Shown: in pieces, positions 1 to 64,000 of the stretch
Numbering within the stretch: position 1 is the stretch's first letter
How the letters are laid out: the number at the start of each line of letters is the position of its first letter
Assembly: GCF_030540775.2 (NCBI RefSeq)
Contig: NZ_CP141266.1
Span: forward strand, 3,583,001-3,647,000
Direction of reading: 5' to 3'
Source of the DNA: Flavivirga abyssicola
GTDB taxonomy: Bacteria; Bacteroidota; Bacteroidia; Flavobacteriales; Flavobacteriaceae
DNA: 64,000 bases
Position numbers and translations under genes: made by a program
Notes under the pieces: generated by a model
Databases searched by the model: none
What the model was told of the DNA's origin: nothing
What the model saw: the letters and a program-made list of their open reading frames with translations, nothing else

Positions 1-712
1 GTGTTTTTTTGTCGACATTATAGATGCCTGAGTGGTCTAACCTGTCTATTCTAACTTTGCCATGAGCGTGTATTATGTAATTATCTTTCATAATAATACC
101 TACATGTGTAATAGCTCCTTCACTATTATCGAAAAAAGCTAAATCACCAGGCTCACTTTCTTCAATAAAGCTTAAGGCTTCTCCTTGGGTTGCCTGCTGT
201 GATGCATCACGTAGTAGTTTATAACCGTTTAATTTATAAACCATTTGAGTAAAGCCAGAACAATCTATACCAAAAGGTGTTTTTCCACCCCAAAGGTAGG
301 GGGTATTTAAATATAAAAATGCTGTTTGAATGATGTCACTTTTTACTTTTTTACCCTCTATATAATTACCTTCATGTTTATGGTTTAAATTGGATAACCC
401 ATTTAAGGAAGCTCCCAATACAATGGGATATAACTGACTGTTGCTATCTTCAATAAACTCGACTAAATCAGCAGAAAGCCTAGGAGTTTCTTTGTTTAAA
501 TCTTTATATGCTTCTTCTGTAATTTCAAGATGTTGTTTGTTATCAATCCAACCTTCATAAGAGTCAAATGCTAAGCGAATTTTACTCCAGTTTTTGCGTT
601 GTTCCAAGATTTTAAAAATTTCACCATAAATAACTTGAGATACAAGTTCACTGGTGTCTGCGGGTTCTTCTCTAAGGGGGACAATGCTTAAATTACAAAT
701 TCCGTATTGCAT
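1..712 (-). CDS. SH3 / NlpC-P60 (C40) cysteine peptidase, 3' end outside window
   Basis: The reading frame opens at an ATG at 710-712 and runs off the left edge still open, so the C-terminus is missing. The first ~75 residues resemble a bacterial SH3 domain. The second half has the NlpC/P60 signature: a Cys in the motif GIDCSGF (about residue 151) and a His in THVGI (about residue 203), followed by a His-containing stretch IIHAHG. Enzymes of this family cleave peptide bonds in peptidoglycan stem peptides, usually the D-Glu/diamino-acid bond. No clear signal peptide is visible at the start, as in many flavobacterial cytosolic C40 proteins thought to recycle muropeptides. Family assignment is firm; the exact bond is inferred. 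Confidence 0.88.
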   Translation of the reverse strand, partial: MQYGICNLSIVPLREEPADTSELVSQVIYGEIFKILEQRKNWSKIRLAFDSYEGWIDNKQHLEITEEAYKDLNKETPRLSADLVEFIEDSNSQLYPIVLGASLNGLSNLNHKHEGNYIEGKKVKSDIIQTAFLYLNTPYLWGGKTPFGIDCSGFTQMVYKLNGYKLLRDASQQATQGEALSFIEESEPGDLAFFDNSEGAITHVGIIMKDNYIIHAHGKVRIDRLDHSGIYNVDKKT

Positions 713-835
713 AAAATTATTATCTATTGGCTATTACTATTAATTATTTATGCAATTATTGAAGGGGATAATAAGGTTGCTGAATAGAAATTTTAAAAAG
801 TATTTCATAGTAAATAATAACAATATTTAATATTA

Positions 836-2011
836 TTAACGCTCAATAACTATAGCAGATGCCCCGCCACCTCCGTTGCAAATAGCTGCTGCTCCAATTT
901 TGGCATTGTTTTGTTCTAAGACATTTAATAAAGTGATTATAATTCTAACACCAGAACAACCTAAAGGATGCCCTAAGGAAACAGCTCCTCCATTTACGTT
1001 TACATTATGATCATTTAATCCTAATATTTTCATGTTAGCTAAACCGACTACGGAGAAAGCTTCATTAAACTCAAAATAGTCTATGTCGTTAATTTTAATT
1101 CCTGCTTTGTTTATAGCTTTTGGTAATGCTTTTGCAGGAGCGGTTGTAAACCATTCAGGCTCTTGAGCAGCATCAGCATAACTTTTTATGGTTGCCAAAG
1201 GAGTTAGTCCTAATTCATTTGCTTTTTCTTTACTCATTAAAACCATAGCGCCAGCACCATCATTTATAGTTGAAGCATTGGCAGCTGTTACGGTGCCATC
1301 TTTTGTGAATGCTGGACGTAATTGTGGGATCTTCTCCATTTTTACATTAGTAAACTCTTCATCTTTACTAACTATAATAGGTTCTCCGCGACGCTGAGGC
1401 ACTTCAACAGGAACAACTTCATTATCAAATTTTCCACTATTCCATGCTGCGGCAGAACGATTGTAAGACTGTATTGCAAAAGCATCTTGCGCTTCTCTTG
1501 AGAATTTATATTCTGTAGCACAGGCATCTGCACAAACACCCATAGCGTTTTTATCGTAAGCATCTACTAAACCATCGCTTTGCATCCCATCAATTAAAGA
1601 AGAAGGTCCAAATTTAGTGCCAGTACGGGCATGTAGGTAATGTGGGATTAAACTCATGTTTTCCATGCCTCCGGCAACTACAATTTCTGCGTCACCAAGA
1701 GCAATAGCTTGAGCAGCTTGCATAACTGCTTTCATTCCAGATGCACATACTTTATTTATAGTTGTACATGGAACCGTATTTGGTATGCCTGCATAAATAG
1801 CAGCTTGTCTCGCAGGAGCTTGACCTGTACCAGCTTGTACTACATTGCCCATTAAAACTTCTTCAACTAATTCTGGACTTAAATTTATTTTATTTAAGGC
1901 TCCTTTAATAGCGATAGCGCCTAATTCTGGGGCTGGAATAGTGGACAGAGCACCTAAAAAACTCCCAATTGGAGTTCTTGCAGCTGATACAATAACTACT
2001 TCTTTATTCAT
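836..2011 (-). CDS. acetyl-CoA C-acetyltransferase (thiolase)
   Basis: This is a full-length thiolase of 391 residues, the usual size of biosynthetic or degradative acetoacetyl-CoA thiolases. The nucleophilic Cys lies in NKVCASGMK (Cys89), the active-site His in GHPLGCSG, and the C-terminal catalytic Cys in the CNGGGGAS motif. The enzyme condenses two acetyl-CoA to acetoacetyl-CoA or runs the reverse reaction. It is cytoplasmic, with no signal peptide. The gene lies alone between the NlpC/P60 gene on the same strand and the divergent HD-domain gene, so context does not settle whether it serves fatty-acid breakdown, branched-chain amino-acid breakdown or synthesis. The ATG at 2011 fits the family N-terminus. 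Confidence 0.93.
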   Translation of the reverse strand: MNKEVVIVSAARTPIGSFLGALSTIPAPELGAIAIKGALNKINLSPELVEEVLMGNVVQAGTGQAPARQAAIYAGIPNTVPCTTINKVCASGMKAVMQAAQAIALGDAEIVVAGGMENMSLIPHYLHARTGTKFGPSSLIDGMQSDGLVDAYDKNAMGVCADACATEYKFSREAQDAFAIQSYNRSAAAWNSGKFDNEVVPVEVPQRRGEPIIVSKDEEFTNVKMEKIPQLRPAFTKDGTVTAANASTINDGAGAMVLMSKEKANELGLTPLATIKSYADAAQEPEWFTTAPAKALPKAINKAGIKINDIDYFEFNEAFSVVGLANMKILGLNDHNVNVNGGAVSLGHPLGCSGVRIIITLLNVLEQNNAKIGAAAICNGGGGASAIVIER

Positions 2012-2136
2012 TAATTTGATGTTTAGTTTATACTTGCGAAAATAACGATTTTTTAGTAGAAATATGAATGATTCATTTATTATAAAAATGGTGAAAGCTT
2101 ATAATTTTATTACATTTGAAACCATTACGCTTTTTG

Positions 2137-4185
2137 ATGAAAGATTTTATAAATAAATTATATAAAAATCACTCCTTAATTTACAAGGGGTTATTATTTA
2201 TAGCGACTACTTTTTTTATTGTTTATTTATTTCCTAAAGGAGGGAAGTTTAAATATAATTTTGAAAAAGGGAAACCTTGGCAATCGGAAAACTTATATGC
2301 CCCTTTTGATTTTGCTATTATAAAAAATGATGTAGAAATTGCTTCTGAAAAAGATGAGTTGGTGAAAAAATCCATCTTATATTTTAATTTAGATAATACC
2401 ATTGAGGCCAAAGTAAAAGCTTCATATAAAAATCAGTTTGATAACTTATTTTCTGATTCTATTTCCAGAGGTACATATAGAAAATTATACAAAGCAGGAG
2501 AAGTTATTATTTCAAACTTGTACTTATTCGGAATTTTAAGTGAAAATTATAATTTTCCAAATGAAAAGGCTATCGTCGTACTTGATGGAAGAGTTAAAAA
2601 ACAAGATGGATTCTTTTCCAATTTAATTAAACAAGATGCTGTTTCAAAAGTAATAGATGATATATTAAATAAGCATGAATTAATTCATTATAAAACAGAA
2701 TTTACGTCTTTGTTTTTTGATTTAATAGAACCTAATTTAACATTCAATAAGTCGTTTACAGATAAAGTATTACAAGAGGAAATTGGAAAAATAGCTTATG
2801 CCAGAGGAAGTATTGAAAAAGAAACCTTAATAGTTTCAAAAGGAGAGGTTATTGATGGGGAAAAATATCAGGTTTTAAAATCATTACAATCTGAGTATGA
2901 ATCGCAGGTCTGGAATGAATCTAATTATATATGGGTGCTGTTTGCTTACACATTATTAGTAGCTTTAGCTTTATTGATGTTGCTTTTATTCTTACGAAAA
3001 TATAGAATGCGCGTATTTGAAAATAATACAAAAGTTACTTTTATTTTCTTTAATGTTTCTTTGGTAATATTCATAACGACTTTGGTAGTAAATTATGATT
3101 CAAAATATATTTATGTTGTCCCTATTTGTATTTTACCTTTAGTATTTAAAGCTTTTTTTGATGCTAGATTAGGGTTGTTTGCACATGTGCTTACTGTATT
3201 ATTAATAGGGTTTATTGTGCCTAATAGTTATGAATACATGTTTCTTCAAATTATAGCAGGAATTGTAACAATACTAACTGTTTCTGAGTTATATAAAAGA
3301 GCAAATTTGTTTATTTCGGTAGGACAAATAACACTTATTTACATTATAGCTTATTTTGCGTTTTTTGTAATTCATGAAGGAAGTGTGAAAACTATAAAGT
3401 GGGAGACGTTTATGTGGTTTATCTTGAGTGGGTTAGCTACCTTGTTTGTACAGCCTTTGATATATGCTTATGAAAAACTGTTTGGTTTGGTTTCAGATGT
3501 ATCTCTTTTGGAGTTGTCTGATACTAATTCTAAGTTACTAAAAGAGTTATCTAATCAGGCACCAGGAACATTTCATCATTCTCTAAATGTTGCAAACCTA
3601 GCTGAAGCATCCGCAAATGAAATTGGTGCAAATGCTATGCTGGTAAGGGTAGGCGCTTTGTATCATGATATAGGTAAAATGGAAAATCCAACGTATTTTA
3701 CCGAAAATCAATCCACAGGAATTAATCCACATGATGAATTATCATCAAGAGAGAGCGCTCGAATAATTACAGATCATGTTATAAATGGTATTGAGATAGC
3801 TAGAAAAAATAATTTACCAGATAGAGTTATAGATTTTATTCGTACACATCATGGTACCAGTGTTGTTTATTACTTTTACATGCAAGAGAAAAAGGATTTT
3901 GAAGAGGTTGACAAATTGGATTTTAGTTATCCTGGGCCAAAACCATTTAGTAAGGAAACTGCTATATTAATGATGTGTGATAGTATAGAGGCAGCTTCTA
4001 AGAGTTTAAAAGAGCCTACGTCAACAAAGATTGATGCTTTTGTTGAGAGCATAATAAATAAGCAAATTGAAGAAGGTCAATTTTTAAACGCAAATATTAC
4101 GTTTAAGGAGATTGAATCTATTAAAAAAGTGCTAAAACACAAGCTTGCAAATATTTACCATTTGCGCATAGAATATCCCGAATAA
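2137..4185 (+). CDS. 7TM-HD family membrane phosphodiesterase (PgpH-type)
   Basis: This large membrane protein has an N-terminal transmembrane segment, an extracytoplasmic region of about 240 residues, a cluster of about seven hydrophobic helices in the middle, and a C-terminal cytoplasmic HD domain. The HD domain shows FHHSLNVANLA, the metal-binding HDIGK motif and RTHHG. This architecture is the 7TM-7TMR/HD family, whose characterised members (PgpH) hydrolyse cyclic di-AMP; that activity is inferred here. An in-frame TTG lies at 2116, but the ATG at 2137 gives a more natural N-terminus of charged residues followed by a membrane helix, so it was chosen. The gene is divergent from the thiolase and followed by tRNA-Ser. 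Confidence 0.88.
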   Translation: MKDFINKLYKNHSLIYKGLLFIATTFFIVYLFPKGGKFKYNFEKGKPWQSENLYAPFDFAIIKNDVEIASEKDELVKKSILYFNLDNTIEAKVKASYKNQFDNLFSDSISRGTYRKLYKAGEVIISNLYLFGILSENYNFPNEKAIVVLDGRVKKQDGFFSNLIKQDAVSKVIDDILNKHELIHYKTEFTSLFFDLIEPNLTFNKSFTDKVLQEEIGKIAYARGSIEKETLIVSKGEVIDGEKYQVLKSLQSEYESQVWNESNYIWVLFAYTLLVALALLMLLLFLRKYRMRVFENNTKVTFIFFNVSLVIFITTLVVNYDSKYIYVVPICILPLVFKAFFDARLGLFAHVLTVLLIGFIVPNSYEYMFLQIIAGIVTILTVSELYKRANLFISVGQITLIYIIAYFAFFVIHEGSVKTIKWETFMWFILSGLATLFVQPLIYAYEKLFGLVSDVSLLELSDTNSKLLKELSNQAPGTFHHSLNVANLAEASANEIGANAMLVRVGALYHDIGKMENPTYFTENQSTGINPHDELSSRESARIITDHVINGIEIARKNNLPDRVIDFIRTHHGTSVVYYFYMQEKKDFEEVDKLDFSYPGPKPFSKETAILMMCDSIEAASKSLKEPTSTKIDAFVESIINKQIEEGQFLNANITFKEIESIKKVLKHKLANIYHLRIEYPE

Positions 4186-4211
4186 AAATTATAAAAAAGT
4201 AAATAAAATAG

Positions 4212-4242
4212 TTGCGTTATATCTAAGTATCTAGTACATTTG
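4212..4242 (+). promoter_or_regulatory. predicted promoter of tRNA-Ser
   Basis: A TTG at 4212-4214 is followed after about 20 bases by TACATTTG at 4235-4242, a full match to the Bacteroidota -7 box TAnnTTTG. It ends about 38 bases upstream of tRNA-Ser and lies in the gap after the HD-domain gene. Confidence 0.55.
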
Positions 4243-4280
4243 CAACCGCAATTTTATTGCAATGTTCTTAATATTAGAAT

Positions 4281-4369
4281 GGAGAGGTGCCTGAGTGGCC
4301 GAAAGGAGCGGTTTGCTAAATCGTCGTACCTAGAAATAGGTACCCTGGGTTCGAATCCCAGTCTCTCCG
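4281..4369 (+). tRNA. tRNA-Ser(GCU)
   Basis: The sequence folds as a class II tRNA. The acceptor stem pairs GGAGAGG with TCTCTCC and the discriminator is G at 4369. The anticodon loop is TTGCTAA, giving anticodon GCT (reads AGC/AGU). A long variable arm is closed by ACCTA-GAAA-TAGGT, and the T-arm is CTGGG-TTCGAAT-CCCAG. The CCA end is not encoded. Confidence 0.95.
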
Positions 4370-4386
4370 CAAATAGATAACCAATT

Positions 4387-4503
4387 CGGGGTGTATCACG
4401 CTAAGGCGTGACAGGTCTATCCCGGTCGAAGATGACGCCGAAGGAGTTATTATCGCGCCGCGTTTGGGACGCGGAGGTCGTCATGCTTGAGGCGTGACCA
4501 CCC
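4387..4503 (+). pseudogene. degenerate tRNA-Pro-like unit 1 with insert
   Basis: The unit starts with the tRNA-Pro 5' end (CGGGGTGTA), preceded at 4376-4386 by the last codons of a missing GIY-YIG gene. About 55 bases are then inserted in the D-arm region, including the hairpin TCACGC-TAAG-GCGTGA. The tRNA resumes with TCGCG and an intact anticodon arm CCGCG-TTTGGGA-CGCGG. The T-arm is replaced by a stem TCATGC/GCGTGA, followed by CACCC, which could still pair with the acceptor GGGTG. It lacks GTTCGAAT and cannot be a normal tRNA. See the intact copy at 5077. Confidence 0.75.
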
Positions 4504-4513
4504 AATAAAAAAC

Positions 4514-4762
4514 ATGGAGTATATAGTATACATATTATATAGTCAAAAACGTTCACGATATTATGTGGGTCAAACAAATAATATCAATAAAAGATTAGAA
4601 AGACATAACAATGGTTTAGTTCCTTCAACAAAAGGCGGATCACCATGGCAATTGATAAAAACTTTAGAAGTTGCTAATAGACCGGAAGCATTAAGGTTGG
4701 AAAACAAAATAAAGAAAAGAGGAGCTAAACGATTTTTAAAAGATAACCAATTCGGGGTGTAG
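4514..4762 (+). CDS. GIY-YIG nuclease domain protein, copy 1
   Basis: The protein has 82 residues and consists of a single GIY-YIG domain. It shows the paired motifs YIVYIL and YYVGQT near the N-terminus, the conserved Arg in KRLERHNNG, and the catalytic-type Glu in ALRLENKIK. Members are related to the UvrC N-terminal and homing-endonuclease nuclease domain; the cellular role of these stand-alone flavobacterial versions is not established. The ATG at 4514 was chosen because it aligns with the start of copy 2; nine upstream in-frame codons are tRNA-like sequence. The stop codon TAG at 4760-4762 lies inside the 5' end of the following tRNA-Pro-like unit. It differs from copy 2 at two residues only (NIN/NIK and RPE/RSE). 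Confidence 0.85.
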   Translation: MEYIVYILYSQKRSRYYVGQTNNINKRLERHNNGLVPSTKGGSPWQLIKTLEVANRPEALRLENKIKKRGAKRFLKDNQFGV

Positions 4763-4826
4763 CGTAGCCCGGTTATCGCGCCGCGTTTGGGACGCGGAGG
4801 TCGTCACGCTTGAGGCGTGACCACCC
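4753..4826 (+). pseudogene. tRNA-Pro-like unit 2 with replaced T-arm
   Basis: Bases 4753-4802 match the intact tRNA-Pro through the acceptor 5' strand, D-arm, anticodon arm (TGG) and variable region. The T-arm is then replaced by GTCACGC-TTGAG-GCGTGAC, a 7-bp stem, followed by CACCC, which can still pair with GGGTG of the acceptor. The GTTCGAAT loop and the terminal CG-A are lost, so it should not function as a tRNA, although a tRNA-like fold is retained. Confidence 0.8.
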
Positions 4827-4837
4827 AATAAAAAAAC

Positions 4838-5086
4838 ATGGAGTATATAGTATACATATTATATAGCCAAAAACGTTCACGATATTATGTGGGTCAAACA
4901 AATAATATCAAGAAAAGATTAGAAAGACACAACAATGGTTTAGTTCCTTCAACAAAAGGCGGATCACCGTGGCAATTGATAAAAACTTTAGAAGTTGCTA
5001 ATAGGTCGGAAGCATTAAGATTGGAAAACAAGATAAAGAAAAGAGGAGCTAAACGATTTTTAAAAGATAACCAATTCGGGGTGTAG
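4838..5086 (+). CDS. GIY-YIG nuclease domain protein, copy 2
   Basis: This is the second 82-residue GIY-YIG copy, 80 of 82 residues identical to copy 1 and starting 324 bases downstream of it. All family motifs are present (YIVYIL, YVGQT, R in KRLERH, E in RLENK). Its last codons and TAG stop (5084-5086) overlap the first ten bases of the functional tRNA-Pro, so the gene and tRNA are physically interlocked and on one strand. Both copies have open frames and conservative differences, which suggests recent duplication with coding function kept. Whether the product acts on the tRNA gene, on the repeat, or has a repair role is unknown. Confidence 0.85.
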   Translation: MEYIVYILYSQKRSRYYVGQTNNIKKRLERHNNGLVPSTKGGSPWQLIKTLEVANRSEALRLENKIKKRGAKRFLKDNQFGV

Positions 5087-5151
5087 CGTAGCCCGGTTAT
5101 CGCGCCGCGTTTGGGACGCGGAGGTCGCAGGTTCGAATCCTGCCACCCCGA
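5077..5151 (+). tRNA. tRNA-Pro(UGG)
   Basis: This is a complete cloverleaf: acceptor CGGGGTG/CACCCCG, discriminator A5151, D-arm closed by GCG/CGC, anticodon arm CCGCG-TTTGGGA-CGCGG (anticodon TGG) and T-arm GCAGG-TTCGAAT-CCTGC. Its first ten bases are also the end of the GIY-YIG gene. It is the only intact one of three tRNA-Pro-like units here. Its final 12 bases plus C5152 recur at 16256-16268. Confidence 0.95.
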
Positions 5152-5152
5152 C
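5140..5152 (+). repeat. att-like direct repeat, left copy (tRNA-Pro 3' end)
   Basis: The 13-mer CTGCCACCCCGAC at the 3' end of tRNA-Pro is repeated exactly at 16256-16268. Identity to a tRNA 3' end is the usual form of attachment sites of integrating elements, so this may be the left boundary of an ~11-kb island. Confidence 0.55.
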
Positions 5153-5174
5153 GAACCTAGAAATAGGTCACAAC

Positions 5175-5210
5175 AAAACACTGTTAATCATTTGATTTTC
5201 AGTGTTTTTT
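5175..5210 (+). terminator. predicted Rho-independent terminator after tRNA-Pro
   Basis: Stem AAAACACTG (5175-5183) pairs with CAGTGTTTT (5200-5208) and is followed by a T run. It ends the GIY-YIG/tRNA-Pro transcript. Confidence 0.7.
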
Positions 5211-5585
5211 GTTTTTATGCATTTTTTTTGATGCCAAACAAAACCATTTAAAACCAATAAAAAGGTGTGCAATTAGGTGTGCACTTTGTTGCTAAAATTG
5301 TTGTAATTTTAAAAAGCTTTTAAGAACAATTTGACTTTTGTCTTTACAAAACTGGTGTGTTTTTATTTCCTCCTTAGTTTTGTAAACACACTTTATTTAG
5401 GGATTATTTATATGTTAGTGATTTTCTGTAATTGTTGACTTTTATCAGGGAAATACTTTCATAATTCTAAGATATTTGTTGTTTATAGTTAAGTTAAACA
5501 ATTTTAAAATGTTTGTCTGTGGAAATGTAGTAATTTCATCGAAGGAAAACTATAGATAGACTAAAGTAAGTGTTTATTGATTAGT
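5211..5585. other. gene-free gap with direct and inverted repeats
   Basis: No gene is visible. Two direct repeats AGGTGTGCA lie at 5263-5271 and 5275-5283, spaced by 12 bases. A perfect 11-bp inverted repeat TTTACAAAACT / AGTTTTGTAAA lies at 5343-5353 and 5376-5386, with no T run. Repeats of this kind next to a tRNA attachment site resemble integrase arm-type sites or regulatory sites of a lost element; this is inference. Confidence 0.4.
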
Positions 5586-8081
5586 TTACGGTTGCTCAGA
5601 TGTGCCATAAAAATATATGAGAATATTATCCAATTGCTCTTTCCATGTATTCCAATTGTGATTTCCGTTTTCAATAATATTAACTTTTAATTCATACCCT
5701 TTGTTTTCTAAAATGTTAACCATAGGAATATCTTGTTTCTCAGTACCCCTTCTAGTACCATAACTTAAATAAATTTTTAAATCCTTTTTAGGCTTTAATT
5801 CGTAAGATTTGTAAATATCAGGACAGGTATGGAAAGCAGGGGATTGCATAGCTATATTTTTAAAAATATGAGGCACTTGATCCCCAAAATACGATGCTGC
5901 TAATCCACCAAAGGATACACCTAAGATTGTACGGTCTTTTCGATTATTACTCACGGGGTATAACTTTTCAATTTTGGGAATTAATTCATCTGTGAAAAAA
6001 TCAACAAAATGAGGATTACATAAAAACAATTCTTGTCTAATATTTTTCCAGTTTTCATTTTTATCTCTAGGGTCTAAAAATATTGCAGCAACAGGCTTGA
6101 TAATATTATTTACTATTAAACTATCTAACGTTTTTGATAGCTTGCCTTTTCTAATATAGCTATAGCCGTCATTTATATAAATAACAGGAAGTTTTTTGTT
6201 TATTTTATCGATTGGAGGTAAATAAATCTTATAAGGTAAGGCTTTCTTTAAAATAGGACTATTTACTAATTTTCCATTAGATAAACTACCTTTTAAATCA
6301 GGTAAATAATTAATGAGTTTAGAATATTTTTTTGCCTTTAGATTGGCAATTTTTTTGTAATTGTTTACTTTTTCTGAAGGCACTTTTACAGGGAAATTTA
6401 CAATTTTATCAGCTATTTTCGTAAACTCTAGGTATCTATTTGTTTTATCCATTAAAGAAAGTAAATCCATCTGTCCTTCATAACGATATGGTTCCGTAGC
6501 AATATTTAAGCGATATATTTCTTCTGCTTTTTTATAATTACCATCTTTTATGTAATAAGATGCTAATAGTTTTCCTATTCTTGGAGCTGAACTAATAAAA
6601 AAAGCTTTCTCCATGTATTTATATCCATCTTCCTTATAACCAGAATCATACAATAATTTCCCTAAATGTGCATCTGAAAAACCATGATTATAAGTGAACA
6701 TAGATAGAGAAATTATTTTTTCTCGATCCAAAGCTTTTTTATTACTCAAGGTATAATCTCTAAAATGTTTGATTCCAATACCTTTATTTATTAAAATATA
6801 AAAACTTGCTAAAGCCAAAACAATAAAAAACAAACGCATACCATAAATGAGGTGCTTATTTAATCTAAGAATAAAAACTTTAAAATTACCAAAAGTAACA
6901 ATCAAGGCAAGACCAAATAAACCAAGAAACATTAACAAAAAATTACTAGATGGAGATGTAAATAATGCTAAAACACTTACACTCATCAGTAAAACACAAC
7001 CTAATCGGGTTTTGGGATTTATTTTCATTTTTATGATCAAGTATAAAATCATAGAAAAAGAAATAAATAAAGCTAATAAACCAAACTCATAGGCTATCAA
7101 CAAATAATCATTAAAAGGTGTAAATACATAACTTGCATTTTTAATTTCTTCCCATGATCTTTCTGCCTCTAGAAAATAATCAGCTTTTGCTCGATTATAA
7201 CCTCCCGAAAAAGAAAATAGCCCATGACCTAAAATCGGTTTTTTTCCAATTTCTTGTAAAGTTATTTTGGCAACTAAAGCCCTTCCATTAACAGATTCAG
7301 GTTTTAAGGAATATAAAAATTTACCAGTGAAAATAGATATTACAATAAACAAGACAGCTCCTATTATTTTTTTTGTAATTGGAAGTTTTTTAAGAACTAG
7401 CTTGCTCTTTTTTGAAGTAATAAATAATACTATCATTGAGCATAATAGTGATAACCAAGTTGATCTTGAGTTTGTAATGACAATAATTATACCAATAAAC
7501 AAAAAACAGATTGCTCCAATTATTAGCATGTTTTTTTGTTCAATTTTATTTACTATGAAAAACCACATTAAACAGCTAAATCCAATACCTAGGTAGGCTC
7601 CTAAAAAATTAGGAGTTTTAAAGGATCCTAATAATTTAAAATAGTCATTACCTGCTTCTATTACTTCGAAATATTGTAAAAAAGCAGCTCCTGATTCTAT
7701 AATGCATGTAATTAAGACTAAGGAAAGTATAAAATGTATTAATTTATCAAAGGCTTTATTGATTAAAATCCATCTAAATAAATAATAACTAAGAAAATAA
7801 GCTATATATACCCATAGTTTTGAGTAATACATTGGTGCATTTGAAAAGTAAAAAAAATGAAATAGAAAACACCCAAAGCAAGTAAGTACAATTACATCAA
7901 ACCATGTGAATTTTATCAAACTAAAGCCATTATAACAAGACTTTGTAAAGCCCCAAAATACTAAAATAGTTATAGTGATTAATCTTAATTCTTCTAGATT
8001 TAACTTAAAAACTAAATTACAAATTAAAGAAGTGCTAAAAATTAGGCTCAAAAAAATACTATCCAATTTTTTTACTTTCAT
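5586..8081 (-). CDS. O-antigen ligase/polymerase-like protein fused to TPR and esterase domain
   Basis: The first ~420 residues form about ten to twelve membrane helices with an O-antigen ligase (Wzy_C-like) core, including a periplasmic-loop motif with GKKPILGHGLFSFSGGY. A region of TPR-like helices follows (about 440-580). The last ~220 residues form an alpha/beta-hydrolase of the esterase D type: VIYINDGY, a nucleophile elbow GVSFGG (Ser723 counted from this start), and a late His in NGNHNW. The ligase part would join or polymerise glycan repeat units at the outer face of the inner membrane; the esterase could remove or transfer acyl groups. The ATG at 8081 precedes the first membrane helix; an upstream in-frame ATG at 8135 would add 18 residues. 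It stands alone at the island's left end. The fusion is unusual. Confidence 0.75.
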   Translation of the reverse strand: MKVKKLDSIFLSLIFSTSLICNLVFKLNLEELRLITITILVFWGFTKSCYNGFSLIKFTWFDVIVLTCFGCFLFHFFYFSNAPMYYSKLWVYIAYFLSYYLFRWILINKAFDKLIHFILSLVLITCIIESGAAFLQYFEVIEAGNDYFKLLGSFKTPNFLGAYLGIGFSCLMWFFIVNKIEQKNMLIIGAICFLFIGIIIVITNSRSTWLSLLCSMIVLFITSKKSKLVLKKLPITKKIIGAVLFIVISIFTGKFLYSLKPESVNGRALVAKITLQEIGKKPILGHGLFSFSGGYNRAKADYFLEAERSWEEIKNASYVFTPFNDYLLIAYEFGLLALFISFSMILYLIIKMKINPKTRLGCVLLMSVSVLALFTSPSSNFLLMFLGLFGLALIVTFGNFKVFILRLNKHLIYGMRLFFIVLALASFYILINKGIGIKHFRDYTLSNKKALDREKIISLSMFTYNHGFSDAHLGKLLYDSGYKEDGYKYMEKAFFISSAPRIGKLLASYYIKDGNYKKAEEIYRLNIATEPYRYEGQMDLLSLMDKTNRYLEFTKIADKIVNFPVKVPSEKVNNYKKIANLKAKKYSKLINYLPDLKGSLSNGKLVNSPILKKALPYKIYLPPIDKINKKLPVIYINDGYSYIRKGKLSKTLDSLIVNNIIKPVAAIFLDPRDKNENWKNIRQELFLCNPHFVDFFTDELIPKIEKLYPVSNNRKDRTILGVSFGGLAASYFGDQVPHIFKNIAMQSPAFHTCPDIYKSYELKPKKDLKIYLSYGTRRGTEKQDIPMVNILENKGYELKVNIIENGNHNWNTWKEQLDNILIYFYGTSEQP

Positions 8082-8295
8082 ATGCGCAAACCTTATCAAA
8101 AAAAATAATATACCCCTCTTAAAAGAATAATACACCCCTCTTTAACCATATCTAAAAGGCAGACATTTACTATGTTAAAAATCAGGTGTTTACTATATAT
8201 TTAAATATGTGTAAATATTTTAATTCAGTTGCAAATTAAACAAATAAATAGTTTATGCTAAATTTTACTTTTTTAAATAACACAAAAGGATAAGG

Positions 8296-9843
8296 ATGCT
8301 AAAAAGGTTATTTCTAATCCTAACAATATGCTTTTCCACCAAAATGATTTATCCGCAATCTTTAGCAGAGGTCTATTTAGAAGCTGGTAAGAACAAAGGA
8401 AACTTGGTCGCTGTTTTGGAACACTATAAGAAAACTAGAGAAAAGGAAAAGTATCTAGCTGCTAATTTTTTATTAGAAAATATCTCTATTCATAAATCTA
8501 TCAATTATAATTGGATAGATGACGAAGGGAAAATAATTCCTTTTTCAGAACTAGATTTTACTGATTTTGATATGGCTTTAAAAGCTTTTGAGAGGATAAA
8601 AAATAATATTAAAATAACACCCAAACAATACATTCAAAAAGATGTTTCAGTAATAACCTCTGAATTCTTAATAAAAAATATAGACCTTGCTTTCTATGAG
8701 TGGAAGAATAACCCATGGTCTTCTAGCTACGATTTTAAAACTTTTTGTGAATATATTTTGCCTTACAGAAGCCTCATAGAGCCTATAGATGATTGGAGGG
8801 AAAATTATAAGAGTTTAGTAACAAGTGCTTTAAATGAAGTTGAAGATTTAAAAGACCCTACTGAAGTTGCCACACAAATTATTCTAAGCTTAAAAGATTT
8901 TTCCTTTGAACAGAAAAGATTAGACCCCATACCTCTTCTAAGCCCAAGTCAATTACTTTTTAGAAGACAAGGTAGTTGTCCTGATTTGGCTAATTTGGCT
9001 CTTCTTGCCTGTCGTTCATTAGGAGTGGCAGTGACTTTTGACTTTACCCCACATTATGCTGCTTCATCAAACAGGCATTATTTTAATACTGTGGTTAGTG
9101 CTAAAAAAGAACATATCCCTTTTAATGGTAATTCTGTTAACACAACTGATGGGCTCCCATATACTTATATCCCCAGCCATAAAAGGATGGGGAAAGTTTT
9201 TAGAAAAACTTTTTCTATTCAAAAAACAGCACTAGCTAGTAATATTTCAAAAAAGAATATCCCTGAGGGTTTCTTACAAGAGAAAAATTTAGTGGATGTA
9301 ACAAATGAATATGTCCCAATTGGAGAAATAAATTATGTCTTTGAAGTGCCTGATAGTATAGAAATTGGTTATCTAAATGTTTTCAACAAAAGCAAATGGA
9401 AAACTATTGATTGGGCAAAAAAAACAAACGGAAAATTCATCTATAAAAACTTAGGAACCGATTTAATTTATTTACCAAGTATATATAATAACCAGAGAAC
9501 AATTTATGAAAAGTATCCTATTCTGTTAGACAAGCAGGGTAAACCACATATACTAAAACCAGATTTTAAAAATACTTTTGAATGTACCCTTAGTAGAAAG
9601 AACGAATATAAGAATAATTATAAAGAAAATAATTCTTCAGAAATCGAAGCAGGCAAAAAATATCTATTAATGTATTGGGACGGAAAATGGAAAAAACTTG
9701 GTGTTTCACAAGCAAATAATGAAGGTGTCTATTTCAAAAACATCCCCTCAAATGCAGTGTTTAGATTAATTCCTAAAGATTATGATGGCTATGAAAGAAT
9801 TTTTGTTCTGGACAATAAGACCAGAAAAATACGATGGTATTAA
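8296..9843 (+). CDS. secreted transglutaminase-like superfamily protein
   Basis: The 515-residue protein begins with a signal peptide (cleavage likely near YPQS). Its centre carries a transglutaminase-like cysteine-protease core: Cys228 in RRQGSCPDLANLALLACR and His261 in NRHYFNTVV, in the usual order Cys then His within about 35 residues. The C-terminal ~200 residues look beta-rich and are of unknown function. Bacterial members cleave peptide or amide bonds or crosslink proteins; the substrate is not predictable here. It is the first gene of a run on the plus strand (8296-14627) with gaps of 5-40 bases, so it is probably the first gene of an operon encoding exported proteins. Confidence 0.7.
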   Translation: MLKRLFLILTICFSTKMIYPQSLAEVYLEAGKNKGNLVAVLEHYKKTREKEKYLAANFLLENISIHKSINYNWIDDEGKIIPFSELDFTDFDMALKAFERIKNNIKITPKQYIQKDVSVITSEFLIKNIDLAFYEWKNNPWSSSYDFKTFCEYILPYRSLIEPIDDWRENYKSLVTSALNEVEDLKDPTEVATQIILSLKDFSFEQKRLDPIPLLSPSQLLFRRQGSCPDLANLALLACRSLGVAVTFDFTPHYAASSNRHYFNTVVSAKKEHIPFNGNSVNTTDGLPYTYIPSHKRMGKVFRKTFSIQKTALASNISKKNIPEGFLQEKNLVDVTNEYVPIGEINYVFEVPDSIEIGYLNVFNKSKWKTIDWAKKTNGKFIYKNLGTDLIYLPSIYNNQRTIYEKYPILLDKQGKPHILKPDFKNTFECTLSRKNEYKNNYKENNSSEIEAGKKYLLMYWDGKWKKLGVSQANNEGVYFKNIPSNAVFRLIPKDYDGYERIFVLDNKTRKIRWY

Positions 9844-9872
9844 ATAATAAATTAAAAACTAAATAAGTAAAC

Positions 9873-11366
9873 ATGAAAAAACTAAAAATAATGCTTCTTT
9901 TGTTCTTGTTCGCCATGAATATATATGCTCAAGATTCAATTAACAATTCTTATTATAGTTTAGATAGGATTACCTCGGTTACAAATGCGACAGAAGCCCA
10001 GGTATATAAATTAAACGATATTTTGTTAGAAAGGAATAGCGCTATTAATTTAAGTGAAACTAAAGAGCAAAATTTTGATATAAATAAAGCGTATCGTAAA
10101 AAACTCAACCAAATTCTTGACAAGAACCAACAGTCAAAAATGTATCGATCAAATATAGACACTAATACTGCGGATAGGGTCTCGAAGAAAGAATATGATG
10201 CATTGGTTAATAAGCATAAATTACCTGTAAATATTGAATCTGCCTTAACAAAAGTATTGTATGATTATGAATATGAGCAACTGTATATAGAGCAAAAACA
10301 CGCTTTTGATAAAGATAGATATTTGTTAGAAAGGTCTAATTTAAACGCATCAAAATCTAAATGGGTTGATTATATAAAAGCAAATTTTTCTAAATCCAGA
10401 TTTAAATGGAAATCAAATTTTTCTAAATGTAAAAATGTTAAAATCATTGATGAGGACACCTTTATATCATATCATTTCTTGGTAAATCTTATAAAAGAAT
10501 CAGATGAATTAAGTGTAGACAAACATATTACAGAACAAGATATTATTGCAGAACTCCAAAGTTTAATAACTAAAGACTCATTTAAAGAAATGGGGGATAA
10601 ATTAATAGATTTTAGAGTCAAGTCGACAATGGACTATGATAATAGGCTAAAAAAATTAGACTCAATCCCATATAGCCATGCGAAACAAGTGCTAAAAGAT
10701 TATCTACGAACAAAATTTTTAGAAAAAACTACAACACATCAACCATTTTTACTTGGATTAAATTGGGAATTAAGAACGCAAGCTTACAATATTGGAAAAG
10801 AAAAAGAAAAAACACTAAGTAAGGAAAAAGAGTTTACTGCTCTTAAAGCAAAAGCCATTGAGGCTGGACTAGATGAAAATAGAACTCAACAACTTATCAG
10901 TTTAGTGAAAAATAAAAATTTGGCGATAGAAGAAAACAAGACTAAAAAAATAGCTTCAACTTTTTCAGATTTATTTCAGGATAGTACCTACGATACAAGA
11001 AAAGCAATTATAGCTCAATTTGGAAGAGATGTTTCTGGTATGCTTTCTAAAAAAGAATTTGCAATAATATTTGCTGATAGATTTAGAGCAACTGCAAAAA
11101 AAGACACAAAAGAACAATTAGCATCTATATTCAAAACACATAAACTAAATAAAGAACAGCAGCAAAAGGTACACGAATTAGTTTATGGTTATTTTCTTAA
11201 TAAAGCAATAGCAAATGTATATTATAAACACCAAGGCCTACTTAAAAAACAAAAACTAAGTGTTTTGAGATATCGTTTTGAGAAAAATTATTTGGAATTG
11301 ATGACCAGTTTTGATATTAAAATTGACCATCCTACAAAGGCTGATGATAGAACCTATAAATGGTAA
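9873..11366 (+). CDS. secreted helical protein with LTXXQ/Spy-like repeats
   Basis: This 497-residue protein has a signal peptide (MKKLKIMLLLFLFAMNIYAQ) and is otherwise almost wholly alpha-helical and charged. Segments such as TEAQVYKLNDILLERN, LDKNQQSKM, LNKEQQQKVHELV and the stretches between them resemble LTXXQ (Spy/CpxP-like) helical hairpins, repeated perhaps three times. Spy-like proteins are periplasmic chaperones or stress sensors, but that role is only suggested by resemblance. It follows the transglutaminase-like gene after 29 bases and precedes the Sel1 gene by 40 bases, so joint expression is likely. No catalytic motif was recognised. Confidence 0.6.
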   Translation: MKKLKIMLLLFLFAMNIYAQDSINNSYYSLDRITSVTNATEAQVYKLNDILLERNSAINLSETKEQNFDINKAYRKKLNQILDKNQQSKMYRSNIDTNTADRVSKKEYDALVNKHKLPVNIESALTKVLYDYEYEQLYIEQKHAFDKDRYLLERSNLNASKSKWVDYIKANFSKSRFKWKSNFSKCKNVKIIDEDTFISYHFLVNLIKESDELSVDKHITEQDIIAELQSLITKDSFKEMGDKLIDFRVKSTMDYDNRLKKLDSIPYSHAKQVLKDYLRTKFLEKTTTHQPFLLGLNWELRTQAYNIGKEKEKTLSKEKEFTALKAKAIEAGLDENRTQQLISLVKNKNLAIEENKTKKIASTFSDLFQDSTYDTRKAIIAQFGRDVSGMLSKKEFAIIFADRFRATAKKDTKEQLASIFKTHKLNKEQQQKVHELVYGYFLNKAIANVYYKHQGLLKKQKLSVLRYRFEKNYLELMTSFDIKIDHPTKADDRTYKW

Positions 11367-11406
11367 TTATATAATTAAGCTATTCAATAATTAAAGTTTT
11401 ATAAAC

Positions 11407-12882
11407 ATGAAAACATACAAAATATTTATTTTTTTATTTTTCTTTTATGGGTTAACTGCTGAAGCACAAAAGGCTTGCGAGGAAAGCCTCGAAAAAGCAA
11501 AACAACTCTTAACAAAAGCTTCTCCTTTTACTGAGCAGAGCGATATTTTTAAATTGATAGAACCCTGTGCTTCAAATGGAAATGCTGAAGCCGAAAATTA
11601 TTTAGGTATGCTATATTTAAAGGGTATTGGTGTGCCTATAGATAATGAAAAAGCATTTTTACATATTTCTAATGCTGCTGGTAAAGGCTATGCAAACGCA
11701 CAATATAACTTAGGAAGGTTATATAAATACGGTACAGGTTGCAGCATTAATTTTATACAAGCAATGGAGTGGTTTACTAAAGCAACGGAAAATGGAAGTC
11801 AAAGGGCCGCTTATTCTATGGGTTATATGTATTACAAAGGTATTGGGGTGTCTCAAAATTATCAAAAGGCAGTGTATTGGTTTGAACGCAGTGAAGACCC
11901 AATGGCAAAACATTTTTTAGGCTTATGCTATTATTTAGGCTATGGAGTAGCCGCAAATAAAGATAAAGCTTTGGGTTTGTTATTAAATAACCCCACACTA
12001 AACAGCAAGACTTTAGTAAGTTATATTAAACGAGAACAAAAAGAAATGCTAGAAGCCAAAGTAATAGAGGATTTAGAAGTAACAGCCCCAGAGTCTAAGC
12101 CTATAAACCCAGAGGTGGTTATAGAAACCCAAGAAGAACTAGAGTATCTACCTTATGATAAACTCGAATTAGAAGAAATAAAAGGAGCTTGGTCTGGAAA
12201 ATTACTACAGTACGATTGGTCTGGAAAGTATATACAGCGCATTATACCTATTACTATAACAATTGACATTGATAAGGAATCTAATGAAATACAAGTGTCA
12301 TGTATTCTTGAAGAACAAAAAATAAATACTCATGCTATTTGGCAAGATGAAACCTTGTATTTTAAAAACCTTAGCCAAACAGTTAGATTAAGTAAACTAT
12401 ACCCACAGCATCCTACAAAACTAACGCTCGATTATAATTTGCTTGCTACAAGTTTACAAAAGTATACCTACCAAAATTCAAAATACCTTATAGGCTATTT
12501 AGATACATATATACCAGAATGGACAGAATACGGAGCGCCTATGAGTTTGGTATTAAAACCAGAGGGTTCTAAAAATGGTTTGAATGAAGAGGCTTTACTG
12601 GCATTAGCCGCCCAAGGAGACCAGTTTATAAAACTATACCCTGTGCCCTTTAACGAGCAACTTACAATACAGTATCAATTAAAAGTACCTAGCAGTGTTT
12701 ATGTAGAGCTTATTAGTTTAAATAGTACAAATAAAATAGTTGTTTTACCTAGTATACGTCAACAAGCAGGTGATTATACTTATACAATACCTGTAGAAAG
12801 TAGTTTACCTAAAGGTCTATACGTGGTTAGGTTGATAGCTGGGGAACAATTGTATACTAGAATGATAATAAAAGATAATTAA
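11407..12882 (+). CDS. Sel1-repeat protein with C-terminal T9SS sorting domain
   Basis: A signal peptide is followed by about four Sel1-like repeats (roughly residues 58-195), recognisable by A..YLG.LY..G.GV..D..KA. A middle beta-rich region contains two related WSGK segments. The last ~85 residues resemble a type A T9SS C-terminal sorting domain: IKLYPVPFNEQLTIQY, then beta strands, ending GLYVVRLIAGEQLYTRMIIK. The protein is therefore expected to cross the outer membrane by T9SS and remain on the cell surface or be released. Sel1 repeats mediate protein-protein contacts. The stop is five bases before the GH19-domain gene. A decayed copy of its repeat region lies at 15116-15677. Confidence 0.8.
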   Translation: MKTYKIFIFLFFFYGLTAEAQKACEESLEKAKQLLTKASPFTEQSDIFKLIEPCASNGNAEAENYLGMLYLKGIGVPIDNEKAFLHISNAAGKGYANAQYNLGRLYKYGTGCSINFIQAMEWFTKATENGSQRAAYSMGYMYYKGIGVSQNYQKAVYWFERSEDPMAKHFLGLCYYLGYGVAANKDKALGLLLNNPTLNSKTLVSYIKREQKEMLEAKVIEDLEVTAPESKPINPEVVIETQEELEYLPYDKLELEEIKGAWSGKLLQYDWSGKYIQRIIPITITIDIDKESNEIQVSCILEEQKINTHAIWQDETLYFKNLSQTVRLSKLYPQHPTKLTLDYNLLATSLQKYTYQNSKYLIGYLDTYIPEWTEYGAPMSLVLKPEGSKNGLNEEALLALAAQGDQFIKLYPVPFNEQLTIQYQLKVPSSVYVELISLNSTNKIVVLPSIRQQAGDYTYTIPVESSLPKGLYVVRLIAGEQLYTRMIIKDN

Positions 12883-12887
12883 GAGTT

Positions 12888-14627
12888 ATGAGAAAAAATA
12901 AATTATATTTAATAAAAGCATATTTTGGATTTGCTTTATTTTTATATCTTGGTATACAAGAAGTACACGCACAGTATAACGAACTTGATGAGGTAGATTT
13001 AGGTTGTATAAACTGTGATGACGATTGGTATGATGATGATTGCTATGACTGTGACTGTGACCCGTTTTTTTGCCCAGGGGGAGACCAGGATAATACAGGT
13101 GAATGTTACGAATGTTGGTGCGATTCTTCTTATTGTGAAGAGGAAGACCAAGACCCTTGTGAAACAAATTACGATCCTTGTCTTTGCGATGGTGATTGTG
13201 GTGATAATGATTCGCCCACAGATCCGGATTTGCCGCAATTTAACCCAGATTTTAATCAAACAAGAAGTATTCAAATATTAGCAGTTGAAGTTAGGGTAAA
13301 GCAAGTAAATGTAAATCAATTGGTAGTTGCGCCTATATCTCTTCATATTGTACATATGCCCACAGCAGATTTAAATGCCATATTAACTAGTTATAATGCT
13401 GAAACAGGAATAACTATAACAGCCGAAACGGCTGTTGCAGAAATGACAGCCAATGCAAGCTCTGGAACTGAAATTTCTGCTGAATTGGATTTATTGAAAA
13501 TTTGGTTAGAAGGATTAATAATAGATGAGTTAGATGCTATTAATGAAGACGAAGATGTGAGTTTTGAAGATTGTGACGGTAGTTGTTATTGCGATAGCAG
13601 CGTTTGTGAGGAAGATTGTGACACGGGGTATGCTAAAGATGTTAATGATAATTGTGTAGAATGTGAGGAAAAGGATGAAACTGATGGTTCTTGTGTAGAC
13701 TGCGATACGGGGCAAATAAGAAATCGCGTTGGAGAATGTATAGATTGTAAAGAAAAGAATACAGATGGTTCTTGCAAAGACTGTGATAATGGAAAAGAAA
13801 GGGTAGATAATGGAGAATGTGTAGAGTGTGTAGAAAAAGAAGCAGATGGCTCGTGTAAGCCTTGTGAAGAAGGAAAAGAAAGGAATGGTAAAGGAAAGTG
13901 CATTAATCCTTGTGATGTTACTACAACAGATTTATCTTTGATATTTTCTACAACTAATAATAGTAGATTGGAAGATGTCAAACAAGCCTTAATAAAGTAT
14001 GGCAAAGATTTTGATATTGATACTAAAGAAAAAATGCAACACTTTTTGTCGCAAGCAGGTCATGAATCTACACATTTCAAAGATTTAGAAGAAAACCTAA
14101 ACTATAGATGGAAGAAGCTGGGAAAAAGTTATTGGAATCGCTATTTTAATCCTTTTGACGATCCTGACAAGGATCCTAACAAAGAAGATCCAAATGATTA
14201 TAAAAGAGATAGTACTTCTTTATATGTTGATGTGCAAAAGTTTGCAAACTATGTCTATGATGATGATAATAGGAGCTCTAGTAGTCAATTAGGAAATGAT
14301 TCTGTTGGTGATGGTTATAAATATAGGGGAAGAGGTATTATTCAATTGACAGGTAAGGATAATTATGAAAATTTTAATACTTTTTACCAAGATAATTATG
14401 ATAACAGTAAAAACCTATTAACCAACCCTGAATTACTTTCTACAGACATTGACATAGCAATAATAAGCGCAATGTGGTTTTACAAAAATAACGTAATGAA
14501 TAAAATATCAATTAATGCAAGCACAACTGTAGAGGCCGTTACAAAGAAAGTTAATGGAGGCTCTACTGGAATAAAAGACAGAAAAGAACTTCATACTAAA
14601 GCTAAGCAAAATGTTAACTGTTTATAA
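12888..14627 (+). CDS. secreted Cys/Asp-rich protein with C-terminal GH19 (chitinase/endolysin) domain
   Basis: The 579-residue protein starts with a signal peptide ending near VHAQ. Residues ~34-112 are extremely rich in Cys and Asp/Glu (e.g. CDDDWYDDDCYDCDCDPFFC). A small domain follows (~118-215), then about four repeats of a ~22-residue Cys module (pattern C..G..R...GEC.EC.EK..DGSC.DC, ~225-335). The last ~240 residues are a GH19-type lysozyme/chitinase fold: FLSQAGHESTHF with the likely catalytic Glu393, an NLNYRW segment, and YRGRGIIQLTGKDNY. GH19 enzymes cut chitin or, in bacterial and phage versions, peptidoglycan glycan strands. The Cys modules may bind calcium or be disulphide-bonded. 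Probably co-transcribed with the Sel1 gene. Confidence 0.8.
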   Translation: MRKNKLYLIKAYFGFALFLYLGIQEVHAQYNELDEVDLGCINCDDDWYDDDCYDCDCDPFFCPGGDQDNTGECYECWCDSSYCEEEDQDPCETNYDPCLCDGDCGDNDSPTDPDLPQFNPDFNQTRSIQILAVEVRVKQVNVNQLVVAPISLHIVHMPTADLNAILTSYNAETGITITAETAVAEMTANASSGTEISAELDLLKIWLEGLIIDELDAINEDEDVSFEDCDGSCYCDSSVCEEDCDTGYAKDVNDNCVECEEKDETDGSCVDCDTGQIRNRVGECIDCKEKNTDGSCKDCDNGKERVDNGECVECVEKEADGSCKPCEEGKERNGKGKCINPCDVTTTDLSLIFSTTNNSRLEDVKQALIKYGKDFDIDTKEKMQHFLSQAGHESTHFKDLEENLNYRWKKLGKSYWNRYFNPFDDPDKDPNKEDPNDYKRDSTSLYVDVQKFANYVYDDDNRSSSSQLGNDSVGDGYKYRGRGIIQLTGKDNYENFNTFYQDNYDNSKNLLTNPELLSTDIDIAIISAMWFYKNNVMNKISINASTTVEAVTKKVNGGSTGIKDRKELHTKAKQNVNCL

Positions 14628-14640
14628 AAATATTATTATT

Positions 14641-15036
14641 ATGAGAAGATTGCGAAAAAATTATACTAATGTTCTACTGATTATTTTTTTATTAATTGGT
14701 TTTAGTTTCAAAAACAAGGAATTATCAGTTCGACCTCCAGAATCATTAATAGGTATATGGATTAATACGGAAACCCCTGAATGGAAATGGGAGTTTAAAG
14801 AAGATGGAAAATGTTATAACTATATGGATGGTCAGATTACTACGATTTATTTTTATACCACTCATACTGAAAATTCAGCAAATAATAAGCTTATTTTAGA
14901 CTTTCTTAAATTAATTAATATTAACGATGCAAATGATGTTTATGAATATGAAATTAACGGAATTGGAGAAGGAGAGTTGTATCTAGATTTTTTAGGAGAT
15001 AAGAGTAGTAAATTAATTGGTTTTATAAAGGAATAG
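14641..15036 (+). CDS. small exported protein, lipocalin-like, unknown function
   Basis: The 131-residue protein has an N-terminal basic and hydrophobic segment (signal peptide or anchor, to about residue 24). A short domain follows beginning SLIGIWINTETPEWKWEFKEDGKCY, a pattern seen in small lipocalin-like or DUF4488-like proteins in which a W in the first strand precedes a WKWEF second strand. The ATG at 14641 was chosen because an earlier in-frame ATG at 14611 lies inside the GH19 gene. It begins 13 bases after the GH19 gene ends, so it is probably translated from the same message. A role as a protective partner of the GH19 protein is possible but not shown by the sequence. Confidence 0.55.
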   Translation: MRRLRKNYTNVLLIIFLLIGFSFKNKELSVRPPESLIGIWINTETPEWKWEFKEDGKCYNYMDGQITTIYFYTTHTENSANNKLILDFLKLININDANDVYEYEINGIGEGELYLDFLGDKSSKLIGFIKE

Positions 15037-15115
15037 TCAAATTCATCTTACATTGGTATAACAATTTAAAAGGATTAACAGATGGAGATGAGTAGTCGAT
15101 GTTAATGAAGGGGGG

Positions 15116-15677
15116 CACTGTATTTAAAGGGTATCGGTGTGTCCATAGATAATGCAAAAGCATTTTTACATATTCTAATACTACTAGTAAAGGCTATGTA
15201 AACGCATAATATAACTTAGGAAGATTATATAAATACGGTACAAGTTGTAGCATTAATTTTATACAAGCAATAGAGTGGTTTACTAAAGCAACAGAAAACG
15301 GAAGTCAAAGAGCCGCTTATTTATATGTATTACAAAAGGTTTGGGGTGTCTCAAAATTATCAAAAGGCAGTTTATTGGTTTGAACGTAGTGAAGCCCCAA
15401 TAGCAAGATATTTTTTAGGGTTGTGTTATTATTTCGGTTATGGTGTTCCAGCTAATGAAGATAGAGCTTTGGAAATTCTATTAAATAACCCAACAGTAAA
15501 ACATTTGTTACTTATATAGAAAGTGAACAAAAGCAAAAAAATGAAATGACTGTAGCGGAAGTTTTAGAGATATTATTTTCTACATACTCTAGCTATAAAG
15601 CACCAACTGTCATTACAGATGTGGATGTTTCCGAACACCAAGAACCAATAGTAGTTGAAGAAGTTATAGGAGAATGA
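15116..15677 (+). pseudogene. decayed partial duplicate of the Sel1-repeat gene
   Basis: This stretch aligns base by base with the Sel1 repeat region of the gene at 11407 (from about 11613), with many identical runs. It lacks a start region, has lost one base near 15173 and eight bases near 15324, and carries further stops, so only a 64-codon fragment (15325-15519) stays open. Beyond the repeats it still encodes a remnant resembling the acidic linker (VITDVDVSEHQEP) and ends at a TGA at 15675-15677. No T9SS domain remains. It is a broken tandem paralogue. Confidence 0.8.
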
Positions 15678-15753
15678 GCTAGTAATACTATAATACGCAC
15701 TTCCCATATCAGTAACTTTTACATCTGAAAATAATAACATAAACACAAAACGT

Positions 15754-16173
15754 ATGAAAACAATGCTTATAGCAATAATGATACTGTTAACAACTACAAT
15801 ATCCGCACAAGATAAATATGATCAACTAATGCAAAAAATGGAAATAGAAAGCCAAATAAAAGAATTTATAAATAATTATATAGACAAACTCGCAAGTGAA
15901 AGTAATGGGGTAAGTGTATCAAAGTGGCAAACAATAAAGTCAAAAATAAATTATAGTACTTATTTAATCAGTATAAAATCAATCTTGCAAGAGCATTATC
16001 CTTTAAACGAAATAGATAATATCTTTAAGGCTAACGATATGGTAGCATCAGTCAATGATACTGGTAAATTTATTTACAAACCAAAGCCAATTGTACGTGA
16101 AAAAATGTATCAATTGAGTAGACAATATGGAAAGACTTTAAATGAAAAAATAAAAAAACTTATACAAGAATAA
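15754..16173 (+). CDS. small secreted protein, DUF2059-like
   Basis: The 139-residue protein has a clear signal peptide (MKTMLIAIMILLTTTISAQ). The mature helical part contains EIESQIKEFINNYID, a middle NEIDNIFKAND and a C-terminal YQLSRQYGKTLNEKIKKLI. This order resembles DUF2059-type helical proteins, in which a short amphipathic repeat ends in a phrase like FY.SPVGQK, but the match is weak. It is the last gene before the right tRNA-Pro remnant of the putative island. A protective partner role for the secreted hydrolase is conceivable but unsupported. Confidence 0.5.
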   Translation: MKTMLIAIMILLTTTISAQDKYDQLMQKMEIESQIKEFINNYIDKLASESNGVSVSKWQTIKSKINYSTYLISIKSILQEHYPLNEIDNIFKANDMVASVNDTGKFIYKPKPIVREKMYQLSRQYGKTLNEKIKKLIQE

Positions 16174-16255
16174 TGTAATGTACAAATAGGTGTTCACGAT
16201 TTGAAAAACAAAATAAAATACTGTATAACAGTGATATATATAGTGGTGGTTAAGT

Positions 16256-16268
16256 CTGCCACCCCGAC
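16256..16268 (+). repeat. att-like direct repeat, right copy (tRNA-Pro 3' fragment)
   Basis: The 13-mer CTGCCACCCCGAC is identical to the last 12 bases of tRNA-Pro plus C5152. The rest of the tRNA is absent here: the upstream bases AGTGGTGGTTAAGT do not match it. Like the true tRNA, the fragment is followed by a strong terminator-like hairpin. It marks the probable right end of the island that starts at tRNA-Pro. Confidence 0.55.
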
Positions 16269-16285
16269 AAATATTAATGCAAACT

Positions 16286-16322
16286 AAAGCCTTGTCAATC
16301 ATGTGATTGACAAGGCTTTTTG
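16286..16322 (+). terminator. strong hairpin terminator
   Basis: Perfect 16-base arms AAAGCCTTGTCAATCA (16286-16301) and TGATTGACAAGGCTTT (16304-16319) run directly into a T-rich stretch. The A/T symmetry suggests it can end transcription from either strand. Confidence 0.75.
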
Positions 16323-16491
16323 GTTTTTAGACTATAATAAGAATTGAATTGATATGGTTTAATTCGGTTCACACTTTTGGAATCTAAAAAGTGTTAATTG
16401 TCCGATTTTTTATTGAAAGTCCAAATTAATATAGTTTAATTCGATTAACAATTAGGTCAACATTTGGTTTAAATTAAGAATAGATTTAGTG
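16323..16491. repeat. imperfect direct repeats in gene-free gap
   Basis: A 22-base element starting ATATGGTTTAATTCGG at 16352-16373 recurs at 16429-16450 as ATATAGTTTAATTCGA, with 19 of 22 positions identical and a spacing of 77 bases. The second is followed by CAATTAGGTCAACATTTGG, which has the same layout as CAATTAGGTGTGCACTTTG at the left end near 5270. No gene is visible between 16174 and 16491. Confidence 0.45.
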
Positions 16492-17106
16492 CTAATTAAC
16501 TTTATTTTTTGTAGTATACTGGGAAAAATTTATTTGTTCAAAATCAAATAGTAAAAAAAGCAGGGTCTCTGCTTTGGAACCCAGTTTTTCTCTCAGTGTT
16601 TTAAAAGCTCTTGTAATATGACCTTCAACAGTTTTAATTGAAACACCAAGGTAATTTGAAATTTCTATATGAGTAAGCCCTTCTTTTTTATTTAATAGAA
16701 ATATTTGTTTGCATTTTTTAGGTAGATTGTCAATTTCATAATTAACCAATTCCATTAGCTCGTTCAAATTTTTACCCTCATTTTCTACTATTAGGTCTAT
16801 GGCTTCGAGATATTTCTTCTCCAAATAAACTACTGGTTGATTTTTTCGATATAGGTCAATAAATTCATTATATGTAGATTTATATAAATAGCTTTTAATT
16901 GAAAAATTTGGATTGATTTTTTTTCTGTGAACCCAAGTTTTTGCAAATACATTTTGAACAATATCCTCAGCTTTCCCATGATCGTTAATCAATGTATATG
17001 CATAAGTACAAAGTTTTTGATAAAAAGAACTTACTAAAAAATCAAAGGCTTTATTATCACCTAAACTTAATTTTTTTGCTAAAAAAAAATTGTTTTCAAA
17101 CATCAT
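16492..17106 (-). CDS. FecI-type ECF sigma factor (sigma-70 family)
   Basis: The product is about 205 residues long, typical of the Bacteroidota sigma-70 family that partners FecR. Region 2 is visible around FYQKLCTYAYTLINDHGKAEDIVQNVFAKTW, and region 4 around LPKKCKQIFLLNKKEGLTHIEISNYLGVSIKTVE, with its helix-turn-helix. The frame extends upstream to 17259, but that part would be a hydrophobic extension overlapping the divergent fecR gene, so the ATG at 17106 (or 17103) is preferred. It directs RNA polymerase to the adjacent PUL when released by the FecR protein, which is released in turn by a signal through the STN-bearing SusC. Transcribed away from fecR. Confidence 0.9.
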   Translation of the reverse strand: MMFENNFFLAKKLSLGDNKAFDFLVSSFYQKLCTYAYTLINDHGKAEDIVQNVFAKTWVHRKKINPNFSIKSYLYKSTYNEFIDLYRKNQPVVYLEKKYLEAIDLIVENEGKNLNELMELVNYEIDNLPKKCKQIFLLNKKEGLTHIEISNYLGVSIKTVEGHITRAFKTLREKLGSKAETLLFLLFDFEQINFSQYTTKNKVN

Positions 17107-17215
17107 ATATATATATTGAGAAATTCTCAGAATAAGTACTGCATTAATGAACAAATCTAAAAAAAAATGAATAAAAAGTAGAGGGGTAATAAAAAAATAT
17201 ACGTAATAGGTAATA

Positions 17216-18376
17216 ATGGGGAGTTCAAAAAAACATAAAATAATAATTAAATTTCTCAATAGAGAAGCAAATTATAAGGAACTAGAAAAATTAAATACTT
17301 GGTTAAAAAATGCTAAAAATGTTCCAATATTTAATCATTTCGTTCAAACAGAATATATAATCGCGTTATGCATGGCAGAATATAATTTGAAAAAGGCGAA
17401 AAAGTCTATAGAAACTAAAATCAAAAATTCTGAGAAAAAGCAAAAAGTAACTCTTTATAAAAGAATGACTGTAGCTGCTACAGTACTATTAATTATCGGG
17501 GTATCAATGTTTAGATTAAACAATGACCACAAAATTTCCCTGTCTGGAAATACAAATATAATTGAGATAGGTTCAAATAAAGCAATACTTACTTTGGAAA
17601 ATGGTGATCAAGTAGCATTGGAAAAAGGAAAAAGTTTTCAGGCAGAAACTATAAGCGCTAATGGAGAGAAAATTATTTATTCGTCTCGAAATAAAAGTGA
17701 TAAAGCAAAGGAAAAATTACAATTTAATTATTTGACAATTCCAAGGGGGGGGCAGTTTTTTGTCCAATTATCTGATGGAACTGAAGTCTGGTTGAATTCA
17801 GATTCAAAATTGAAATACCCTGTAAAATTTATTAAAGGAGAAATCAGAGAAATAGAACTTGTTTACGGTGAGGCTTATTTAAAGGTGTCTCCTAGTGAAA
17901 ATCATGATGGAGTCTCTTTCAATGTACGTACTAAAGCGCAAACGATAAATGTTCTGGGAACAGAGTTTAATATAAAAGCTTATAATGATGATGACGAAAT
18001 TGCAACAACGTTGGTTGAGGGAAAAGTTGCGATAAAAAAAGGCAAGATTGAAAAGATTTTAAGACCAAATCAGCAATCTCGAATTGTTCAAAATTTAGAT
18101 AGAATTGAGGTTATGGATGTTGACGTGTCTCAGGAAATTTCTTGGATAGATGGAATGTTTACTTTTAATGAAGAATCTTTAGGGGAAATGATGAAAGTAA
18201 TATCAAGATGGTATGATGTTGAAGTTGTTTTTGAATCAGCCAAACGAAAGAATTTTGTTTTTACAGGGGTATTGGAAAGAACAAAATCATTTACTGATAT
18301 TCTGAAACTTATTGAAACGACAAGCGAAGGAGAAGTGGAATTTGAAATTAACAGAAAAACAATAATAATAAGATAA
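17216..18376 (+). CDS. FecR-family anti-sigma factor
   Basis: The 386-residue protein has an N-terminal cytoplasmic sigma-binding part (~1-80), one membrane helix (VAATVLLIIGVSMF, ~85-100), and a periplasmic FecR domain starting at YLTIPRGGQFFVQLSDG and including TEVWLNSDSKLKYP. At the end there is a DUF4974-like domain (TFNEESLGEMMKVISRWYDVEV). It holds the FecI sigma inactive until the TonB-dependent receptor signals substrate. It is divergent from the sigma gene and followed after 87 bases by the receptor, the classical Bacteroidota arrangement. Confidence 0.92.
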   Translation: MGSSKKHKIIIKFLNREANYKELEKLNTWLKNAKNVPIFNHFVQTEYIIALCMAEYNLKKAKKSIETKIKNSEKKQKVTLYKRMTVAATVLLIIGVSMFRLNNDHKISLSGNTNIIEIGSNKAILTLENGDQVALEKGKSFQAETISANGEKIIYSSRNKSDKAKEKLQFNYLTIPRGGQFFVQLSDGTEVWLNSDSKLKYPVKFIKGEIREIELVYGEAYLKVSPSENHDGVSFNVRTKAQTINVLGTEFNIKAYNDDDEIATTLVEGKVAIKKGKIEKILRPNQQSRIVQNLDRIEVMDVDVSQEISWIDGMFTFNEESLGEMMKVISRWYDVEVVFESAKRKNFVFTGVLERTKSFTDILKLIETTSEGEVEFEINRKTIIIR

Positions 18377-18380
18377 AAAA

Positions 18381-18419
18381 GGAAAAGGCTAGCACCTTGG
18401 ACAGTAAAAGCCTTTTTCC
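18381..18419 (+). terminator. hairpin between fecR-type gene and susC
   Basis: GGAAAAGGCT at 18381-18390 can pair with AGCCTTTTTCC ending at 18419. It has no T run after the stem, so it may act as an attenuator or RNA-processing site that lowers read-through from the anti-sigma gene into susC. Confidence 0.45.
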
Positions 18420-18463
18420 AGCAGATTAATTAAAACAATGTTTAACTAAACCAAAGCAAATTT

Positions 18464-21400
18464 ATGGAATTTAAATCAACTAGGAGACACTCCAATTATG
18501 GAAAGATGTTTCTAAAGATTATTATGAAATTATTTATCTTTTTGTGTTGTACTTTTGTGTTCGCCCTTGGGCCAAAAAAGGGGCATTCGCAAAATGCATA
18601 TATTACAATAGAAAAGGAAAAGACATTGACTGTCAAACAGGTCTTTAAATTAATAAACAGACAAACGAAATATAAGTTCATTTATAGGCATGATTTAGTT
18701 AAAAATGCCCCCAAGCTTTTTTTGAAAAAAGGATTGGTTAAGACGAAAACATTATTGGAAGACTGCCTTTCTCCAATTAATTTTACTTACGAATTCACAG
18801 AAAACAAAACCGTAGTAGTTAAAAGAAAACCCCAATCGATAGTTAACAAACAGCTAATTCAGACATTAAATAGCAACTTACAGTTACAATTGAGTGGTTT
18901 GGTAACAGATGACAAAGGAGCACCTTTACCAGGAGCCTCTGTTATTGTGAAGGGGACACAAAATGGAACACAGACTGATTTTGATGGTAAATTTTCTTTA
19001 GAAGTTAACTCAGAGGATGTTGTGTTGGTTGTTTCTTATATAGGGTTCTTAACTCAGGAAGTTTCGGTAAATCAACAGACAAACTTATCTATTATATTAA
19101 AAGAAAATGCTTCAGAACTGGAAGAAGTCGTAATTATAGGTTTTGGAACAACTACAAAAGCAAAAGCTGTAGGTGCAGTTACTAGTGTAAAGGGTGAAAG
19201 ATTAGAGCAGACTCCTTTTAATAATGCATCTGAAGCATTGCAAGGCCAGGTATCAGGTTTAGTTGTTAACAGACAAGGTGGAGCACCGGGAGATATTCCA
19301 CGAATTTCTATTCGAGGAGGAGAAACCCCTCTTTTTGTAATTGATGGCGTTATTAGGGATGAATTTACGTTTGCTACTATCAATCCGGAAGATATTGAGT
19401 CAATATCATTTTTAAAAGATGCGGTGTCAACAGCAGTTTATGGTACTCGTGCAGGTGATGGTATAATATTGGTAAAAACAAAACGGGGGGCAAATAATAA
19501 ACTAAAACTAAGATATTCCACGAATTATCAATTGAGTGAACCTACGGTATTACCTAAAAAGATGAATTCGCTGCAGTTTGCTCAGTTGAATAATGATGCA
19601 GCAAGGTATGATGGCATAGATCCTATTTTTACACAAGAGGAAATAAATATTATAAGAAGCGGCGAAGACCAAGTCAGATACCCAAATACAGATTGGCAAG
19701 AATTGGCATTTAGAGACTATACGGCTATGCGAAGGCATAATATTTCTTTAAATGGAGGGGGGGATAGAACGAACTATTTTTTGTCGCTTGGTTATTTGGA
19801 TCAGGATGGGATTTTAAAATCTAATGCAATTACTTTAGAACGATATAATATACGAAGCAATATAAGTACAACATTTGAAAATTTAGGACTAAATGTTAGT
19901 TTAAATATTGATGCTAGTTTACAAAAAGAGAGAAACCCATCTATAGGGGGAAATACTATTTTCCGTCAGATAAGTTATCTTACTTCACCATTAGAGCCTG
20001 TTTTTAATCCTGATGGAACATATGCTGCTGGATCTAATCCATTGGCACGTGCAGACAGAGGGTCAGGGTATGTAAGAGAACGAGATAAATATATAAATAC
20101 TCAGTTAAATATAAAATGGGAAGTCCCAGGAGTAGAAGGTTTAACAGCGGGAGTAATGGGCAGTTATAGAGAATCAGATGAATTTAATAAAACATGGAGT
20201 TTAACAGTCCCAAGATATAATCCAGCGGGAGATGTGGCTAACTCCTTGCCACCGTCTTTAAATCAATCTGCTAGGTATAATAGTATATTAGATTTAGAGG
20301 CTAGTTTGTCATATAAAAGTACGTTTGGTATGCATCATGGTATTGATGCGACTGCTGTTTATGTGCAGCGTGAAGGCGTTAATGAGAATTTTTCGGCTTC
20401 AAGAATTAATTATGAGTCTAGTGCCGTAGATCAATTGTTTGCGGGACCTTCTGAAGGGCAAAATAATTCAGGTTCCGCTAGTGAAAATGCTTTTGCTGGA
20501 GTAGTAGGACGTGTTAAATATGATTATGATTCAACTTATATTTTAGAATTTAGTGGGCGTTACGACGGAAATGACAATTTTGCCTCTGGGAAAAAATGGG
20601 GGTTTTTTCCTGCTATTGGAGGTGCATGGGTTATTTCTAATGAAAAATTTATGGAGTCGCTAAGTGAGAAAAATATTTTAAACAATCTTAAATTTAGATT
20701 TTCATTTGGTGAAACAGGTATTGTACAGGGGGTAAATAGATTTGGTTACTTATCAACATATAGCCTTGAACCCAATGTTATAAATATTGGGAACACTTTA
20801 ATAAATGGATACTCTGAAGGTAATTTAGTGAGTCCAAATGAATTGACTTGGTTTACTAGAAAATCAAATAATATTGGTTTAGATTTTAGTTCTTTAAATT
20901 ATGAACTAGAAGGAAGTATAGATTATTTCTTGTATAATACTACGGGCTTTTTAGTAAGCCCAGAGGATAGGTATTCGGCACCATTAGGAAAAAATTTGCC
21001 ACAAATAAAGTCAGATTCAGAACAGCGTAGAGCAGGATGGGAATTTAGTTTGCGGTATAAAAAGAAATTAACAGAAGATTTTTATTTCGAAATAGGAGGA
21101 AATATGTCTTATTTTGATCAAATATGGGTGAAAAAAGTAGATGAGGATGAAGCTTCTTTAAAAAACCCTTACGTAAGAGAAACACATCAGAAGGACTTTT
21201 TTAGAAGAATGTACTTATCGGATGGATACTACCAAGATGAGTTTTTATTGTTAAATACGCCAAGACCGTCTAACGACAGTAATATTCAATTAGGTGATCT
21301 TCGTTATATAGATAGTAATGGTGATGGAAAAATAGATGATGATGATCGAAGACGTATAGGTAAGCCTTCTTTTCCTCATCTTAACTATGGATTTAATTTT

Positions 21401-21868
21401 TCAACAAGATACAAAGCCTGGTCATTTTCTGGATTAATTCAAGGTACGGGAGATCGTTATATAGATTTAGGGCTGAGAAGTGAGATTCCAAAAGAACTTT
21501 TATTGGAATACCAATTGGATTATTGGAGTCCAGAAAACCCTAATGCAAGATTTCAAAGAATATCTACGGTTTTTGATAATCCTAATGGTTTAGATTCAGA
21601 TCATAAGTTGTTCAATGCTAAATATGTTAGAGTAAAAAATTTACAGATAGGTTACGATTTCAAAAAAGGTGTTTTGAAAAATTTAAAAGGTATTTCAGGG
21701 CTTAGGCTTTCACTAACTGGAACTAATTTATTTACAATTTCTGATGTGAACGATTATTTTGACCCTGAATCATGGACAGCAAGATCAAACAATTTTGATG
21801 GTAACGTAACAGGTAGCACATATCCAATTCAACGGACATATACTTTGGGGTTAAATGTTGAATTTTAA
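18464..21868 (+). CDS. SusC/RagA TonB-dependent receptor with N-terminal STN signalling domain
   Basis: The 1134-residue outer-membrane transporter has a signal peptide (~1-43), then an STN domain (~48-120: TLTVKQVFKLINRQTKYKF). A carboxypeptidase-like regulatory domain follows (LSGLVTDDKGAPLPGASVIVKGT), then the plug with a TonB-box-like region, RISIRGGETPLFVIDGV and SISFLKDAVSTAVYGTRAG, and the beta-barrel ending in RTYTLGLNVEF. STN domains contact FecR in the periplasm, which fits the FecI/FecR pair just upstream. It imports glycan oligomers with the SusD partner encoded next. Confidence 0.95.
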   Translation: MEFKSTRRHSNYGKMFLKIIMKLFIFLCCTFVFALGPKKGHSQNAYITIEKEKTLTVKQVFKLINRQTKYKFIYRHDLVKNAPKLFLKKGLVKTKTLLEDCLSPINFTYEFTENKTVVVKRKPQSIVNKQLIQTLNSNLQLQLSGLVTDDKGAPLPGASVIVKGTQNGTQTDFDGKFSLEVNSEDVVLVVSYIGFLTQEVSVNQQTNLSIILKENASELEEVVIIGFGTTTKAKAVGAVTSVKGERLEQTPFNNASEALQGQVSGLVVNRQGGAPGDIPRISIRGGETPLFVIDGVIRDEFTFATINPEDIESISFLKDAVSTAVYGTRAGDGIILVKTKRGANNKLKLRYSTNYQLSEPTVLPKKMNSLQFAQLNNDAARYDGIDPIFTQEEINIIRSGEDQVRYPNTDWQELAFRDYTAMRRHNISLNGGGDRTNYFLSLGYLDQDGILKSNAITLERYNIRSNISTTFENLGLNVSLNIDASLQKERNPSIGGNTIFRQISYLTSPLEPVFNPDGTYAAGSNPLARADRGSGYVRERDKYINTQLNIKWEVPGVEGLTAGVMGSYRESDEFNKTWSLTVPRYNPAGDVANSLPPSLNQSARYNSILDLEASLSYKSTFGMHHGIDATAVYVQREGVNENFSASRINYESSAVDQLFAGPSEGQNNSGSASENAFAGVVGRVKYDYDSTYILEFSGRYDGNDNFASGKKWGFFPAIGGAWVISNEKFMESLSEKNILNNLKFRFSFGETGIVQGVNRFGYLSTYSLEPNVINIGNTLINGYSEGNLVSPNELTWFTRKSNNIGLDFSSLNYELEGSIDYFLYNTTGFLVSPEDRYSAPLGKNLPQIKSDSEQRRAGWEFSLRYKKKLTEDFYFEIGGNMSYFDQIWVKKVDEDEASLKNPYVRETHQKDFFRRMYLSDGYYQDEFLLLNTPRPSNDSNIQLGDLRYIDSNGDGKIDDDDRRRIGKPSFPHLNYGFNFSTRYKAWSFSGLIQGTGDRYIDLGLRSEIPKELLLEYQLDYWSPENPNARFQRISTVFDNPNGLDSDHKLFNAKYVRVKNLQIGYDFKKGVLKNLKGISGLRLSLTGTNLFTISDVNDYFDPESWTARSNNFDGNVTGSTYPIQRTYTLGLNVEF

Positions 21869-21880
21869 TTGAAAAATATT

Positions 21881-23608
21881 ATGAAAAATATAAAAAGCTT
21901 ATTACTATTATTGATAATATCTTCCATGTTCGGTGCCTGTGAAGATATACTTGAAACGAAACCTTTAAACAGGTATTCAGAAGAAAATGTTTGGGGAGAT
22001 CCAGCTCTTGCTCAAGGGTTTATTTATGATGCACAAAATGATGCTATAAGAGCATTTTTGAGTGTGCCAGCAAGTTCCACTTTGTATTCTGCAAATGATT
22101 TACATACAGACAACCAGATTAGAACTGGAGGAGGAGGAAATATTAATACAGATGGCTACGATCGGTTTTTTGATGCAGGTTGGGATCAGTTCTCTGTAAT
22201 AAGACAAGCTAATTTAATTATTGAAAAAGTAACTGAATCAACGATATTTACTGAAAATCAAAAGACTCTTTTTATTGCTCAAGGACACATGATCCGTGCT
22301 ATGGTCTATGCACGTCAAGCACGGTTTTTTGGTAAATATATTATTATAGATAAAGTGCTTACTCCAGAAGATGACTTAGTTCTAGGTCGTTCTTCAACCG
22401 TTAAAGAAACGTATGATTTTATTTTAAATGATTTAACTATTGCAGCCAACGGCTTGCCATTGAATGGGGAAGCAGGAATGTTAACCAAGGGTGCTGCTTT
22501 AGCCCTTAAAGCAGAAGTTGCATTACATGGCGGTGCATATATTGAAAGCAATAAAGAGGAGTATTACCAAATATCTAAGGAAGCTGGTGAAGATTTATTT
22601 AATTTAGGAGTATACCAATTAGATAACGATTATGCGAACATTTTTAATAATTACGATGGAGGCTTAAATTCTAATGAGATTATTTTGGGATATTATCAGC
22701 ATATTGATAATACACGTTTTAGAGAAACCATTATGCAGCGTATTGTGCCTAATTTGGCTCTCAGTAGGCTAGATACTAATGCGACACCTCAACTAAGTCA
22801 AGGTTTTTCCGGATGGAGTCGTATGCAACCAACTTGGTCATTAGTTGAAGATTATTTAGTTGTAGATGAAGATAATGTCGCAAAGAAATGGAATGAAACG
22901 TCATATTATCAAGATTATATGACAAATGGTGGATATGTTTCAAAGATGCTTTTTAAAAATAGAGATAAGCGTTTAGAAGCTTCAATTGTGAGAGATTCAT
23001 CGATGTATTTTGGTCAGTTGGTAACCTATCGTAAAGGCGGTAATTTACATTGGAATGCCAATACAGGTTCAAAATGGGGCATGACAGCATCTGGATTTAA
23101 TCAAAGAAAGGGGTTGTATGAAGAAGTACAGTTAAGAGCTCCCGTTAACACACCATATCATATTGTTGTATTCAGGCTTGGTCGCGCATATTTAAACTAT
23201 GCAGAAGCTATGTTGCGCCTTAATCAACCCGATGTTGCTATTGAATATATGAATAGAACAAGAACTGCTCATGGCGGCTTGCCACCACTGGCAATAGGTA
23301 CTGATATATCAGATGTATGGAAATATTTTAAAATTGAGCGCAGAGTTGATTTATTCTTTGAAAATGATCGGTATTGGTCATTGTTGCGTTGGGGAAAAGA
23401 AGATGGAGGTACAATTATTTCCGAGTTAAATACTAATAAGAAAGCTTTTGAAATTTCAGAGGACGGCATGTCGTTTGAACTTATTGAAATCCCAAATGGA
23501 TATGCCAATAGAAACAGAATGAATTTTTCTGCAAGAAGATATCTTTTTCCTGTACCAGAAAATGAGAGACAGTTGAATAATAAACTAGACCAGAACCCTG
23601 AGTGGTAA
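21881..23608 (+). CDS. SusD/RagB family surface glycan-binding lipoprotein
   Basis: A lipoprotein signal (SLLLLLIISSMFGACED) puts the protein on the outer membrane, where it forms the lid of the SusC barrel. SusD hallmarks are the N-terminal helical TPR-like region, FIAQGHMIRAMVYARQARFFGKY, the RGKEDGG-like WSLLRWGKEDGG segment, and the C-terminus RRYLFPVPENERQLNNKLDQNPEW. The ATG at 21881 is used; an in-frame TTG directly after the susC stop would add four residues. Twelve bases separate it from susC. The ligand is the PUL substrate, probably a uronic-acid-containing glycan judging from the downstream enzymes. Confidence 0.95.
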   Translation: MKNIKSLLLLLIISSMFGACEDILETKPLNRYSEENVWGDPALAQGFIYDAQNDAIRAFLSVPASSTLYSANDLHTDNQIRTGGGGNINTDGYDRFFDAGWDQFSVIRQANLIIEKVTESTIFTENQKTLFIAQGHMIRAMVYARQARFFGKYIIIDKVLTPEDDLVLGRSSTVKETYDFILNDLTIAANGLPLNGEAGMLTKGAALALKAEVALHGGAYIESNKEEYYQISKEAGEDLFNLGVYQLDNDYANIFNNYDGGLNSNEIILGYYQHIDNTRFRETIMQRIVPNLALSRLDTNATPQLSQGFSGWSRMQPTWSLVEDYLVVDEDNVAKKWNETSYYQDYMTNGGYVSKMLFKNRDKRLEASIVRDSSMYFGQLVTYRKGGNLHWNANTGSKWGMTASGFNQRKGLYEEVQLRAPVNTPYHIVVFRLGRAYLNYAEAMLRLNQPDVAIEYMNRTRTAHGGLPPLAIGTDISDVWKYFKIERRVDLFFENDRYWSLLRWGKEDGGTIISELNTNKKAFEISEDGMSFELIEIPNGYANRNRMNFSARRYLFPVPENERQLNNKLDQNPEW

Positions 23609-23632
23609 TCCAAAATATAAAACTTTTAAATT

Positions 23633-24097
23633 ATGAATAAATTAATAAAATACATACCAATCATCGTTTTAGGCCTACTATTAACCTCATGCTTAACCTC
23701 GGATCTTGATGAACTACCAACCTTTGAAAATGCTGATATTATAGATTTTAGATTTGAATACCGTTGGATAGATAACTCTAGTGAGTTTAGTAAATTGAAG
23801 GTGCAATCCTTAAATAGAACGATAACAATAGATACTATATCAAATACAGTAAATTGTACAATTACAGTACCGGCATCTGATGATGATTTTCCAGATTCAG
23901 TTAGAGCAGATGTAACGCTTTCAAATATTGTTGGTTTTGCAGATCTTACAACTGCTGCTAGTATGAAACCTATAGGTAATGCACCTGTATTAGGCAAAGT
24001 TGGTGATTTTAGTTTAAGTACTATCCAGTATGAAGTTACTGCAGCCAATAATACTGTAAAAGTATGGAGTCTAATTATTGATGACTTTGTTAAATAA
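23633..24097 (+). CDS. small PUL lipoprotein, DUF5018-like
   Basis: The 154-residue protein has a lipoprotein signal (IIVLGLLLTSCLTSDLDE) followed by one beta-sandwich-like domain beginning TFENADIIDFRFEYRW and ending with NTVKVWSLIIDDF. The sequence resembles the short DUF5018-related lipoproteins often encoded after SusD. It is likely a surface glycan-binding accessory protein; there is no catalytic motif. It follows susD by 24 bases and is closed by a hairpin terminator at 24139, so it ends the susC-susD transcript. Confidence 0.65.
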   Translation: MNKLIKYIPIIVLGLLLTSCLTSDLDELPTFENADIIDFRFEYRWIDNSSEFSKLKVQSLNRTITIDTISNTVNCTITVPASDDDFPDSVRADVTLSNIVGFADLTTAASMKPIGNAPVLGKVGDFSLSTIQYEVTAANNTVKVWSLIIDDFVK

Positions 24098-24138
24098 AAA
24101 AGTTTAGTTATTTTTATTTAAGTAGTTTTTAGTTAGTG

Positions 24139-24168
24139 CACGGGAAATTTTTTCCCGTGTATTTTTAT
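24139..24168 (+). terminator. predicted terminator after susCD unit
   Basis: Perfect arms CACGGGAAA (24139-24147) and TTTCCCGTG (24151-24159) are followed by TATTTTTATG. This separates the transport genes from the enzymes starting at 24369. Confidence 0.7.
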
Positions 24169-24368
24169 GTAATACCAAACGAATTTATAATCAATCATTT
24201 TGAAGTTTATTTGGTATAAATCCCAATATTTCAGTTATGAAAAACATTTAGCTCATAGTGTTAAGTGTAAATGTAGAAATGAACTACCTATAATAAAAAT
24301 GAAAATAAAACTGAAGCAATTTACTAGATTAAGAAGAAATAACTTGTAATCAGTTAAATTAATAAAGA

Positions 24369-25502
24369 ATGAACAAAATAAAGGGTGTTAATTTAGGAGT
24401 ATTACTTATCGTTGTGCTCTCTGTGCAGTGTAGAACAGCAAAGACAGAAAAAGTAAAAACAATTACTCAAAAAGTAGCAGATTGGCAAATTAAAACTTTT
24501 GAAGATATGGGGAAATATCGTGCCCTACCATCTGAAGCAAATCGAGAAAAATGGCATCACCGAGATCGTTATCACGATTTGGAGTGGCATTGCGGAGCCT
24601 TATATGCAGGTGTTTATCAGTTTAGTACAATAACCGATAATCCAAAATATTGTAAATGGTTAAAGGATATTGGAAATAAAAATGGTTGGAATTTATATAA
24701 ACGCATGTATCATGCTGATGACCATGCAGTAGGTCAGTTTTATTTAAATCTTTATGAAAAGTACAAAGAAGAGCAAATGATAAGCCCCTTGCAAATGCGT
24801 TTTGATTCTATTTTAAAAAGCGAAAGAGTTAATAAATGGCATTGGCATTGGTGTGATGCTTTGTTTATGGCCCCGCCTGTTTGGGCAAGACTTTCAAAAG
24901 TTACTAAGGATTCTAAATATTTAGAATTCATGGATAAACAATATCATATGACTTATGACATTCTTTGGGATAAAAAAGAACAGCTTTTCTTTAGAGACAA
25001 AAGTTATTTTAAAACTAGAGAAAATAATGGTGAGAAAACGTTTTGGGCAAGAGGAAATGGTTGGGTGTTTGCTGGCTTAGCCCTCATGATTCCAGATTTG
25101 CCAAAAGATTGGGAGCATAGAGATTTCTATATAACTGTTTTTAAAGAAATGGCTGAAACATTAAAAAAAGAACAACGTGTGGATGGTTCTTGGTCTGCTA
25201 GTCTTTTAGGAGACGAGAAAGACTATCCAAAAATGGAAACAAGTGGTACTGCATTTTTTACTTTTGGACTCGCTTGGGGTATTAATAACGGTATTCTAGA
25301 TAAAAATGTATACCAACCAGTGATGATGAAAGCATGGAAAGCCATAGTGTCCTGTGTTGATAATAAAGGTATGTTAGGATATGTGCAACCCGTTGGAGCA
25401 GCACCAGGTGAGAGTTTTAAGGATTATACTGAGGTATATGGATCTGGAGCATTTTTAGCTGCAGGGACAGAGGTTTATAAATTCTTTCAGAAAAATAAAT
25501 AG
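24369..25502 (+). CDS. GH105-type unsaturated uronyl/rhamnogalacturonyl hydrolase
   Basis: The 377-residue lipoprotein (signal ending VLSVQCRT) has an (alpha/alpha)6 barrel of the GH88/GH105 kind. Family features are HCGALYAGVYQF, the catalytic-type Asp pair in MYHADDHAVGQ, HWHWCDALFMAPPVWA, the conserved WARGNGWVFAGL, and the late ETSGTAFFTFGLAWGIN. These enzymes hydrate and release the 4,5-unsaturated uronic acid left at the non-reducing end after a polysaccharide lyase has cut. That matches the lyase-type gene directly downstream. The exact linkage (rhamnose, glucose, xylose next to the uronate) cannot be read from the sequence. Confidence 0.85.
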   Translation: MNKIKGVNLGVLLIVVLSVQCRTAKTEKVKTITQKVADWQIKTFEDMGKYRALPSEANREKWHHRDRYHDLEWHCGALYAGVYQFSTITDNPKYCKWLKDIGNKNGWNLYKRMYHADDHAVGQFYLNLYEKYKEEQMISPLQMRFDSILKSERVNKWHWHWCDALFMAPPVWARLSKVTKDSKYLEFMDKQYHMTYDILWDKKEQLFFRDKSYFKTRENNGEKTFWARGNGWVFAGLALMIPDLPKDWEHRDFYITVFKEMAETLKKEQRVDGSWSASLLGDEKDYPKMETSGTAFFTFGLAWGINNGILDKNVYQPVMMKAWKAIVSCVDNKGMLGYVQPVGAAPGESFKDYTEVYGSGAFLAAGTEVYKFFQKNK

Positions 25503-25537
25503 TAAGGAGTGTTTGTATATAAAATAGCAGCTTGACA

Positions 25538-27409
25538 ATGAAATTAAAAACACTTTTAAATTTATCAATAGTTACCGTGGCATTGATAATGTCTTCCTTT
25601 GTTGGCGGTCAGGAAAGCCTTCCTATTCTCGACAATCCTATGTCTACACGATATTTTCAAAAAAAACTTAGAAAAAGCCTTCCCCGTTTAGTTTATACAA
25701 AGGAAAGTGTTAAACATGTGAGAAAAAAAATAAAAACAGATTCTGTTCTTCAAAATATGTATGCTGCTATTAAATTGAATGCAGATGCCATTTATAAAGA
25801 GCCACTTTTAGAATATATTATAGAGGGTAGGCGCTTGTTGGATGTATCTCGAGAATTATTATACCGCATGAATATGCTAGGATTTGTTTATTTGATGGAG
25901 AATGATGAAAAATCGTTAGCTCGTATTAATGACGAATTATTAACTGTGTGCAATTTTGTCAATTGGAATCCTTCACATTTTTTAGATGTAGCAGAAATGG
26001 CTCTTGGGGTTGCTATTGCTATTGATTGGACGCAAGATAATTTGCCAGAATCTACCATACAATTAGCTAAAAAAGCATTGTTGGAAAAGGCAATTCTTAA
26101 ATCGTGGCCCAAAAAAAATAAAAAATGGGGAATTGCTTATGGTAATACCAATTGGAATCAAGTATGTGCAGGTGGGTTAGTTGCAGCATCAATTGCCATT
26201 GCTGATGAAAACCCAGAACTAGGAGTTAAAACTATCCACAGAGTACTGGATGGTCTCCCAAATGCTTTAGCTACTTATGGTCCTGATGGTAATTATCCAG
26301 AGGGAGCAACCTATTGGGATTATGCAACAGCCTACTCGGTAACAACAAATAGTATTTTTCAGAGCGCTTTTGGTACCGATTTTGGGAGTTATGATGTGCC
26401 TGGTTTTAAGGAGAGTGCCAAGTTTAGACTGCTAAGTGAATGTCCTTCGGGTTTCTACTTTAACTTTTCAGATTGTAAAGATGAACAAAATGCTAATGGC
26501 AATTCTAGTCTTGCCTGGTTTGCAATGAAATCAGGAAATGAAGCTTTTTTCAAGAAAAAAAGTTTTTTACAGCCTTTTGACAAAATGGATAAACTTTCGC
26601 GATTTGATGGTATTGCTATGTTATGGTTAGCCAAATATAAGAAGCGATTTTTCAAGGGTATTCCAACGGCTTGGAAAGGAGATGGTAAAAACCCTATAGC
26701 TATTTTTAAATCTCATGCAGAAGATAAGAATCAATTTTATTTGGGTTGCAAAGGGGGGAGAGCAAGCATAAGCCATGGTAATATGGACGCGGGTTCTTTT
26801 GTATTTGAATTAAATGGCATACGTTGGTCTATAGATCCGGGCGTTCAAGGATATCATGAATTGGAAAAAGAGGGTTTTAATCTTTGGTCCAATGCACAAG
26901 ATGGTGATCGGTGGACATTACTAACGAAAAATAACTTTGGGCATAGTACTCTGACTATTAATAATGAATTATTTTTGAATAATGCTTTTGCTCCTTTAAT
27001 TAATTTTAAGGAAGGAGATAAGCCAGAGGCTAGTTTTGATTTGAGCTCTGTTTTTGGAAAAAACATTAAAAAAGCACATAGGCGATTTCTAAAAGAAAGT
27101 ACGACTTCGTTATTAATTGAAGATGATTTAGAAGTTTCAGATAGTACAAAATTAATAACGTGGCAAATGATGACAACTGCCAACGTCAAAATTGTTAAGG
27201 AAGGCGCCATTCTTAGTCAAGGAGGTAAGAAATTGAGACTTGAAAATATATCGCATCCAAATATAACTGTGTCTATAATATCCCTTTACCCTTCCCCATT
27301 AAAATTAGACAAGCAAATTGAAGGATTAAAACGTATTGAAATACGAATTCCTGCTTGGATTATAGAGTCAAGGAAAACAAAAATTAAAGTTAAACTGTCA
27401 GAGTTTTAA
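25538..27409 (+). CDS. heparinase II/III-family polysaccharide lyase-like protein
   Basis: The 623-residue protein has a signal peptide and an N-terminal (alpha/alpha) toroid with the conserved NTNWNQVCAGG and YPEGATYWDYATAY motifs (candidate Asn and Tyr catalytic positions). The C-terminal beta domain is of the heparinase II/III type, with ISHGNMDAGSFVFELNGIRW and IDPGVQGYHE. Families with this fold (for example PL12, PL15, PL17, PL21) eliminate across uronic-acid glycosidic bonds. The ATG at 25538 is used; a TTG six bases earlier is in frame. It lies 35 bases after the GH105-type gene. Substrate is unassigned; the pairing argues for a uronate-containing polymer. Confidence 0.8.
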   Translation: MKLKTLLNLSIVTVALIMSSFVGGQESLPILDNPMSTRYFQKKLRKSLPRLVYTKESVKHVRKKIKTDSVLQNMYAAIKLNADAIYKEPLLEYIIEGRRLLDVSRELLYRMNMLGFVYLMENDEKSLARINDELLTVCNFVNWNPSHFLDVAEMALGVAIAIDWTQDNLPESTIQLAKKALLEKAILKSWPKKNKKWGIAYGNTNWNQVCAGGLVAASIAIADENPELGVKTIHRVLDGLPNALATYGPDGNYPEGATYWDYATAYSVTTNSIFQSAFGTDFGSYDVPGFKESAKFRLLSECPSGFYFNFSDCKDEQNANGNSSLAWFAMKSGNEAFFKKKSFLQPFDKMDKLSRFDGIAMLWLAKYKKRFFKGIPTAWKGDGKNPIAIFKSHAEDKNQFYLGCKGGRASISHGNMDAGSFVFELNGIRWSIDPGVQGYHELEKEGFNLWSNAQDGDRWTLLTKNNFGHSTLTINNELFLNNAFAPLINFKEGDKPEASFDLSSVFGKNIKKAHRRFLKESTTSLLIEDDLEVSDSTKLITWQMMTTANVKIVKEGAILSQGGKKLRLENISHPNITVSIISLYPSPLKLDKQIEGLKRIEIRIPAWIIESRKTKIKVKLSEF

Positions 27410-27544
27410 ATGTTAATAATGAAACTTATACTTCGAATTTGCGTATGTAGTTTGTTTTTTAGGCAAGTATTACAATTCTAAACCAGAGCGTTAGAAAGTG
27501 AATGACGGCAAAAACTAATAAATTCTTTTAGAGTTTAATCAGGG

Positions 27545-27563
27545 CCACCACTTCTAATGGTGG
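27545..27563 (+). other. hairpin in the gap between PUL 1 and the sigma gene
   Basis: CCACCA (27545-27550) and TGGTGG (27558-27563) form a 6-bp stem followed by an AT-rich stretch. It may be a weak terminator for the lyase transcript. The surrounding gap 27410-27632 shows no gene I can support. Confidence 0.4.
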
Positions 27564-27632
27564 ATATTTATTAAATTTCTAGGGTAGGTGTGATTATTTG
27601 TAAATCTTACCACTAATCAACAAAAAGCAAAC

Positions 27633-28124
27633 GTGAGTAACGATTTTTATACATCAGTGATATTGCCCAATGCAGGAATTATTATTAAAATATGCAGGGC
27701 GTACACAGATACTCAAGAAGATTTTGAAGACTACTATCAAGAAGTGTGCTTGCAAATTTGGAAGAGTAGAAATAAGTTTTTAGGACAGTCAAAATGGTCC
27801 ACCTGGATCTATAGGTTATCCTTAAATGTGTGTTTAACACTAACTAAAAAGAAAAAAGTAACTACAAATAATTTTTCTTCAGATGTACCAATAGAAGTTA
27901 TTGAAGATAGTAATCAAGAATTTACAGATAAGTCTTTGGAGCTTCTTTTTAAGGCAATCAAGCAATTGTCAGAAATTGACAGGGCGGTTGTTTTACTCTA
28001 TTTAGAAAAAAAATCATATCAAGAGATAGCAGAAATTATTGATACAAATCACAATAATATAGGCACAAGAATTAATAGAATCAAAAAACGATTAAAAAAA
28101 ATATTAGATGGAAAAATCAATTGA
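27633..28124 (+). CDS. ECF sigma-70 family RNA polymerase sigma factor
   Basis: The 163-residue protein starts at a GTG. Region 2 reads CRAYTDTQEDFEDYYQEVCLQIWKSRNKFLGQSKWSTWIYRLSLN in pieces, and region 4 contains LSEIDRAVVLLYLEKKSYQEIAEIIDTNHNNIGTRINRIK. There is no FecR gene nearby; the next gene overlaps its last 17 bases and encodes a membrane protein, the likely partner. This arrangement (small ECF sigma plus overlapping two- to four-helix membrane protein) recurs in Flavobacteriia; the signal sensed is unknown. Confidence 0.88.
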   Translation: MSNDFYTSVILPNAGIIIKICRAYTDTQEDFEDYYQEVCLQIWKSRNKFLGQSKWSTWIYRLSLNVCLTLTKKKKVTTNNFSSDVPIEVIEDSNQEFTDKSLELLFKAIKQLSEIDRAVVLLYLEKKSYQEIAEIIDTNHNNIGTRINRIKKRLKKILDGKIN

Positions 28125-28764
28125 ATCAATTTGGGAACAAGGTTTTCTAAATAAAGAAGCTTTAATAGTTCCAAAACTTAATAATTTATATGAAAAAAAG
28201 TCAATTAGCTTAGTCGAAAAATACAAGCGCATGTTTAATAAAAATATGATGTTACTTTCATTAGCATCAATTATTTTGTTGGTTTTTACATTGTTAATTG
28301 GCATGCCTTTTATGGGTATTCCTATGTTCGTCATTTTAAATGTTATGGTTTTAATAGATAAGACGTTCGCCAATAAATTAAATCAAATAGACAATACGAA
28401 AACATGCTACCATTACTTAAAAAAGGTAAAAACATGGATGGATCATAAAACATCTGTAAATAGTATGCTAGCAAGAGTTTTATACCCATATATGTTTATA
28501 TCCATGTTTTTAGGGTATTGGTATTTTGATTTAAATGGGACAATAATAGGAAAACGGGTGGTGTATTTATTATCAGAATATTATCCTAATATTGCTTTGG
28601 TTTTTGGTTTTCCACTTTGCATACTACTCGTAGTTTTTGTTGTAGCAATAGCCTTATCCTATTTAGGTAAAAGCATATATCTATGGGATTTAAAATTAGG
28701 CTATGGCAATATTTTAAAAAGAATAAATGATTTACTTTCAGATATTGAAGAGCTGAGAAATTAG
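28108..28764 (+). CDS. membrane protein overlapping ECF sigma gene, probable anti-sigma partner
   Basis: The 218-residue protein begins with a ~45-residue cytoplasmic segment (MEKSIESIWEQGFLNKEALIVPKLNNLYEKKS). About four membrane helices follow (MMLLSLASIILLVFTLLIGM, FMGIPMFVILNVMVL, MFISMFLGYWYF, FPLCILLVVFVVAIALSYLG), ending in a short basic tail with a coiled region ILKRINDLLSDIEEL. Its start codon lies 17 bases inside the sigma gene, so the two are translationally coupled. The acidic/amphipathic N-terminus is the expected sigma-binding part. The anti-sigma role is inferred from position only. Confidence 0.65.
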   Translation: MEKSIESIWEQGFLNKEALIVPKLNNLYEKKSISLVEKYKRMFNKNMMLLSLASIILLVFTLLIGMPFMGIPMFVILNVMVLIDKTFANKLNQIDNTKTCYHYLKKVKTWMDHKTSVNSMLARVLYPYMFISMFLGYWYFDLNGTIIGKRVVYLLSEYYPNIALVFGFPLCILLVVFVVAIALSYLGKSIYLWDLKLGYGNILKRINDLLSDIEELRN

Positions 28765-28867
28765 ATAAGAGAATAGTTTATAAATGATCTTTTTGAAAAC
28801 TATTATTATCAAAATGTAAACTATAATTTACATTTGTATAAAAATAAACTACAAAAATCTATAAATC

Positions 28868-28963
28868 ATGAAAAAATCAGATGCTTTTCTCTGGATAAAA
28901 TTTCGCTTTTATATGGTGTGTTATTTACAATATTTGCTATGACTTTTACATAACCTTATAGAG
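28868..28963 (+). pseudogene. frameshifted small membrane-protein remnant
   Basis: An ATG at 28868 opens MKKSDAFLWIKF, then stops after 24 codons. Shifting frame continues as LLYGVLFTIFAMTFT before further stops. The pieces look like a small two-helix membrane protein broken by frameshift and truncation. It directly precedes the broken HTH gene, so the two were probably a pair. Confidence 0.4.
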
Positions 28964-28964
28964 A

Positions 28965-29171
28965 ATGAAAAACCTTATAAAAGTAGAACGTGCCAGATAT
29001 AACTTATCTCAGTCTGCTCTAGCTGATAAAGTAAACGTAACTAGGTAAACTATACATGCTATTGAAAAGGGGCGTTTTGTTCCATCAACTGCATTGGCAA
29101 TGAAAATTGTATTTGTTTTTAAAATGAAAGTAGATGACCTTTTTGAGTTAGAACAGTCAGATTGGGATTAA
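28965..29171 (+). pseudogene. Cro/CI-type (YozG-like) HTH regulator with internal stop
   Basis: The 69-codon frame encodes a compact XRE-type HTH: MKNLIKVERARYNLSQSALADKV, then NVTR, a TAA stop at 29046-29048 where family members have Gln (TRQTIHAIEKG), then TIHAIEKGRFVPSTALAMKI and ending DDLFELEQSDWD. A single C-to-T change (CAA to TAA) explains the break. All other positions are intact, so inactivation or a sequencing error is recent. Length matches the family. Confidence 0.8.
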
Positions 29172-29255
29172 ATATAACAAAACAGGCATTGTAACTAAAA
29201 CCATACTATAGTGACATATTAACAATTACAATATGAAAATAACAACAAAACAAAT

Positions 29256-30668
29256 ATGAAAAAATCGTTGCTTATAATTACTATAGCATTACTCACTGTA
29301 TTATCAACTTACAGTCAAAATATAGAAGGAAAATGGAACGGAATTCTTGATATAAATGAGGTGCAACTTAGAGTAATATTCAATATTTCTAAAAATGACA
29401 AAGGATATACTGCTACTATGGATAGTCCAGATCAAGGAGCAAAGGGTATACCGGTTAGTCATATTAGCTTTAACAATTCCAAACTAATTATTAAAATATC
29501 CAATGTAGGTATTAACTATCAAGGTGAATTCAATAGTGAAAAATTTAAAGGGGTTTTTAAACAAAATGGGTATGAAATTCCTCTAACCCTATCAAAAAAA
29601 ACAGCAAAGAAGAAGTCTGTTAAAAGACCTCAAAACCCAATAGAACCATACCCTTATTACACAGAAGAAGTAACTTTTACCAATCCAACGGCTAATATTT
29701 CATTATGTGGGACATTGTCATTACCAAAGAAAGAAGGTGTTTTTCCGGTTGCAATTTTAATTTCAGGTAGTGGACCACAAAATAGAGATGAAGAAATAAT
29801 GAGGCATAAGCCATTTCTTGTGATAGCTGATTATTTAACAAGAAATGGTATTGCTGTATTACGATATGATGACCGGGGAGTGGGGAAATCTGAGGGTGTT
29901 TTCCCAAAAGCTACGTCGGCAGATTTTGCAACCGATGTAGAAAGTGCTGTTGCTTATTTAAAAGCAAGAAAAGAAATAAACAAAAACAAAATTGGATTAA
30001 TTGGTCACAGCGAAGGAGGCATGATTGCCCCTATGGTAGCTTCAAAATCGAAAGATGTTAGTTTTATAGTGCTATTGGCTGGAACAGGTATGTCCGGAAA
30101 AGATATATTGTTGTTACAACAACAAGTGATTTTTAAAGCTGGAGGCATGCCGCAATCTAAAATAAGCAAAATAACCCAAAGCAATAGTGAAGCCTATGAA
30201 TTGATTATAAATTCAAAAAATGATAACGAACTAAAAACAAATTTATCTACAATAATTGAAAAAAGCTTTAAGCAAACCAATCGCTATATAAAAGCAAATG
30301 AAGAAGACAAAAAGGAACTTCTAAGAGCTCATAAAAAAAATAGTCTCGCACAATTCTTGAGCCCCTGGATGAAATACTTTTTAAAATATAATCCAATAGA
30401 TGATTTAGAAAATGTAAAATGTCCTGTCTTAGCACTTAACGGAGGGAAAGATTTACAGGTTCCTCCAATAGAAAACATTGAGGCTATTAAACAAGCCTTA
30501 TTAAAAGGGGGCAACAAACAGGTAATTACAAAAATTTACCCAGAGTTAAACCATTTATTCCAAGAATGCCAAACAGGTTTAATTAAAGAGTACGCAAAAA
30601 TTGAACAAACGTTTTCTCCTGTAGTTTTAAAAGACATAAAAGAATGGATTATAAATCAACCGAAATAG
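29256..30668 (+). CDS. secreted alpha/beta hydrolase (dienelactone-hydrolase/S9-like)
   Basis: The 470-residue protein has a signal peptide (cleavage near TYSQ) and an N-terminal beta domain of ~110 residues (GKWNGILDI...LRVIFNISKND), seen in many flavobacterial secreted hydrolases. An alpha/beta-hydrolase domain follows: oxyanion region LISGSGPQNRDEE, RYDDRGVGKS, nucleophile elbow IGHSEGGMIAP, an Asp in LALNGGKDLQVP, and a late His in YPELNHLF. The substrate is unknown; such enzymes hydrolyse esters or short peptides. It is followed after 4 bases by an M23 peptidase gene. Confidence 0.85.
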   Translation: MKKSLLIITIALLTVLSTYSQNIEGKWNGILDINEVQLRVIFNISKNDKGYTATMDSPDQGAKGIPVSHISFNNSKLIIKISNVGINYQGEFNSEKFKGVFKQNGYEIPLTLSKKTAKKKSVKRPQNPIEPYPYYTEEVTFTNPTANISLCGTLSLPKKEGVFPVAILISGSGPQNRDEEIMRHKPFLVIADYLTRNGIAVLRYDDRGVGKSEGVFPKATSADFATDVESAVAYLKARKEINKNKIGLIGHSEGGMIAPMVASKSKDVSFIVLLAGTGMSGKDILLLQQQVIFKAGGMPQSKISKITQSNSEAYELIINSKNDNELKTNLSTIIEKSFKQTNRYIKANEEDKKELLRAHKKNSLAQFLSPWMKYFLKYNPIDDLENVKCPVLALNGGKDLQVPPIENIEAIKQALLKGGNKQVITKIYPELNHLFQECQTGLIKEYAKIEQTFSPVVLKDIKEWIINQPK

Positions 30669-30672
30669 AATT

Positions 30673-31497
30673 ATGAGTACTAGGAAAAATATATGGATGT
30701 GTTTTTATCTGGTTCTAACAATACTAAGCTGTAATCAAAAAAGTTTACCCCAAAAGAAAGCCTATTCCTTTTATCATAACAGTAAAATAGAATATTTAAA
30801 AGATTCAGTTGTAATAAAATTGAACAACCCAATTAATGCACCATTAACGTATTTTTTAAGTACAAAAAGTAAAACCTTAAAAAATATCTTAAAATCGTTA
30901 GACACGATAACCCTAAGACCTTTACAGGACAGTATAATTGTTTTAAATTTCAAGAACAACGGAGATAAAATTAATTTAAAAAACGTATTAGGGAATCCTT
31001 CCTTGCAAATAAATAAATACCCCATTGCATTGCCTTTTAAAAATAATTCTGAGTATACCATTATTCAGGGCTACAAAGGTAAGTTTTCGCATACCCGAAG
31101 ATATTCATATTATGCCATAGATTTTAATTTGAAAATTGGTGATACAATTTGTGCCAGTGACAATGGGTATGTGGTTGGAGTATTAGATAAGTACTCGGGA
31201 TATGGAAATAGAGAATGGATGGATTACGCAAATTTCGTAACGCTTTACCACCCTAAAAGTAATTTGTATACCCAATATGTTCATTTAAAAACCAACGGAA
31301 GCTTAGTAAAAGTAGGAGATACAGTTAAAATTGGTCAACCCATTGCTATAAGCGGAATGACGGGTTTTACAACGATACCTCATTTACATTTCAATGTTCT
31401 AAAAGCTACGCCTACTGGATTAATTTCAGAAAAAATCAGTTTTATTGAAGGGTATAAAGGAGTAAATCTTAAAAAAAATGATATTGTAAAAAAGTAA
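30673..31497 (+). CDS. M23-family (LytM) metallopeptidase lipoprotein
   Basis: The 274-residue protein has a lipoprotein signal (YLVLTILSCNQK), a ~110-residue beta-rich linker and a C-terminal LytM domain. Zinc ligands fit the family pattern: His and Asp in SHTRRYSYYAIDFNLKIGD, and the paired HLHF motif in TTIPHLHFNVL. A Tyr/His segment YTQYVHL lies between them. M23 enzymes cut peptide crosslinks in peptidoglycan. It is the second gene of a tight run with the upstream hydrolase and the downstream acetyltransferase. Confidence 0.85.
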   Translation: MSTRKNIWMCFYLVLTILSCNQKSLPQKKAYSFYHNSKIEYLKDSVVIKLNNPINAPLTYFLSTKSKTLKNILKSLDTITLRPLQDSIIVLNFKNNGDKINLKNVLGNPSLQINKYPIALPFKNNSEYTIIQGYKGKFSHTRRYSYYAIDFNLKIGDTICASDNGYVVGVLDKYSGYGNREWMDYANFVTLYHPKSNLYTQYVHLKTNGSLVKVGDTVKIGQPIAISGMTGFTTIPHLHFNVLKATPTGLISEKISFIEGYKGVNLKKNDIVKK

Positions 31498-31500
31498 ATC

Positions 31501-32040
31501 ATGGAATTTGATAATTATTCTATCAGAAAATTAAATAGTAACGATGTACACAACTATTTCCAACTTCTAGAAAATAACAGGGACAGACTGAGAGAGGTAT
31601 TTACGGATACAGTTTTAGAAACGACTACTATTGAAGACACTAAAGTATTCCTGTCCAAAATGAAGGAAAGAATGGAAGGAGACAATTACCTCCCGCATGT
31701 TGTTATAGAGGAAAAGACTACTAAGTTTATAGGCTTTATTGATGTGAAACATATAGATTGGAATATCCCAAAAGGAGAATTAGGCTTATATATTGATAAA
31801 GATTACTCAGGAAAAGGAATTATGACAAAAGCTCTAAAACTATTTTGTGAGTATGCTTTTAATAAATATCATTTTGCAAAATTGTTTTTAAGAACCCATA
31901 CAAAAAATATCTCCATGCAAAAAGTTGCCGAAAAATGTGGGTTTCAAAAGGAAGGCGTTATAAGGAAAGACTACAAGACCACTTCTGGGGAAATAATTGA
32001 TTTGGTGTATTATGGTAAACTAAATTCAAATCAAGATTGA
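31501..32040 (+). CDS. GNAT-family N-acetyltransferase (RimJ/RimL-like)
   Basis: The 179-residue cytoplasmic protein has the GNAT fold: an N-terminal strand SIRKLNSNDVHNYF, a central IGFIDVKHIDWNIPKGELGLYID, the acetyl-CoA loop around DKDYSGKGIMTKAL (motif Q/RxxGxG/A), and a C-terminal FLRTHTKNISMQKVAEKCGFQKEGV. RimL-like members acetylate ribosomal-protein N-termini, antibiotics or other amines; the substrate here is not predictable. It begins three bases after the M23 gene. Confidence 0.88.
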   Translation: MEFDNYSIRKLNSNDVHNYFQLLENNRDRLREVFTDTVLETTTIEDTKVFLSKMKERMEGDNYLPHVVIEEKTTKFIGFIDVKHIDWNIPKGELGLYIDKDYSGKGIMTKALKLFCEYAFNKYHFAKLFLRTHTKNISMQKVAEKCGFQKEGVIRKDYKTTSGEIIDLVYYGKLNSNQD

Positions 32041-32179
32041 CTAATGTATTTGGTCTAATTTATTGATTTTGAATTAGTTGTGTTGAGTGTCGGGTAAATG
32101 TCGGGTGAATACCAGCTTGATTTTTTGAACTACTGAATTTTTGAAAGTAAAATTGCTAACGATTTTAAATTTCTAAACA

Positions 32180-33043
32180 ATGAAACAACCAGAACTAGGC
32201 AAGAAAATTTTAGAATTACGTATAGCAAAAGGCTTGACACAGGAAGAGCTTGTAGAGAAATGTAATATCAGCGTAAGGACGATTCAAAGAATTGAAGCAG
32301 GGGAGGTCACACCAAGAAGCCACACATTAAAAGCTGTTGCAGCAGCCCTAGATAGTGAGTTTAGTGAAATTGTAAATAAAAAACACACTTTTATCGACTT
32401 GGCAAATGAATGGATAGAGCGTTTTTTGCTTAATGATTCTGTTACCGCCAAATCATCCGATTTTTTTATCAAAGAACTTAACATTGCCGGAATATCTGCA
32501 ATCATTTGTTTTGTAATTGGCTTTTTAGAAATGGCATCCGATTATTTTCTTTATAACCAGAATAGAATAATTTTTAGTACCCCCTTTTTCATTTTAGTAA
32601 AAATTATTTCTACAATCTCTTATATTTTTTATCAGCGTGGGTTTATCATTATAGGAATGCTTTACAAAAATCATCTACTAAAGCTAGTTGCTTTTATTTT
32701 TATGATTTTAGTTGCATTCATAAATAGCTATGAAATCATTTCAATATTTACAGAATCTGTAGAAAGAACATTTATTGGCTACTTCTTTAGTATTACACTT
32801 GGTGTTTTGTGCATAGTTGCTGGGGTAGCTATTCTCAAATTAAAAAAACATGTTGGGAAAGCGGCAAAATATGATGGTATGTTACTTATAATAGGTGGAT
32901 GTTGTACCGTCTCTGTTATTTTTAATTTGATCGGGTGGATATTATATATTCCTATAAACATTTTAGAGATTATCATTCTTTTCAAAGTTGTGGTAAACTT
33001 AAAAAAACAGGCGCCTTCAACCCTAAACGGTTTTAATTCCTAA
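32180..33043 (+). CDS. XRE-type HTH regulator with C-terminal membrane domain
   Basis: The first ~70 residues are a canonical Cro/CI HTH (LGKKILELRIAKGLTQEELVEKC, NISVRTIQRIEAGEVTPRSHTLKAVAAAL). The remainder has about five hydrophobic helices, so the DNA-binding domain is tethered to the inner membrane. Flavobacterial proteins of this layout are presumed to sense membrane or environmental signals directly; no ligand is known. It is separated by 139 bases from the acetyltransferase gene and followed by a short doubtful frame. Confidence 0.85.
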   Translation: MKQPELGKKILELRIAKGLTQEELVEKCNISVRTIQRIEAGEVTPRSHTLKAVAAALDSEFSEIVNKKHTFIDLANEWIERFLLNDSVTAKSSDFFIKELNIAGISAIICFVIGFLEMASDYFLYNQNRIIFSTPFFILVKIISTISYIFYQRGFIIIGMLYKNHLLKLVAFIFMILVAFINSYEIISIFTESVERTFIGYFFSITLGVLCIVAGVAILKLKKHVGKAAKYDGMLLIIGGCCTVSVIFNLIGWILYIPINILEIIILFKVVVNLKKQAPSTLNGFNS

Positions 33044-33054
33044 AAACAGATAAA

Positions 33055-33270
33055 ATGTATAAAAACACACTCAATATTTTACTAGGTTTTCTATTATCAA
33101 TGACGTTAATAGCTCAAAATAAAACGAATAATATTTCAAAAATTATTGCTAGTCAAAGTCATAAAAATGACGACGCCAGTCTTTGTTTAATCTGTGTAAA
33201 ATATTCACAACTATATGCTTATAATGGAAATATAAACCAAACATTATATACAATACTATCAATCTCATAA
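33055..33270 (+). CDS. short exported peptide or truncated gene remnant, doubtful
   Basis: A 71-codon frame begins with a good signal peptide (MYKNTLNILLGFLLSMTLIAQN) 11 bases after the XRE gene, then carries NNISKIIASQSHKNDDASLC and loses any recognisable domain. It could be the 5' remnant of a longer secreted protein whose 3' part has been lost, or a small exported peptide. The rest of the gap up to 33367 shows no gene. Confidence 0.35.
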   Translation: MYKNTLNILLGFLLSMTLIAQNKTNNISKIIASQSHKNDDASLCLICVKYSQLYAYNGNINQTLYTILSIS

Positions 33271-33366
33271 ATTATTTATTCAATTTCTTACTTTAATTTT
33301 TTAATTACTTCTTTATCTAATAACTTGTCTTATATACTGCAACTCGTATAGAATAAAAATTAGATT

Positions 33367-35229
33367 ATGAAGAAATTTTATCTCGTATTTGTGTCAATTA
33401 TGTTTTTAAATTCATTTTTGACTAATAGCCAAGGTTTTAAAAATTTTATAACAGTAGAAGGCAATCAACTTTTAGATGGCGATAAAACATTTAGATTTCT
33501 TTCTTACAATGTTCCCACAATGAATTATGTGGAGGACAATATGGACTTTGAAGAAACAAATCCTTATGGGATTCCTTCAGAATTTGAATTGAGAGATTTA
33601 TTTGAAACCTTGAAGTTGGTTGGGGGTAATGTTGCAAGAACATACACTATTCCTGTTAGAAATAAAAACTTCCCGGCAGAATCTGTCACCTATGTAGAAG
33701 GACCTGGTAAGTTCAATGAAGAAGCTTTCAAAGCCATGGATACTGTTCTGGCTTTGGCTAGAGAATATAAAATCCGACTTATTATTCCATTGGTTAATAA
33801 CTGGGAGTGGATGGGTGGTCGTCCTAATTATGCCGATTTTAGAAATAAAAATAAGGATGAATTTTGGACAGATAAGCAATTGATAAAAGATTTTAAAAAG
33901 ACGATTAAATATGTTTTAAATAGAACAAATACAGTTACCGGTATAAAGTATAAAGACGATAAAACCATCATGGCTTGGGAGTCTGGAAACGAATTGCAAA
34001 ACCCACCAGCATGGGGTATTGAAATTGCCAGATATGTTAAAAGCATTGATAAAAACCATTTATTTATGGATGGATTTTTTGCTATACATGATGGTAATAA
34101 ACACAGTACTTTTGTACAGCAATATTCAATAGACGAACCAGCTATTGATATTATTAGTACACATCATTACGAACCTTCTTCAATACTCATGATTGATAAT
34201 TTGAAGAAAACCGTGGCTTTGGTAAATGGTAAAAAACCCTTAATGATCGGAGAATTTGGTTTTATTGGCGTTTTCGGTATTAAGGAAGTTTTAGATTATG
34301 TTATTGATGAAAAAGCTCTTTGTGGAGCACTTATTTGGAGTTTGAGACGTCACGATTCTAGTGGTGGCTTTTATCATCATACCGAACCTTTTGCAACAGT
34401 TTTGTACAGAGCTTATCATTGGCCTGGGTTTAAAGATGGTGAAGTTTACGGAGAGCGCGAAACTTTAAAATTATATAGAGAAAAGTCTTTTGAAATTAGA
34501 AATTTAGATGTGCCAGATATAACGGCTCCTAAGCCCCCTAAGCTTTTGGATTTTTCTGAAACTCCTAAATTCAGCTGGCAAGGATCGGCAGGAGCGAGTG
34601 GTTATGATATAGAAAGAAGTCATTCTGAAGACGGTCCTTGGGACATCATCGAACATAATATTGATGATGTTGACACGCCTGGGTTTGATTTGTATAGTGA
34701 TGAAAGTGCTACTATAGGCCAAAGTTATTATTACCGTGTTAGGGCATTAAATCAAGCAAGGAAATCTGAGCCTTCTAATGTTGTTGGCCCTATTGAAATT
34801 AAGTATCTAACTCGAGTGGATTATGCCAAAAATTTAATGGCTTTAGAGCGGCAGAAAGGTTTAGAAATAAAAACTGGAGATTGTAGATCTTATAAAGAAG
34901 CTTTTTCTAGAATGCATGGAGAGAAAAAAGCCGAAGGTGTTTATGTTATACCTGCTCGCAATTCATTTAAAGAAATACGTGTTTTTAATTATGAGTCTTC
35001 CAAAGAACCCAATGTATCTTTTTATAGCTCAGAGAACGGAATAGATTATCAAGAAATTAGTTTTGATGTTGACGAATACAAATCTAATGAAGATAATTAC
35101 GATTATTTAGTGCCAAGAAAGTATGTTATAAGTAATAGTCTTGTTGACTCTAACAAACAAATCAAGTATATCAAATTTAAAGCTTCTGATACAATAGATA
35201 TAGTTAGAGTAGAATTAGAATACCAATAA
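33367..35229 (+). CDS. GH5 endo-beta-mannanase-like protein with fibronectin III domain
   Basis: The 620-residue protein has a signal peptide (to about NSQG). The catalytic TIM barrel (~25-380) resembles GH5 mannanases: NVARTYTIPV, NNWEWMGG, acid/base Glu209 in MAWESGNEL, STHHYE, and nucleophile Glu296 in MIGEFGF. A fibronectin-III-like domain (~395-480, PKPPKLLDFSETPKFSW) and a beta-sandwich tail (~500-620) with a discoidin/CBM-like look follow. It would cleave beta-1,4-mannan outside the cell or in the periplasm. It converges tail to tail, one base apart, with the second GH5 gene. Confidence 0.82.
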   Translation: MKKFYLVFVSIMFLNSFLTNSQGFKNFITVEGNQLLDGDKTFRFLSYNVPTMNYVEDNMDFEETNPYGIPSEFELRDLFETLKLVGGNVARTYTIPVRNKNFPAESVTYVEGPGKFNEEAFKAMDTVLALAREYKIRLIIPLVNNWEWMGGRPNYADFRNKNKDEFWTDKQLIKDFKKTIKYVLNRTNTVTGIKYKDDKTIMAWESGNELQNPPAWGIEIARYVKSIDKNHLFMDGFFAIHDGNKHSTFVQQYSIDEPAIDIISTHHYEPSSILMIDNLKKTVALVNGKKPLMIGEFGFIGVFGIKEVLDYVIDEKALCGALIWSLRRHDSSGGFYHHTEPFATVLYRAYHWPGFKDGEVYGERETLKLYREKSFEIRNLDVPDITAPKPPKLLDFSETPKFSWQGSAGASGYDIERSHSEDGPWDIIEHNIDDVDTPGFDLYSDESATIGQSYYYRVRALNQARKSEPSNVVGPIEIKYLTRVDYAKNLMALERQKGLEIKTGDCRSYKEAFSRMHGEKKAEGVYVIPARNSFKEIRVFNYESSKEPNVSFYSSENGIDYQEISFDVDEYKSNEDNYDYLVPRKYVISNSLVDSNKQIKYIKFKASDTIDIVRVELEYQ

Positions 35230-35230
35230 G

Positions 35231-36550
35231 TTACTCGGCTATCTCAAAATTCGCTTTTTTGATTATATTTAAAGTAGAATAATCGGAAGCAAAAACGGTG
35301 TTTAGTCCTTGTGGTTCTTGTGGGGGATCTCCGGTAAAATCATCACCCTTTTCCCATTTATCATGATTAGGATTAGCTATTCCGTAGCCACCAAACCCCC
35401 AGAAGTTAAGACCTGCTAGACTTTTATTTGATTTATAATGGTCTAAAACTTTATTTATTATGGCCTCATAAAATATATTTCTGTACTCCACAGAAGCATA
35501 TGGGGCATTACTTTCTTTTGCTCTTGGAAAACCAAATTCTGACATCACTATGGGCTTGTTTAGTTTTTCCGCTACAACAATATGTTCATTCATATATTCA
35601 TAAGCTTTTTCGATAGATTTTTGCAAAGTTTCCTTTTCATTATCAGAATCGTACCAGCCCCAATTTTTAGGCCACATATGCATGGTTAAGTAATCTATAT
35701 CTTTATTGGTATGAAGCCGTTCAAACATATCTATGTCATCCAAATAGCTGTGACTTCCTTCGGCACCAGTAGAAATTAATTGATTTGGCGCTAATGTTTC
35801 AATAATATTAACCGTCTCGTTCAACCATTCTGCAAATGCTTTTTCGTGGCTAGGCTCTACTAAAACCCTTGGTTCATTAGCCACTTGCCAAGACATTACT
35901 GTTTTGTCTTCGGTATACTTAATACCAGAATAGCTATTTGTTCTTCCAATAATAAATTTTACGTGCTTATAATAGGCTTCCATACAGGGTTCGCAACTAT
36001 GAAATTGCATGGTGTACCTCATATAATCATCCCAAGAATATTCTTCTAAAAACGGGTTTGGTACGGTGCCATAACCGTTCCATTTTAAGTATTCTGACAT
36101 GCCTCCAGACCAAATCCAGTTATTATTTAGATAGAGTACCGCATACATGTTTCTTTTTCGCATTTCATGCATTAAAAAATCTAAACCATCTAACAGGTTT
36201 TCATTATAAACACCCTGTTCTGGTTGTAAAGTAGGATATACTTTATAATCATCACCATCGCCTTCGGCACCAACTAAAATTCTTAAATTATTAATACCAA
36301 TATCTTGTAGTAAATCTAACTCACTTATTAAACGCTCACGATTACCAATATTTTTAGCACCCAAAAGTGGGCCATACCAATAGTTTGTACCAACAAAATA
36401 ATAAGGTTCCCCATTGAGGAAAAACTGAGAATCTTTTACGGTTATGAAACTCGAAGTGTTGGCATTAGATTTAACAGCTGAAGATGTACTTTTACAACTA
36501 GACAACAGAAATATTGTCAATAGGTTTAATAAAATGATTCTATATTTCAT
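35231..36550 (-). CDS. GH5 mannan endo-1,4-beta-mannosidase lipoprotein
   Basis: The 439-residue lipoprotein (signal IILLNLLTIFLLSSCKS) has a full GH5 barrel of the mannanase subfamily-7 kind: YFVGTNYWYGPLL at the barrel entry, NNLRILVGAEGD, NNNWIWSGGMSEYL, acid/base Glu226 in MSWQVANEPR, DYLTMHMWPKNW, and nucleophile Glu338 in VMSEFGFPR. The ATG at 36550 gives a proper lipoprotein signal; the longer frame overlaps the upstream GH26 gene. It cuts internal beta-1,4-mannosidic bonds. It is the last gene of a minus-strand mannan operon that runs from 43460 down. Confidence 0.92.
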   Translation of the reverse strand: MKYRIILLNLLTIFLLSSCKSTSSAVKSNANTSSFITVKDSQFFLNGEPYYFVGTNYWYGPLLGAKNIGNRERLISELDLLQDIGINNLRILVGAEGDGDDYKVYPTLQPEQGVYNENLLDGLDFLMHEMRKRNMYAVLYLNNNWIWSGGMSEYLKWNGYGTVPNPFLEEYSWDDYMRYTMQFHSCEPCMEAYYKHVKFIIGRTNSYSGIKYTEDKTVMSWQVANEPRVLVEPSHEKAFAEWLNETVNIIETLAPNQLISTGAEGSHSYLDDIDMFERLHTNKDIDYLTMHMWPKNWGWYDSDNEKETLQKSIEKAYEYMNEHIVVAEKLNKPIVMSEFGFPRAKESNAPYASVEYRNIFYEAIINKVLDHYKSNKSLAGLNFWGFGGYGIANPNHDKWEKGDDFTGDPPQEPQGLNTVFASDYSTLNIIKKANFEIAE

Positions 36551-36551
36551 A

Positions 36552-38102
36552 TTAATTTGGTAATTTGTAAAGTGATGGCAGTTCATTTTGGAGTAATGTA
36601 TTAGGTTTATTTGCAAACAGAATAAAATCATTTGCATTAGAATGACTAGGTGTTGGTACGCAATACGATTCTTTAATATTAGACCAGAACATCATATAAC
36701 CTAGTTTTACATCATTCTCAGTTATGGAGTTATATAAGTTCTTAGAATAGAAATCAGCAATGGGCTCATTAGTTCCTGGGGTTACAAAAAAGCATGATTC
36801 TGTGAGCGCTGCTATTTTAACCTTTTGTTTAGCAAGGGAAGTAAGTATTTTTAATTTAGCATTAACTTGTGTTAACCCCATATCACCTTGATTAAAATCG
36901 CCATAATTATCCATTCCCAAAATATCTACATAATTATCTCCAGGGTAGCGTTCTAGATATTCGGCATCGGTATTAAAATTCCTGTCGGATGCATAAGCAA
37001 AAAGCATATTATTAACACCTTTAGTGTTTTTTAGGTAATTTACAGTAAAGCGCCATAAATCTATAAATTCTTGGGGTGTACAATAATCTTTACCCCACCA
37101 AAACCAATTGCCATCAAACTCATGAAAGGGTCTGAATATAATCGGTATAAGCTTGCCGTCATTACCAATTAAACTATTACACACTTTCGCTATTTTATCT
37201 AATTTCGATTTATAATAAGCGTGGTTTTCTCCACTTGGTAAAATACTTTTAAAAGCATTGGTTTTTTGAAAATCGGTCATGTTACTTGTGTAGAAATGAT
37301 CACCTTCATAAGGTTCTCTCATGTGCCACAAAAAGGTATTCACCATGCCTTTGTTGTAAGCTTCAATAGCATTTGATTTTATCGTTTGTTCTTGATTGTA
37401 AAACCAGTTTCCTGAAGTTTCATTATTCATGTCATCGGTAATAAACATAAAATCCGAGCCTAATAAACCAGGGTCATTACCTGTGGTTTTTTTCATATCT
37501 GAAATACCGGAAGCATCATCAAAAAAAGAACTAAAAGCATCTTGTTGCCCTATAATAAAGCTCGTTCTGGCTATTTTATTTAGGTGATAAAAAAGGGCTA
37601 TAGTTTCTGGAGTTGCATTGGGGTTTACAACATAAAATCTAGCTTCAGAAGGTGATAACAAAAATTCCTCAGCTTCATTGGTAATGTTTATTGATGCGGT
37701 TATAAGTGTCCCTAGTTTTACGATTTCACTATCCACACGATCTAATGTGATTTTTACTGTCTCAATTTCTTCTGATTCAGAATCGTTAATTATAGTTATA
37801 GGAATTTCAGTGCTTAAAGTATTTGTTGCAATTGTCGCTTTTTCTGGGATTTCATTGTAGTCTAGACCATTTGTTGCATTTCCTTCTACGGTATAAAATA
37901 CCGTAACATCTGTATCTAAACTTTCTGATAATCTAATCGTGAAGCTACTATGCGTTTGAGGTTCTGAAGCATTACTTGTATTAGAGGTAATAGTGATAAA
38001 TATCTTTTTTTCAATCACTTCTTCTTCAATACTTGCATCTTTAGAACATCCCATGACTAGAATTACAAATAATAAAACAATATGTTTAAATCCTTTTTTC
38101 AT
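36552..38102 (-). CDS. GH26 beta-mannanase lipoprotein with Calx-beta domain
   Basis: The 516-residue lipoprotein (IVLLFVILVMGCSKD) carries a Calx-beta domain at ~35-145 (FTIRLSESLDTDVTVFYTVEGNATNGLDY), which binds calcium or extends the enzyme from the surface. The GH26 barrel follows at ~160-510: IGQQDAFSSFF, DFMFITDD, TFLWHMREPY, acid/base Glu328 in FRPFHEFDGNWFWWG, and nucleophile Glu435 in LTESCFF. GH26 mannanases release mannobiose or longer oligomers. Only one base separates it from the GH5 gene. Confidence 0.92.
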   Translation of the reverse strand: MKKGFKHIVLLFVILVMGCSKDASIEEEVIEKKIFITITSNTSNASEPQTHSSFTIRLSESLDTDVTVFYTVEGNATNGLDYNEIPEKATIATNTLSTEIPITIINDSESEEIETVKITLDRVDSEIVKLGTLITASINITNEAEEFLLSPSEARFYVVNPNATPETIALFYHLNKIARTSFIIGQQDAFSSFFDDASGISDMKKTTGNDPGLLGSDFMFITDDMNNETSGNWFYNQEQTIKSNAIEAYNKGMVNTFLWHMREPYEGDHFYTSNMTDFQKTNAFKSILPSGENHAYYKSKLDKIAKVCNSLIGNDGKLIPIIFRPFHEFDGNWFWWGKDYCTPQEFIDLWRFTVNYLKNTKGVNNMLFAYASDRNFNTDAEYLERYPGDNYVDILGMDNYGDFNQGDMGLTQVNAKLKILTSLAKQKVKIAALTESCFFVTPGTNEPIADFYSKNLYNSITENDVKLGYMMFWSNIKESYCVPTPSHSNANDFILFANKPNTLLQNELPSLYKLPN

Positions 38103-38108
38103 TTATAC

Positions 38109-39290
38109 TTAGTCTTGTATTAAAATGCAAGCTCTAGATGTGTGATAGGGGGCTTTCCACATACTCACTTTATTCTCTTGAGAATACACGTTACCATTTT
38201 TATCTACCCTAAAATGCCACTCGCCATTAACTTTGTCTATTAAATGGGCTTTAGTAAATTCCCAAATGTTTAAAGAGGCTTCAATGTATTTAGTATCCTT
38301 TGTAAGATAGAAAACATATTTTAATCCTACTAGAGCTTCCATTTGTGGCCACCAATGTCGGTCAGAATCAACTTCATCAGTGTTTAAGTTTTTTTCATTT
38401 ATTACAGCGCCTTCTTCATCAATTCCTTCATTTAAAAATGTATTGGCAACTTTTATGGCTGTATTTTCAGTTTGTTCAATTAGATGTTTATCTCCTATGG
38501 CCTTTGCAGCATCTATAACTAACCAAATAGTTTCAATATCATGGCCGTATGAAATGATTCGGTTTTTCAAATTCCAATTATCGTCAAAAAACAAATCATA
38601 ATGATAATTCTCGTTTAAGAATTTTTGTTGAATTAGTCTTATAAGGTTTTTTAAAGCACTTTTTAAATCTTCGGAATTGTATATTCTAAGGAGATTTGTG
38701 TAAGCTTCAAGAATATGTAGATGTGTGTTCATGGTTTTAGATACATTCATATCCTTATCACTTAATCGCATATCTTCAATTGGCGACCAATCTTCGTTAA
38801 AGGCTTCTGTATATCCGTTGCGAACAGTATCTCTAGCATGCTTTTCTATAAGTTTAAATAACTCAATCGCCCATGTTTTAGCTGCTTCCTTTTTTGTAAA
38901 TAAATAATATTCTGATAAGGCATAAATAGCAAAAGATTGTGCGTAAATCTGCTTTCTTGTATTTATTGGTTGACCTTTATAATCAAGCTCCCAAAACACA
39001 CCACCATATTTTTCGTCATTAAAAAAACGCTTTATATATTCATAAGAACGATCACAGATGTGTTTATAATCAGGTTTATTATAGTAATTAGAAGCCGCTG
39101 AAAATGCCCAAAGTATTCGGGTATTTAATATAATGCCTTTTGAAGCAAAATCTATAGTGTTATTTTCATAATCAATTTCACCTACAAAACCACCATGAGT
39201 TTCATCTAAAGTGTTTTGAGACCAATAGTTTAAAATATTTTTTAACTCTTGGTCAAGTTCTAACTTCAATGTTTCATAGGCGGTTATCAT
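38109..39290 (-). CDS. AGE-family cellobiose/mannobiose 2-epimerase
   Basis: The 393-residue (alpha/alpha)6 barrel protein belongs to the N-acylglucosamine 2-epimerase superfamily. Family features are ELKNILNYWSQNTLDETHGGFVGEID, RILWAFSAA, YGGVFWELD, MNTHLHILEAYTNL (catalytic-type His), SYGHDIETIWL (second His) and DRHWWPQMEALVG. It has no signal peptide, so it acts in the cytoplasm. In mannan pathways the enzyme converts beta-1,4-mannobiose to mannosyl-glucose, the substrate of the GH130 phosphorylase encoded next to it (the genes abut, 39290). This fits the operon and supports the 2-epimerase rather than GlcNAc epimerase call. Confidence 0.9.
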   Translation of the reverse strand: MITAYETLKLELDQELKNILNYWSQNTLDETHGGFVGEIDYENNTIDFASKGIILNTRILWAFSAASNYYNKPDYKHICDRSYEYIKRFFNDEKYGGVFWELDYKGQPINTRKQIYAQSFAIYALSEYYLFTKKEAAKTWAIELFKLIEKHARDTVRNGYTEAFNEDWSPIEDMRLSDKDMNVSKTMNTHLHILEAYTNLLRIYNSEDLKSALKNLIRLIQQKFLNENYHYDLFFDDNWNLKNRIISYGHDIETIWLVIDAAKAIGDKHLIEQTENTAIKVANTFLNEGIDEEGAVINEKNLNTDEVDSDRHWWPQMEALVGLKYVFYLTKDTKYIEASLNIWEFTKAHLIDKVNGEWHFRVDKNGNVYSQENKVSMWKAPYHTSRACILIQD

Positions 39291-40477
39291 TATTGAAAAG
39301 GTTTATTTTTATCTATTAAATCGATGATATTTTGAACAGAGCCTTCGGAAGTAAGTTTGTCTTCAGGTGTATTCATGCAGTAATCCAATAACTTGTCAAC
39401 TGAAGAAGTTGCAACGTGCATTCTTGTGTCGGCTGAGGCATAATAGATATAAACCGTGCCGTCATTATCTTTAATCCAACCATTAGAAAACAAAACATTT
39501 GAAACGTCTCCAACATGTTCCTCGATATTTGGTGCCATAAAAAAGCCTGCAGGTTGATGTATAACTTTGGAAATATCGTTTAAATCCGTCATAAACATAT
39601 AAAGTGTATATCTTAATCCTGCTGCAGTATTTCTCACACCATGAGCTAAATGTAGCCAACCATATTCTGTTTTTATAGGAGATGGACCTAAACCATTCTT
39701 AAGTTCGTATATAGTATGGTAAATTTTATTATTAATAATTGTTTCATCTTTAACAACGGGGTTTTCCATATTATCTACGTACCCTAACCCAATGCCGCCG
39801 CCATTTCCTACAGTAATAAACCCTTGTTGTGGGCGGGTATAAAGTGCATATTTTCCATCTATAAATTCTGGGTGAATAGTAACATTGCGTTGTTGGTTGG
39901 AATTTGAAATTAAATTGGGTAAGCGTTCCCAATCCACTAAGTTTTTAGTTCTTAGTATCCCTGCATTTGCCAATGCAGAACTAGTATCGGAGGCAGGAGC
40001 ATTAGGATCTTTGCGTTCTGAACAGAAAATACCATAAATCCATCCATCTTCATGTTTGGTTAAGCGCATGTCGTAAACATTCGTTTCTTCTTCGCCTTCT
40101 ATACTAGGAATAATACATGGTTTGTCCCAAAATTTAAAATTATCTATACCATTGTCGCTTTCGGCCATGGCAAAAAATGATTTTCTATCATTGCCTTCAA
40201 CACGAACACATAAAACATATTTTCCATTCCACTTAATAGCACCAGAATTCATTGTGGCGTTAATCCCTATACGCTCCAACCCGTTGGGATTCGTGTTAGG
40301 GTTTAAATCAAATCGCCAGTGAATTGGGATATGTTCTGCTGTAATTATGGGGTATTTATACCTCAAATAAATACCATTGGAATCACGATGAGGTATATTG
40401 CTCCTAGCTATTAATTCATCGTGTTCTTTTTTGATTTTATCAAGATGATATGGTATTAATTTTATTTGTTTGCTCAT
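39290..40477 (-). CDS. GH130 4-O-beta-D-mannosyl-D-glucose phosphorylase
   Basis: The 395-residue protein is a five-bladed beta-propeller of GH130. It shows HIPIHWRFDLNPNTNPNGLERIGINATMNSGA (split here as HIPIHWRFDLN and ERIGINATMNSGA), WNGKYVLCVRVEG, DNFKFWDKPCII, TNVYDMRLTKHEDGW with the conserved Asp, RPQQGF and HGVRNTAAGLRYTLYMFM. Length and motifs fit GH130 subfamily 1, which phosphorolyses Man-beta-1,4-Glc to alpha-mannose-1-phosphate and glucose. It is cytoplasmic, with no signal peptide. It sits between the symporter and the epimerase genes, completing the intracellular mannan route. Confidence 0.92.
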   Translation of the reverse strand: MSKQIKLIPYHLDKIKKEHDELIARSNIPHRDSNGIYLRYKYPIITAEHIPIHWRFDLNPNTNPNGLERIGINATMNSGAIKWNGKYVLCVRVEGNDRKSFFAMAESDNGIDNFKFWDKPCIIPSIEGEEETNVYDMRLTKHEDGWIYGIFCSERKDPNAPASDTSSALANAGILRTKNLVDWERLPNLISNSNQQRNVTIHPEFIDGKYALYTRPQQGFITVGNGGGIGLGYVDNMENPVVKDETIINNKIYHTIYELKNGLGPSPIKTEYGWLHLAHGVRNTAAGLRYTLYMFMTDLNDISKVIHQPAGFFMAPNIEEHVGDVSNVLFSNGWIKDNDGTVYIYYASADTRMHVATSSVDKLLDYCMNTPEDKLTSEGSVQNIIDLIDKNKPFQ

Positions 40478-40480
40478 TTC

Positions 40481-42313
40481 TTAATTTAATTGTTCATTTA
40501 ACTTATTCCACCAAAACCTTTTCAAGAGATAGGTACAAACTACTATAACTATTATTGATATGATTACTGGTGTTGTTTTTCTAAAAACTACGTACATAGG
40601 TATGATTACTAAGGCTGTTTGGGCGATAATACCAACAAAAACATTAAACATGTCCATTTTAAAAGTAGATCTCAATCTAAAACTAGAATCTTCTTCCATT
40701 AATTTGTTATGAATAGGCTTCCAGAATCCCCATGGTTTTACGTTTTTATAAAATGATTTTAGAACCTTTTCGTCTGTTGGGGGTGCGCTATAAGTTCCTA
40801 TAATAGATCCAATGAATGAAATTATAAGTAAAATAGGAAACAGGTATAAACCTAATATATCTGGGAATAACTCTGGCATAATAGCTGCTGCTGCCATTCC
40901 GGAAAGCATGCCCCAAAAGAAACCTTCGCCATTAAAACGCCACCAATGCCATTTTAAAATATTGGCAGAAACATAGCTGCCATATAAAACAGAGACAATC
41001 CATTGCAATACCGAGTTAACATCTTTAGCAAAAAAACCTAGAACGATACTTACAATTACAACAAGCATACCAGTACCGTAGTTCATCCATTTTATCTGGT
41101 TACTTGAGGCGTTTGGGTTTTTATATTTTAGATAGATATCATTTACTAAGTAGGCTTGAGCAGCGTTAAGTGTGCCCGCAAAAGTAGACATAAAAGCAGC
41201 AATTAACCCTGCCAATAATAGTCCTAAAAGGCCTACTGGAGCAAATTGTTTAATGGCTGTAGGGAGGATCAATTCAAAATCTATTTGACCTGCAGCGTTC
41301 ATTAAATCTAGTTTTTCGTAATATATAAGTGCTAATGCTGCAAAACCAGCAATCATTAAATAGCGTATTGGCATTAAAATAACAGACACAAACCCACTCA
41401 TTTTAGAGGCTTCTGCAGCAGACTTAGTTGATAATATTTTTTGCATATCGTAATTTGGTGCAGGCCCTGCAACACTTACTAAAACACCTTTAAAAACCAT
41501 CATCATAAAAAAGATAGTGAATAAATTAAATCCATCTTCTTTAATTTTATTGTTTACTTCGGGGATAATTTGTGTCCAATCTAAATTTAATTCCCATCCA
41601 AAAAACGGACTCATCCAACCGTCTGGAACCAATAGAGGATTTTCTCCAATTGCCAGAAAACCTAGCCAACCTATTACCAATGCGGAAATAGTCATGATAG
41701 CAAACTGCACGACATCGGCCCATACAATTCCAGACATACCTCCCAATAGAGAATAAAACACTGTAAATAGTGTGAAGATGATACCGTAAAAATGAGCTAC
41801 ATATTCTGGAGCAACATAAAACGGCACATACGGACTTACTGTTTCCCATGGGATAAAAATTTCTATGAATTTTCCAAGGCCTATAAAGCCGTATGCTAAA
41901 AAACCTAAACATAATACCAAGGCAAAAATTACCACAACGATGTGAGAAAGTTTAGCCCCTTTATTAAATCCAAATCGTGTTCCAATCCATTCTGCTCCTG
42001 TAGTGGCATTAGAGCGTCTAAGCCATTTAGATAGATAGACCATTAGGAATATTTGATTGAATACGGGCCAAAGCCATGGTATCCAGGCACTTTTTATGCC
42101 ATAAACAAACATTAAGGTAACAAGCCAAATGGTTCCTGAAATGTCAAACATTCCTGAGGCATTAGATAAACCAAGCATATACCATGGAATGGAGTTGCCC
42201 CCCAATAAATAATCTCCTTTACTTCTTTGCGCTTTTTTTCTAAGAACAAGCCCAATTACTATGACAGTAGCAAGGTATAAAACTATAATTAATATGTCTA
42301 TCGTGTTTAACAA
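40481..42313 (-). CDS. sodium:solute symporter (SSS family), probable mannooligosaccharide importer
   Basis: The 610-residue inner-membrane protein has about 13-15 helices. SSS-family features are the first helix DILIIVLYLATVIVIGLVLRKKA, GGNSIPWYMLGLSNASGMFDISG, the GTRFGF segment, GGMSGIVWADVVQF (the family signature region) and LLLAGLIAAFMSTFAGTLNA. It carries sodium-driven uptake of a sugar; its place between GH130 and GH26 genes indicates mannobiose or related disaccharides, which is inference. The gene starts 16 bases downstream of the GH26 stop and ends three bases before GH130. Confidence 0.9.
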   Translation of the reverse strand: MLNTIDILIIVLYLATVIVIGLVLRKKAQRSKGDYLLGGNSIPWYMLGLSNASGMFDISGTIWLVTLMFVYGIKSAWIPWLWPVFNQIFLMVYLSKWLRRSNATTGAEWIGTRFGFNKGAKLSHIVVVIFALVLCLGFLAYGFIGLGKFIEIFIPWETVSPYVPFYVAPEYVAHFYGIIFTLFTVFYSLLGGMSGIVWADVVQFAIMTISALVIGWLGFLAIGENPLLVPDGWMSPFFGWELNLDWTQIIPEVNNKIKEDGFNLFTIFFMMMVFKGVLVSVAGPAPNYDMQKILSTKSAAEASKMSGFVSVILMPIRYLMIAGFAALALIYYEKLDLMNAAGQIDFELILPTAIKQFAPVGLLGLLLAGLIAAFMSTFAGTLNAAQAYLVNDIYLKYKNPNASSNQIKWMNYGTGMLVVIVSIVLGFFAKDVNSVLQWIVSVLYGSYVSANILKWHWWRFNGEGFFWGMLSGMAAAAIMPELFPDILGLYLFPILLIISFIGSIIGTYSAPPTDEKVLKSFYKNVKPWGFWKPIHNKLMEEDSSFRLRSTFKMDMFNVFVGIIAQTALVIIPMYVVFRKTTPVIISIIVIVVCTYLLKRFWWNKLNEQLN

Positions 42314-42329
42314 TTTTATGGAATTAAAA

Positions 42330-43460
42330 TTAATTTTCTAAATTTTGTATGTCTTTTAAAAACAGTGTTTTAGGGTAGTTGGCAAATACTTTAAAGTCTT
42401 CAGCATTTTCATGTTCTTTGTGCGGAACATAATAATGATTTAGATGTGCATTTCTCCAGAAAAGAATCCAGGAAATACCAGAATCTTTAATATTTGGATA
42501 CAGTACTTGTGTAAACCAATTAGGGGTTGGTATTTTCTCAAGCCCAGTTTCTGTAAAAGCATATAATTTGTTTTTACTAGTCGCTATTTTTTTTACTAAA
42601 GCAAGATCTTTTACAACCGATTTTATATAATTCTGAGCGTTTTTAAAATCGTAGATATCAATACCCAAAATGTCTACATAATTATCTCCAGGATAATATT
42701 TCATAAAATCATCATTGGGATTTAGCTTGTTAGGTGAATAGACATATAATAAATTATGGACTTTATGTTCGTCTCTTAGCAATCGCACTGTTTTTCGCCA
42801 TAATCTTATATAGTCTATGGCATTACAATTGGGATCACCCCACCAAAACCAGAACCCATTCATTTCGTGAAAGGGTCTAAAAAGAACAGGTATAGATTTG
42901 CCTTTATATTGAAGTGTTTTTATAAAAGCAGCTAAATGTTCAATCCACAATTCGTATTTTGTTTTAATAGTTTTATCTGTAAAAATGTTGTTAACTGTAG
43001 ACTTGGTATCCCAAGAATTCCCATTAGTAGTAGGGTTGTCAGCATGCCAACTTATGGTAATGATACCCCCATTTTTATGTGCCGTGATAATTTCGTTTCT
43101 CATAGCATTAAACGGAACGCTGTCTAAATTCTGAATGGATTCAAGCTCGATTTTACTTATGTCAAAACCATAAACAGCAGGATTATCTTTAACTATTTCG
43201 AAAACATCACTTTCAACTGTGTTCATTTCGTTTAAACTATTCCAGCCTATTCCATAAGATGTGGCATCTTGGTGACCAATTGCAAATCCTTCTTTGGAGA
43301 TATATGTTAATTTTTTGTGTAGTTTTTTAGTAAGTCTGGTAGTCTTGTTGTCAACTAAAACAGGCTTTTTATATTCAGAATTATACAATGGTTTGCATGA
43401 ATAAAAAAACACCAAAAAAAAGATGTAGGCAGTCTTTGTAATGATATTTTTCCAAATCAT
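42330..43460 (-). CDS. GH26 beta-mannanase lipoprotein
   Basis: The 376-residue lipoprotein (ITKTAYIFFLVFFYSCKP) is a nearly pure GH26 barrel: FAIGHQDATSYGIGW, VYGFDISKIE, GGIITISWHADNP, acid/base Glu199 in FRPFHEMNGFWFWWG, YSPNKLNPNDDF, DNYVDILGIDIYDF, and nucleophile Glu304 in YAFTETGLEK. It differs from the GH26 at 36552 in lacking the Calx-beta part. It is the first gene of the minus-strand operon and is divergent from the AraC regulator. GH26 enzymes of this compact type often produce mannobiose, matching the downstream importer and epimerase. Confidence 0.93.
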   Translation of the reverse strand: MIWKNIITKTAYIFFLVFFYSCKPLYNSEYKKPVLVDNKTTRLTKKLHKKLTYISKEGFAIGHQDATSYGIGWNSLNEMNTVESDVFEIVKDNPAVYGFDISKIELESIQNLDSVPFNAMRNEIITAHKNGGIITISWHADNPTTNGNSWDTKSTVNNIFTDKTIKTKYELWIEHLAAFIKTLQYKGKSIPVLFRPFHEMNGFWFWWGDPNCNAIDYIRLWRKTVRLLRDEHKVHNLLYVYSPNKLNPNDDFMKYYPGDNYVDILGIDIYDFKNAQNYIKSVVKDLALVKKIATSKNKLYAFTETGLEKIPTPNWFTQVLYPNIKDSGISWILFWRNAHLNHYYVPHKEHENAEDFKVFANYPKTLFLKDIQNLEN

Positions 43461-43604
43461 ATGTAAATTTTTATATTTTTGTATTATAATTAGTATAAAA
43501 TATTACATATTTAAAAAGCGCAATATTCATAATACAAACATAATTTTATAATTCACTTTAAACTAGTATTATTTTATCAAATAAACAAACTATTAGTAAA
43601 TGTT

Positions 43605-44483
43605 ATGGGGTCAATGAAAAATATACATAGAGAAATAACGCCTTTATCGCCAGAGGATAGCTTTTTGGTTTTTGATAGGGTAAAGAGCGAATTTGACTTT
43701 CCAATTCATTTTCATCCTGAGTATGAGCTTAATTTCATAGGAAACGGGAAAGGTGTAAAGCGAGTGGTGGGAGATAGTGTTGAGGAAATTGACGAATTAG
43801 AGCTAGTGCTGGTGGGACCTAACTTGCATCATGGATGGCAAAATCATAATTGCTCGAGTAAAGAAATACACGAAATCACATTACAGTTTCATGAAAATTT
43901 GCTGAACGAAGGTATTTTAAGCAGGAAAATAATGAAGCCTATTAAAGATATGCTTGATAGATCTATACATGGTATTTTGTTCTCAAAAAAAACGGCGTCA
44001 GAAACCCGTAATCGAATATCTCAGCTTTCAAGGTTAGATAGTATGGATTATTTTTTAGAGTTTATTTCTATATTGCATGATTTAGCTAATTCCAGAAACC
44101 AAAGGCTTTTGTCTACATATACTGTGAGTAGGGATAGCTTTGAAAATAGTGATAAAATAAAAGTTATCTATGAGTATGTCCAGGAGAATTATGATAAAAA
44201 GCTGATGCTTACAGATGTCTCAGGTCTTGTGAATATGAGTCCTGTGTCCTTTAATAGGTTTATGAAAAAAAGAACAGGCAAAACATTTGTTGATTATGTG
44301 AACGATGTTCGTATTGGTTTTGCTGTTATAAAGCTTGTTGAAAGTGATAGTAGTGTTTCGGAGGTTGCTTTTAACTGTGGTTTTAATAATATAGCAAACT
44401 TTAATAGGGTGTTTAAAAAGCTTAAAAAAACGACGCCAAGTCAGTATAAAAAAGAATTTTCGGGTATTAAGAGAATTCTTTAG
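43605..44483 (+). CDS. AraC-family transcriptional regulator
   Basis: The 292-residue protein has an N-terminal cupin-like sugar-sensing domain (FDFPIHFHPEYELNFIGNGKGVKRVVGD, with metal/ligand-type His residues) and a C-terminal double HTH (KLMLTDVSGLVNMSPVSFNRFMKKRTGKTF and DSSVSEVAFNCGFNNIANFNRVFKKLKKTTPSQY). It lies between the divergent mannanase operon and the susC-susD operon, so it is the natural activator of both. An alternative ATG three codons downstream (43614) is possible. Confidence 0.92.
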   Translation: MGSMKNIHREITPLSPEDSFLVFDRVKSEFDFPIHFHPEYELNFIGNGKGVKRVVGDSVEEIDELELVLVGPNLHHGWQNHNCSSKEIHEITLQFHENLLNEGILSRKIMKPIKDMLDRSIHGILFSKKTASETRNRISQLSRLDSMDYFLEFISILHDLANSRNQRLLSTYTVSRDSFENSDKIKVIYEYVQENYDKKLMLTDVSGLVNMSPVSFNRFMKKRTGKTFVDYVNDVRIGFAVIKLVESDSSVSEVAFNCGFNNIANFNRVFKKLKKTTPSQYKKEFSGIKRIL

Positions 44484-44628
44484 CTAGTAATTGTAAATAT
44501 CCAAATCGTCTATATTAATTTGTCATTTAAGATGTTGGTTTTGCATAGATATGTGTAAGCTGACTGTGTCTTATTTTGTGTATCCTGCTAGATTTTCGTT
44601 GTTATAGCCTTAATAAATCTTTATAATG

Positions 44629-44646
44629 GTATATAATTTTATATAC
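44629..44646. promoter_or_regulatory. palindromic candidate operator upstream of mannan susC
   Basis: GTATATAATTTTATATAC is a perfect 18-base palindrome. It lies about 40 bases upstream of a candidate -7 box (44687), where an activator would bind. The AraC-family protein encoded next door is the likely binder; this is inference. Confidence 0.4.
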
Positions 44647-44686
44647 AATTGACAAAATAATACTGGTTATGAGTTGTTATTTGTTA

Positions 44687-44694
44687 TAATTTTG
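44687..44694 (+). promoter_or_regulatory. candidate -7 box of mannan susC operon
   Basis: TAATTTTG matches the Bacteroidota -7 box TAnnTTTG and lies ~95 bases before the susC ATG. No good TTTG -33 element is seen at the expected distance, as is common for activator-dependent promoters. The rest of the 306-base gap 44484-44789 shows no gene. Confidence 0.4.
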
Positions 44695-44789
44695 AATTTC
44701 ATAATAAACACACTTTATATTTATTAATCATCTAATTATTTGTGTGTATTGTTATGGATTACACAATTATAAACTAACACAAAAATAAG

Positions 44790-47700
44790 ATGCAAAAAAC
44801 TATGCTGAGAAATGCAATTTCTTCTCCAAAACAATTTTGCTTTGTTGCTCTATTTCTTTTGGTAAGTCAGATTTGCTTTGCTCAAAGTAATGTAAGTGGG
44901 ACTGTAAAAGACACAAACAAATTGCCTCTACCTGGCGTTAATGTCCTCGTTAAGGGAACAGGTAAAGGAGTGGTAACCGATTTTGATGGTGCCTTCAGTA
45001 TTACGGTTTCAGATTCTGATGTACTGATTTTTAGTTACATGGGCTATGTAAATCAGGAAGTTAATGTTAATGGGCGACGTTCTATTGATATTATAATGAA
45101 AGAGGACATTGAAAGTTTAGACGAAGTAGTCGTTATTGGCTACGGTTCTCAATTAAAAGAAGATATTTCTGGTGCGGTTGCTACCGTTGAGGTTGAGGAT
45201 TTACAAACAATTCCTCAAGTAAGTGTGGATCAAATGATCCAAGGGCGTGCTTCTGGGGTAAGCGTTACTACAAATTCAGGGCAACCAGGTGCTGCAGTTT
45301 CTGTAAGAATTCGAGGAGTTAATTCTATATCTGGGTCTAGTGAGCCTCTATATATAATAGATGGGGTTCCTGTTCCTGGTGAGTCTGTAGATGGTGGTAC
45401 GAGCCCGTTAAATTCCATTAACCAAAACGATATTGAGAGTGTAAATATCCTAAAGGATGCATCTGCTACAGCAATATACGGTTCCAGGGGGTCTAATGGT
45501 GTCGTTATAATAACGACTAAACGTGGTAAAAAAAGCAAAGGTACAGTTAGCTACAACTCTTTTATAGCTATCCAGGAGCCCACTAACATTATTGATGTAT
45601 TAACGCTACCTGAATATGCCGAACTGCAAAATGCTATAAATGATATTTATGGAATTGATCCTATAGTAGAGTATACAAGACCTGAATTGCTGGGTGAAGG
45701 AACAAATTGGCAACAAGAAATATTTGATAATGCTCCTATGGAAAGTCATCAAATCTCTTTTCAAGGTGGTAAGGAAGGTCTAAATTATTTTATTTCTGCT
45801 GGTCATTTAGAGCAGGAAGGAACTGTAATTGCTTCTGGGTTTAATCGTTCGACAGTTAGAGCAAATGTGGATGCTAAAATAAGTGATAAGATAAAAGTAG
45901 GTGTTAATGTTACAGCAAGTAGAGTAAATGAAAAGATTACTTTAAATGGAAGAAGTGATGGAATTATAGGGTTATCCCTTTTAAACAACCCTGCAATTGC
46001 GGTGTTTAATCCGGACGGTAGTTTTGCTGGACCAAGTCTTAGCGATGATTTTAGAACCGAAAACCCAATTGCTAAAGCACTAAGTTTAAGAAATAACTTA
46101 AGAAGAAATAGAATTTTAGGAAACATTTATGCTGAAGTTAAAATAGCTAAAAATTTAACCTATAGAACTGAGTTTGGTGGTGATTTTGGAACGACACTTA
46201 ATAGTCAATTTACACCACGCTATTCCTATGGAGAAATTGAGGTTGAAAATAATACGTTAAGTGTTGCCAATAATTATAATGATTTTTGGATTATAAAAAA
46301 CTTTTTAACCTATAGTAATACTTTTAACGGTAAACACGATTTAACCGTTTTATTAGGGGCAGAATCTCAAGAAGCAAGTTTTGGTGGTGTAACATCAACC
46401 GATGGTAATTTTGTTGGAAATGATTTTCCAATATTGGGGACTGGTGATGCTGATGATAATAGTACACAATTTAAAGGAAGTCAGGCATTAGAATCGTACT
46501 TTGGAAGGGCAATATATTCTTTCGATAATAAATACAGTGTTACAGCATCATTAAGAGCTGATGGTTCTTCAAAATTTGCAGCAGGTAATAAGTGGGGGTA
46601 TTTCCCGTCTATATCGGGTGCATGGAAACTTTCAAACGAACCTTTTATGCAAGGTGTTGATGCGATTCAAAACATAAAAATTTATGGAGGCTATGGAGAG
46701 GTTGGTAACCAAAACATTCCAAACTTTGCTTATGGTTCAAGATTGAATCCTGTTAATACGGGCTTAGGTACTGGTTTTTTAGTTACAAACTTTGCCAATC
46801 CAGATTTAACATGGGAATCTTCTACCCAAACCAATATAGGTGTTGATTTTTCTTTGTTTGATAGGAAGTTAAACGCATCTGTAGAGTTATATGAAAAAGT
46901 TTCCAAAGATTTCTTGTATCAATTTGCATCAACAAATTTTATTACTGGCGGAATGGCTCCGGGAGCAATACAAGCACCATGGGTGAATTTAGGTGAAATG
47001 GTAAATAAAGGAATTGATGTGACGCTAAACTACAGCACCGATCGAAGTAAAGATTTTTCATGGAATTCTTCATTAACAGTCTCTCACTATAAAAATGAAG
47101 TTACAGATTTAGGAAATGTGCCAAAAATTAACGGTGCGATGAACATTAATTATGACGGACAACAGAATATTACCATAACCAGAGCTGGTGATCCGTTAGG
47201 TTTGTTCTATGGTTTAGAAGTAGAGGGCATATTTAGATCCGTTGATGATTTCGAAGGTGCTGCAATCCAATACGGTAGACCTTTTGAAGATGCGCTTTTT
47301 GCTACAACCTGGTTGGGCGACATAAAATTTAAAGATCAAAATAATGATGGTGTGATTGATGATAACGATAGAACTATTATTGGTAATCCGCATCCAGATT
47401 TTACTTTCGGTTTTCAAAATTCATTTAAGTATAAAAGTTTCGATCTGTCAGTTTTTCTACAAGGCTCTTATGGTAACGATGTGTTTAATGGTATTGGAAG
47501 GCTGTTAACGGCAGGAAATAGAACGTATACCAATCAATTATCTTCAGTTTTGGATTATTGGTCTGTTGATAATCCTGATGCGACTGCACCAAGATTAGCT
47601 AGAAACGATACCAGAAACATTGAAATATCTGATAGATATATTGAAGATGGTTCGTATTTAAGAATTCAGAATGTAACACTTGGTTACACGCTAAATTCTA

Positions 47701-47894
47701 AAATAACAGACAAAATAGGTTTGACTATGTTGAAGGTGTATGGAAGTATTCAAAACCTTTACACTTTTACAGACTATTCAGGTTACGATCCGGAAATAGG
47801 ATCTTTCAATCAAAATACACTTTTAACAGGTATTGATGCTGGACGTTATCCTTCGCCAAGAACTTACACCTTCGGAGTTAATGTAGAGTTTTAA
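44790..47894 (+). CDS. SusC/RagA TonB-dependent receptor (mannan PUL)
   Basis: The 1034-residue outer-membrane protein has a signal peptide (to QICFAQS), a carboxypeptidase-like regulatory domain (VSGTVKDTNKLPLPGVNVLVKGTG), a TonB-box-like IESLDEVVVIGYG, and a plug with VRIRGVNSISGSSEPLYIIDG and VNILKDASATAIYGSRGS. The 22-strand barrel ends PRTYTFGVNVEF. Unlike the receptor at 18464 it has no STN domain, consistent with AraC rather than FecI/FecR control. It imports mannooligosaccharides with the SusD encoded next. Confidence 0.95.
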   Translation: MQKTMLRNAISSPKQFCFVALFLLVSQICFAQSNVSGTVKDTNKLPLPGVNVLVKGTGKGVVTDFDGAFSITVSDSDVLIFSYMGYVNQEVNVNGRRSIDIIMKEDIESLDEVVVIGYGSQLKEDISGAVATVEVEDLQTIPQVSVDQMIQGRASGVSVTTNSGQPGAAVSVRIRGVNSISGSSEPLYIIDGVPVPGESVDGGTSPLNSINQNDIESVNILKDASATAIYGSRGSNGVVIITTKRGKKSKGTVSYNSFIAIQEPTNIIDVLTLPEYAELQNAINDIYGIDPIVEYTRPELLGEGTNWQQEIFDNAPMESHQISFQGGKEGLNYFISAGHLEQEGTVIASGFNRSTVRANVDAKISDKIKVGVNVTASRVNEKITLNGRSDGIIGLSLLNNPAIAVFNPDGSFAGPSLSDDFRTENPIAKALSLRNNLRRNRILGNIYAEVKIAKNLTYRTEFGGDFGTTLNSQFTPRYSYGEIEVENNTLSVANNYNDFWIIKNFLTYSNTFNGKHDLTVLLGAESQEASFGGVTSTDGNFVGNDFPILGTGDADDNSTQFKGSQALESYFGRAIYSFDNKYSVTASLRADGSSKFAAGNKWGYFPSISGAWKLSNEPFMQGVDAIQNIKIYGGYGEVGNQNIPNFAYGSRLNPVNTGLGTGFLVTNFANPDLTWESSTQTNIGVDFSLFDRKLNASVELYEKVSKDFLYQFASTNFITGGMAPGAIQAPWVNLGEMVNKGIDVTLNYSTDRSKDFSWNSSLTVSHYKNEVTDLGNVPKINGAMNINYDGQQNITITRAGDPLGLFYGLEVEGIFRSVDDFEGAAIQYGRPFEDALFATTWLGDIKFKDQNNDGVIDDNDRTIIGNPHPDFTFGFQNSFKYKSFDLSVFLQGSYGNDVFNGIGRLLTAGNRTYTNQLSSVLDYWSVDNPDATAPRLARNDTRNIEISDRYIEDGSYLRIQNVTLGYTLNSKITDKIGLTMLKVYGSIQNLYTFTDYSGYDPEIGSFNQNTLLTGIDAGRYPSPRTYTFGVNVEF

Positions 47895-47920
47895 TGTTAG
47901 TTAATTTAAAGACATACAAA

Positions 47921-49498
47921 ATGAAAAAATTATTCAAAACAAATTTTATACTAACTACAATAGTAATATTTTTAGGGGTCACTTCCTGTAGTGAAGATTT
48001 TTTAGATCGCCCGCCAGAAGATTCATTTAATGTAGCAGACTTTTTCGATACACAGGCTCAGGTAGAAACTTCTACTAACGCTTTGTATTCTATTCCGTGG
48101 TTTGATTTTAGTTCGAATACCATGTGGGTTATTGGTGAGTTAAGTTCTGGTAACGGGCGTACTTGGGATCCTAGAAATGCAGACTTTACAAACTTTGCAG
48201 TTAATGGTAATAACGCACAAATTGGAAGAACTTGGGAATCTTTATTCGCAGTGGTTGGTCAATCTAATTACATTATTAATACGCTTCCAGAAGCAGTTAA
48301 TCCAAATATCCCTCAAGAGGTTGTAAATAATGCCATAGGAGAAGCAAGGTTTATGAGAGCTACTGCCTATTTTTATTTAGTAAGAATTTTTGGTTCAGTA
48401 CCAATTATTGAAAGAAATACAGATTTTGTACTAGAGCCCGTTGTATCCCGAAATTTGGTTTCAGACGTCTATAGGTTTATTAGAGAAGATTTTGAGTTTG
48501 CCGCTGATAATTGTTACAGCAAAATAAGAGGTGCAAATTTTGATGCGAATGCAAGAATATCTAGTGGTTCTGCAAAAGCGATGCTGGCTAAAGTCTATTT
48601 GTATGAAGAGAACTATCAAATGGCCTATCAATTATCAGATGAAGTTATAAATTCTGGAGAGTTTAAGTTGTTAGGAGGTGATGATACAGACGGCATTGCA
48701 TCGAGTAGTTATTACGATTTGTTTCTTCCTGAAAATGATAATAACCAAGAATCTATTTTTGCATTACAATGGACAAGTTCAAGCAGATTTGCTGAAGGCA
48801 ATGGGGTACAATCTTTATTTGCGCCGTCAGCATTTACTGGTGGAGCTGATGGGTATTCGGCAATAGGCCCATCACCAGATTTATTAGCAGCTTACGAAGA
48901 CACCGATAGAGATGTTCGATTCTATGCAACCATTTTTGAAAGAGGAGCTACATATCCAGATATTAATGGCGGTTATACAGTTCCAGATAATATCGATTTT
49001 CAAGGCACGCGCCATGGACTTAAAAAATATGTTGTAGGATCTGATGATGCTACGGCTAGAGATGATGGTAGCGGAAACACAACAACATCAAATAACACTT
49101 ATATTTTAAGATATGGTGAACTGTTGTTAATTCATGCGGAAGCCGCACTTAATGGCGGTGGACCAGCAGCAAGAGGCATCGAATCGTTTAATAAAATTAG
49201 ACGAAGAGCTGGGTTGGATGAAATTGTTGCTCCTACATTAGATGATGTTTTCCAGGAAAGACGTATAGAGCTCGCTTTTGAATTTGAGTTTTGGTATGAT
49301 ATCGTAAGACGTGGTCCTGGTTTTGCCATAAATTTTTTGAGTAATACTGACAGAGGAACTTTTAATAGTGATACTGGAGTATTGCAACCTGAATTTTTTC
49401 AAGCTTCTACGGATGATTTGTTATTTCCGTACCCTACAGTAGAAACACAAAATAACCCAGCTTTGTTAGAAGCTCCAGTTCCGTATGATTTTAATTAA
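47921..49498 (+). CDS. SusD/RagB family lipoprotein (mannan PUL)
   Basis: The 525-residue lipoprotein (LTTIVIFLGVTSCSEDFLDRPPEDSF) is a typical SusD: NAIGEARFMRATAYFYLVRIFGSVPII, SGSAKAMLAKVYLYEENYQMA, RYGELLLIHAEAAL, RRRAGLDEI and the C-terminal LLFPYPTVETQNNPALLE. The ATG at 47921 gives the lipoprotein signal directly; the open frame before it overlaps the susC end. It captures mannan fragments at the cell surface as a lid on SusC. The stop overlaps the upstream part of the next frame, so the genes are tightly coupled. Confidence 0.94.
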   Translation: MKKLFKTNFILTTIVIFLGVTSCSEDFLDRPPEDSFNVADFFDTQAQVETSTNALYSIPWFDFSSNTMWVIGELSSGNGRTWDPRNADFTNFAVNGNNAQIGRTWESLFAVVGQSNYIINTLPEAVNPNIPQEVVNNAIGEARFMRATAYFYLVRIFGSVPIIERNTDFVLEPVVSRNLVSDVYRFIREDFEFAADNCYSKIRGANFDANARISSGSAKAMLAKVYLYEENYQMAYQLSDEVINSGEFKLLGGDDTDGIASSSYYDLFLPENDNNQESIFALQWTSSSRFAEGNGVQSLFAPSAFTGGADGYSAIGPSPDLLAAYEDTDRDVRFYATIFERGATYPDINGGYTVPDNIDFQGTRHGLKKYVVGSDDATARDDGSGNTTTSNNTYILRYGELLLIHAEAALNGGGPAARGIESFNKIRRRAGLDEIVAPTLDDVFQERRIELAFEFEFWYDIVRRGPGFAINFLSNTDRGTFNSDTGVLQPEFFQASTDDLLFPYPTVETQNNPALLEAPVPYDFN

Positions 49499-49508
49499 AA
49501 AAAAGATT

Positions 49509-50588
49509 ATGAAAAAACAATTTAACTTAAAGAGCAAGTATTTATACTTAAGCCTAATAATTGTTACGGTTTTATTTTCATCTTGTGAAAGCGAGTTTAA
49601 AGAACCTAGTGATAATTTTAATAGCGCACCTCCAGTAATATCCAGTGTTAGCGAAACAAAAGAAGATAAAGCTGTGACACAAGGAGTTTTAGACAATGTC
49701 TATACCATTCGAGGAGAAAATTTATCATCTCTAGTTGCAATTTATTTCAACGGATTTAAAGCTAGTTTTAATCCAGCACTTTTAACCGATAATACTGCTT
49801 TTGTAAAAGTACCTGAGGAAGCTCCTGTACTTGGTCAAAGTAATAAAATGACAGTTGAAAACCTGTTTGGTAGTGTAGAGTATGACTTTTCACTTTTAAC
49901 TATAACAGACTTTACTGAAGCTACTGTAAATGGGACAAAGGTTGTAAATCTTTTAGGGGGTGACTTTAGCGAAACGTCTTTAGTTACGTTTGTGAGTGGA
50001 TCAGAGGAAAATGGAAATCTTGTAGAGCTCCCTGCTAATTTTACAATAATTTCTGCTGGAGAAGTTCAGGCAGAAGTTCCTCCAGGGGTCGAGCAAGCTT
50101 TCATTTTCTTAGAAACATCGCGTGGTGCGATTGCAAGGTCAGAATCTTACGGATTCAGTTATTCCATTTATATCGACGGCTTAAATACGGATTGGTCTAC
50201 TACTGAATGGAGCGGGACACATGATTTAGAATCAACAGAAGTCGTATTAGGAGAGTTTTCGGTTAAGAGTGTTAGAGAAGGATGGTCAGGGTTAACGTTT
50301 TGGCCAGATGATGTTACAATAAATTACAATGATTATGATGCCATAACGGTTTCTATTTATGGCACTGGTGCTCCAGGTGATAGCGTGAATTTGGCTCTAA
50401 ATGACTTTCAGACACAGCTTAATTTACAGCTAGTTCCAGGAGAGTGGACAAAATTTGTAATTCCGTTATCAGATTTTTATCCTAGCGGAGGTGCACCAGA
50501 TACCATATTTAGAATAGATTTCCAGGAAGCATCAGGTACAGGGATGCCACAATATATATTCTATGTAGACGATTTTGGGTTTCTATAA
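49509..50588 (+). CDS. surface glycan-binding lipoprotein with IPT/TIG and CBM-like domain
   Basis: The 359-residue lipoprotein (LSLIIVTVLFSSCESEF) has one or two IPT/TIG-like Ig domains (~35-205: PPVISSVSETKEDK, VYTIRGENLSSLVAIYFNG). A C-terminal beta-sandwich follows (~215-359) beginning YIDGLNTDWSTTEWSG and containing YDAITVSIYG, LNLQLVPGEWTKFVIPL and ending YIFYVDDFGF. That last module recurs twice in the next gene's product, so it is probably the ligand-binding unit. In PULs, such proteins (SGBPs) hold glycan near SusCD. It follows susD by 10 bases. Confidence 0.8.
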   Translation: MKKQFNLKSKYLYLSLIIVTVLFSSCESEFKEPSDNFNSAPPVISSVSETKEDKAVTQGVLDNVYTIRGENLSSLVAIYFNGFKASFNPALLTDNTAFVKVPEEAPVLGQSNKMTVENLFGSVEYDFSLLTITDFTEATVNGTKVVNLLGGDFSETSLVTFVSGSEENGNLVELPANFTIISAGEVQAEVPPGVEQAFIFLETSRGAIARSESYGFSYSIYIDGLNTDWSTTEWSGTHDLESTEVVLGEFSVKSVREGWSGLTFWPDDVTINYNDYDAITVSIYGTGAPGDSVNLALNDFQTQLNLQLVPGEWTKFVIPLSDFYPSGGAPDTIFRIDFQEASGTGMPQYIFYVDDFGFL

Positions 50589-50640
50589 ATCCTAGGCGTG
50601 AACTATTTAGATTTAAAGAATAATAAAAAAACATTTATTA

Positions 50641-52926
50641 ATGAAATCATTTAAAAATTTATTCAACCTTTTGTTGATAGCTACGTTAATTTTTACATCG
50701 TGTACAAACGATGATGATGTGCTAGACAAACAATTAAGCCTGAATCCAAAAAATATATCTGAAATTTTATCAGAAACAACAGATTTATCCACTTTGGCAG
50801 GAGCTATAGAAACCGCTAGTTTAACGGAGACGTTAAAAAGTACAACCACATATACGGTTTTTGCACCAAATAATGTGGCCTTTAGCAGTATAGATACCTC
50901 TGCTTTATCGAGCGAAGAACTAACAAACGTATTGTTAAACCATGTGCTTAGTACGACGACACCAGACTTTACGTCTACAATGGTTTCGGGATACTTAAAA
51001 ACACTGGCTACAGGTCCTGATGGAAATAATCTAAGCATTTTTACAAATGCATCAGGAGATATTGCTATAAATGGAATGGCTAATTTAGTTGATGGCGCTA
51101 CAGATATGGGTGCCACAAATGGTATCGTTCACGTTGTTGACAATGTGCTTTTACTACCTACATTGGCAGATCATGTTTTGGCAAATCCAGAATATTCTAT
51201 ACTTGCAGAAGCTTTAGAGAAAGCAGATTTAGTAGATACATTAAACGGGACTGATCTTTTTACTGTTTTTGCGCCAAATAACATGGCTTTTGAAAAATTC
51301 ATGATGGATGTTGAAGCTGCTTTCGGTTGGACATCTTTAGACGATATTCCAGTAGATATATTAACAGAAGTGTTGTTGTATCATGTACTATCTGGTTCAA
51401 ATCTTGTTTCTTCGGATGCTCTTGGCACTGCGCAAACGACAGTTCAGGGAGAAGGGTTTTCAATAAATGACGATGCATCTATTGATGATACTAGTTATAC
51501 AAACGCTACTATTAATTTAACAGACGTTCAGTCCATTAATGGTGTTATGCATGGTGTAGACAAGGTATTACTACCTAATACGGTATTTCAAGAAATATTG
51601 GATAGAACTTTAAATGTTGTAGAACGATGTAATGATAAAGGTTTTACTTCGTTTACAGCTGCTATAGAAAAAGTTGGTTTAACATCTCAAGTCTCTACAG
51701 ATCAATTAACTGCATTTGCTCCTAATAATGGTGCATTTACTACGTTCTTTTTAACTATTAATAACTTTGATAGTTTAGATGATTTTGATACTCCCGAAGA
51801 ACTTGAAATATTAAAGAGGTTAGTAGAATATCATCTACATGCAGGTACGTTGCTTGCAAGCGGATTAACTCCGGGAATGTCTATTGAAACCCTACAAGGT
51901 GATAGCTTTACATTTGATGATGTTGCAATGAGTTTTGAGCCTTCACATGCAAATGCGCCAGCTGCCACTATAGTAAATTCTAATATTGGGGCTAATAATG
52001 GTGTAATTCATGAGATAGATAATGTATTGGTTTCCGATAATGATGCAGTTGCTCTAGGTTATCCATTGCCTCCTTCGGGTGCTGCCGTATATGGTTACGA
52101 AATTTATGATGATGCCTTAAATCCAGCCTTTTGGATTGGTGGTTGGACAGCTCCTGATTTTGCAAGTACAGATCAGGTTAAGTCTGGGGTTTATTCCATT
52201 CGAGTAGATTATGTTGGTGATGATGGCTTCCAAATTGGAGGTTCTGGAGAAGATTTAACACAGTACACAACAGTAAATGCTGCTTTTTATTCAGAAAATG
52301 GTACTTCGGTAACATTTATTCTTAACGAACAGTGGGGTAGTGGACAAACTGTAAGTATTCCTGCTGGCGAATGGACAAATGTATCTATACCAATTACGAA
52401 TATATCTAATGGTACTACGGTTCTAGATCAATTTGTAATTAGGGATGCTAGTTTATCGGCAAATACACTTTATATTGATGAAGTTGGACTTGATGTTACA
52501 TACGAAGCGGCTATACCAACATTCAATTATGAAGTTTATACAGAGAATAATTTAAATGCAGATTGGATTGGAGGCTGGACAACTCCGGTCTTTGATGACA
52601 CTTCAAATCCAAGTACAGGAATATTTTCCATAAGAAATGTTATGGTTGCTGACTCAGGTTTCCAGCTAGGAGGAACCAATATCGATTTAACAGCATATAC
52701 TGTAGTGAAGTTCTCCATTTACTGTGATGATACCACGACCTTCAAATTAGTGCTTAACGAGCAATGGGATGGTTATGTTATTAATCCAACTGCTGGTCAA
52801 TGGAACCATTATACAGTTCCTCTTGCAGATGCGCTTTATGGCACAACCTCATACACGCAATTTGTAATTCAAGAAATTGGAGGAAATGATGTTGTCGCTT
52901 TTATCGATGACATTGGTTTTGATTAA
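50641..52926 (+). CDS. surface lipoprotein: three fasciclin domains plus two CBM-like modules
   Basis: The 761-residue lipoprotein (LLLIATLIFTSCTNDDD) has three FAS1 domains: ~35-175 (TTYTVFAPNNVAFSSI), ~175-320 (DLFTVFAPNNMAFEKF) and ~325-475 (DQLTAFAPNNGAFTTF), each with the H2 motif ending in NGV.H..D.VLL. Two consecutive copies follow (~490-625 and ~632-761) of the beta-sandwich module also found at the end of the 49509 product: NPAFWIGGWTAP / NADWIGGWTTP, LNEQWGSGQ / LNEQWDGY, GEWTNVSIPI / GQWNHYTVPL, YIDEVGLD / FIDDIGFD. FAS1 domains mediate adhesion. It is the last gene of the susCD operon, and probably binds mannan or neighbouring cell-wall material. Confidence 0.82.
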   Translation: MKSFKNLFNLLLIATLIFTSCTNDDDVLDKQLSLNPKNISEILSETTDLSTLAGAIETASLTETLKSTTTYTVFAPNNVAFSSIDTSALSSEELTNVLLNHVLSTTTPDFTSTMVSGYLKTLATGPDGNNLSIFTNASGDIAINGMANLVDGATDMGATNGIVHVVDNVLLLPTLADHVLANPEYSILAEALEKADLVDTLNGTDLFTVFAPNNMAFEKFMMDVEAAFGWTSLDDIPVDILTEVLLYHVLSGSNLVSSDALGTAQTTVQGEGFSINDDASIDDTSYTNATINLTDVQSINGVMHGVDKVLLPNTVFQEILDRTLNVVERCNDKGFTSFTAAIEKVGLTSQVSTDQLTAFAPNNGAFTTFFLTINNFDSLDDFDTPEELEILKRLVEYHLHAGTLLASGLTPGMSIETLQGDSFTFDDVAMSFEPSHANAPAATIVNSNIGANNGVIHEIDNVLVSDNDAVALGYPLPPSGAAVYGYEIYDDALNPAFWIGGWTAPDFASTDQVKSGVYSIRVDYVGDDGFQIGGSGEDLTQYTTVNAAFYSENGTSVTFILNEQWGSGQTVSIPAGEWTNVSIPITNISNGTTVLDQFVIRDASLSANTLYIDEVGLDVTYEAAIPTFNYEVYTENNLNADWIGGWTTPVFDDTSNPSTGIFSIRNVMVADSGFQLGGTNIDLTAYTVVKFSIYCDDTTTFKLVLNEQWDGYVINPTAGQWNHYTVPLADALYGTTSYTQFVIQEIGGNDVVAFIDDIGFD

Positions 52927-52980
52927 GCAAGAAAATTATTTTATATAAGTTAGTTTAATTTTGAATAGTTTGTTTTATTT

Positions 52981-53009
52981 CCCTGTACAAAACTGTGCAG
53001 GGATTTTTT
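52981..53009 (+). terminator. predicted terminator of mannan susCD operon
   Basis: CCCTGTACA and TGTGCAGGG pair (one G-T) around AAAC and are followed by ATTTTTTA. It lies 54 bases after the fasciclin gene, between convergent transcripts. Confidence 0.75.
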
Positions 53010-53088
53010 AGGTTTAAAGTACTCGTTAAGAAATGACCATCAGGCAAGCCCTGACCTTTCGTAAGAATAAAGGACGCTTCACCTTCAA

Positions 53089-54126
53089 TTACAAATATTT
53101 AACATTCTCTTTTGTTAATAATTTAATAGGTAAATACCTGTTTTTTTGGGGAACAACATCATTAATAATAAAGTTAAATAGTGTTTTAGTCCCCTCATAA
53201 CCTTGAAAAAAAGCATCTTGATCAATTAAGAAATCAATGGTTTCATTTTTAATTAAATGCACATTTTCTTCATTTAGATCGTAACCAATTAATTTTAAAT
53301 GTTTCAGTTTGCGTTCTTCTACGTAATTGGCAACAACACTAACTTTACTAGAAGGAATAAACAAGCCTTTAATTTTATGGTTGGTCAATTTTTTACGAAG
53401 TAATGTGTTAATAGCCGCTTGGTCTTTAATTTTTGGAAGTATAACTTCATGTATTTGTACAGGTGTATTCCGAGTATCAAAATACGATTTAAAACCAGAA
53501 ATTCTATCTTCAATAGCAGAGTGATGGATATTATCCTTTCTAACTTTTACTATAAGAATATCATCTTCCGTATCTATTAATAATGACATAAGTTTAGCTG
53601 CAAGCGCTCCACTGTCGAAGGAATGTTGTCCGATATAAGAAATATTGTTTGCCCCTTCTAATTCTGCATTAATGAACACATAAGGAACTTTTCTCTGATC
53701 TAAGTGTATAAGTCTCTCTTTAGCTTCATTTAAAAAAATAGGAGCCAAAAGTACAGCATCAAAAGAGGTTTCCAACAACGTATCAAATACATCTTTAAAG
53801 GAATTTAAATTTAAAGGATCAAAGTGGAAATAATTTACAGAGACCCGATGCATTTCAAATTCTTCAGATGCTTTTTCAATACCTTTTTTTGGAAGATACC
53901 AAAAATCGGATGAAGATTCAGCAGTAGGCATTAAAACTGCGATATTGTATTTTTTATTTAAAGCAAGTATTCTAGCCGTTTTGTTTATTTGAAAGCCATG
54001 TTCTTGAATTATTTTTTCAATACGTTCTTTTGTTTTTTTAGAAACTCCAGATCTGTTATGAATAACACGGTCTACAGTTCCAATAGAAACGTTTGCTAAG
54101 GCTGCAATATCTTTAATTGTTTTCAA
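53089..54126 (-). CDS. LacI-family transcriptional repressor
   Basis: The 345-residue protein has an N-terminal LacI HTH (TIKDIAALANVSIGTVDRVIHNRSGVSKKTKERIEKII) and a periplasmic-binding-protein-like sensor domain (YNIAVLMPTAESSSDFWYLPKKGIEKA, FDAVLLAPIF, DQDAFFQGYEGTKTLF). It is divergent from the uronate operon starting at 54325, with candidate operators in the shared gap. The inducer is probably a hexuronate or a breakdown intermediate; inferred from context. Confidence 0.92.
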   Translation of the reverse strand: MKTIKDIAALANVSIGTVDRVIHNRSGVSKKTKERIEKIIQEHGFQINKTARILALNKKYNIAVLMPTAESSSDFWYLPKKGIEKASEEFEMHRVSVNYFHFDPLNLNSFKDVFDTLLETSFDAVLLAPIFLNEAKERLIHLDQRKVPYVFINAELEGANNISYIGQHSFDSGALAAKLMSLLIDTEDDILIVKVRKDNIHHSAIEDRISGFKSYFDTRNTPVQIHEVILPKIKDQAAINTLLRKKLTNHKIKGLFIPSSKVSVVANYVEERKLKHLKLIGYDLNEENVHLIKNETIDFLIDQDAFFQGYEGTKTLFNFIINDVVPQKNRYLPIKLLTKENVKYL

Positions 54127-54161
54127 TATATATTTTTAAAATCCTTATTAACAGATAAAGG

Positions 54162-54173
54162 AACTAATTAGTT
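54162..54173. promoter_or_regulatory. palindrome AACTAATTAGTT, candidate regulator site
   Basis: This perfect 12-base palindrome lies 36 bases upstream of the lacI-type start, where it could serve self-regulation. It is AT-rich, so chance occurrence is possible. Confidence 0.3.
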
Positions 54174-54253
54174 AATGTAAAGCATAATAAACGAAAATAT
54201 AAAATACTGAGCTAATTTCCTTCGTTTTTCAGAACCAAATCAAATAAAATATT

Positions 54254-54271
54254 TAAATTTGCGTGTACGCA
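54254..54271 (+). promoter_or_regulatory. uronate operon promoter -7 box overlapped by candidate LacI operator
   Basis: TAAATTTG at 54254-54261 matches the Bacteroidota -7 box TAnnTTTG. It overlaps TGCGTGTACGCA at 54260-54271, a perfect inverted repeat that is the most GC-rich palindrome of the gap. A repressor bound there would block the start of transcription of the uronate genes. Confidence 0.5.
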
Positions 54272-54324
54272 CACGTTTTTTTTAAAATATATAATTATAC
54301 AGTATTAAAAAGTTAACTCATAAA

Positions 54325-55140
54325 ATGAATTTATTTAACATTAAAGATAAAGTAGTACTTATAACGGGAGGTTGTGGAGTACTAGGAGGAAGTATTTCAG
54401 AATATTTATTAAAAGAAGGGGCTACAGTAGTTTTACTAGATTATAAAGAGGATCTTATAGAAAAGACAGTAACAAAATTTAAAACCATAAGCGAACATGT
54501 AGATGGTCTTTTGTGTAATGTAACAGATGAAGAAAATTTACAAAAAGTTTCTGATACTATTATTGAAAAATACGGGCGCATAGATATTTTGTTAAATGTA
54601 GCTGGAGGAAATATGCCAGGAGCTACGATTGGACCTACACAAACCATTTTTGATGTAAATATCGATCACTTTAAAAAAGTGGTAGATCTAAATCTTTTTG
54701 GTAGTATCTTACCATCTATTGTTTTTGGAAAAGAAATGGCAAAAAAGAAGAAAGGCGTTATTTTAAATGTGTCTTCCATGACAGCAGATAGAGCCATTAC
54801 AAGAGTTGTAGGGTATTCAGCTTCAAAAGCTGCTATTGATAATTTTACAAAATGGATGTCTGTTGAATTAGCTTTGAAATTTGGTGATGGATTACGGGTA
54901 AATGCGATTGCTCCGGGATTCTTTATTGGAAATCAAAATAGAGATTTACTAATTGATAAAGAAACTGGAAATTATACCGATAGAGGAAATATAATTATTC
55001 AAAATACACCAATGAGAAGATTTGGTGACGCCGACGAGTTGAACGGAGCCGTACATTATTTATGTTCTGATGCTTCAAAATTTGTGTCAGGAATTGTAGT
55101 TCCTATCGATGGCGGATTTAGTGCTTTTAGTGGTGTGTAA
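54325..55140 (+). CDS. SDR-family oxidoreductase, probable mannonate/fructuronate reductase
   Basis: The 271-residue short-chain dehydrogenase has the NAD(P) motif VVLITGGCGVLGGSIS, DILLNVAGGNMPGA, the catalytic Ser in LNVSSMTA and the Tyr-x-x-x-Lys pair in GYSASKAAIDNF, then VNAIAPGFFIGNQN. Placed immediately before UxuA and UxaC genes, it most likely interconverts D-fructuronate and D-mannonate, a step done by the unrelated UxuB in E. coli. SDR replacements of this kind are known in Bacteroidota uronate operons; the specific reaction is inferred. First gene of the operon. Confidence 0.85.
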   Translation: MNLFNIKDKVVLITGGCGVLGGSISEYLLKEGATVVLLDYKEDLIEKTVTKFKTISEHVDGLLCNVTDEENLQKVSDTIIEKYGRIDILLNVAGGNMPGATIGPTQTIFDVNIDHFKKVVDLNLFGSILPSIVFGKEMAKKKKGVILNVSSMTADRAITRVVGYSASKAAIDNFTKWMSVELALKFGDGLRVNAIAPGFFIGNQNRDLLIDKETGNYTDRGNIIIQNTPMRRFGDADELNGAVHYLCSDASKFVSGIVVPIDGGFSAFSGV

Positions 55141-55164
55141 TAATTAAGAGAAAGGAAAGAGAAA

Positions 55165-56346
55165 ATGAAACAAACATGGAGATGGTACGGGCCTAATGAT
55201 CCTGTACAATTATCAGATATTAAACAAGCAGGAGCAACAGGTATTGTTTCTGCATTACATCAAATTCCTAATGGAGACGTTTGGACTGTTGAAGCCATTA
55301 AAGAAAGAAAACAGATTATTGAAACTGCTGGTTTAGAATGGTCTGTTGTAGAAAGTATTCCTGTACATGAAAATATAAAAACCCGTTCAGGGAATTTCAA
55401 AATATATATTGAAAACTACAAGAAAAGTATAGAAAATTTAGCAGCTTGCGGTATCAATATTGTTTGTTACAATTTTATGCCTGTTTTGGATTGGACACGG
55501 ACATCTTTGGATTATGAAGTAGCCGATGGTTCTAAAGCATTGCGTTTTGATGTGGTCGCCTTTGCAGCTTTCGAGTTGTATTTATTAAAACGACCAGGAG
55601 CAGAAGCTATATATTCTGATATCGAAAAAACCGAAGCAAAAGCATATGTAGATGGGTTATCTGAAGACAAAAAGAAAGCATTAGTAAATAATATCATAGC
55701 TGGTTTACCTGGAGCAGAAGAAGGGTATACTCTAGAGCAATTTCAAACCATTTTAGATACCTATGCTAATATTGATGCTCAGAAATTAAAAGAAAACCTA
55801 GTAGCCTTCTTGCAGGAAATTATACCAGTAGCAGCTCAGAATAATGTATTAATGTGCATTCATCCAGATGATCCACCGTATGCCATTTTAGGATTGCCAA
55901 GGGTGGTGAGTACCGAAGCAGATTATGCATATATTTTTGAACAGGTACCTCATATTTCTAACGGGATTACTTTTTGTACAGGATCTTTAGGCGTAAGAGC
56001 AGATAATAATCTAGTGCAAATTTTTAAACGCTTTGCAGATCGCGTGCACTTTTTACATTTAAGAAGTACTAAAAGAGACTCAAAAGGAAATTTTTACGAA
56101 GCCAATCATTTAGAAGGTGATGTAGATATGTTTAGTGTTGTAAAAGAAGTTGTAGTAGAAGAAGCAAAAAGAAAAGCAGCAGGAAGAGTTGATGCACTGA
56201 TTCCTGTACGCCCAGATCACGGTCACCAGATGTTAGATGACTTGCATAAAAAAACCAATCCAGGGTATTCTGGTATTGGGCGTTTAAGAGGATTAGCAGA
56301 ATTGAGAGGACTGGAATTAGGAATTTCTAAAAGTGCAGGGTTATGA
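55165..56346 (+). CDS. uxuA: mannonate dehydratase UxuA
   Basis: The 393-residue TIM-barrel enzyme has the UxuA opening [23 protein letters not shown] in family form, [46 protein letters not shown] with metal-binding His/Asp, [19 protein letters not shown] and RPDHGHQML near the end. It dehydrates D-mannonate to 2-keto-3-deoxygluconate in the cytoplasm. It follows the SDR gene by 24 bases and its end overlaps the uxaC start by four bases (ATGA), indicating translational coupling. Confidence 0.96.
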
Positions 56347-57761
56347 AGTTAACAACCTCAAAAGCATTTATAACAGACCATTTTTTACTACAGTCTAAAG
56401 AAGCAGAAACCTTATATCACGATTATGCTAAAGATATGCCTATAATAGATTATCATAATCATTTATCTGCCAAACAAATAGCAGAAAATAAACCTGTTGA
56501 AAATATTACTAAGGCCTGGTTGAGTGAAGATCATTATAAATGGCGTGGAATGCGGGCTCATGGTATTGAAGAAGCTTTTATTACGGGTGACGCTTCTTTA
56601 AAAGATAAGTTTACAAAATGGGCAGAAACGGTTCCATATACCTTAAGAAATCCATTATTTCACTGGACGCAATTAGAGTTGAAGCGTTATTTCGATATTG
56701 ATACGATTCTACAACCCAATACAGCTGATGCTATTTATGAAAAAGCCAATACTATTTTAGCTCAAACGACCCCAGCACAGTTGTTAGAACAAATGAAAGT
56801 AGAACTGGTTTGTACTACGGACGACCCAACAGATTCTTTAAAGTATCATAAGCAAATTGCTGCGGGTAGTTTTTATACAAAAGTATTACCTACGTTTCGA
56901 CCAGATAATCTCTTTTTTATTGATAATACTACTACGTTTACGGCCTATTTGGATAAGTTAGCTAATTGCGCTAATTTTTCTATTGATAGCCTTGATGATT
57001 TGTTTAAGGCCATTGATACAAGAATTGATTTTTTCGATGAACATGGATGTAAATTGTCCGATTATGGTATTACAGGACCTTTATATATCGTAGATTATAC
57101 AGAAGATGAGGTTGCTGAAATTTTCAAGAAATTTTTGAGTAAAATAGAGCTAACGGAAGTTGAAGTTGCAAAATACAGAACCTACCTTTTATTTTATTTA
57201 TCTCGTAAATATCACGAAAAAGGGTGGGCACAGCAATTTCATTTAGGCCCTATTAGAAATAATAATAAAAGACTGGTAGAACAATGTGGTGCTGATGCGG
57301 GATGTGATTCCATAGGAGATTATTCATTCGCTGAAGGCATGTCAAAATTCTTTGGTCAGTTAGATTATGAAAATAAATTAACTAAAACAATTTGTTACAA
57401 TCTAAACCCAGCACATAACGAAGTATTTGCAAGTATGATGGGTAATTTCAATACAGGAGAATTACCAGGTAAGATGCAATGGGGATCAGGTTGGTGGTAT
57501 TTAGACCAAAAAGATGGTATAGAAAAACAATTAAATGCGCTATCAAATATAGGATTGTTAAGTCATTTTGTTGGTATGTTGACAGATAGTCGTAGTTTTT
57601 TATCCTTCCCGAGACATGAATATTTTAGACGGATATTATGTAATTTAATTGCTGACGATGTACAAAAAGGGTTAGTACCTAATGATATTGATTTCTTGGG
57701 TAAAATGATACAGGATATTTGTTATAATAACGCAGTGGATTATTTTGAATTTAAACAATAA
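56343..57761 (+). CDS. uxaC: glucuronate isomerase UxaC
   Basis: The 472-residue enzyme is full length for UxaC. It has the metal-site motif [55 protein letters not shown] and [23 protein letters not shown] (shown in parts). It isomerises D-glucuronate to D-fructuronate, and galacturonate to tagaturonate, in the cytoplasm. Together with the SDR enzyme and UxuA it takes glucuronate to 2-keto-3-deoxygluconate; the kinase and aldolase for the last steps are not in this window. Confidence 0.96.
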
Positions 57762-57764
57762 ATT

Positions 57765-58739
57765 ATGAAGTACTATGTCATTTTATTAGTGATTCTATGT
57801 TTCGGATCAGTTTCTTGTAAAAAAGAGTCTGATAGTAAGGTGCTTTATTTAGCACATACTCTGCCTCAAACCCATCCTGTTCATAAAGGGATCTTAACAT
57901 TTCAAGAGGCTTTAGAAAAAAAGTCAAAAGGTCGTTTGAAGATCAAAATATTTCCAGATGGTCAATTAGGTTCCGAAAGAGAGGTTTTAGAATTATTACA
58001 GATTGGAAGTGTTGCCGTTACCAAAGTAAGTGCCGCTACGATGTCTAATTTTGTTCCAGAATATCATGTATTAGGGATTCCATATTTGTTTAAAAGTAAA
58101 GCACATCAATTTAATATTTTAGAAGGCGAAGTTGGTAAATCTATATTAGAGAAAGGGAGTAAATTTTGGTTACGTGGACTCTGTTATTATGATGCAGGGA
58201 GTCGAAGTTTTTATACAAGTTCAAAAGCTATTAGAACCCCAGATGATTTAAAGGGACTCAAAATACGGGTTATGAATAATCAAATGGCAATAAACATGGT
58301 AAATGCCATGGGAGGTTCTGCCACACCAATGGCTTATGGAGAATTATATACTGCTATTCAGCAAGGTGTAGTAGATGGAGCAGAAAATAATCCGCCATCA
58401 TTTGTATCTTCTAATCATTATGAAGTTAGTAAATACTACACGCTAGATCAGCACTCATCAGTACCCGATGTTTTGCTTATTGGTACTAAATTCTGGGAAA
58501 AGCTATCAGTACAGGAACGCGTATGGGTTCAGGAAGCGGCAGATGAATCCGCTCAAGCGGAGAAGGTATTTTGGAATGAGTCTGTAAAAGCTTCTATGGA
58601 AATAGCTAAAGCTGCTGGCGTAGAAATTATAATTCCTGAAAAAGCATTATTTGCAGAAAAGTCAAAATCAGTTTTGGAAGAATTTTTAAAAGAACACCCA
58701 GAAATGACAGAACTAGTAAATAAAATTAAAGCAGATTAA
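57765..58739 (+). CDS. TRAP transporter substrate-binding protein (DctP family)
   Basis: The 324-residue protein has a lipoprotein signal (LLVILCFGSVSCKKE) and a DctP fold: LYLAHTLPQTHPVHKGILTF in parts, KIFPDGQLGSEREVLELLQIG, GIPYLFKS, the conserved Arg in LKIRVMNNQMAI, and YGELYTAIQQGVVDGAENNP, the family signature. It captures an organic acid or uronate in the periplasm and hands it to the membrane subunits encoded next. The operon position right after uxaC indicates a hexuronate ligand, as known for related TRAP systems. Confidence 0.93.
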   Translation: MKYYVILLVILCFGSVSCKKESDSKVLYLAHTLPQTHPVHKGILTFQEALEKKSKGRLKIKIFPDGQLGSEREVLELLQIGSVAVTKVSAATMSNFVPEYHVLGIPYLFKSKAHQFNILEGEVGKSILEKGSKFWLRGLCYYDAGSRSFYTSSKAIRTPDDLKGLKIRVMNNQMAINMVNAMGGSATPMAYGELYTAIQQGVVDGAENNPPSFVSSNHYEVSKYYTLDQHSSVPDVLLIGTKFWEKLSVQERVWVQEAADESAQAEKVFWNESVKASMEIAKAAGVEIIIPEKALFAEKSKSVLEEFLKEHPEMTELVNKIKAD

Positions 58740-58741
58740 TT

Positions 58742-59233
58742 ATGAAGCTATCTGATATTATTTTTAAAAAAGTGGTCCGATTTATGGAAATCTTTTTAGT
58801 ATTTATTTTTGCACTTTTAGTGTTGGATGTCCTTTGGCAGGTTTTCTCAAGATATATTTTAAACAGGTCTTTTTCATGGACAGAAGAACTGGCACGATTC
58901 TCTTTAATCTGGTTATCCATTTTAGGAGCTGCTTATCTAAATGCTAGGAGAGAGCATCTATCAATGGATTTTCTGTATCGAAAGTTCTCTGATGCCACAA
59001 AGAAAAAAGTATCCGTACTTATCGAGATATTAATCTTTCTATTTGCTTTAATAGTGATGGTGATTGGTGGGGTGAATTTAGTTTATACGACACTACATTT
59101 AGAACAGCTTTCAGGAACTTTAAGAATCCCATTAGGGTATATTTACGCTATTTTACCGTTTAGTGGCTTCCTTATTATGTGTTTTTCTGTTTATCACATA
59201 TCAAAAATTTATAAAAATCAAATAACCGACTAA
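58742..59233 (+). CDS. TRAP transporter small permease (DctQ)
   Basis: The 163-residue inner-membrane protein has four helices and the DctQ signature RSFSWTEELARFSLIWLSILGAAYLNARREHLSMDF (shown here only by its key features: the WTEE motif at about residue 45 and R-E-H at about 70). It links the binding protein to the large permease. It starts three bases after the dctP stop. Confidence 0.92.
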   Translation: MKLSDIIFKKVVRFMEIFLVFIFALLVLDVLWQVFSRYILNRSFSWTEELARFSLIWLSILGAAYLNARREHLSMDFLYRKFSDATKKKVSVLIEILIFLFALIVMVIGGVNLVYTTLHLEQLSGTLRIPLGYIYAILPFSGFLIMCFSVYHISKIYKNQITD

Positions 59234-59235
59234 TT

Positions 59236-60540
59236 ATGAGTATTGAAGTTTTAAGCATCTTAGCATTATTTGTTAGTTTTTTCGTTTTACTTATGTTAAA
59301 AGTACCTGTAGCCTATTCTATAGGGATTTCAACGACACTTAGTCTGTTATTGAATATAGATAAGCTTCCTGGGTTAACAACCATAGCACAGCGTATGACT
59401 ACTGGTATTGATAGTTTTGCGTTATTGGCTATTCCGTTCTTTGTATTGGCAGGAGAGATTATGAAACGAGGTGGTATAGCAAACCGACTCATAAATTTTG
59501 CTAAATCTTTGGTGGCAAGTCTTCCGGGAGGATTAGCTTATGTAAATGTTTTGGCCTCTATGCTTTTTGGTGCTATTTCTGGTTCAGCAATTGCAGCAAC
59601 ATCAGCCATAGGAAGTATTATGACAGATAGAATGGAAGAAGAGGGCTATCCAAGAGAATTTAGTGCTTCGGTAAATATTACATCATCTACTACAGGATTG
59701 TTGATCCCTCCAAGTAATATCTTAATTGTTTATGCTTTAGCCAGTGGTGGAACAGCCTCGGTAGCGGCCTTATTTGTCGCGGGTTATTTGCCTGGTATCT
59801 TCTTAGGAGTTGCCCTAATGGGGTATATCGCTTATGTCGCTATTAAAAGAAAGTTTAAAAAAGGAAAAAGAGCACCTTTATCCCAAATATGGTCGCATTT
59901 TAGAAAAGCATTTTTTAGTTTATTACTATTGTTTATTGTAGTAGGAGGGATTGTAGCAGGAATATTTACAGCCACAGAAGCGTCTGCTATAGCCGTATTA
60001 TATGCCGCTATATTGGCTTTGATCTACGGAGATATGAAAATTAAAGATTTCCCAGATATATTATTGACCAGTGCTAGAACAACAGCGGTTGTTATGTTTT
60101 TAATTTGTACCTCTATGGCGATGTCTTGGTTATTTTCTTTTGAAAGTATCCCTGAGCTTATGAGTGGGTTCTTATTAGAACAGTTTAGTAATAAATTTGT
60201 GATCTTTTTAGTGATTAATATGACGTTGTTAATTATTGGAACCTTTATGGATATGACACCTGCAGTTTTAATTTTTACACCTATTTTCTTGCCTGTGGTA
60301 GTGGCCTTAGGAATGGATCCTGTACACTTCGGAATTGTACTCGTTTTAAATCTGTGTATAGGTTTATGTACGCCCCCTGTCGGTACTATTTTATTTGTGG
60401 GAAGTGGTATTGCCAAGGTTTCGGTCACCCAAGTAATAAAACCCTTACTGCCCTTTTTGGCTATTATGATAAGTGTTTTAATGCTTATAAGTTATATTCC
60501 AGAAATATCCATGTTTTTACCAAGATTGTTTGGATTATAA
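59236..60540 (+). CDS. TRAP transporter large permease (DctM)
   Basis: The 434-residue protein has about 12 helices. DctM features are the N-terminal FFVLLMLKVPVAYSIGIST, PFFVLAGEIMKRGGIANRL, NVLASMLFGAISGSAIAATSA in parts, the double-prolines in TTGLLIPPSNILIVYA, TATEASAIAVLYA, and LCIGLCTPPVGTILFVG near the end. It performs sodium-coupled uptake of the acid sugar. It follows dctQ by two bases and ends the uronate operon. Confidence 0.95.
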   Translation: MSIEVLSILALFVSFFVLLMLKVPVAYSIGISTTLSLLLNIDKLPGLTTIAQRMTTGIDSFALLAIPFFVLAGEIMKRGGIANRLINFAKSLVASLPGGLAYVNVLASMLFGAISGSAIAATSAIGSIMTDRMEEEGYPREFSASVNITSSTTGLLIPPSNILIVYALASGGTASVAALFVAGYLPGIFLGVALMGYIAYVAIKRKFKKGKRAPLSQIWSHFRKAFFSLLLLFIVVGGIVAGIFTATEASAIAVLYAAILALIYGDMKIKDFPDILLTSARTTAVVMFLICTSMAMSWLFSFESIPELMSGFLLEQFSNKFVIFLVINMTLLIIGTFMDMTPAVLIFTPIFLPVVVALGMDPVHFGIVLVLNLCIGLCTPPVGTILFVGSGIAKVSVTQVIKPLLPFLAIMISVLMLISYIPEISMFLPRLFGL

Positions 60541-60683
60541 GATTCACGTAATATTAAAAAGTTCTGATATAGATGAGGTTTTCTTTATAATTGATTCAAT
60601 TACAAAACTTATTAGCTAGGCTAAATTGCTTGATGGGTTATTTTTTGTTTTTGGGGTTGATATTATCTATTATACAAATCTAA

Positions 60684-60757
60684 AGGACGAGGAACGAGGA
60701 GGAATCTCATCATGATGAGATGTCTCGTCACTCATGCTTCGCTCCGTCGACATTGAC
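60684..60757. repeat. extragenic palindromic repeat-like sequence
   Basis: Between the convergent uronate and thiamine operons lies GGACGAGGAACGAGGAGG, then the perfect palindrome TCTCATCATGATGAGA at 60705-60720, then TGTCTCGTCACTC and CTTCGCTCCGTCGACATTGAC. GC content is higher than the surroundings. The layout recalls intergenic repeats scattered in flavobacterial genomes. No gene is seen in 60541-60803. Confidence 0.45.
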
Positions 60758-60803
60758 AAACAGCTGTATTTCATTGGATTATATAAGATGTTTTTAATAA
60801 AGT

Positions 60804-61928
60804 TTACGTCGAACTCAGGTTAACATAAGACTTAGACCAATCCTTCCAAACCACCTCATAGCCTTGGGATTGAATCATATGCTTAATTTGCTCAGTGGTG
60901 CGCTCATCTGAAATTTCAAATTGTTCGAGTGATTCAGGTTCCACACTGTAGCCTCCTGGATTTGTTTTAGATTCAGCACTAATAGAAGTAATGCCTAAGT
61001 GAATGCTATGATTTCTAAATATTTCACTTTCTCGTGTAGATAGTGATAATTCAACGTCTTCATCCAGCAATCGATACGCGCAAATCAATTGTACCAAATC
61101 AGTATCTGTCATCTCTACTTTTGGAGCTAGTCCACCTTGATGTGGTCTAAGCCTTGGGAAAGAGATGGAATATTTTGTTTTCCAATATGTTTTTTGCAAA
61201 TATTTTAAATGCAAAGCCGTATAAAAACTATCTACGCGCCAATCTTCGAGGCCAAAAAGAGCACCTAGTCCAATTTTATGAATACCAGCTTTACCTAAGC
61301 GATCTGGTGTATCTAAACGATAATCGAAATTCGATTTTCTACCTTTTGGATGATGTGTTTTATAGGTTGCTTTATGATAGGTTTCCTGATAGACTAAAAC
61401 GGCATACAACCCAGAGGTGATTAAGGTTTCATAGTCTTCTTGGTCTAAAGGTTGTACTTCGATACTGATATTCGAGAATTGGGATCGAATCAAGTCTATC
61501 GCATGTTTTATATAGGATACTCCAACAGTTTTGTTTGCTTCTCCTGTAACCAGAAGAATATGATCATACCCTAATTTTTTAATATGTTCGACTTCCTTTA
61601 GTATTTCGGCATCGCTTAAGGTCTTTCTTCTAATACCATTATCCATACTAAATCCGCAATAGGTACAGATGTTTTGGCATTCATTAGATAGATACATGGG
61701 AATGTACATTTGAATGGTATTCCCAAAACGTTTTTTGGTAATGGCATTGCTGCGTTGTGCCATCTGTTCTATATACGGTTTGGCTGCTGGAGAAATTAGA
61801 GTTTTAAAGTCTTCTAACTTAATTTTCTCTTTGAGGAGTACTTTTTCAACGTCTTTGGCTGTTACTTTGTAGATTTCTTTTTCTAAAGTATCCCAATCGT
61901 ATTTTTCAAATGTATTTTTAAAAGACAT
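60804..61928 (-). CDS. thiH: 2-iminoacetate synthase ThiH
   Basis: The 374-residue radical SAM enzyme has the iron-sulphur motif CxxxCxxC in NECQNICTYCGFSM, LVTGEANKTVGV, VQPLDQEDYETLITSGL, YQETYHKATYKTHHPKG in parts and ALFGLEDWRVDS. It splits tyrosine to form iminoacetate (dehydroglycine) for the thiazole ring of thiamine, using S-adenosylmethionine. It is the last gene of the minus-strand thi operon, eight bases after thiG. Confidence 0.95.
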   Translation of the reverse strand: MSFKNTFEKYDWDTLEKEIYKVTAKDVEKVLLKEKIKLEDFKTLISPAAKPYIEQMAQRSNAITKKRFGNTIQMYIPMYLSNECQNICTYCGFSMDNGIRRKTLSDAEILKEVEHIKKLGYDHILLVTGEANKTVGVSYIKHAIDLIRSQFSNISIEVQPLDQEDYETLITSGLYAVLVYQETYHKATYKTHHPKGRKSNFDYRLDTPDRLGKAGIHKIGLGALFGLEDWRVDSFYTALHLKYLQKTYWKTKYSISFPRLRPHQGGLAPKVEMTDTDLVQLICAYRLLDEDVELSLSTRESEIFRNHSIHLGITSISAESKTNPGGYSVEPESLEQFEISDERTTEQIKHMIQSQGYEVVWKDWSKSYVNLSST

Positions 61929-61936
61929 GGTCTGTA

Positions 61937-62719
61937 CTAATTTAAGTCGTTTAGAAAAGAGGTGAGTGGGCTACTAGCTTCTGCTTGATTTTTAATAGGG
62001 GCTAGTTTAGCGTTATAAGCTATTCTACCAGCTTCAACAGCCATTTTAAAAGCAATTCCCATATCTACAGGATTTTGAGATACGGCAATAGCGGTATTTA
62101 CTAAAACAGCATCAGCACCTAATTCCATAGCAAATGCAGCGTGAGACGGCGCTCCAATACCAGCATCAACAATTACGGGTACGTTGCTTTGTTCGATAAT
62201 AATTTCTAAAAACTCAAGTGTTTTAATGCCTTTGTTGCTTCCAATGGGTGCGCCTAAGGGCATGACGCATGGTACACCAACATCCTCCAAACGTTTACAT
62301 AAAACAGGGTCGGCATGAATATAAGGCATAACCACAAATTCGAGTTTCACCAATTCCTCAGCGGCTTTTAAGGTTTCAATAGGGTCGGGGAGCAGGTATT
62401 TAGGATCTGGATGTATTTCTAGTTTTACCCAATTGGTTTGAAGTGCTTCTCTGGCTAATTCGGCAGCAAAAACAGCTTCTTTTGCGGTTCTTACACCAGA
62501 TGTATTGGGAAGCAAATTAATTTGATTATCACTTAGATGAACAAGCATATCGTCAGATTCATTTTCTAAATCCACACGTTTTAAAGCGACAGTAACCAAT
62601 TCGCTTTCTGAAGCTATGATAGCTTCTCTCATTTTATTGGCGCTACTAAATTTCCCTGTTCCTGTAAATAACCTTGACTTAAAAGTTTTGTCAGCAATTT
62701 TAAGTGTATCTGTTGTCAT
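61937..62719 (-). CDS. thiG: thiazole synthase ThiG
   Basis: The 260-residue TIM barrel enzyme has [21 protein letters not shown] in parts, [35 protein letters not shown] in parts with the Schiff-base Lys, [29 protein letters not shown] and [12 protein letters not shown]. It condenses deoxyxylulose-5-phosphate, the ThiS thiocarboxylate and iminoacetate into the thiazole phosphate. It is one base from thiE. The sulphur carrier ThiS is not in the window. Confidence 0.97.
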
Positions 62720-62720
62720 A

Positions 62721-63371
62721 TTATATGTTTTGATTTGGATTCCAAACCTGTTCTTGTTGCGAAGCAGTGTTTAACAGTTTGTTGAATTGACTAATTTTAT
62801 TAAAATCTTTGGTGATTTCACCTGAAGCTGCTATTCCATGAACGCCTGTTTTTAAAATGTCCGGAATATCTTCTATAGTAATACCTCCAATGGCAATAAT
62901 TGGAGTGTCTGTTCGTAATGCCTCAAGAATGGTTAAGTAACCGTTTGTTCCTAAAATCGGACTTAAATTGTCTTTTGTTGTTGTAAACCGAAAGGGCCCT
63001 AAGCCAATATAGTTTACTTTTTTTTCGATTAACATTTCGCAATCTTTGAGTGTGTTGGCAGTTCCTCCAATAATTTGCCAAGTTTCTAGATGTTTCCTTG
63101 CAATAGTAGGACAGGTATCGTTTTTTCCTAAATGTACGCCGTCTGCTTTTATTTTTTTTGCAATTTTATAATGATCATTGATAATGAGGCGGGTTTGAAA
63201 ATGCAAAGTGATTTCCCTAGCTTCTTCAGCGATTTTTAGAATCTTTTTTTTGGACAGGTTCTTTAAACGCAATTGTACCAATTCTGCTCCCGAAGTACAT
63301 GCTTTTTTGATGTTTTCAAGATGTTCTTTTCCTGTATTTCCTTGTGATATATAATGTAACTTCGGAATCAT
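62721..63371 (-). CDS. thiE: thiamine phosphate synthase ThiE
   Basis: The 216-residue TIM barrel enzyme shows [37 protein letters not shown] in parts (substrate-phosphate and pyrimidine sites), [30 protein letters not shown] and [14 protein letters not shown]. It joins the thiazole phosphate and hydroxymethylpyrimidine diphosphate to thiamine phosphate. A second, shorter ThiE-like gene is common in flavobacterial thi operons and may lie outside the window. It lies between thiG and thiD. Confidence 0.93.
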
Positions 63372-63386
63372 AATTTTAATTTTTAA

Positions 63387-64000
63387 CTATTTGAGTTTGC
63401 CCAACGTATTGTATTTGTGCTTTCCTAATAACCCTTTATCAGAATTCAAGAATTGTTCTGTATACCATTTAGTATTTTTAGCAGCATCTTCTAATTCAAT
63501 ATTCAAGGCTAAATTACTTGCTAAAGAAGCAGATAGTACACAACCACTCCCATGTTTTTGAAAAACTTTATCTGTATTGGGAGGTATATTTACCATAACG
63601 ATACCACTGTGATACAATTCGTCCCAACCTTTTTTATCGGTTCGATGGCCACCTTTTAAATAAATATTGGTGAAGTAGGATATATGTTCAATCGTATTTT
63701 CAATGTTTAATTTAGGATATAAACTTTGAATTTCATCATAGTTAGGTGTGACAATATAACATTGCTTCCATATCTTGTCTAGTAAACTTTGGTTTTCGGT
63801 TTCATGAAAATCAAAACCGGCACTTGCTTTAATGATGGGATCTAAAACAATTTTTATATCGGAATTTAGATTGTGTAATTTGTTTAAAATGAGATGTAAT
63901 GTATCCCAGTATTCTACAATTCCAATTTTTACAGTGTTAATATCAAAACGTTCAAAGAGGGTTTCAATTTGAGCGATAATCACATCAACTTCTGTCCAAA
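63387..64000 (-). CDS. thiD: hydroxymethylpyrimidine/phosphomethylpyrimidine kinase ThiD, 5' end outside window
   Basis: The frame is open to the right edge, so the N-terminus is missing; the GTG at 63983 is internal, since upstream codons read WTEVDV in the same frame. Visible ribokinase-like features are KIVLDPIIKASAGF, VTPNYDEIQSLYP, IYLKGGHRTDKKG, and the anion hole/catalytic Asp region where the family has GTGCTLSAA, here KHGSGCVLSASLAS. It phosphorylates hydroxymethylpyrimidine twice, supplying ThiE. Part of the thi operon, 15 bases upstream of thiE. Confidence 0.93.
   Translation of the reverse strand, partial: WTEVDVIIAQIETLFERFDINTVKIGIVEYWDTLHLILNKLHNLNSDIKIVLDPIIKASAGFDFHETENQSLLDKIWKQCYIVTPNYDEIQSLYPKLNIENTIEHISYFTNIYLKGGHRTDKKGWDELYHSGIVMVNIPPNTDKVFQKHGSGCVLSASLASNLALNIELEDAAKNTKWYTEQFLNSDKGLLGKHKYNTLGKLK

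Follow-up and report, generated by a model that had tools for sequence, protein, structure and literature searches.

GIY-YIG nuclease genes interlocked with tRNA genes: a candidate family of minimal, target-regenerating selfish elements in Bacteroidota

Selfish genes that reside in essential, conserved targets must spare their host, and introns and inteins do so by splicing. tRNA genes are known integration sites; islands carried by tyrosine recombinases use them and leave tRNA pieces behind. In Rickettsia and cyanobacteria, palindromic elements that form perfect hairpins are inserted into the arms or loops of structured RNAs. The closest known system to the locus reported here, judged from the available part of its description, is SegB of T-even phages, a free-standing GIY-YIG homing endonuclease that adjoins tRNA genes and cuts inside them (PMC13096335). 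SegB drives a 718-bp tandem repeat of tRNA-Tyr and segB, in which the 5′ end of the tRNA shares microhomology with the 3′ end of segB; each unit contains a complete tRNA-Tyr and a SegB shortened at its C-terminus, and the survey presented in that part of the report covers proteins of phages and archaeal viruses (PMC13096335). No description of a bacterial chromosomal form was found among the titles and abstract openings listed in searches of a literature collection with few subscription papers and preprints. The tRNA-embedded GIY-YIG elements described here seem to form a largely overlooked class of selfish DNA, parasites of tRNA genes that do not destroy their target. They appear to use a solution other than splicing: a spare piece of the target is carried, and the target is restored.

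The tRNA-Pro(TGG) locus and its nuclease genes

The 64-kb stretch of DNA analysed (the window) belongs to the source genome, G000, of a Flavivirga-like flavobacterium; G-numbers denote genomes and L-numbers loci of the comparison set. Two 82-codon GIY-YIG ORFs lie in tandem on its forward strand at 4514-4762 and 4838-5086, with a spacing of 324 bp, and pairwise comparison of the repeated stretches gave 345 identical columns of 355. Both ORFs matched PF01541 in Pfam, with E-values of 5.2e-15 (4514-4762) and 5.4e-16 (4838-5086); the two proteins scored 59.1 and 55.9 bits, the curated cut-off being 22.6. The tandem units of ~324 bp with 82-residue GIY-YIG genes, proposed from the letters alone in the original prediction, were thus borne out. 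So was the claim that each nuclease gene ends inside the 5′ end of the next tRNA-Pro. ORF 1 ends within a second tRNA-Pro copy and ORF 2 within the intact tRNA-Pro; in both, the gene/tRNA overlap is 10 nt and the stop codon TAG forms tRNA positions 8-10. The only tRNA-Pro(TGG) found by ARAGORN in the window is at 5077-5152 (+; also an Rfam tRNA). This last copy, the putative regenerated target, is indeed the sole intact one, and a spoiled tRNA-Pro copy stands directly before each nuclease gene.

The upstream neighbour of the locus is tRNA-Ser(GCT) (4281-4370, +; ARAGORN). The same order is found at the empty site L152 of a relative, G002, where tRNA-Ser is followed by the leader and an intact tRNA-Pro. 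The left insertion edge (4376-4395, +) consists of the native leader GATAACCAATT and tRNA-Pro positions 1-9, and matches this empty site. In the first tRNA-Pro copy, a hairpin, TCATGCTTGAGGCGTGA, plus CCACCC (4481-4503, +) replaces the T-arm and the 3′ acceptor strand. A second hairpin, TCACGCTAAGGCGTGA (4396-4411, +), and foreign sequence form a break after position 9; the D-arm is gone, and beyond the break only tRNA positions 21-51 remain (4450-4480, +). The middle copy (4753-4826) retains positions 1-51, identical to the intact tRNA (4753-4803, +), followed by a perfect hairpin, TCACGCTTGAGGCGTGA, and CCACCC (4804-4826, +) in place of the T-arm. The predicted fold of this copy is a cloverleaf with a substituted T-arm and is not more stable than those of shuffled sequences (z = -1.5); the score of the copy against the Rfam tRNA model (27.6 bits at 4755-4826) is slightly below the cut-off of 29 bits. 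The pseudo-tRNA-Pro acceptor showed little sequence variation among the copies compared. The expectation that incomplete copies keep the acceptor, D-arm and anticodon arm and have the T-arm replaced is correct for copy 2 and wrong for copy 1, in which the D-arm is not kept.

The remnant that leads the locus had been read as the trace of an earlier, lost nuclease copy. We found no support for this reading. A third gene copy at the left edge was considered and rejected: the empty site L152 already has that leader and tRNA start, and a lost earlier gene is therefore unnecessary. The stretch GATAACCAATT-CGGGGTG resembles the tail of an ORF because the final codons of the window ORFs (DNQFGV) themselves consist of the native leader and the start of tRNA-Pro.

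Two features were observed 3′ of the locus. A direct repeat, GGTGTGCA, occurs at 5264-5271 and 5276-5283, downstream of the intact tRNA-Pro, and a similar double repeat, AGGTACAAC, lies 3′ of tRNA-Leu in L004; both are possibly integrase binding sites. The 849-codon frame next door (5586-8135, -) looks by eye like a membrane O-antigen-ligase-like part fused to an esterase-like part, which we take as a provisional description.

The core residues Y6, Y17, G19, R27, H31 and E63 were invariant in 18 and in 49 sequences; these GIY-YIG core residues (Tyr, Tyr-x-Gly, Arg, His, Glu) presumably have catalytic roles. The AlphaFold2 model of copy 2 had a pLDDT of 93.4. The nearest solved relatives by profile and fold were UPF0213 (1zg2) and Slx1, with I-TevI weaker, and the 82-aa protein corresponds to a bare catalytic domain with no obvious extra DNA-binding module. 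dN/dS between the two window copies was 0.08; full-length unsaturated pairs gave 0.04-0.34 in one set of comparisons and up to 0.38 in another; the nuclease ORFs are evidently under purifying selection. The window protein had no match at 1e-5 in 50,697 phage records, a search blind to remote homology, and none in plasmid sequences. The window DNA matched 38 plasmid records; the 20 listed cover only 10-16% of it, at the tRNA parts. Carriage by plasmids or phages was rejected because the window protein was unmatched in both.

Linkage to tRNA genes across Bacteroidota

A second case is present in the source genome, at tRNA-Leu(CAA) (L004). The anatomy of the window is not a product of chance, because it recurs at other tRNAs, including this one. 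At a threshold of 1e-6 the Pro-type protein had matches in 10 of the 12 genus genomes, and at 1e-8 in 83 of the 299 family genomes; the weak genus matches L029, L037 and L040 are other GIY-YIG genes with no tRNA alongside. The family set was extended by 80 further clusters taken among the matches listed in the 1e-8 search, with 7 listed clusters left out and clusters sharing identical starts counted once. A gene was scored as linked when a same-strand tRNA lay within 60 nt 3′ or 300 nt 5′. Among the matches listed for Flavobacteriaceae (L001-L148), 102 of 119 clusters with at least 56 bits, a line drawn after the scores were seen, adjoin a same-strand ARAGORN tRNA; below 56 bits, 6 of 18 listed clusters are linked. 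The gene precedes the tRNA in 76 of the 119 listed clusters (layout A) and follows it in 26 (layout B); 17 have no ARAGORN tRNA within these distances. L049, counted as layout B, is probably a layout A locus interrupted by a contig end. Five of the 17 unlinked clusters are at contig edges. L066 and L072 contain tRNA pieces by eye; L086, a mis-grouped cluster, has tRNA-Asn between two genes; and a same-strand tRNA lies 88-413 nt downstream in L027, L059, L070, L091 and L103, the last also at a contig edge.

Linkage extended beyond the family. A profile of 18 diverse members matched 73 of 196 order genomes at 1e-12 and 226 of 395 phylum genomes at 1e-13, both upper bounds because ordinary GIY-YIG relatives are included. 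When the best match per genome was taken from these searches (56 loci, L209-L264, of which 7 places, including the window, were already in the family set), 51 were tRNA-linked under relaxed ARAGORN settings, with which spoiled copies may be called as well. Of the 5 unlinked loci, 4 lie close to contig ends; the fifth, L239, is followed by a hairpin-bearing tRNA-like piece, as judged by eye. As a control, we inspected 20 successive weaker-scoring clusters of short GIY-YIG genes (1.5e-17 to 2e-16 in the order search; repeat copies and one G167 place skipped). None had a same-strand tRNA in the 2-3 kb around; these genes have 88-133 codons, except for one short piece, and are UPF0213-like by eye. 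Likewise, none of the 9 other-type GIY-YIG genes of the source genome (of 12) is near a tRNA.

The original prediction named tRNA-Pro as the target. The element is seen there, and its range is wider: at least a dozen anticodons are occupied over the phylum sample. Those used include Pro(TGG, GGG), Arg(TCG, ACG, CCT), Leu(CAA), Ala(GGC), Met(CAT), Asn(GTT), Asp(GTC), Val(TAC), Phe(GAA), His(GTG) and, by eye, Ser(TGA). The genes were not found away from tRNAs without repeat structure, the tRNA overlap is not unique to this genome, and the number of tandem copies is not fixed; tRNA linkage recurs in related genomes and copy number varies, as the original prediction had implied. Remote nuclease relatives in candidate-phylum or unassigned MAGs adjoin, by eye, an apparent tmRNA 3′ end (L275) or 5′ end (L269); tmRNA may be an additional target.

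A unit comprises one GIY-YIG gene of about 80-95 codons and a part-copy of the cognate tRNA. By the general plan, the gene is flanked on one side by a spoiled tRNA copy, usually with at least one hairpin, and on the other by an intact copy, which is 3′ of the gene in layout A and 5′ of it in layout B, its mirror image. Regeneration of the tRNA at the 3′ end, as originally proposed, therefore applies to layout A and not to layout B. Among the matches listed, 72 of 76 layout-A loci have, upstream of the gene, 12 nt or more from the 5′ part of the tRNA; the last nucleotide of the gene is exactly tRNA position 10 in 38 and position 23 in 12 of the 76. Layout-A fragment ends cluster at positions 22 (32 fragments), 51 (15), 9 (13) and 11 (11). 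In layout B, a tRNA copy was seen by eye 3′ of the gene in 21 of 30 loci and none in 9; its anticodon arm or T-arm is typically swapped for a hairpin. The original prediction also made the tRNA a processing signal; such a role is unlikely to be general, since most layout-A pseudo-copies stop short of the acceptor strand.

Hairpins of at least 7 bp occur within 120 nt upstream of 43 of 75 layout-A genes among the matches listed, versus 2.5 expected from shuffles. Similar palindromes were found at 1 + 5 other places of the source genome with no tRNA nearby. The palindrome CCTGCCTGCCGGCAGGCAGG and its variants recur there in apparently intergenic stretches (L279, L280, L282, L283 and L284). CCTGCCTGCCGGCAGGCAGG is evidently a genome-wide palindromic repeat, copies of which also mark pseudo-tRNAs. 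The idea that the hairpins are private to these elements was rejected; they appear to be borrowed, because such palindromes are present elsewhere in the genome.

In 43 arrays, 12 have decayed copies far from the intact tRNA, 4 show the opposite and 27 are ties; this polarity is a trend only, and the count includes L225 (for; far copy at a contig edge) and L104 (against; runs of N). Layouts A and B meet at L099, where a single tRNA-Arg(TCG) is preceded by two tandem units and followed by a broken nuclease piece.

Occupied, empty and decayed sites within the genus

In a tree of 113 nuclease proteins (83 columns, 51 of 110 inner branches open), the layout and tRNA labels required 35 changes, with "none" treated as one label and L110 and L148 labelled Ser(TGA) by eye. 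Shuffled labels required a mean of 85.8, and 0 of 200 shuffles were as low. The nuclease clades evidently follow tRNA identity.

At tRNA-Leu(CAA), 7 of the 12 genus genomes carry a full-length ORF (G000, G004, G005, G006, G007, G009 and G010), presumably functional. G001 has a broken ORF and G003 a hairpin scar without ORF; G002, G008 and G011 are empty. Thus, empty, full-length and degenerate alleles coexist among relatives at this site. tRNA-Pro(TGG) is represented by two genes per genus genome, one of them interrupted by a contig end in G010. In G000, G006 and G011, occupied and empty identical copies occur side by side in one genome, and in G004 both genes are occupied. Occupied and most empty sites have the same intact tRNA-Pro, at 76/76 identity. 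Between occupied and empty alleles, the intact tRNA-Pro and 11 nt of leader are unchanged, and the other tRNA copy is destroyed. Because the alleles are alike there, a recognition site within tRNA-Pro or these 11 nt would not be destroyed, and insertion would then not abolish the target site as it does in classical homing. The idea, taken from L068, that the intact tRNA is recoded and cut-resistant was rejected as a general rule, tRNA-Pro being the same at occupied and most empty sites. Scars without ORF at tRNA-Leu or tRNA-Pro (L189, L162 and L167), consisting of tRNA 5′ pieces and hairpins next to an intact tRNA, could be used for dating losses.

Synonymous third positions of the nuclease at the tRNA-Leu locus (first 69 codons) were compared with those of the adjacent prs in 11 of the 21 pairs of 7 genomes; the pairs are non-independent and p is uncorrected. 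Nuclease divergence was below that of prs at p < 0.05 in 5 of 11 pairs: G005/G006 (5/60 vs 81/282, p 0.0005), G000/G005 (6/59 vs 78/281, p 0.004), G000/G006 (1/66 vs 34/298, p 0.01), G005/G010 and G006/G010. It was above that of prs in 3 of 11: G006/G007 (22/46 vs 77/284, p 0.009), G000/G007 and G005/G007. No difference was seen in the other 3 of 11, G000/G004 (18/63 vs 84/282), G005/G004 and G000/G010. The nuclease at tRNA-Leu evidently has a history separate from that of the neighbouring prs, since a uniform rate difference cannot yield both directions; these comparisons point to horizontal movement apart from the flank.

Outside the window, the source genome has a second tRNA-Leu(CAA) 3′ piece (positions 26-83, 98%) on the strand of the intact gene and 27 kb away from it (G000:C1:2030016-2056979; L004/L179), the pattern expected when a genomic island integrates at the 3′ end of a tRNA. 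Because this second piece allows for an integrated island, the mosaic flanks downstream of tRNA-Leu were dropped as proof of tRNA breaks.

Proposed mechanism, alternatives and known systems

A minimal selfish element that resides in a tRNA gene and restores a functional copy of it, the central idea of the original prediction, is well supported by the anatomy and by comparison: units occur at fixed sites, present, absent or decayed, and are also stacked in tandem. We consider it fairly likely that they form a family of homing-like, target-regenerating elements specialised on tRNA genes. The nuclease probably cuts its cognate tRNA gene, and would thereby drive insertion and expansion of the unit. 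In this model, a cut or nick in the intact tRNA gene would leave a broken end still homologous to the tRNA start (layout A) or the tRNA end (layout B). This end would recombine with the spoiled tRNA copy of an element carried by a further copy of the chromosome or by DNA entering the cell, and copying across hairpin, gene and tRNA would insert one unit and restore an intact tRNA. The hairpin would shield the spoiled copy from cutting and so keep it usable as template. With the target regenerated, the host would survive and more units could join beside the intact tRNA. The chances are about even that these elements make up a phylum-wide Bacteroidota class in which each nuclease lineage is tied to one tRNA species, the destroyed part is supplied, the spent copy is tagged by a palindrome and units stack themselves without intron or intein.

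The strongest fact against cutting is that the intact tRNA-Pro adjacent to the element has the same sequence as the empty one. Since a single genome can contain identical tRNA-Pro genes in both the occupied and the empty state, cutting within the tRNA body would have to be weak, context-dependent, absent or tolerated through repair. SegB raises the same question, and the available part of its description discusses limited cutting and recombinational repair (PMC13096335).

Other readings account for part of these observations. The nuclease could act on RNA or on invaders, as a tRNA-linked toxin or defence enzyme (e.g. an anticodon nuclease), with the hairpin pseudo-tRNA as decoy or mRNA regulator. 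The pairing of nuclease clade with tRNA, the purifying selection on the ORFs and the cloverleaf folding still possible for pseudo-tRNA-Pro copy 2 agree with this; however, most layout-A fragments end at positions 9-38, where no tRNA is possible, the PADLOC match is weak and partial (about 19 bits over 29 residues), and the fold fits DNA-cutting enzymes (Slx1, I-TevI). Such a role, which we regard as unlikely, would by itself leave unexplained why the tRNA gene is the site of insertion, why some sites are empty and why the nuclease has a history separate from that of the neighbouring gene. A domesticated host gene that aids tRNA expression or maturation, its tandem units being ordinary duplications, would also show low dN/dS, and the interlocking of gene and tRNA would place it inside the tRNA transcript leader. 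Its patchy presence (83 of 299 family genomes with the Pro-type query at 1e-8), the empty state of that tRNA in close relatives, the scars and broken copies, a history different from that of the neighbouring gene and the existence of both 5′ and 3′ layouts make domestication quite unlikely.

Passive hitchhiking, in which tRNA recombination hot spots and slippage repeats carry along a nuclease irrelevant to its own spread, is consistent with the weak array polarity and with identical empty sites remaining beside occupied ones. Yet other short GIY-YIG genes of the order-wide sample are not linked to tRNAs (0 of 20 clusters), the clades are isotype-specific and selection keeps the frame open, and we judge hitchhiking to be distinctly improbable. 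The tRNA fragments on the gene flanks recall attL/attR-like pieces left by integrase-driven integration of an ICE or prophage. Against this, the units are about 300 bp long, and no integrase gene, only the GIY-YIG frame, is present in the window units; among the matches listed, it is the 5′ part that is duplicated (72 of 76), not 3′ ends alone; and the window protein is unmatched on plasmids and phages. Integration remnants are thus a very improbable explanation. A group I intron was rejected, since a contiguous intact tRNA lies beside the gene and no Rfam intron match was obtained at E up to 1.

If the target-regenerating model is true, few autonomous mobile elements would be smaller: a unit measures about 300 bp and has one 80-codon gene. 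With a known tRNA for each of their many lineages, the elements would form a natural series on how a bare GIY-YIG domain gains DNA specificity. They also bear on genome annotation: tRNA calls and short-read assemblies can break at these arrays, and several matches are at contig ends.

The elements differ in several respects from known systems. Islands integrated at tRNAs share the site; here, the units are about 300 bp, the window units have no integrase, and in layout A the 5′ part is duplicated. Unlike the insertions of Rickettsia and cyanobacterial palindromic elements, the hairpins here lie in the spoiled tRNA copy, with breaks recurring at 9, 22, 24, 28 and 51. UPF0213/YhbQ-like proteins, also present in the source genome, have a similar size and fold (1zg2), but 0 of 20 sampled weaker clusters (UPF0213-like by eye) are beside a tRNA, and their subfamily-profile score is lower. 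The GIY-YIG endonucleases of group I introns of the I-TevI type share the fold, the conserved target gene and the cycle of gain, decay and loss; here, there is no intron, and the mature tRNA is restored through duplication, not splicing. With SegB, as far as the available part of its description allows comparison, the elements share a GIY-YIG nuclease next to a tRNA and tandem tRNA-nuclease units, seen here in 43 arrays, and they may be the cellular equivalent of the tandem amplification recently described for SegB in phages. By the same partial comparison, SegB is phage-borne, whereas the elements here are chromosomal, with one tRNA per clade; all tRNA copies but one are spoiled, the window nuclease ORFs are complete, and the 82-aa protein is a bare catalytic domain.
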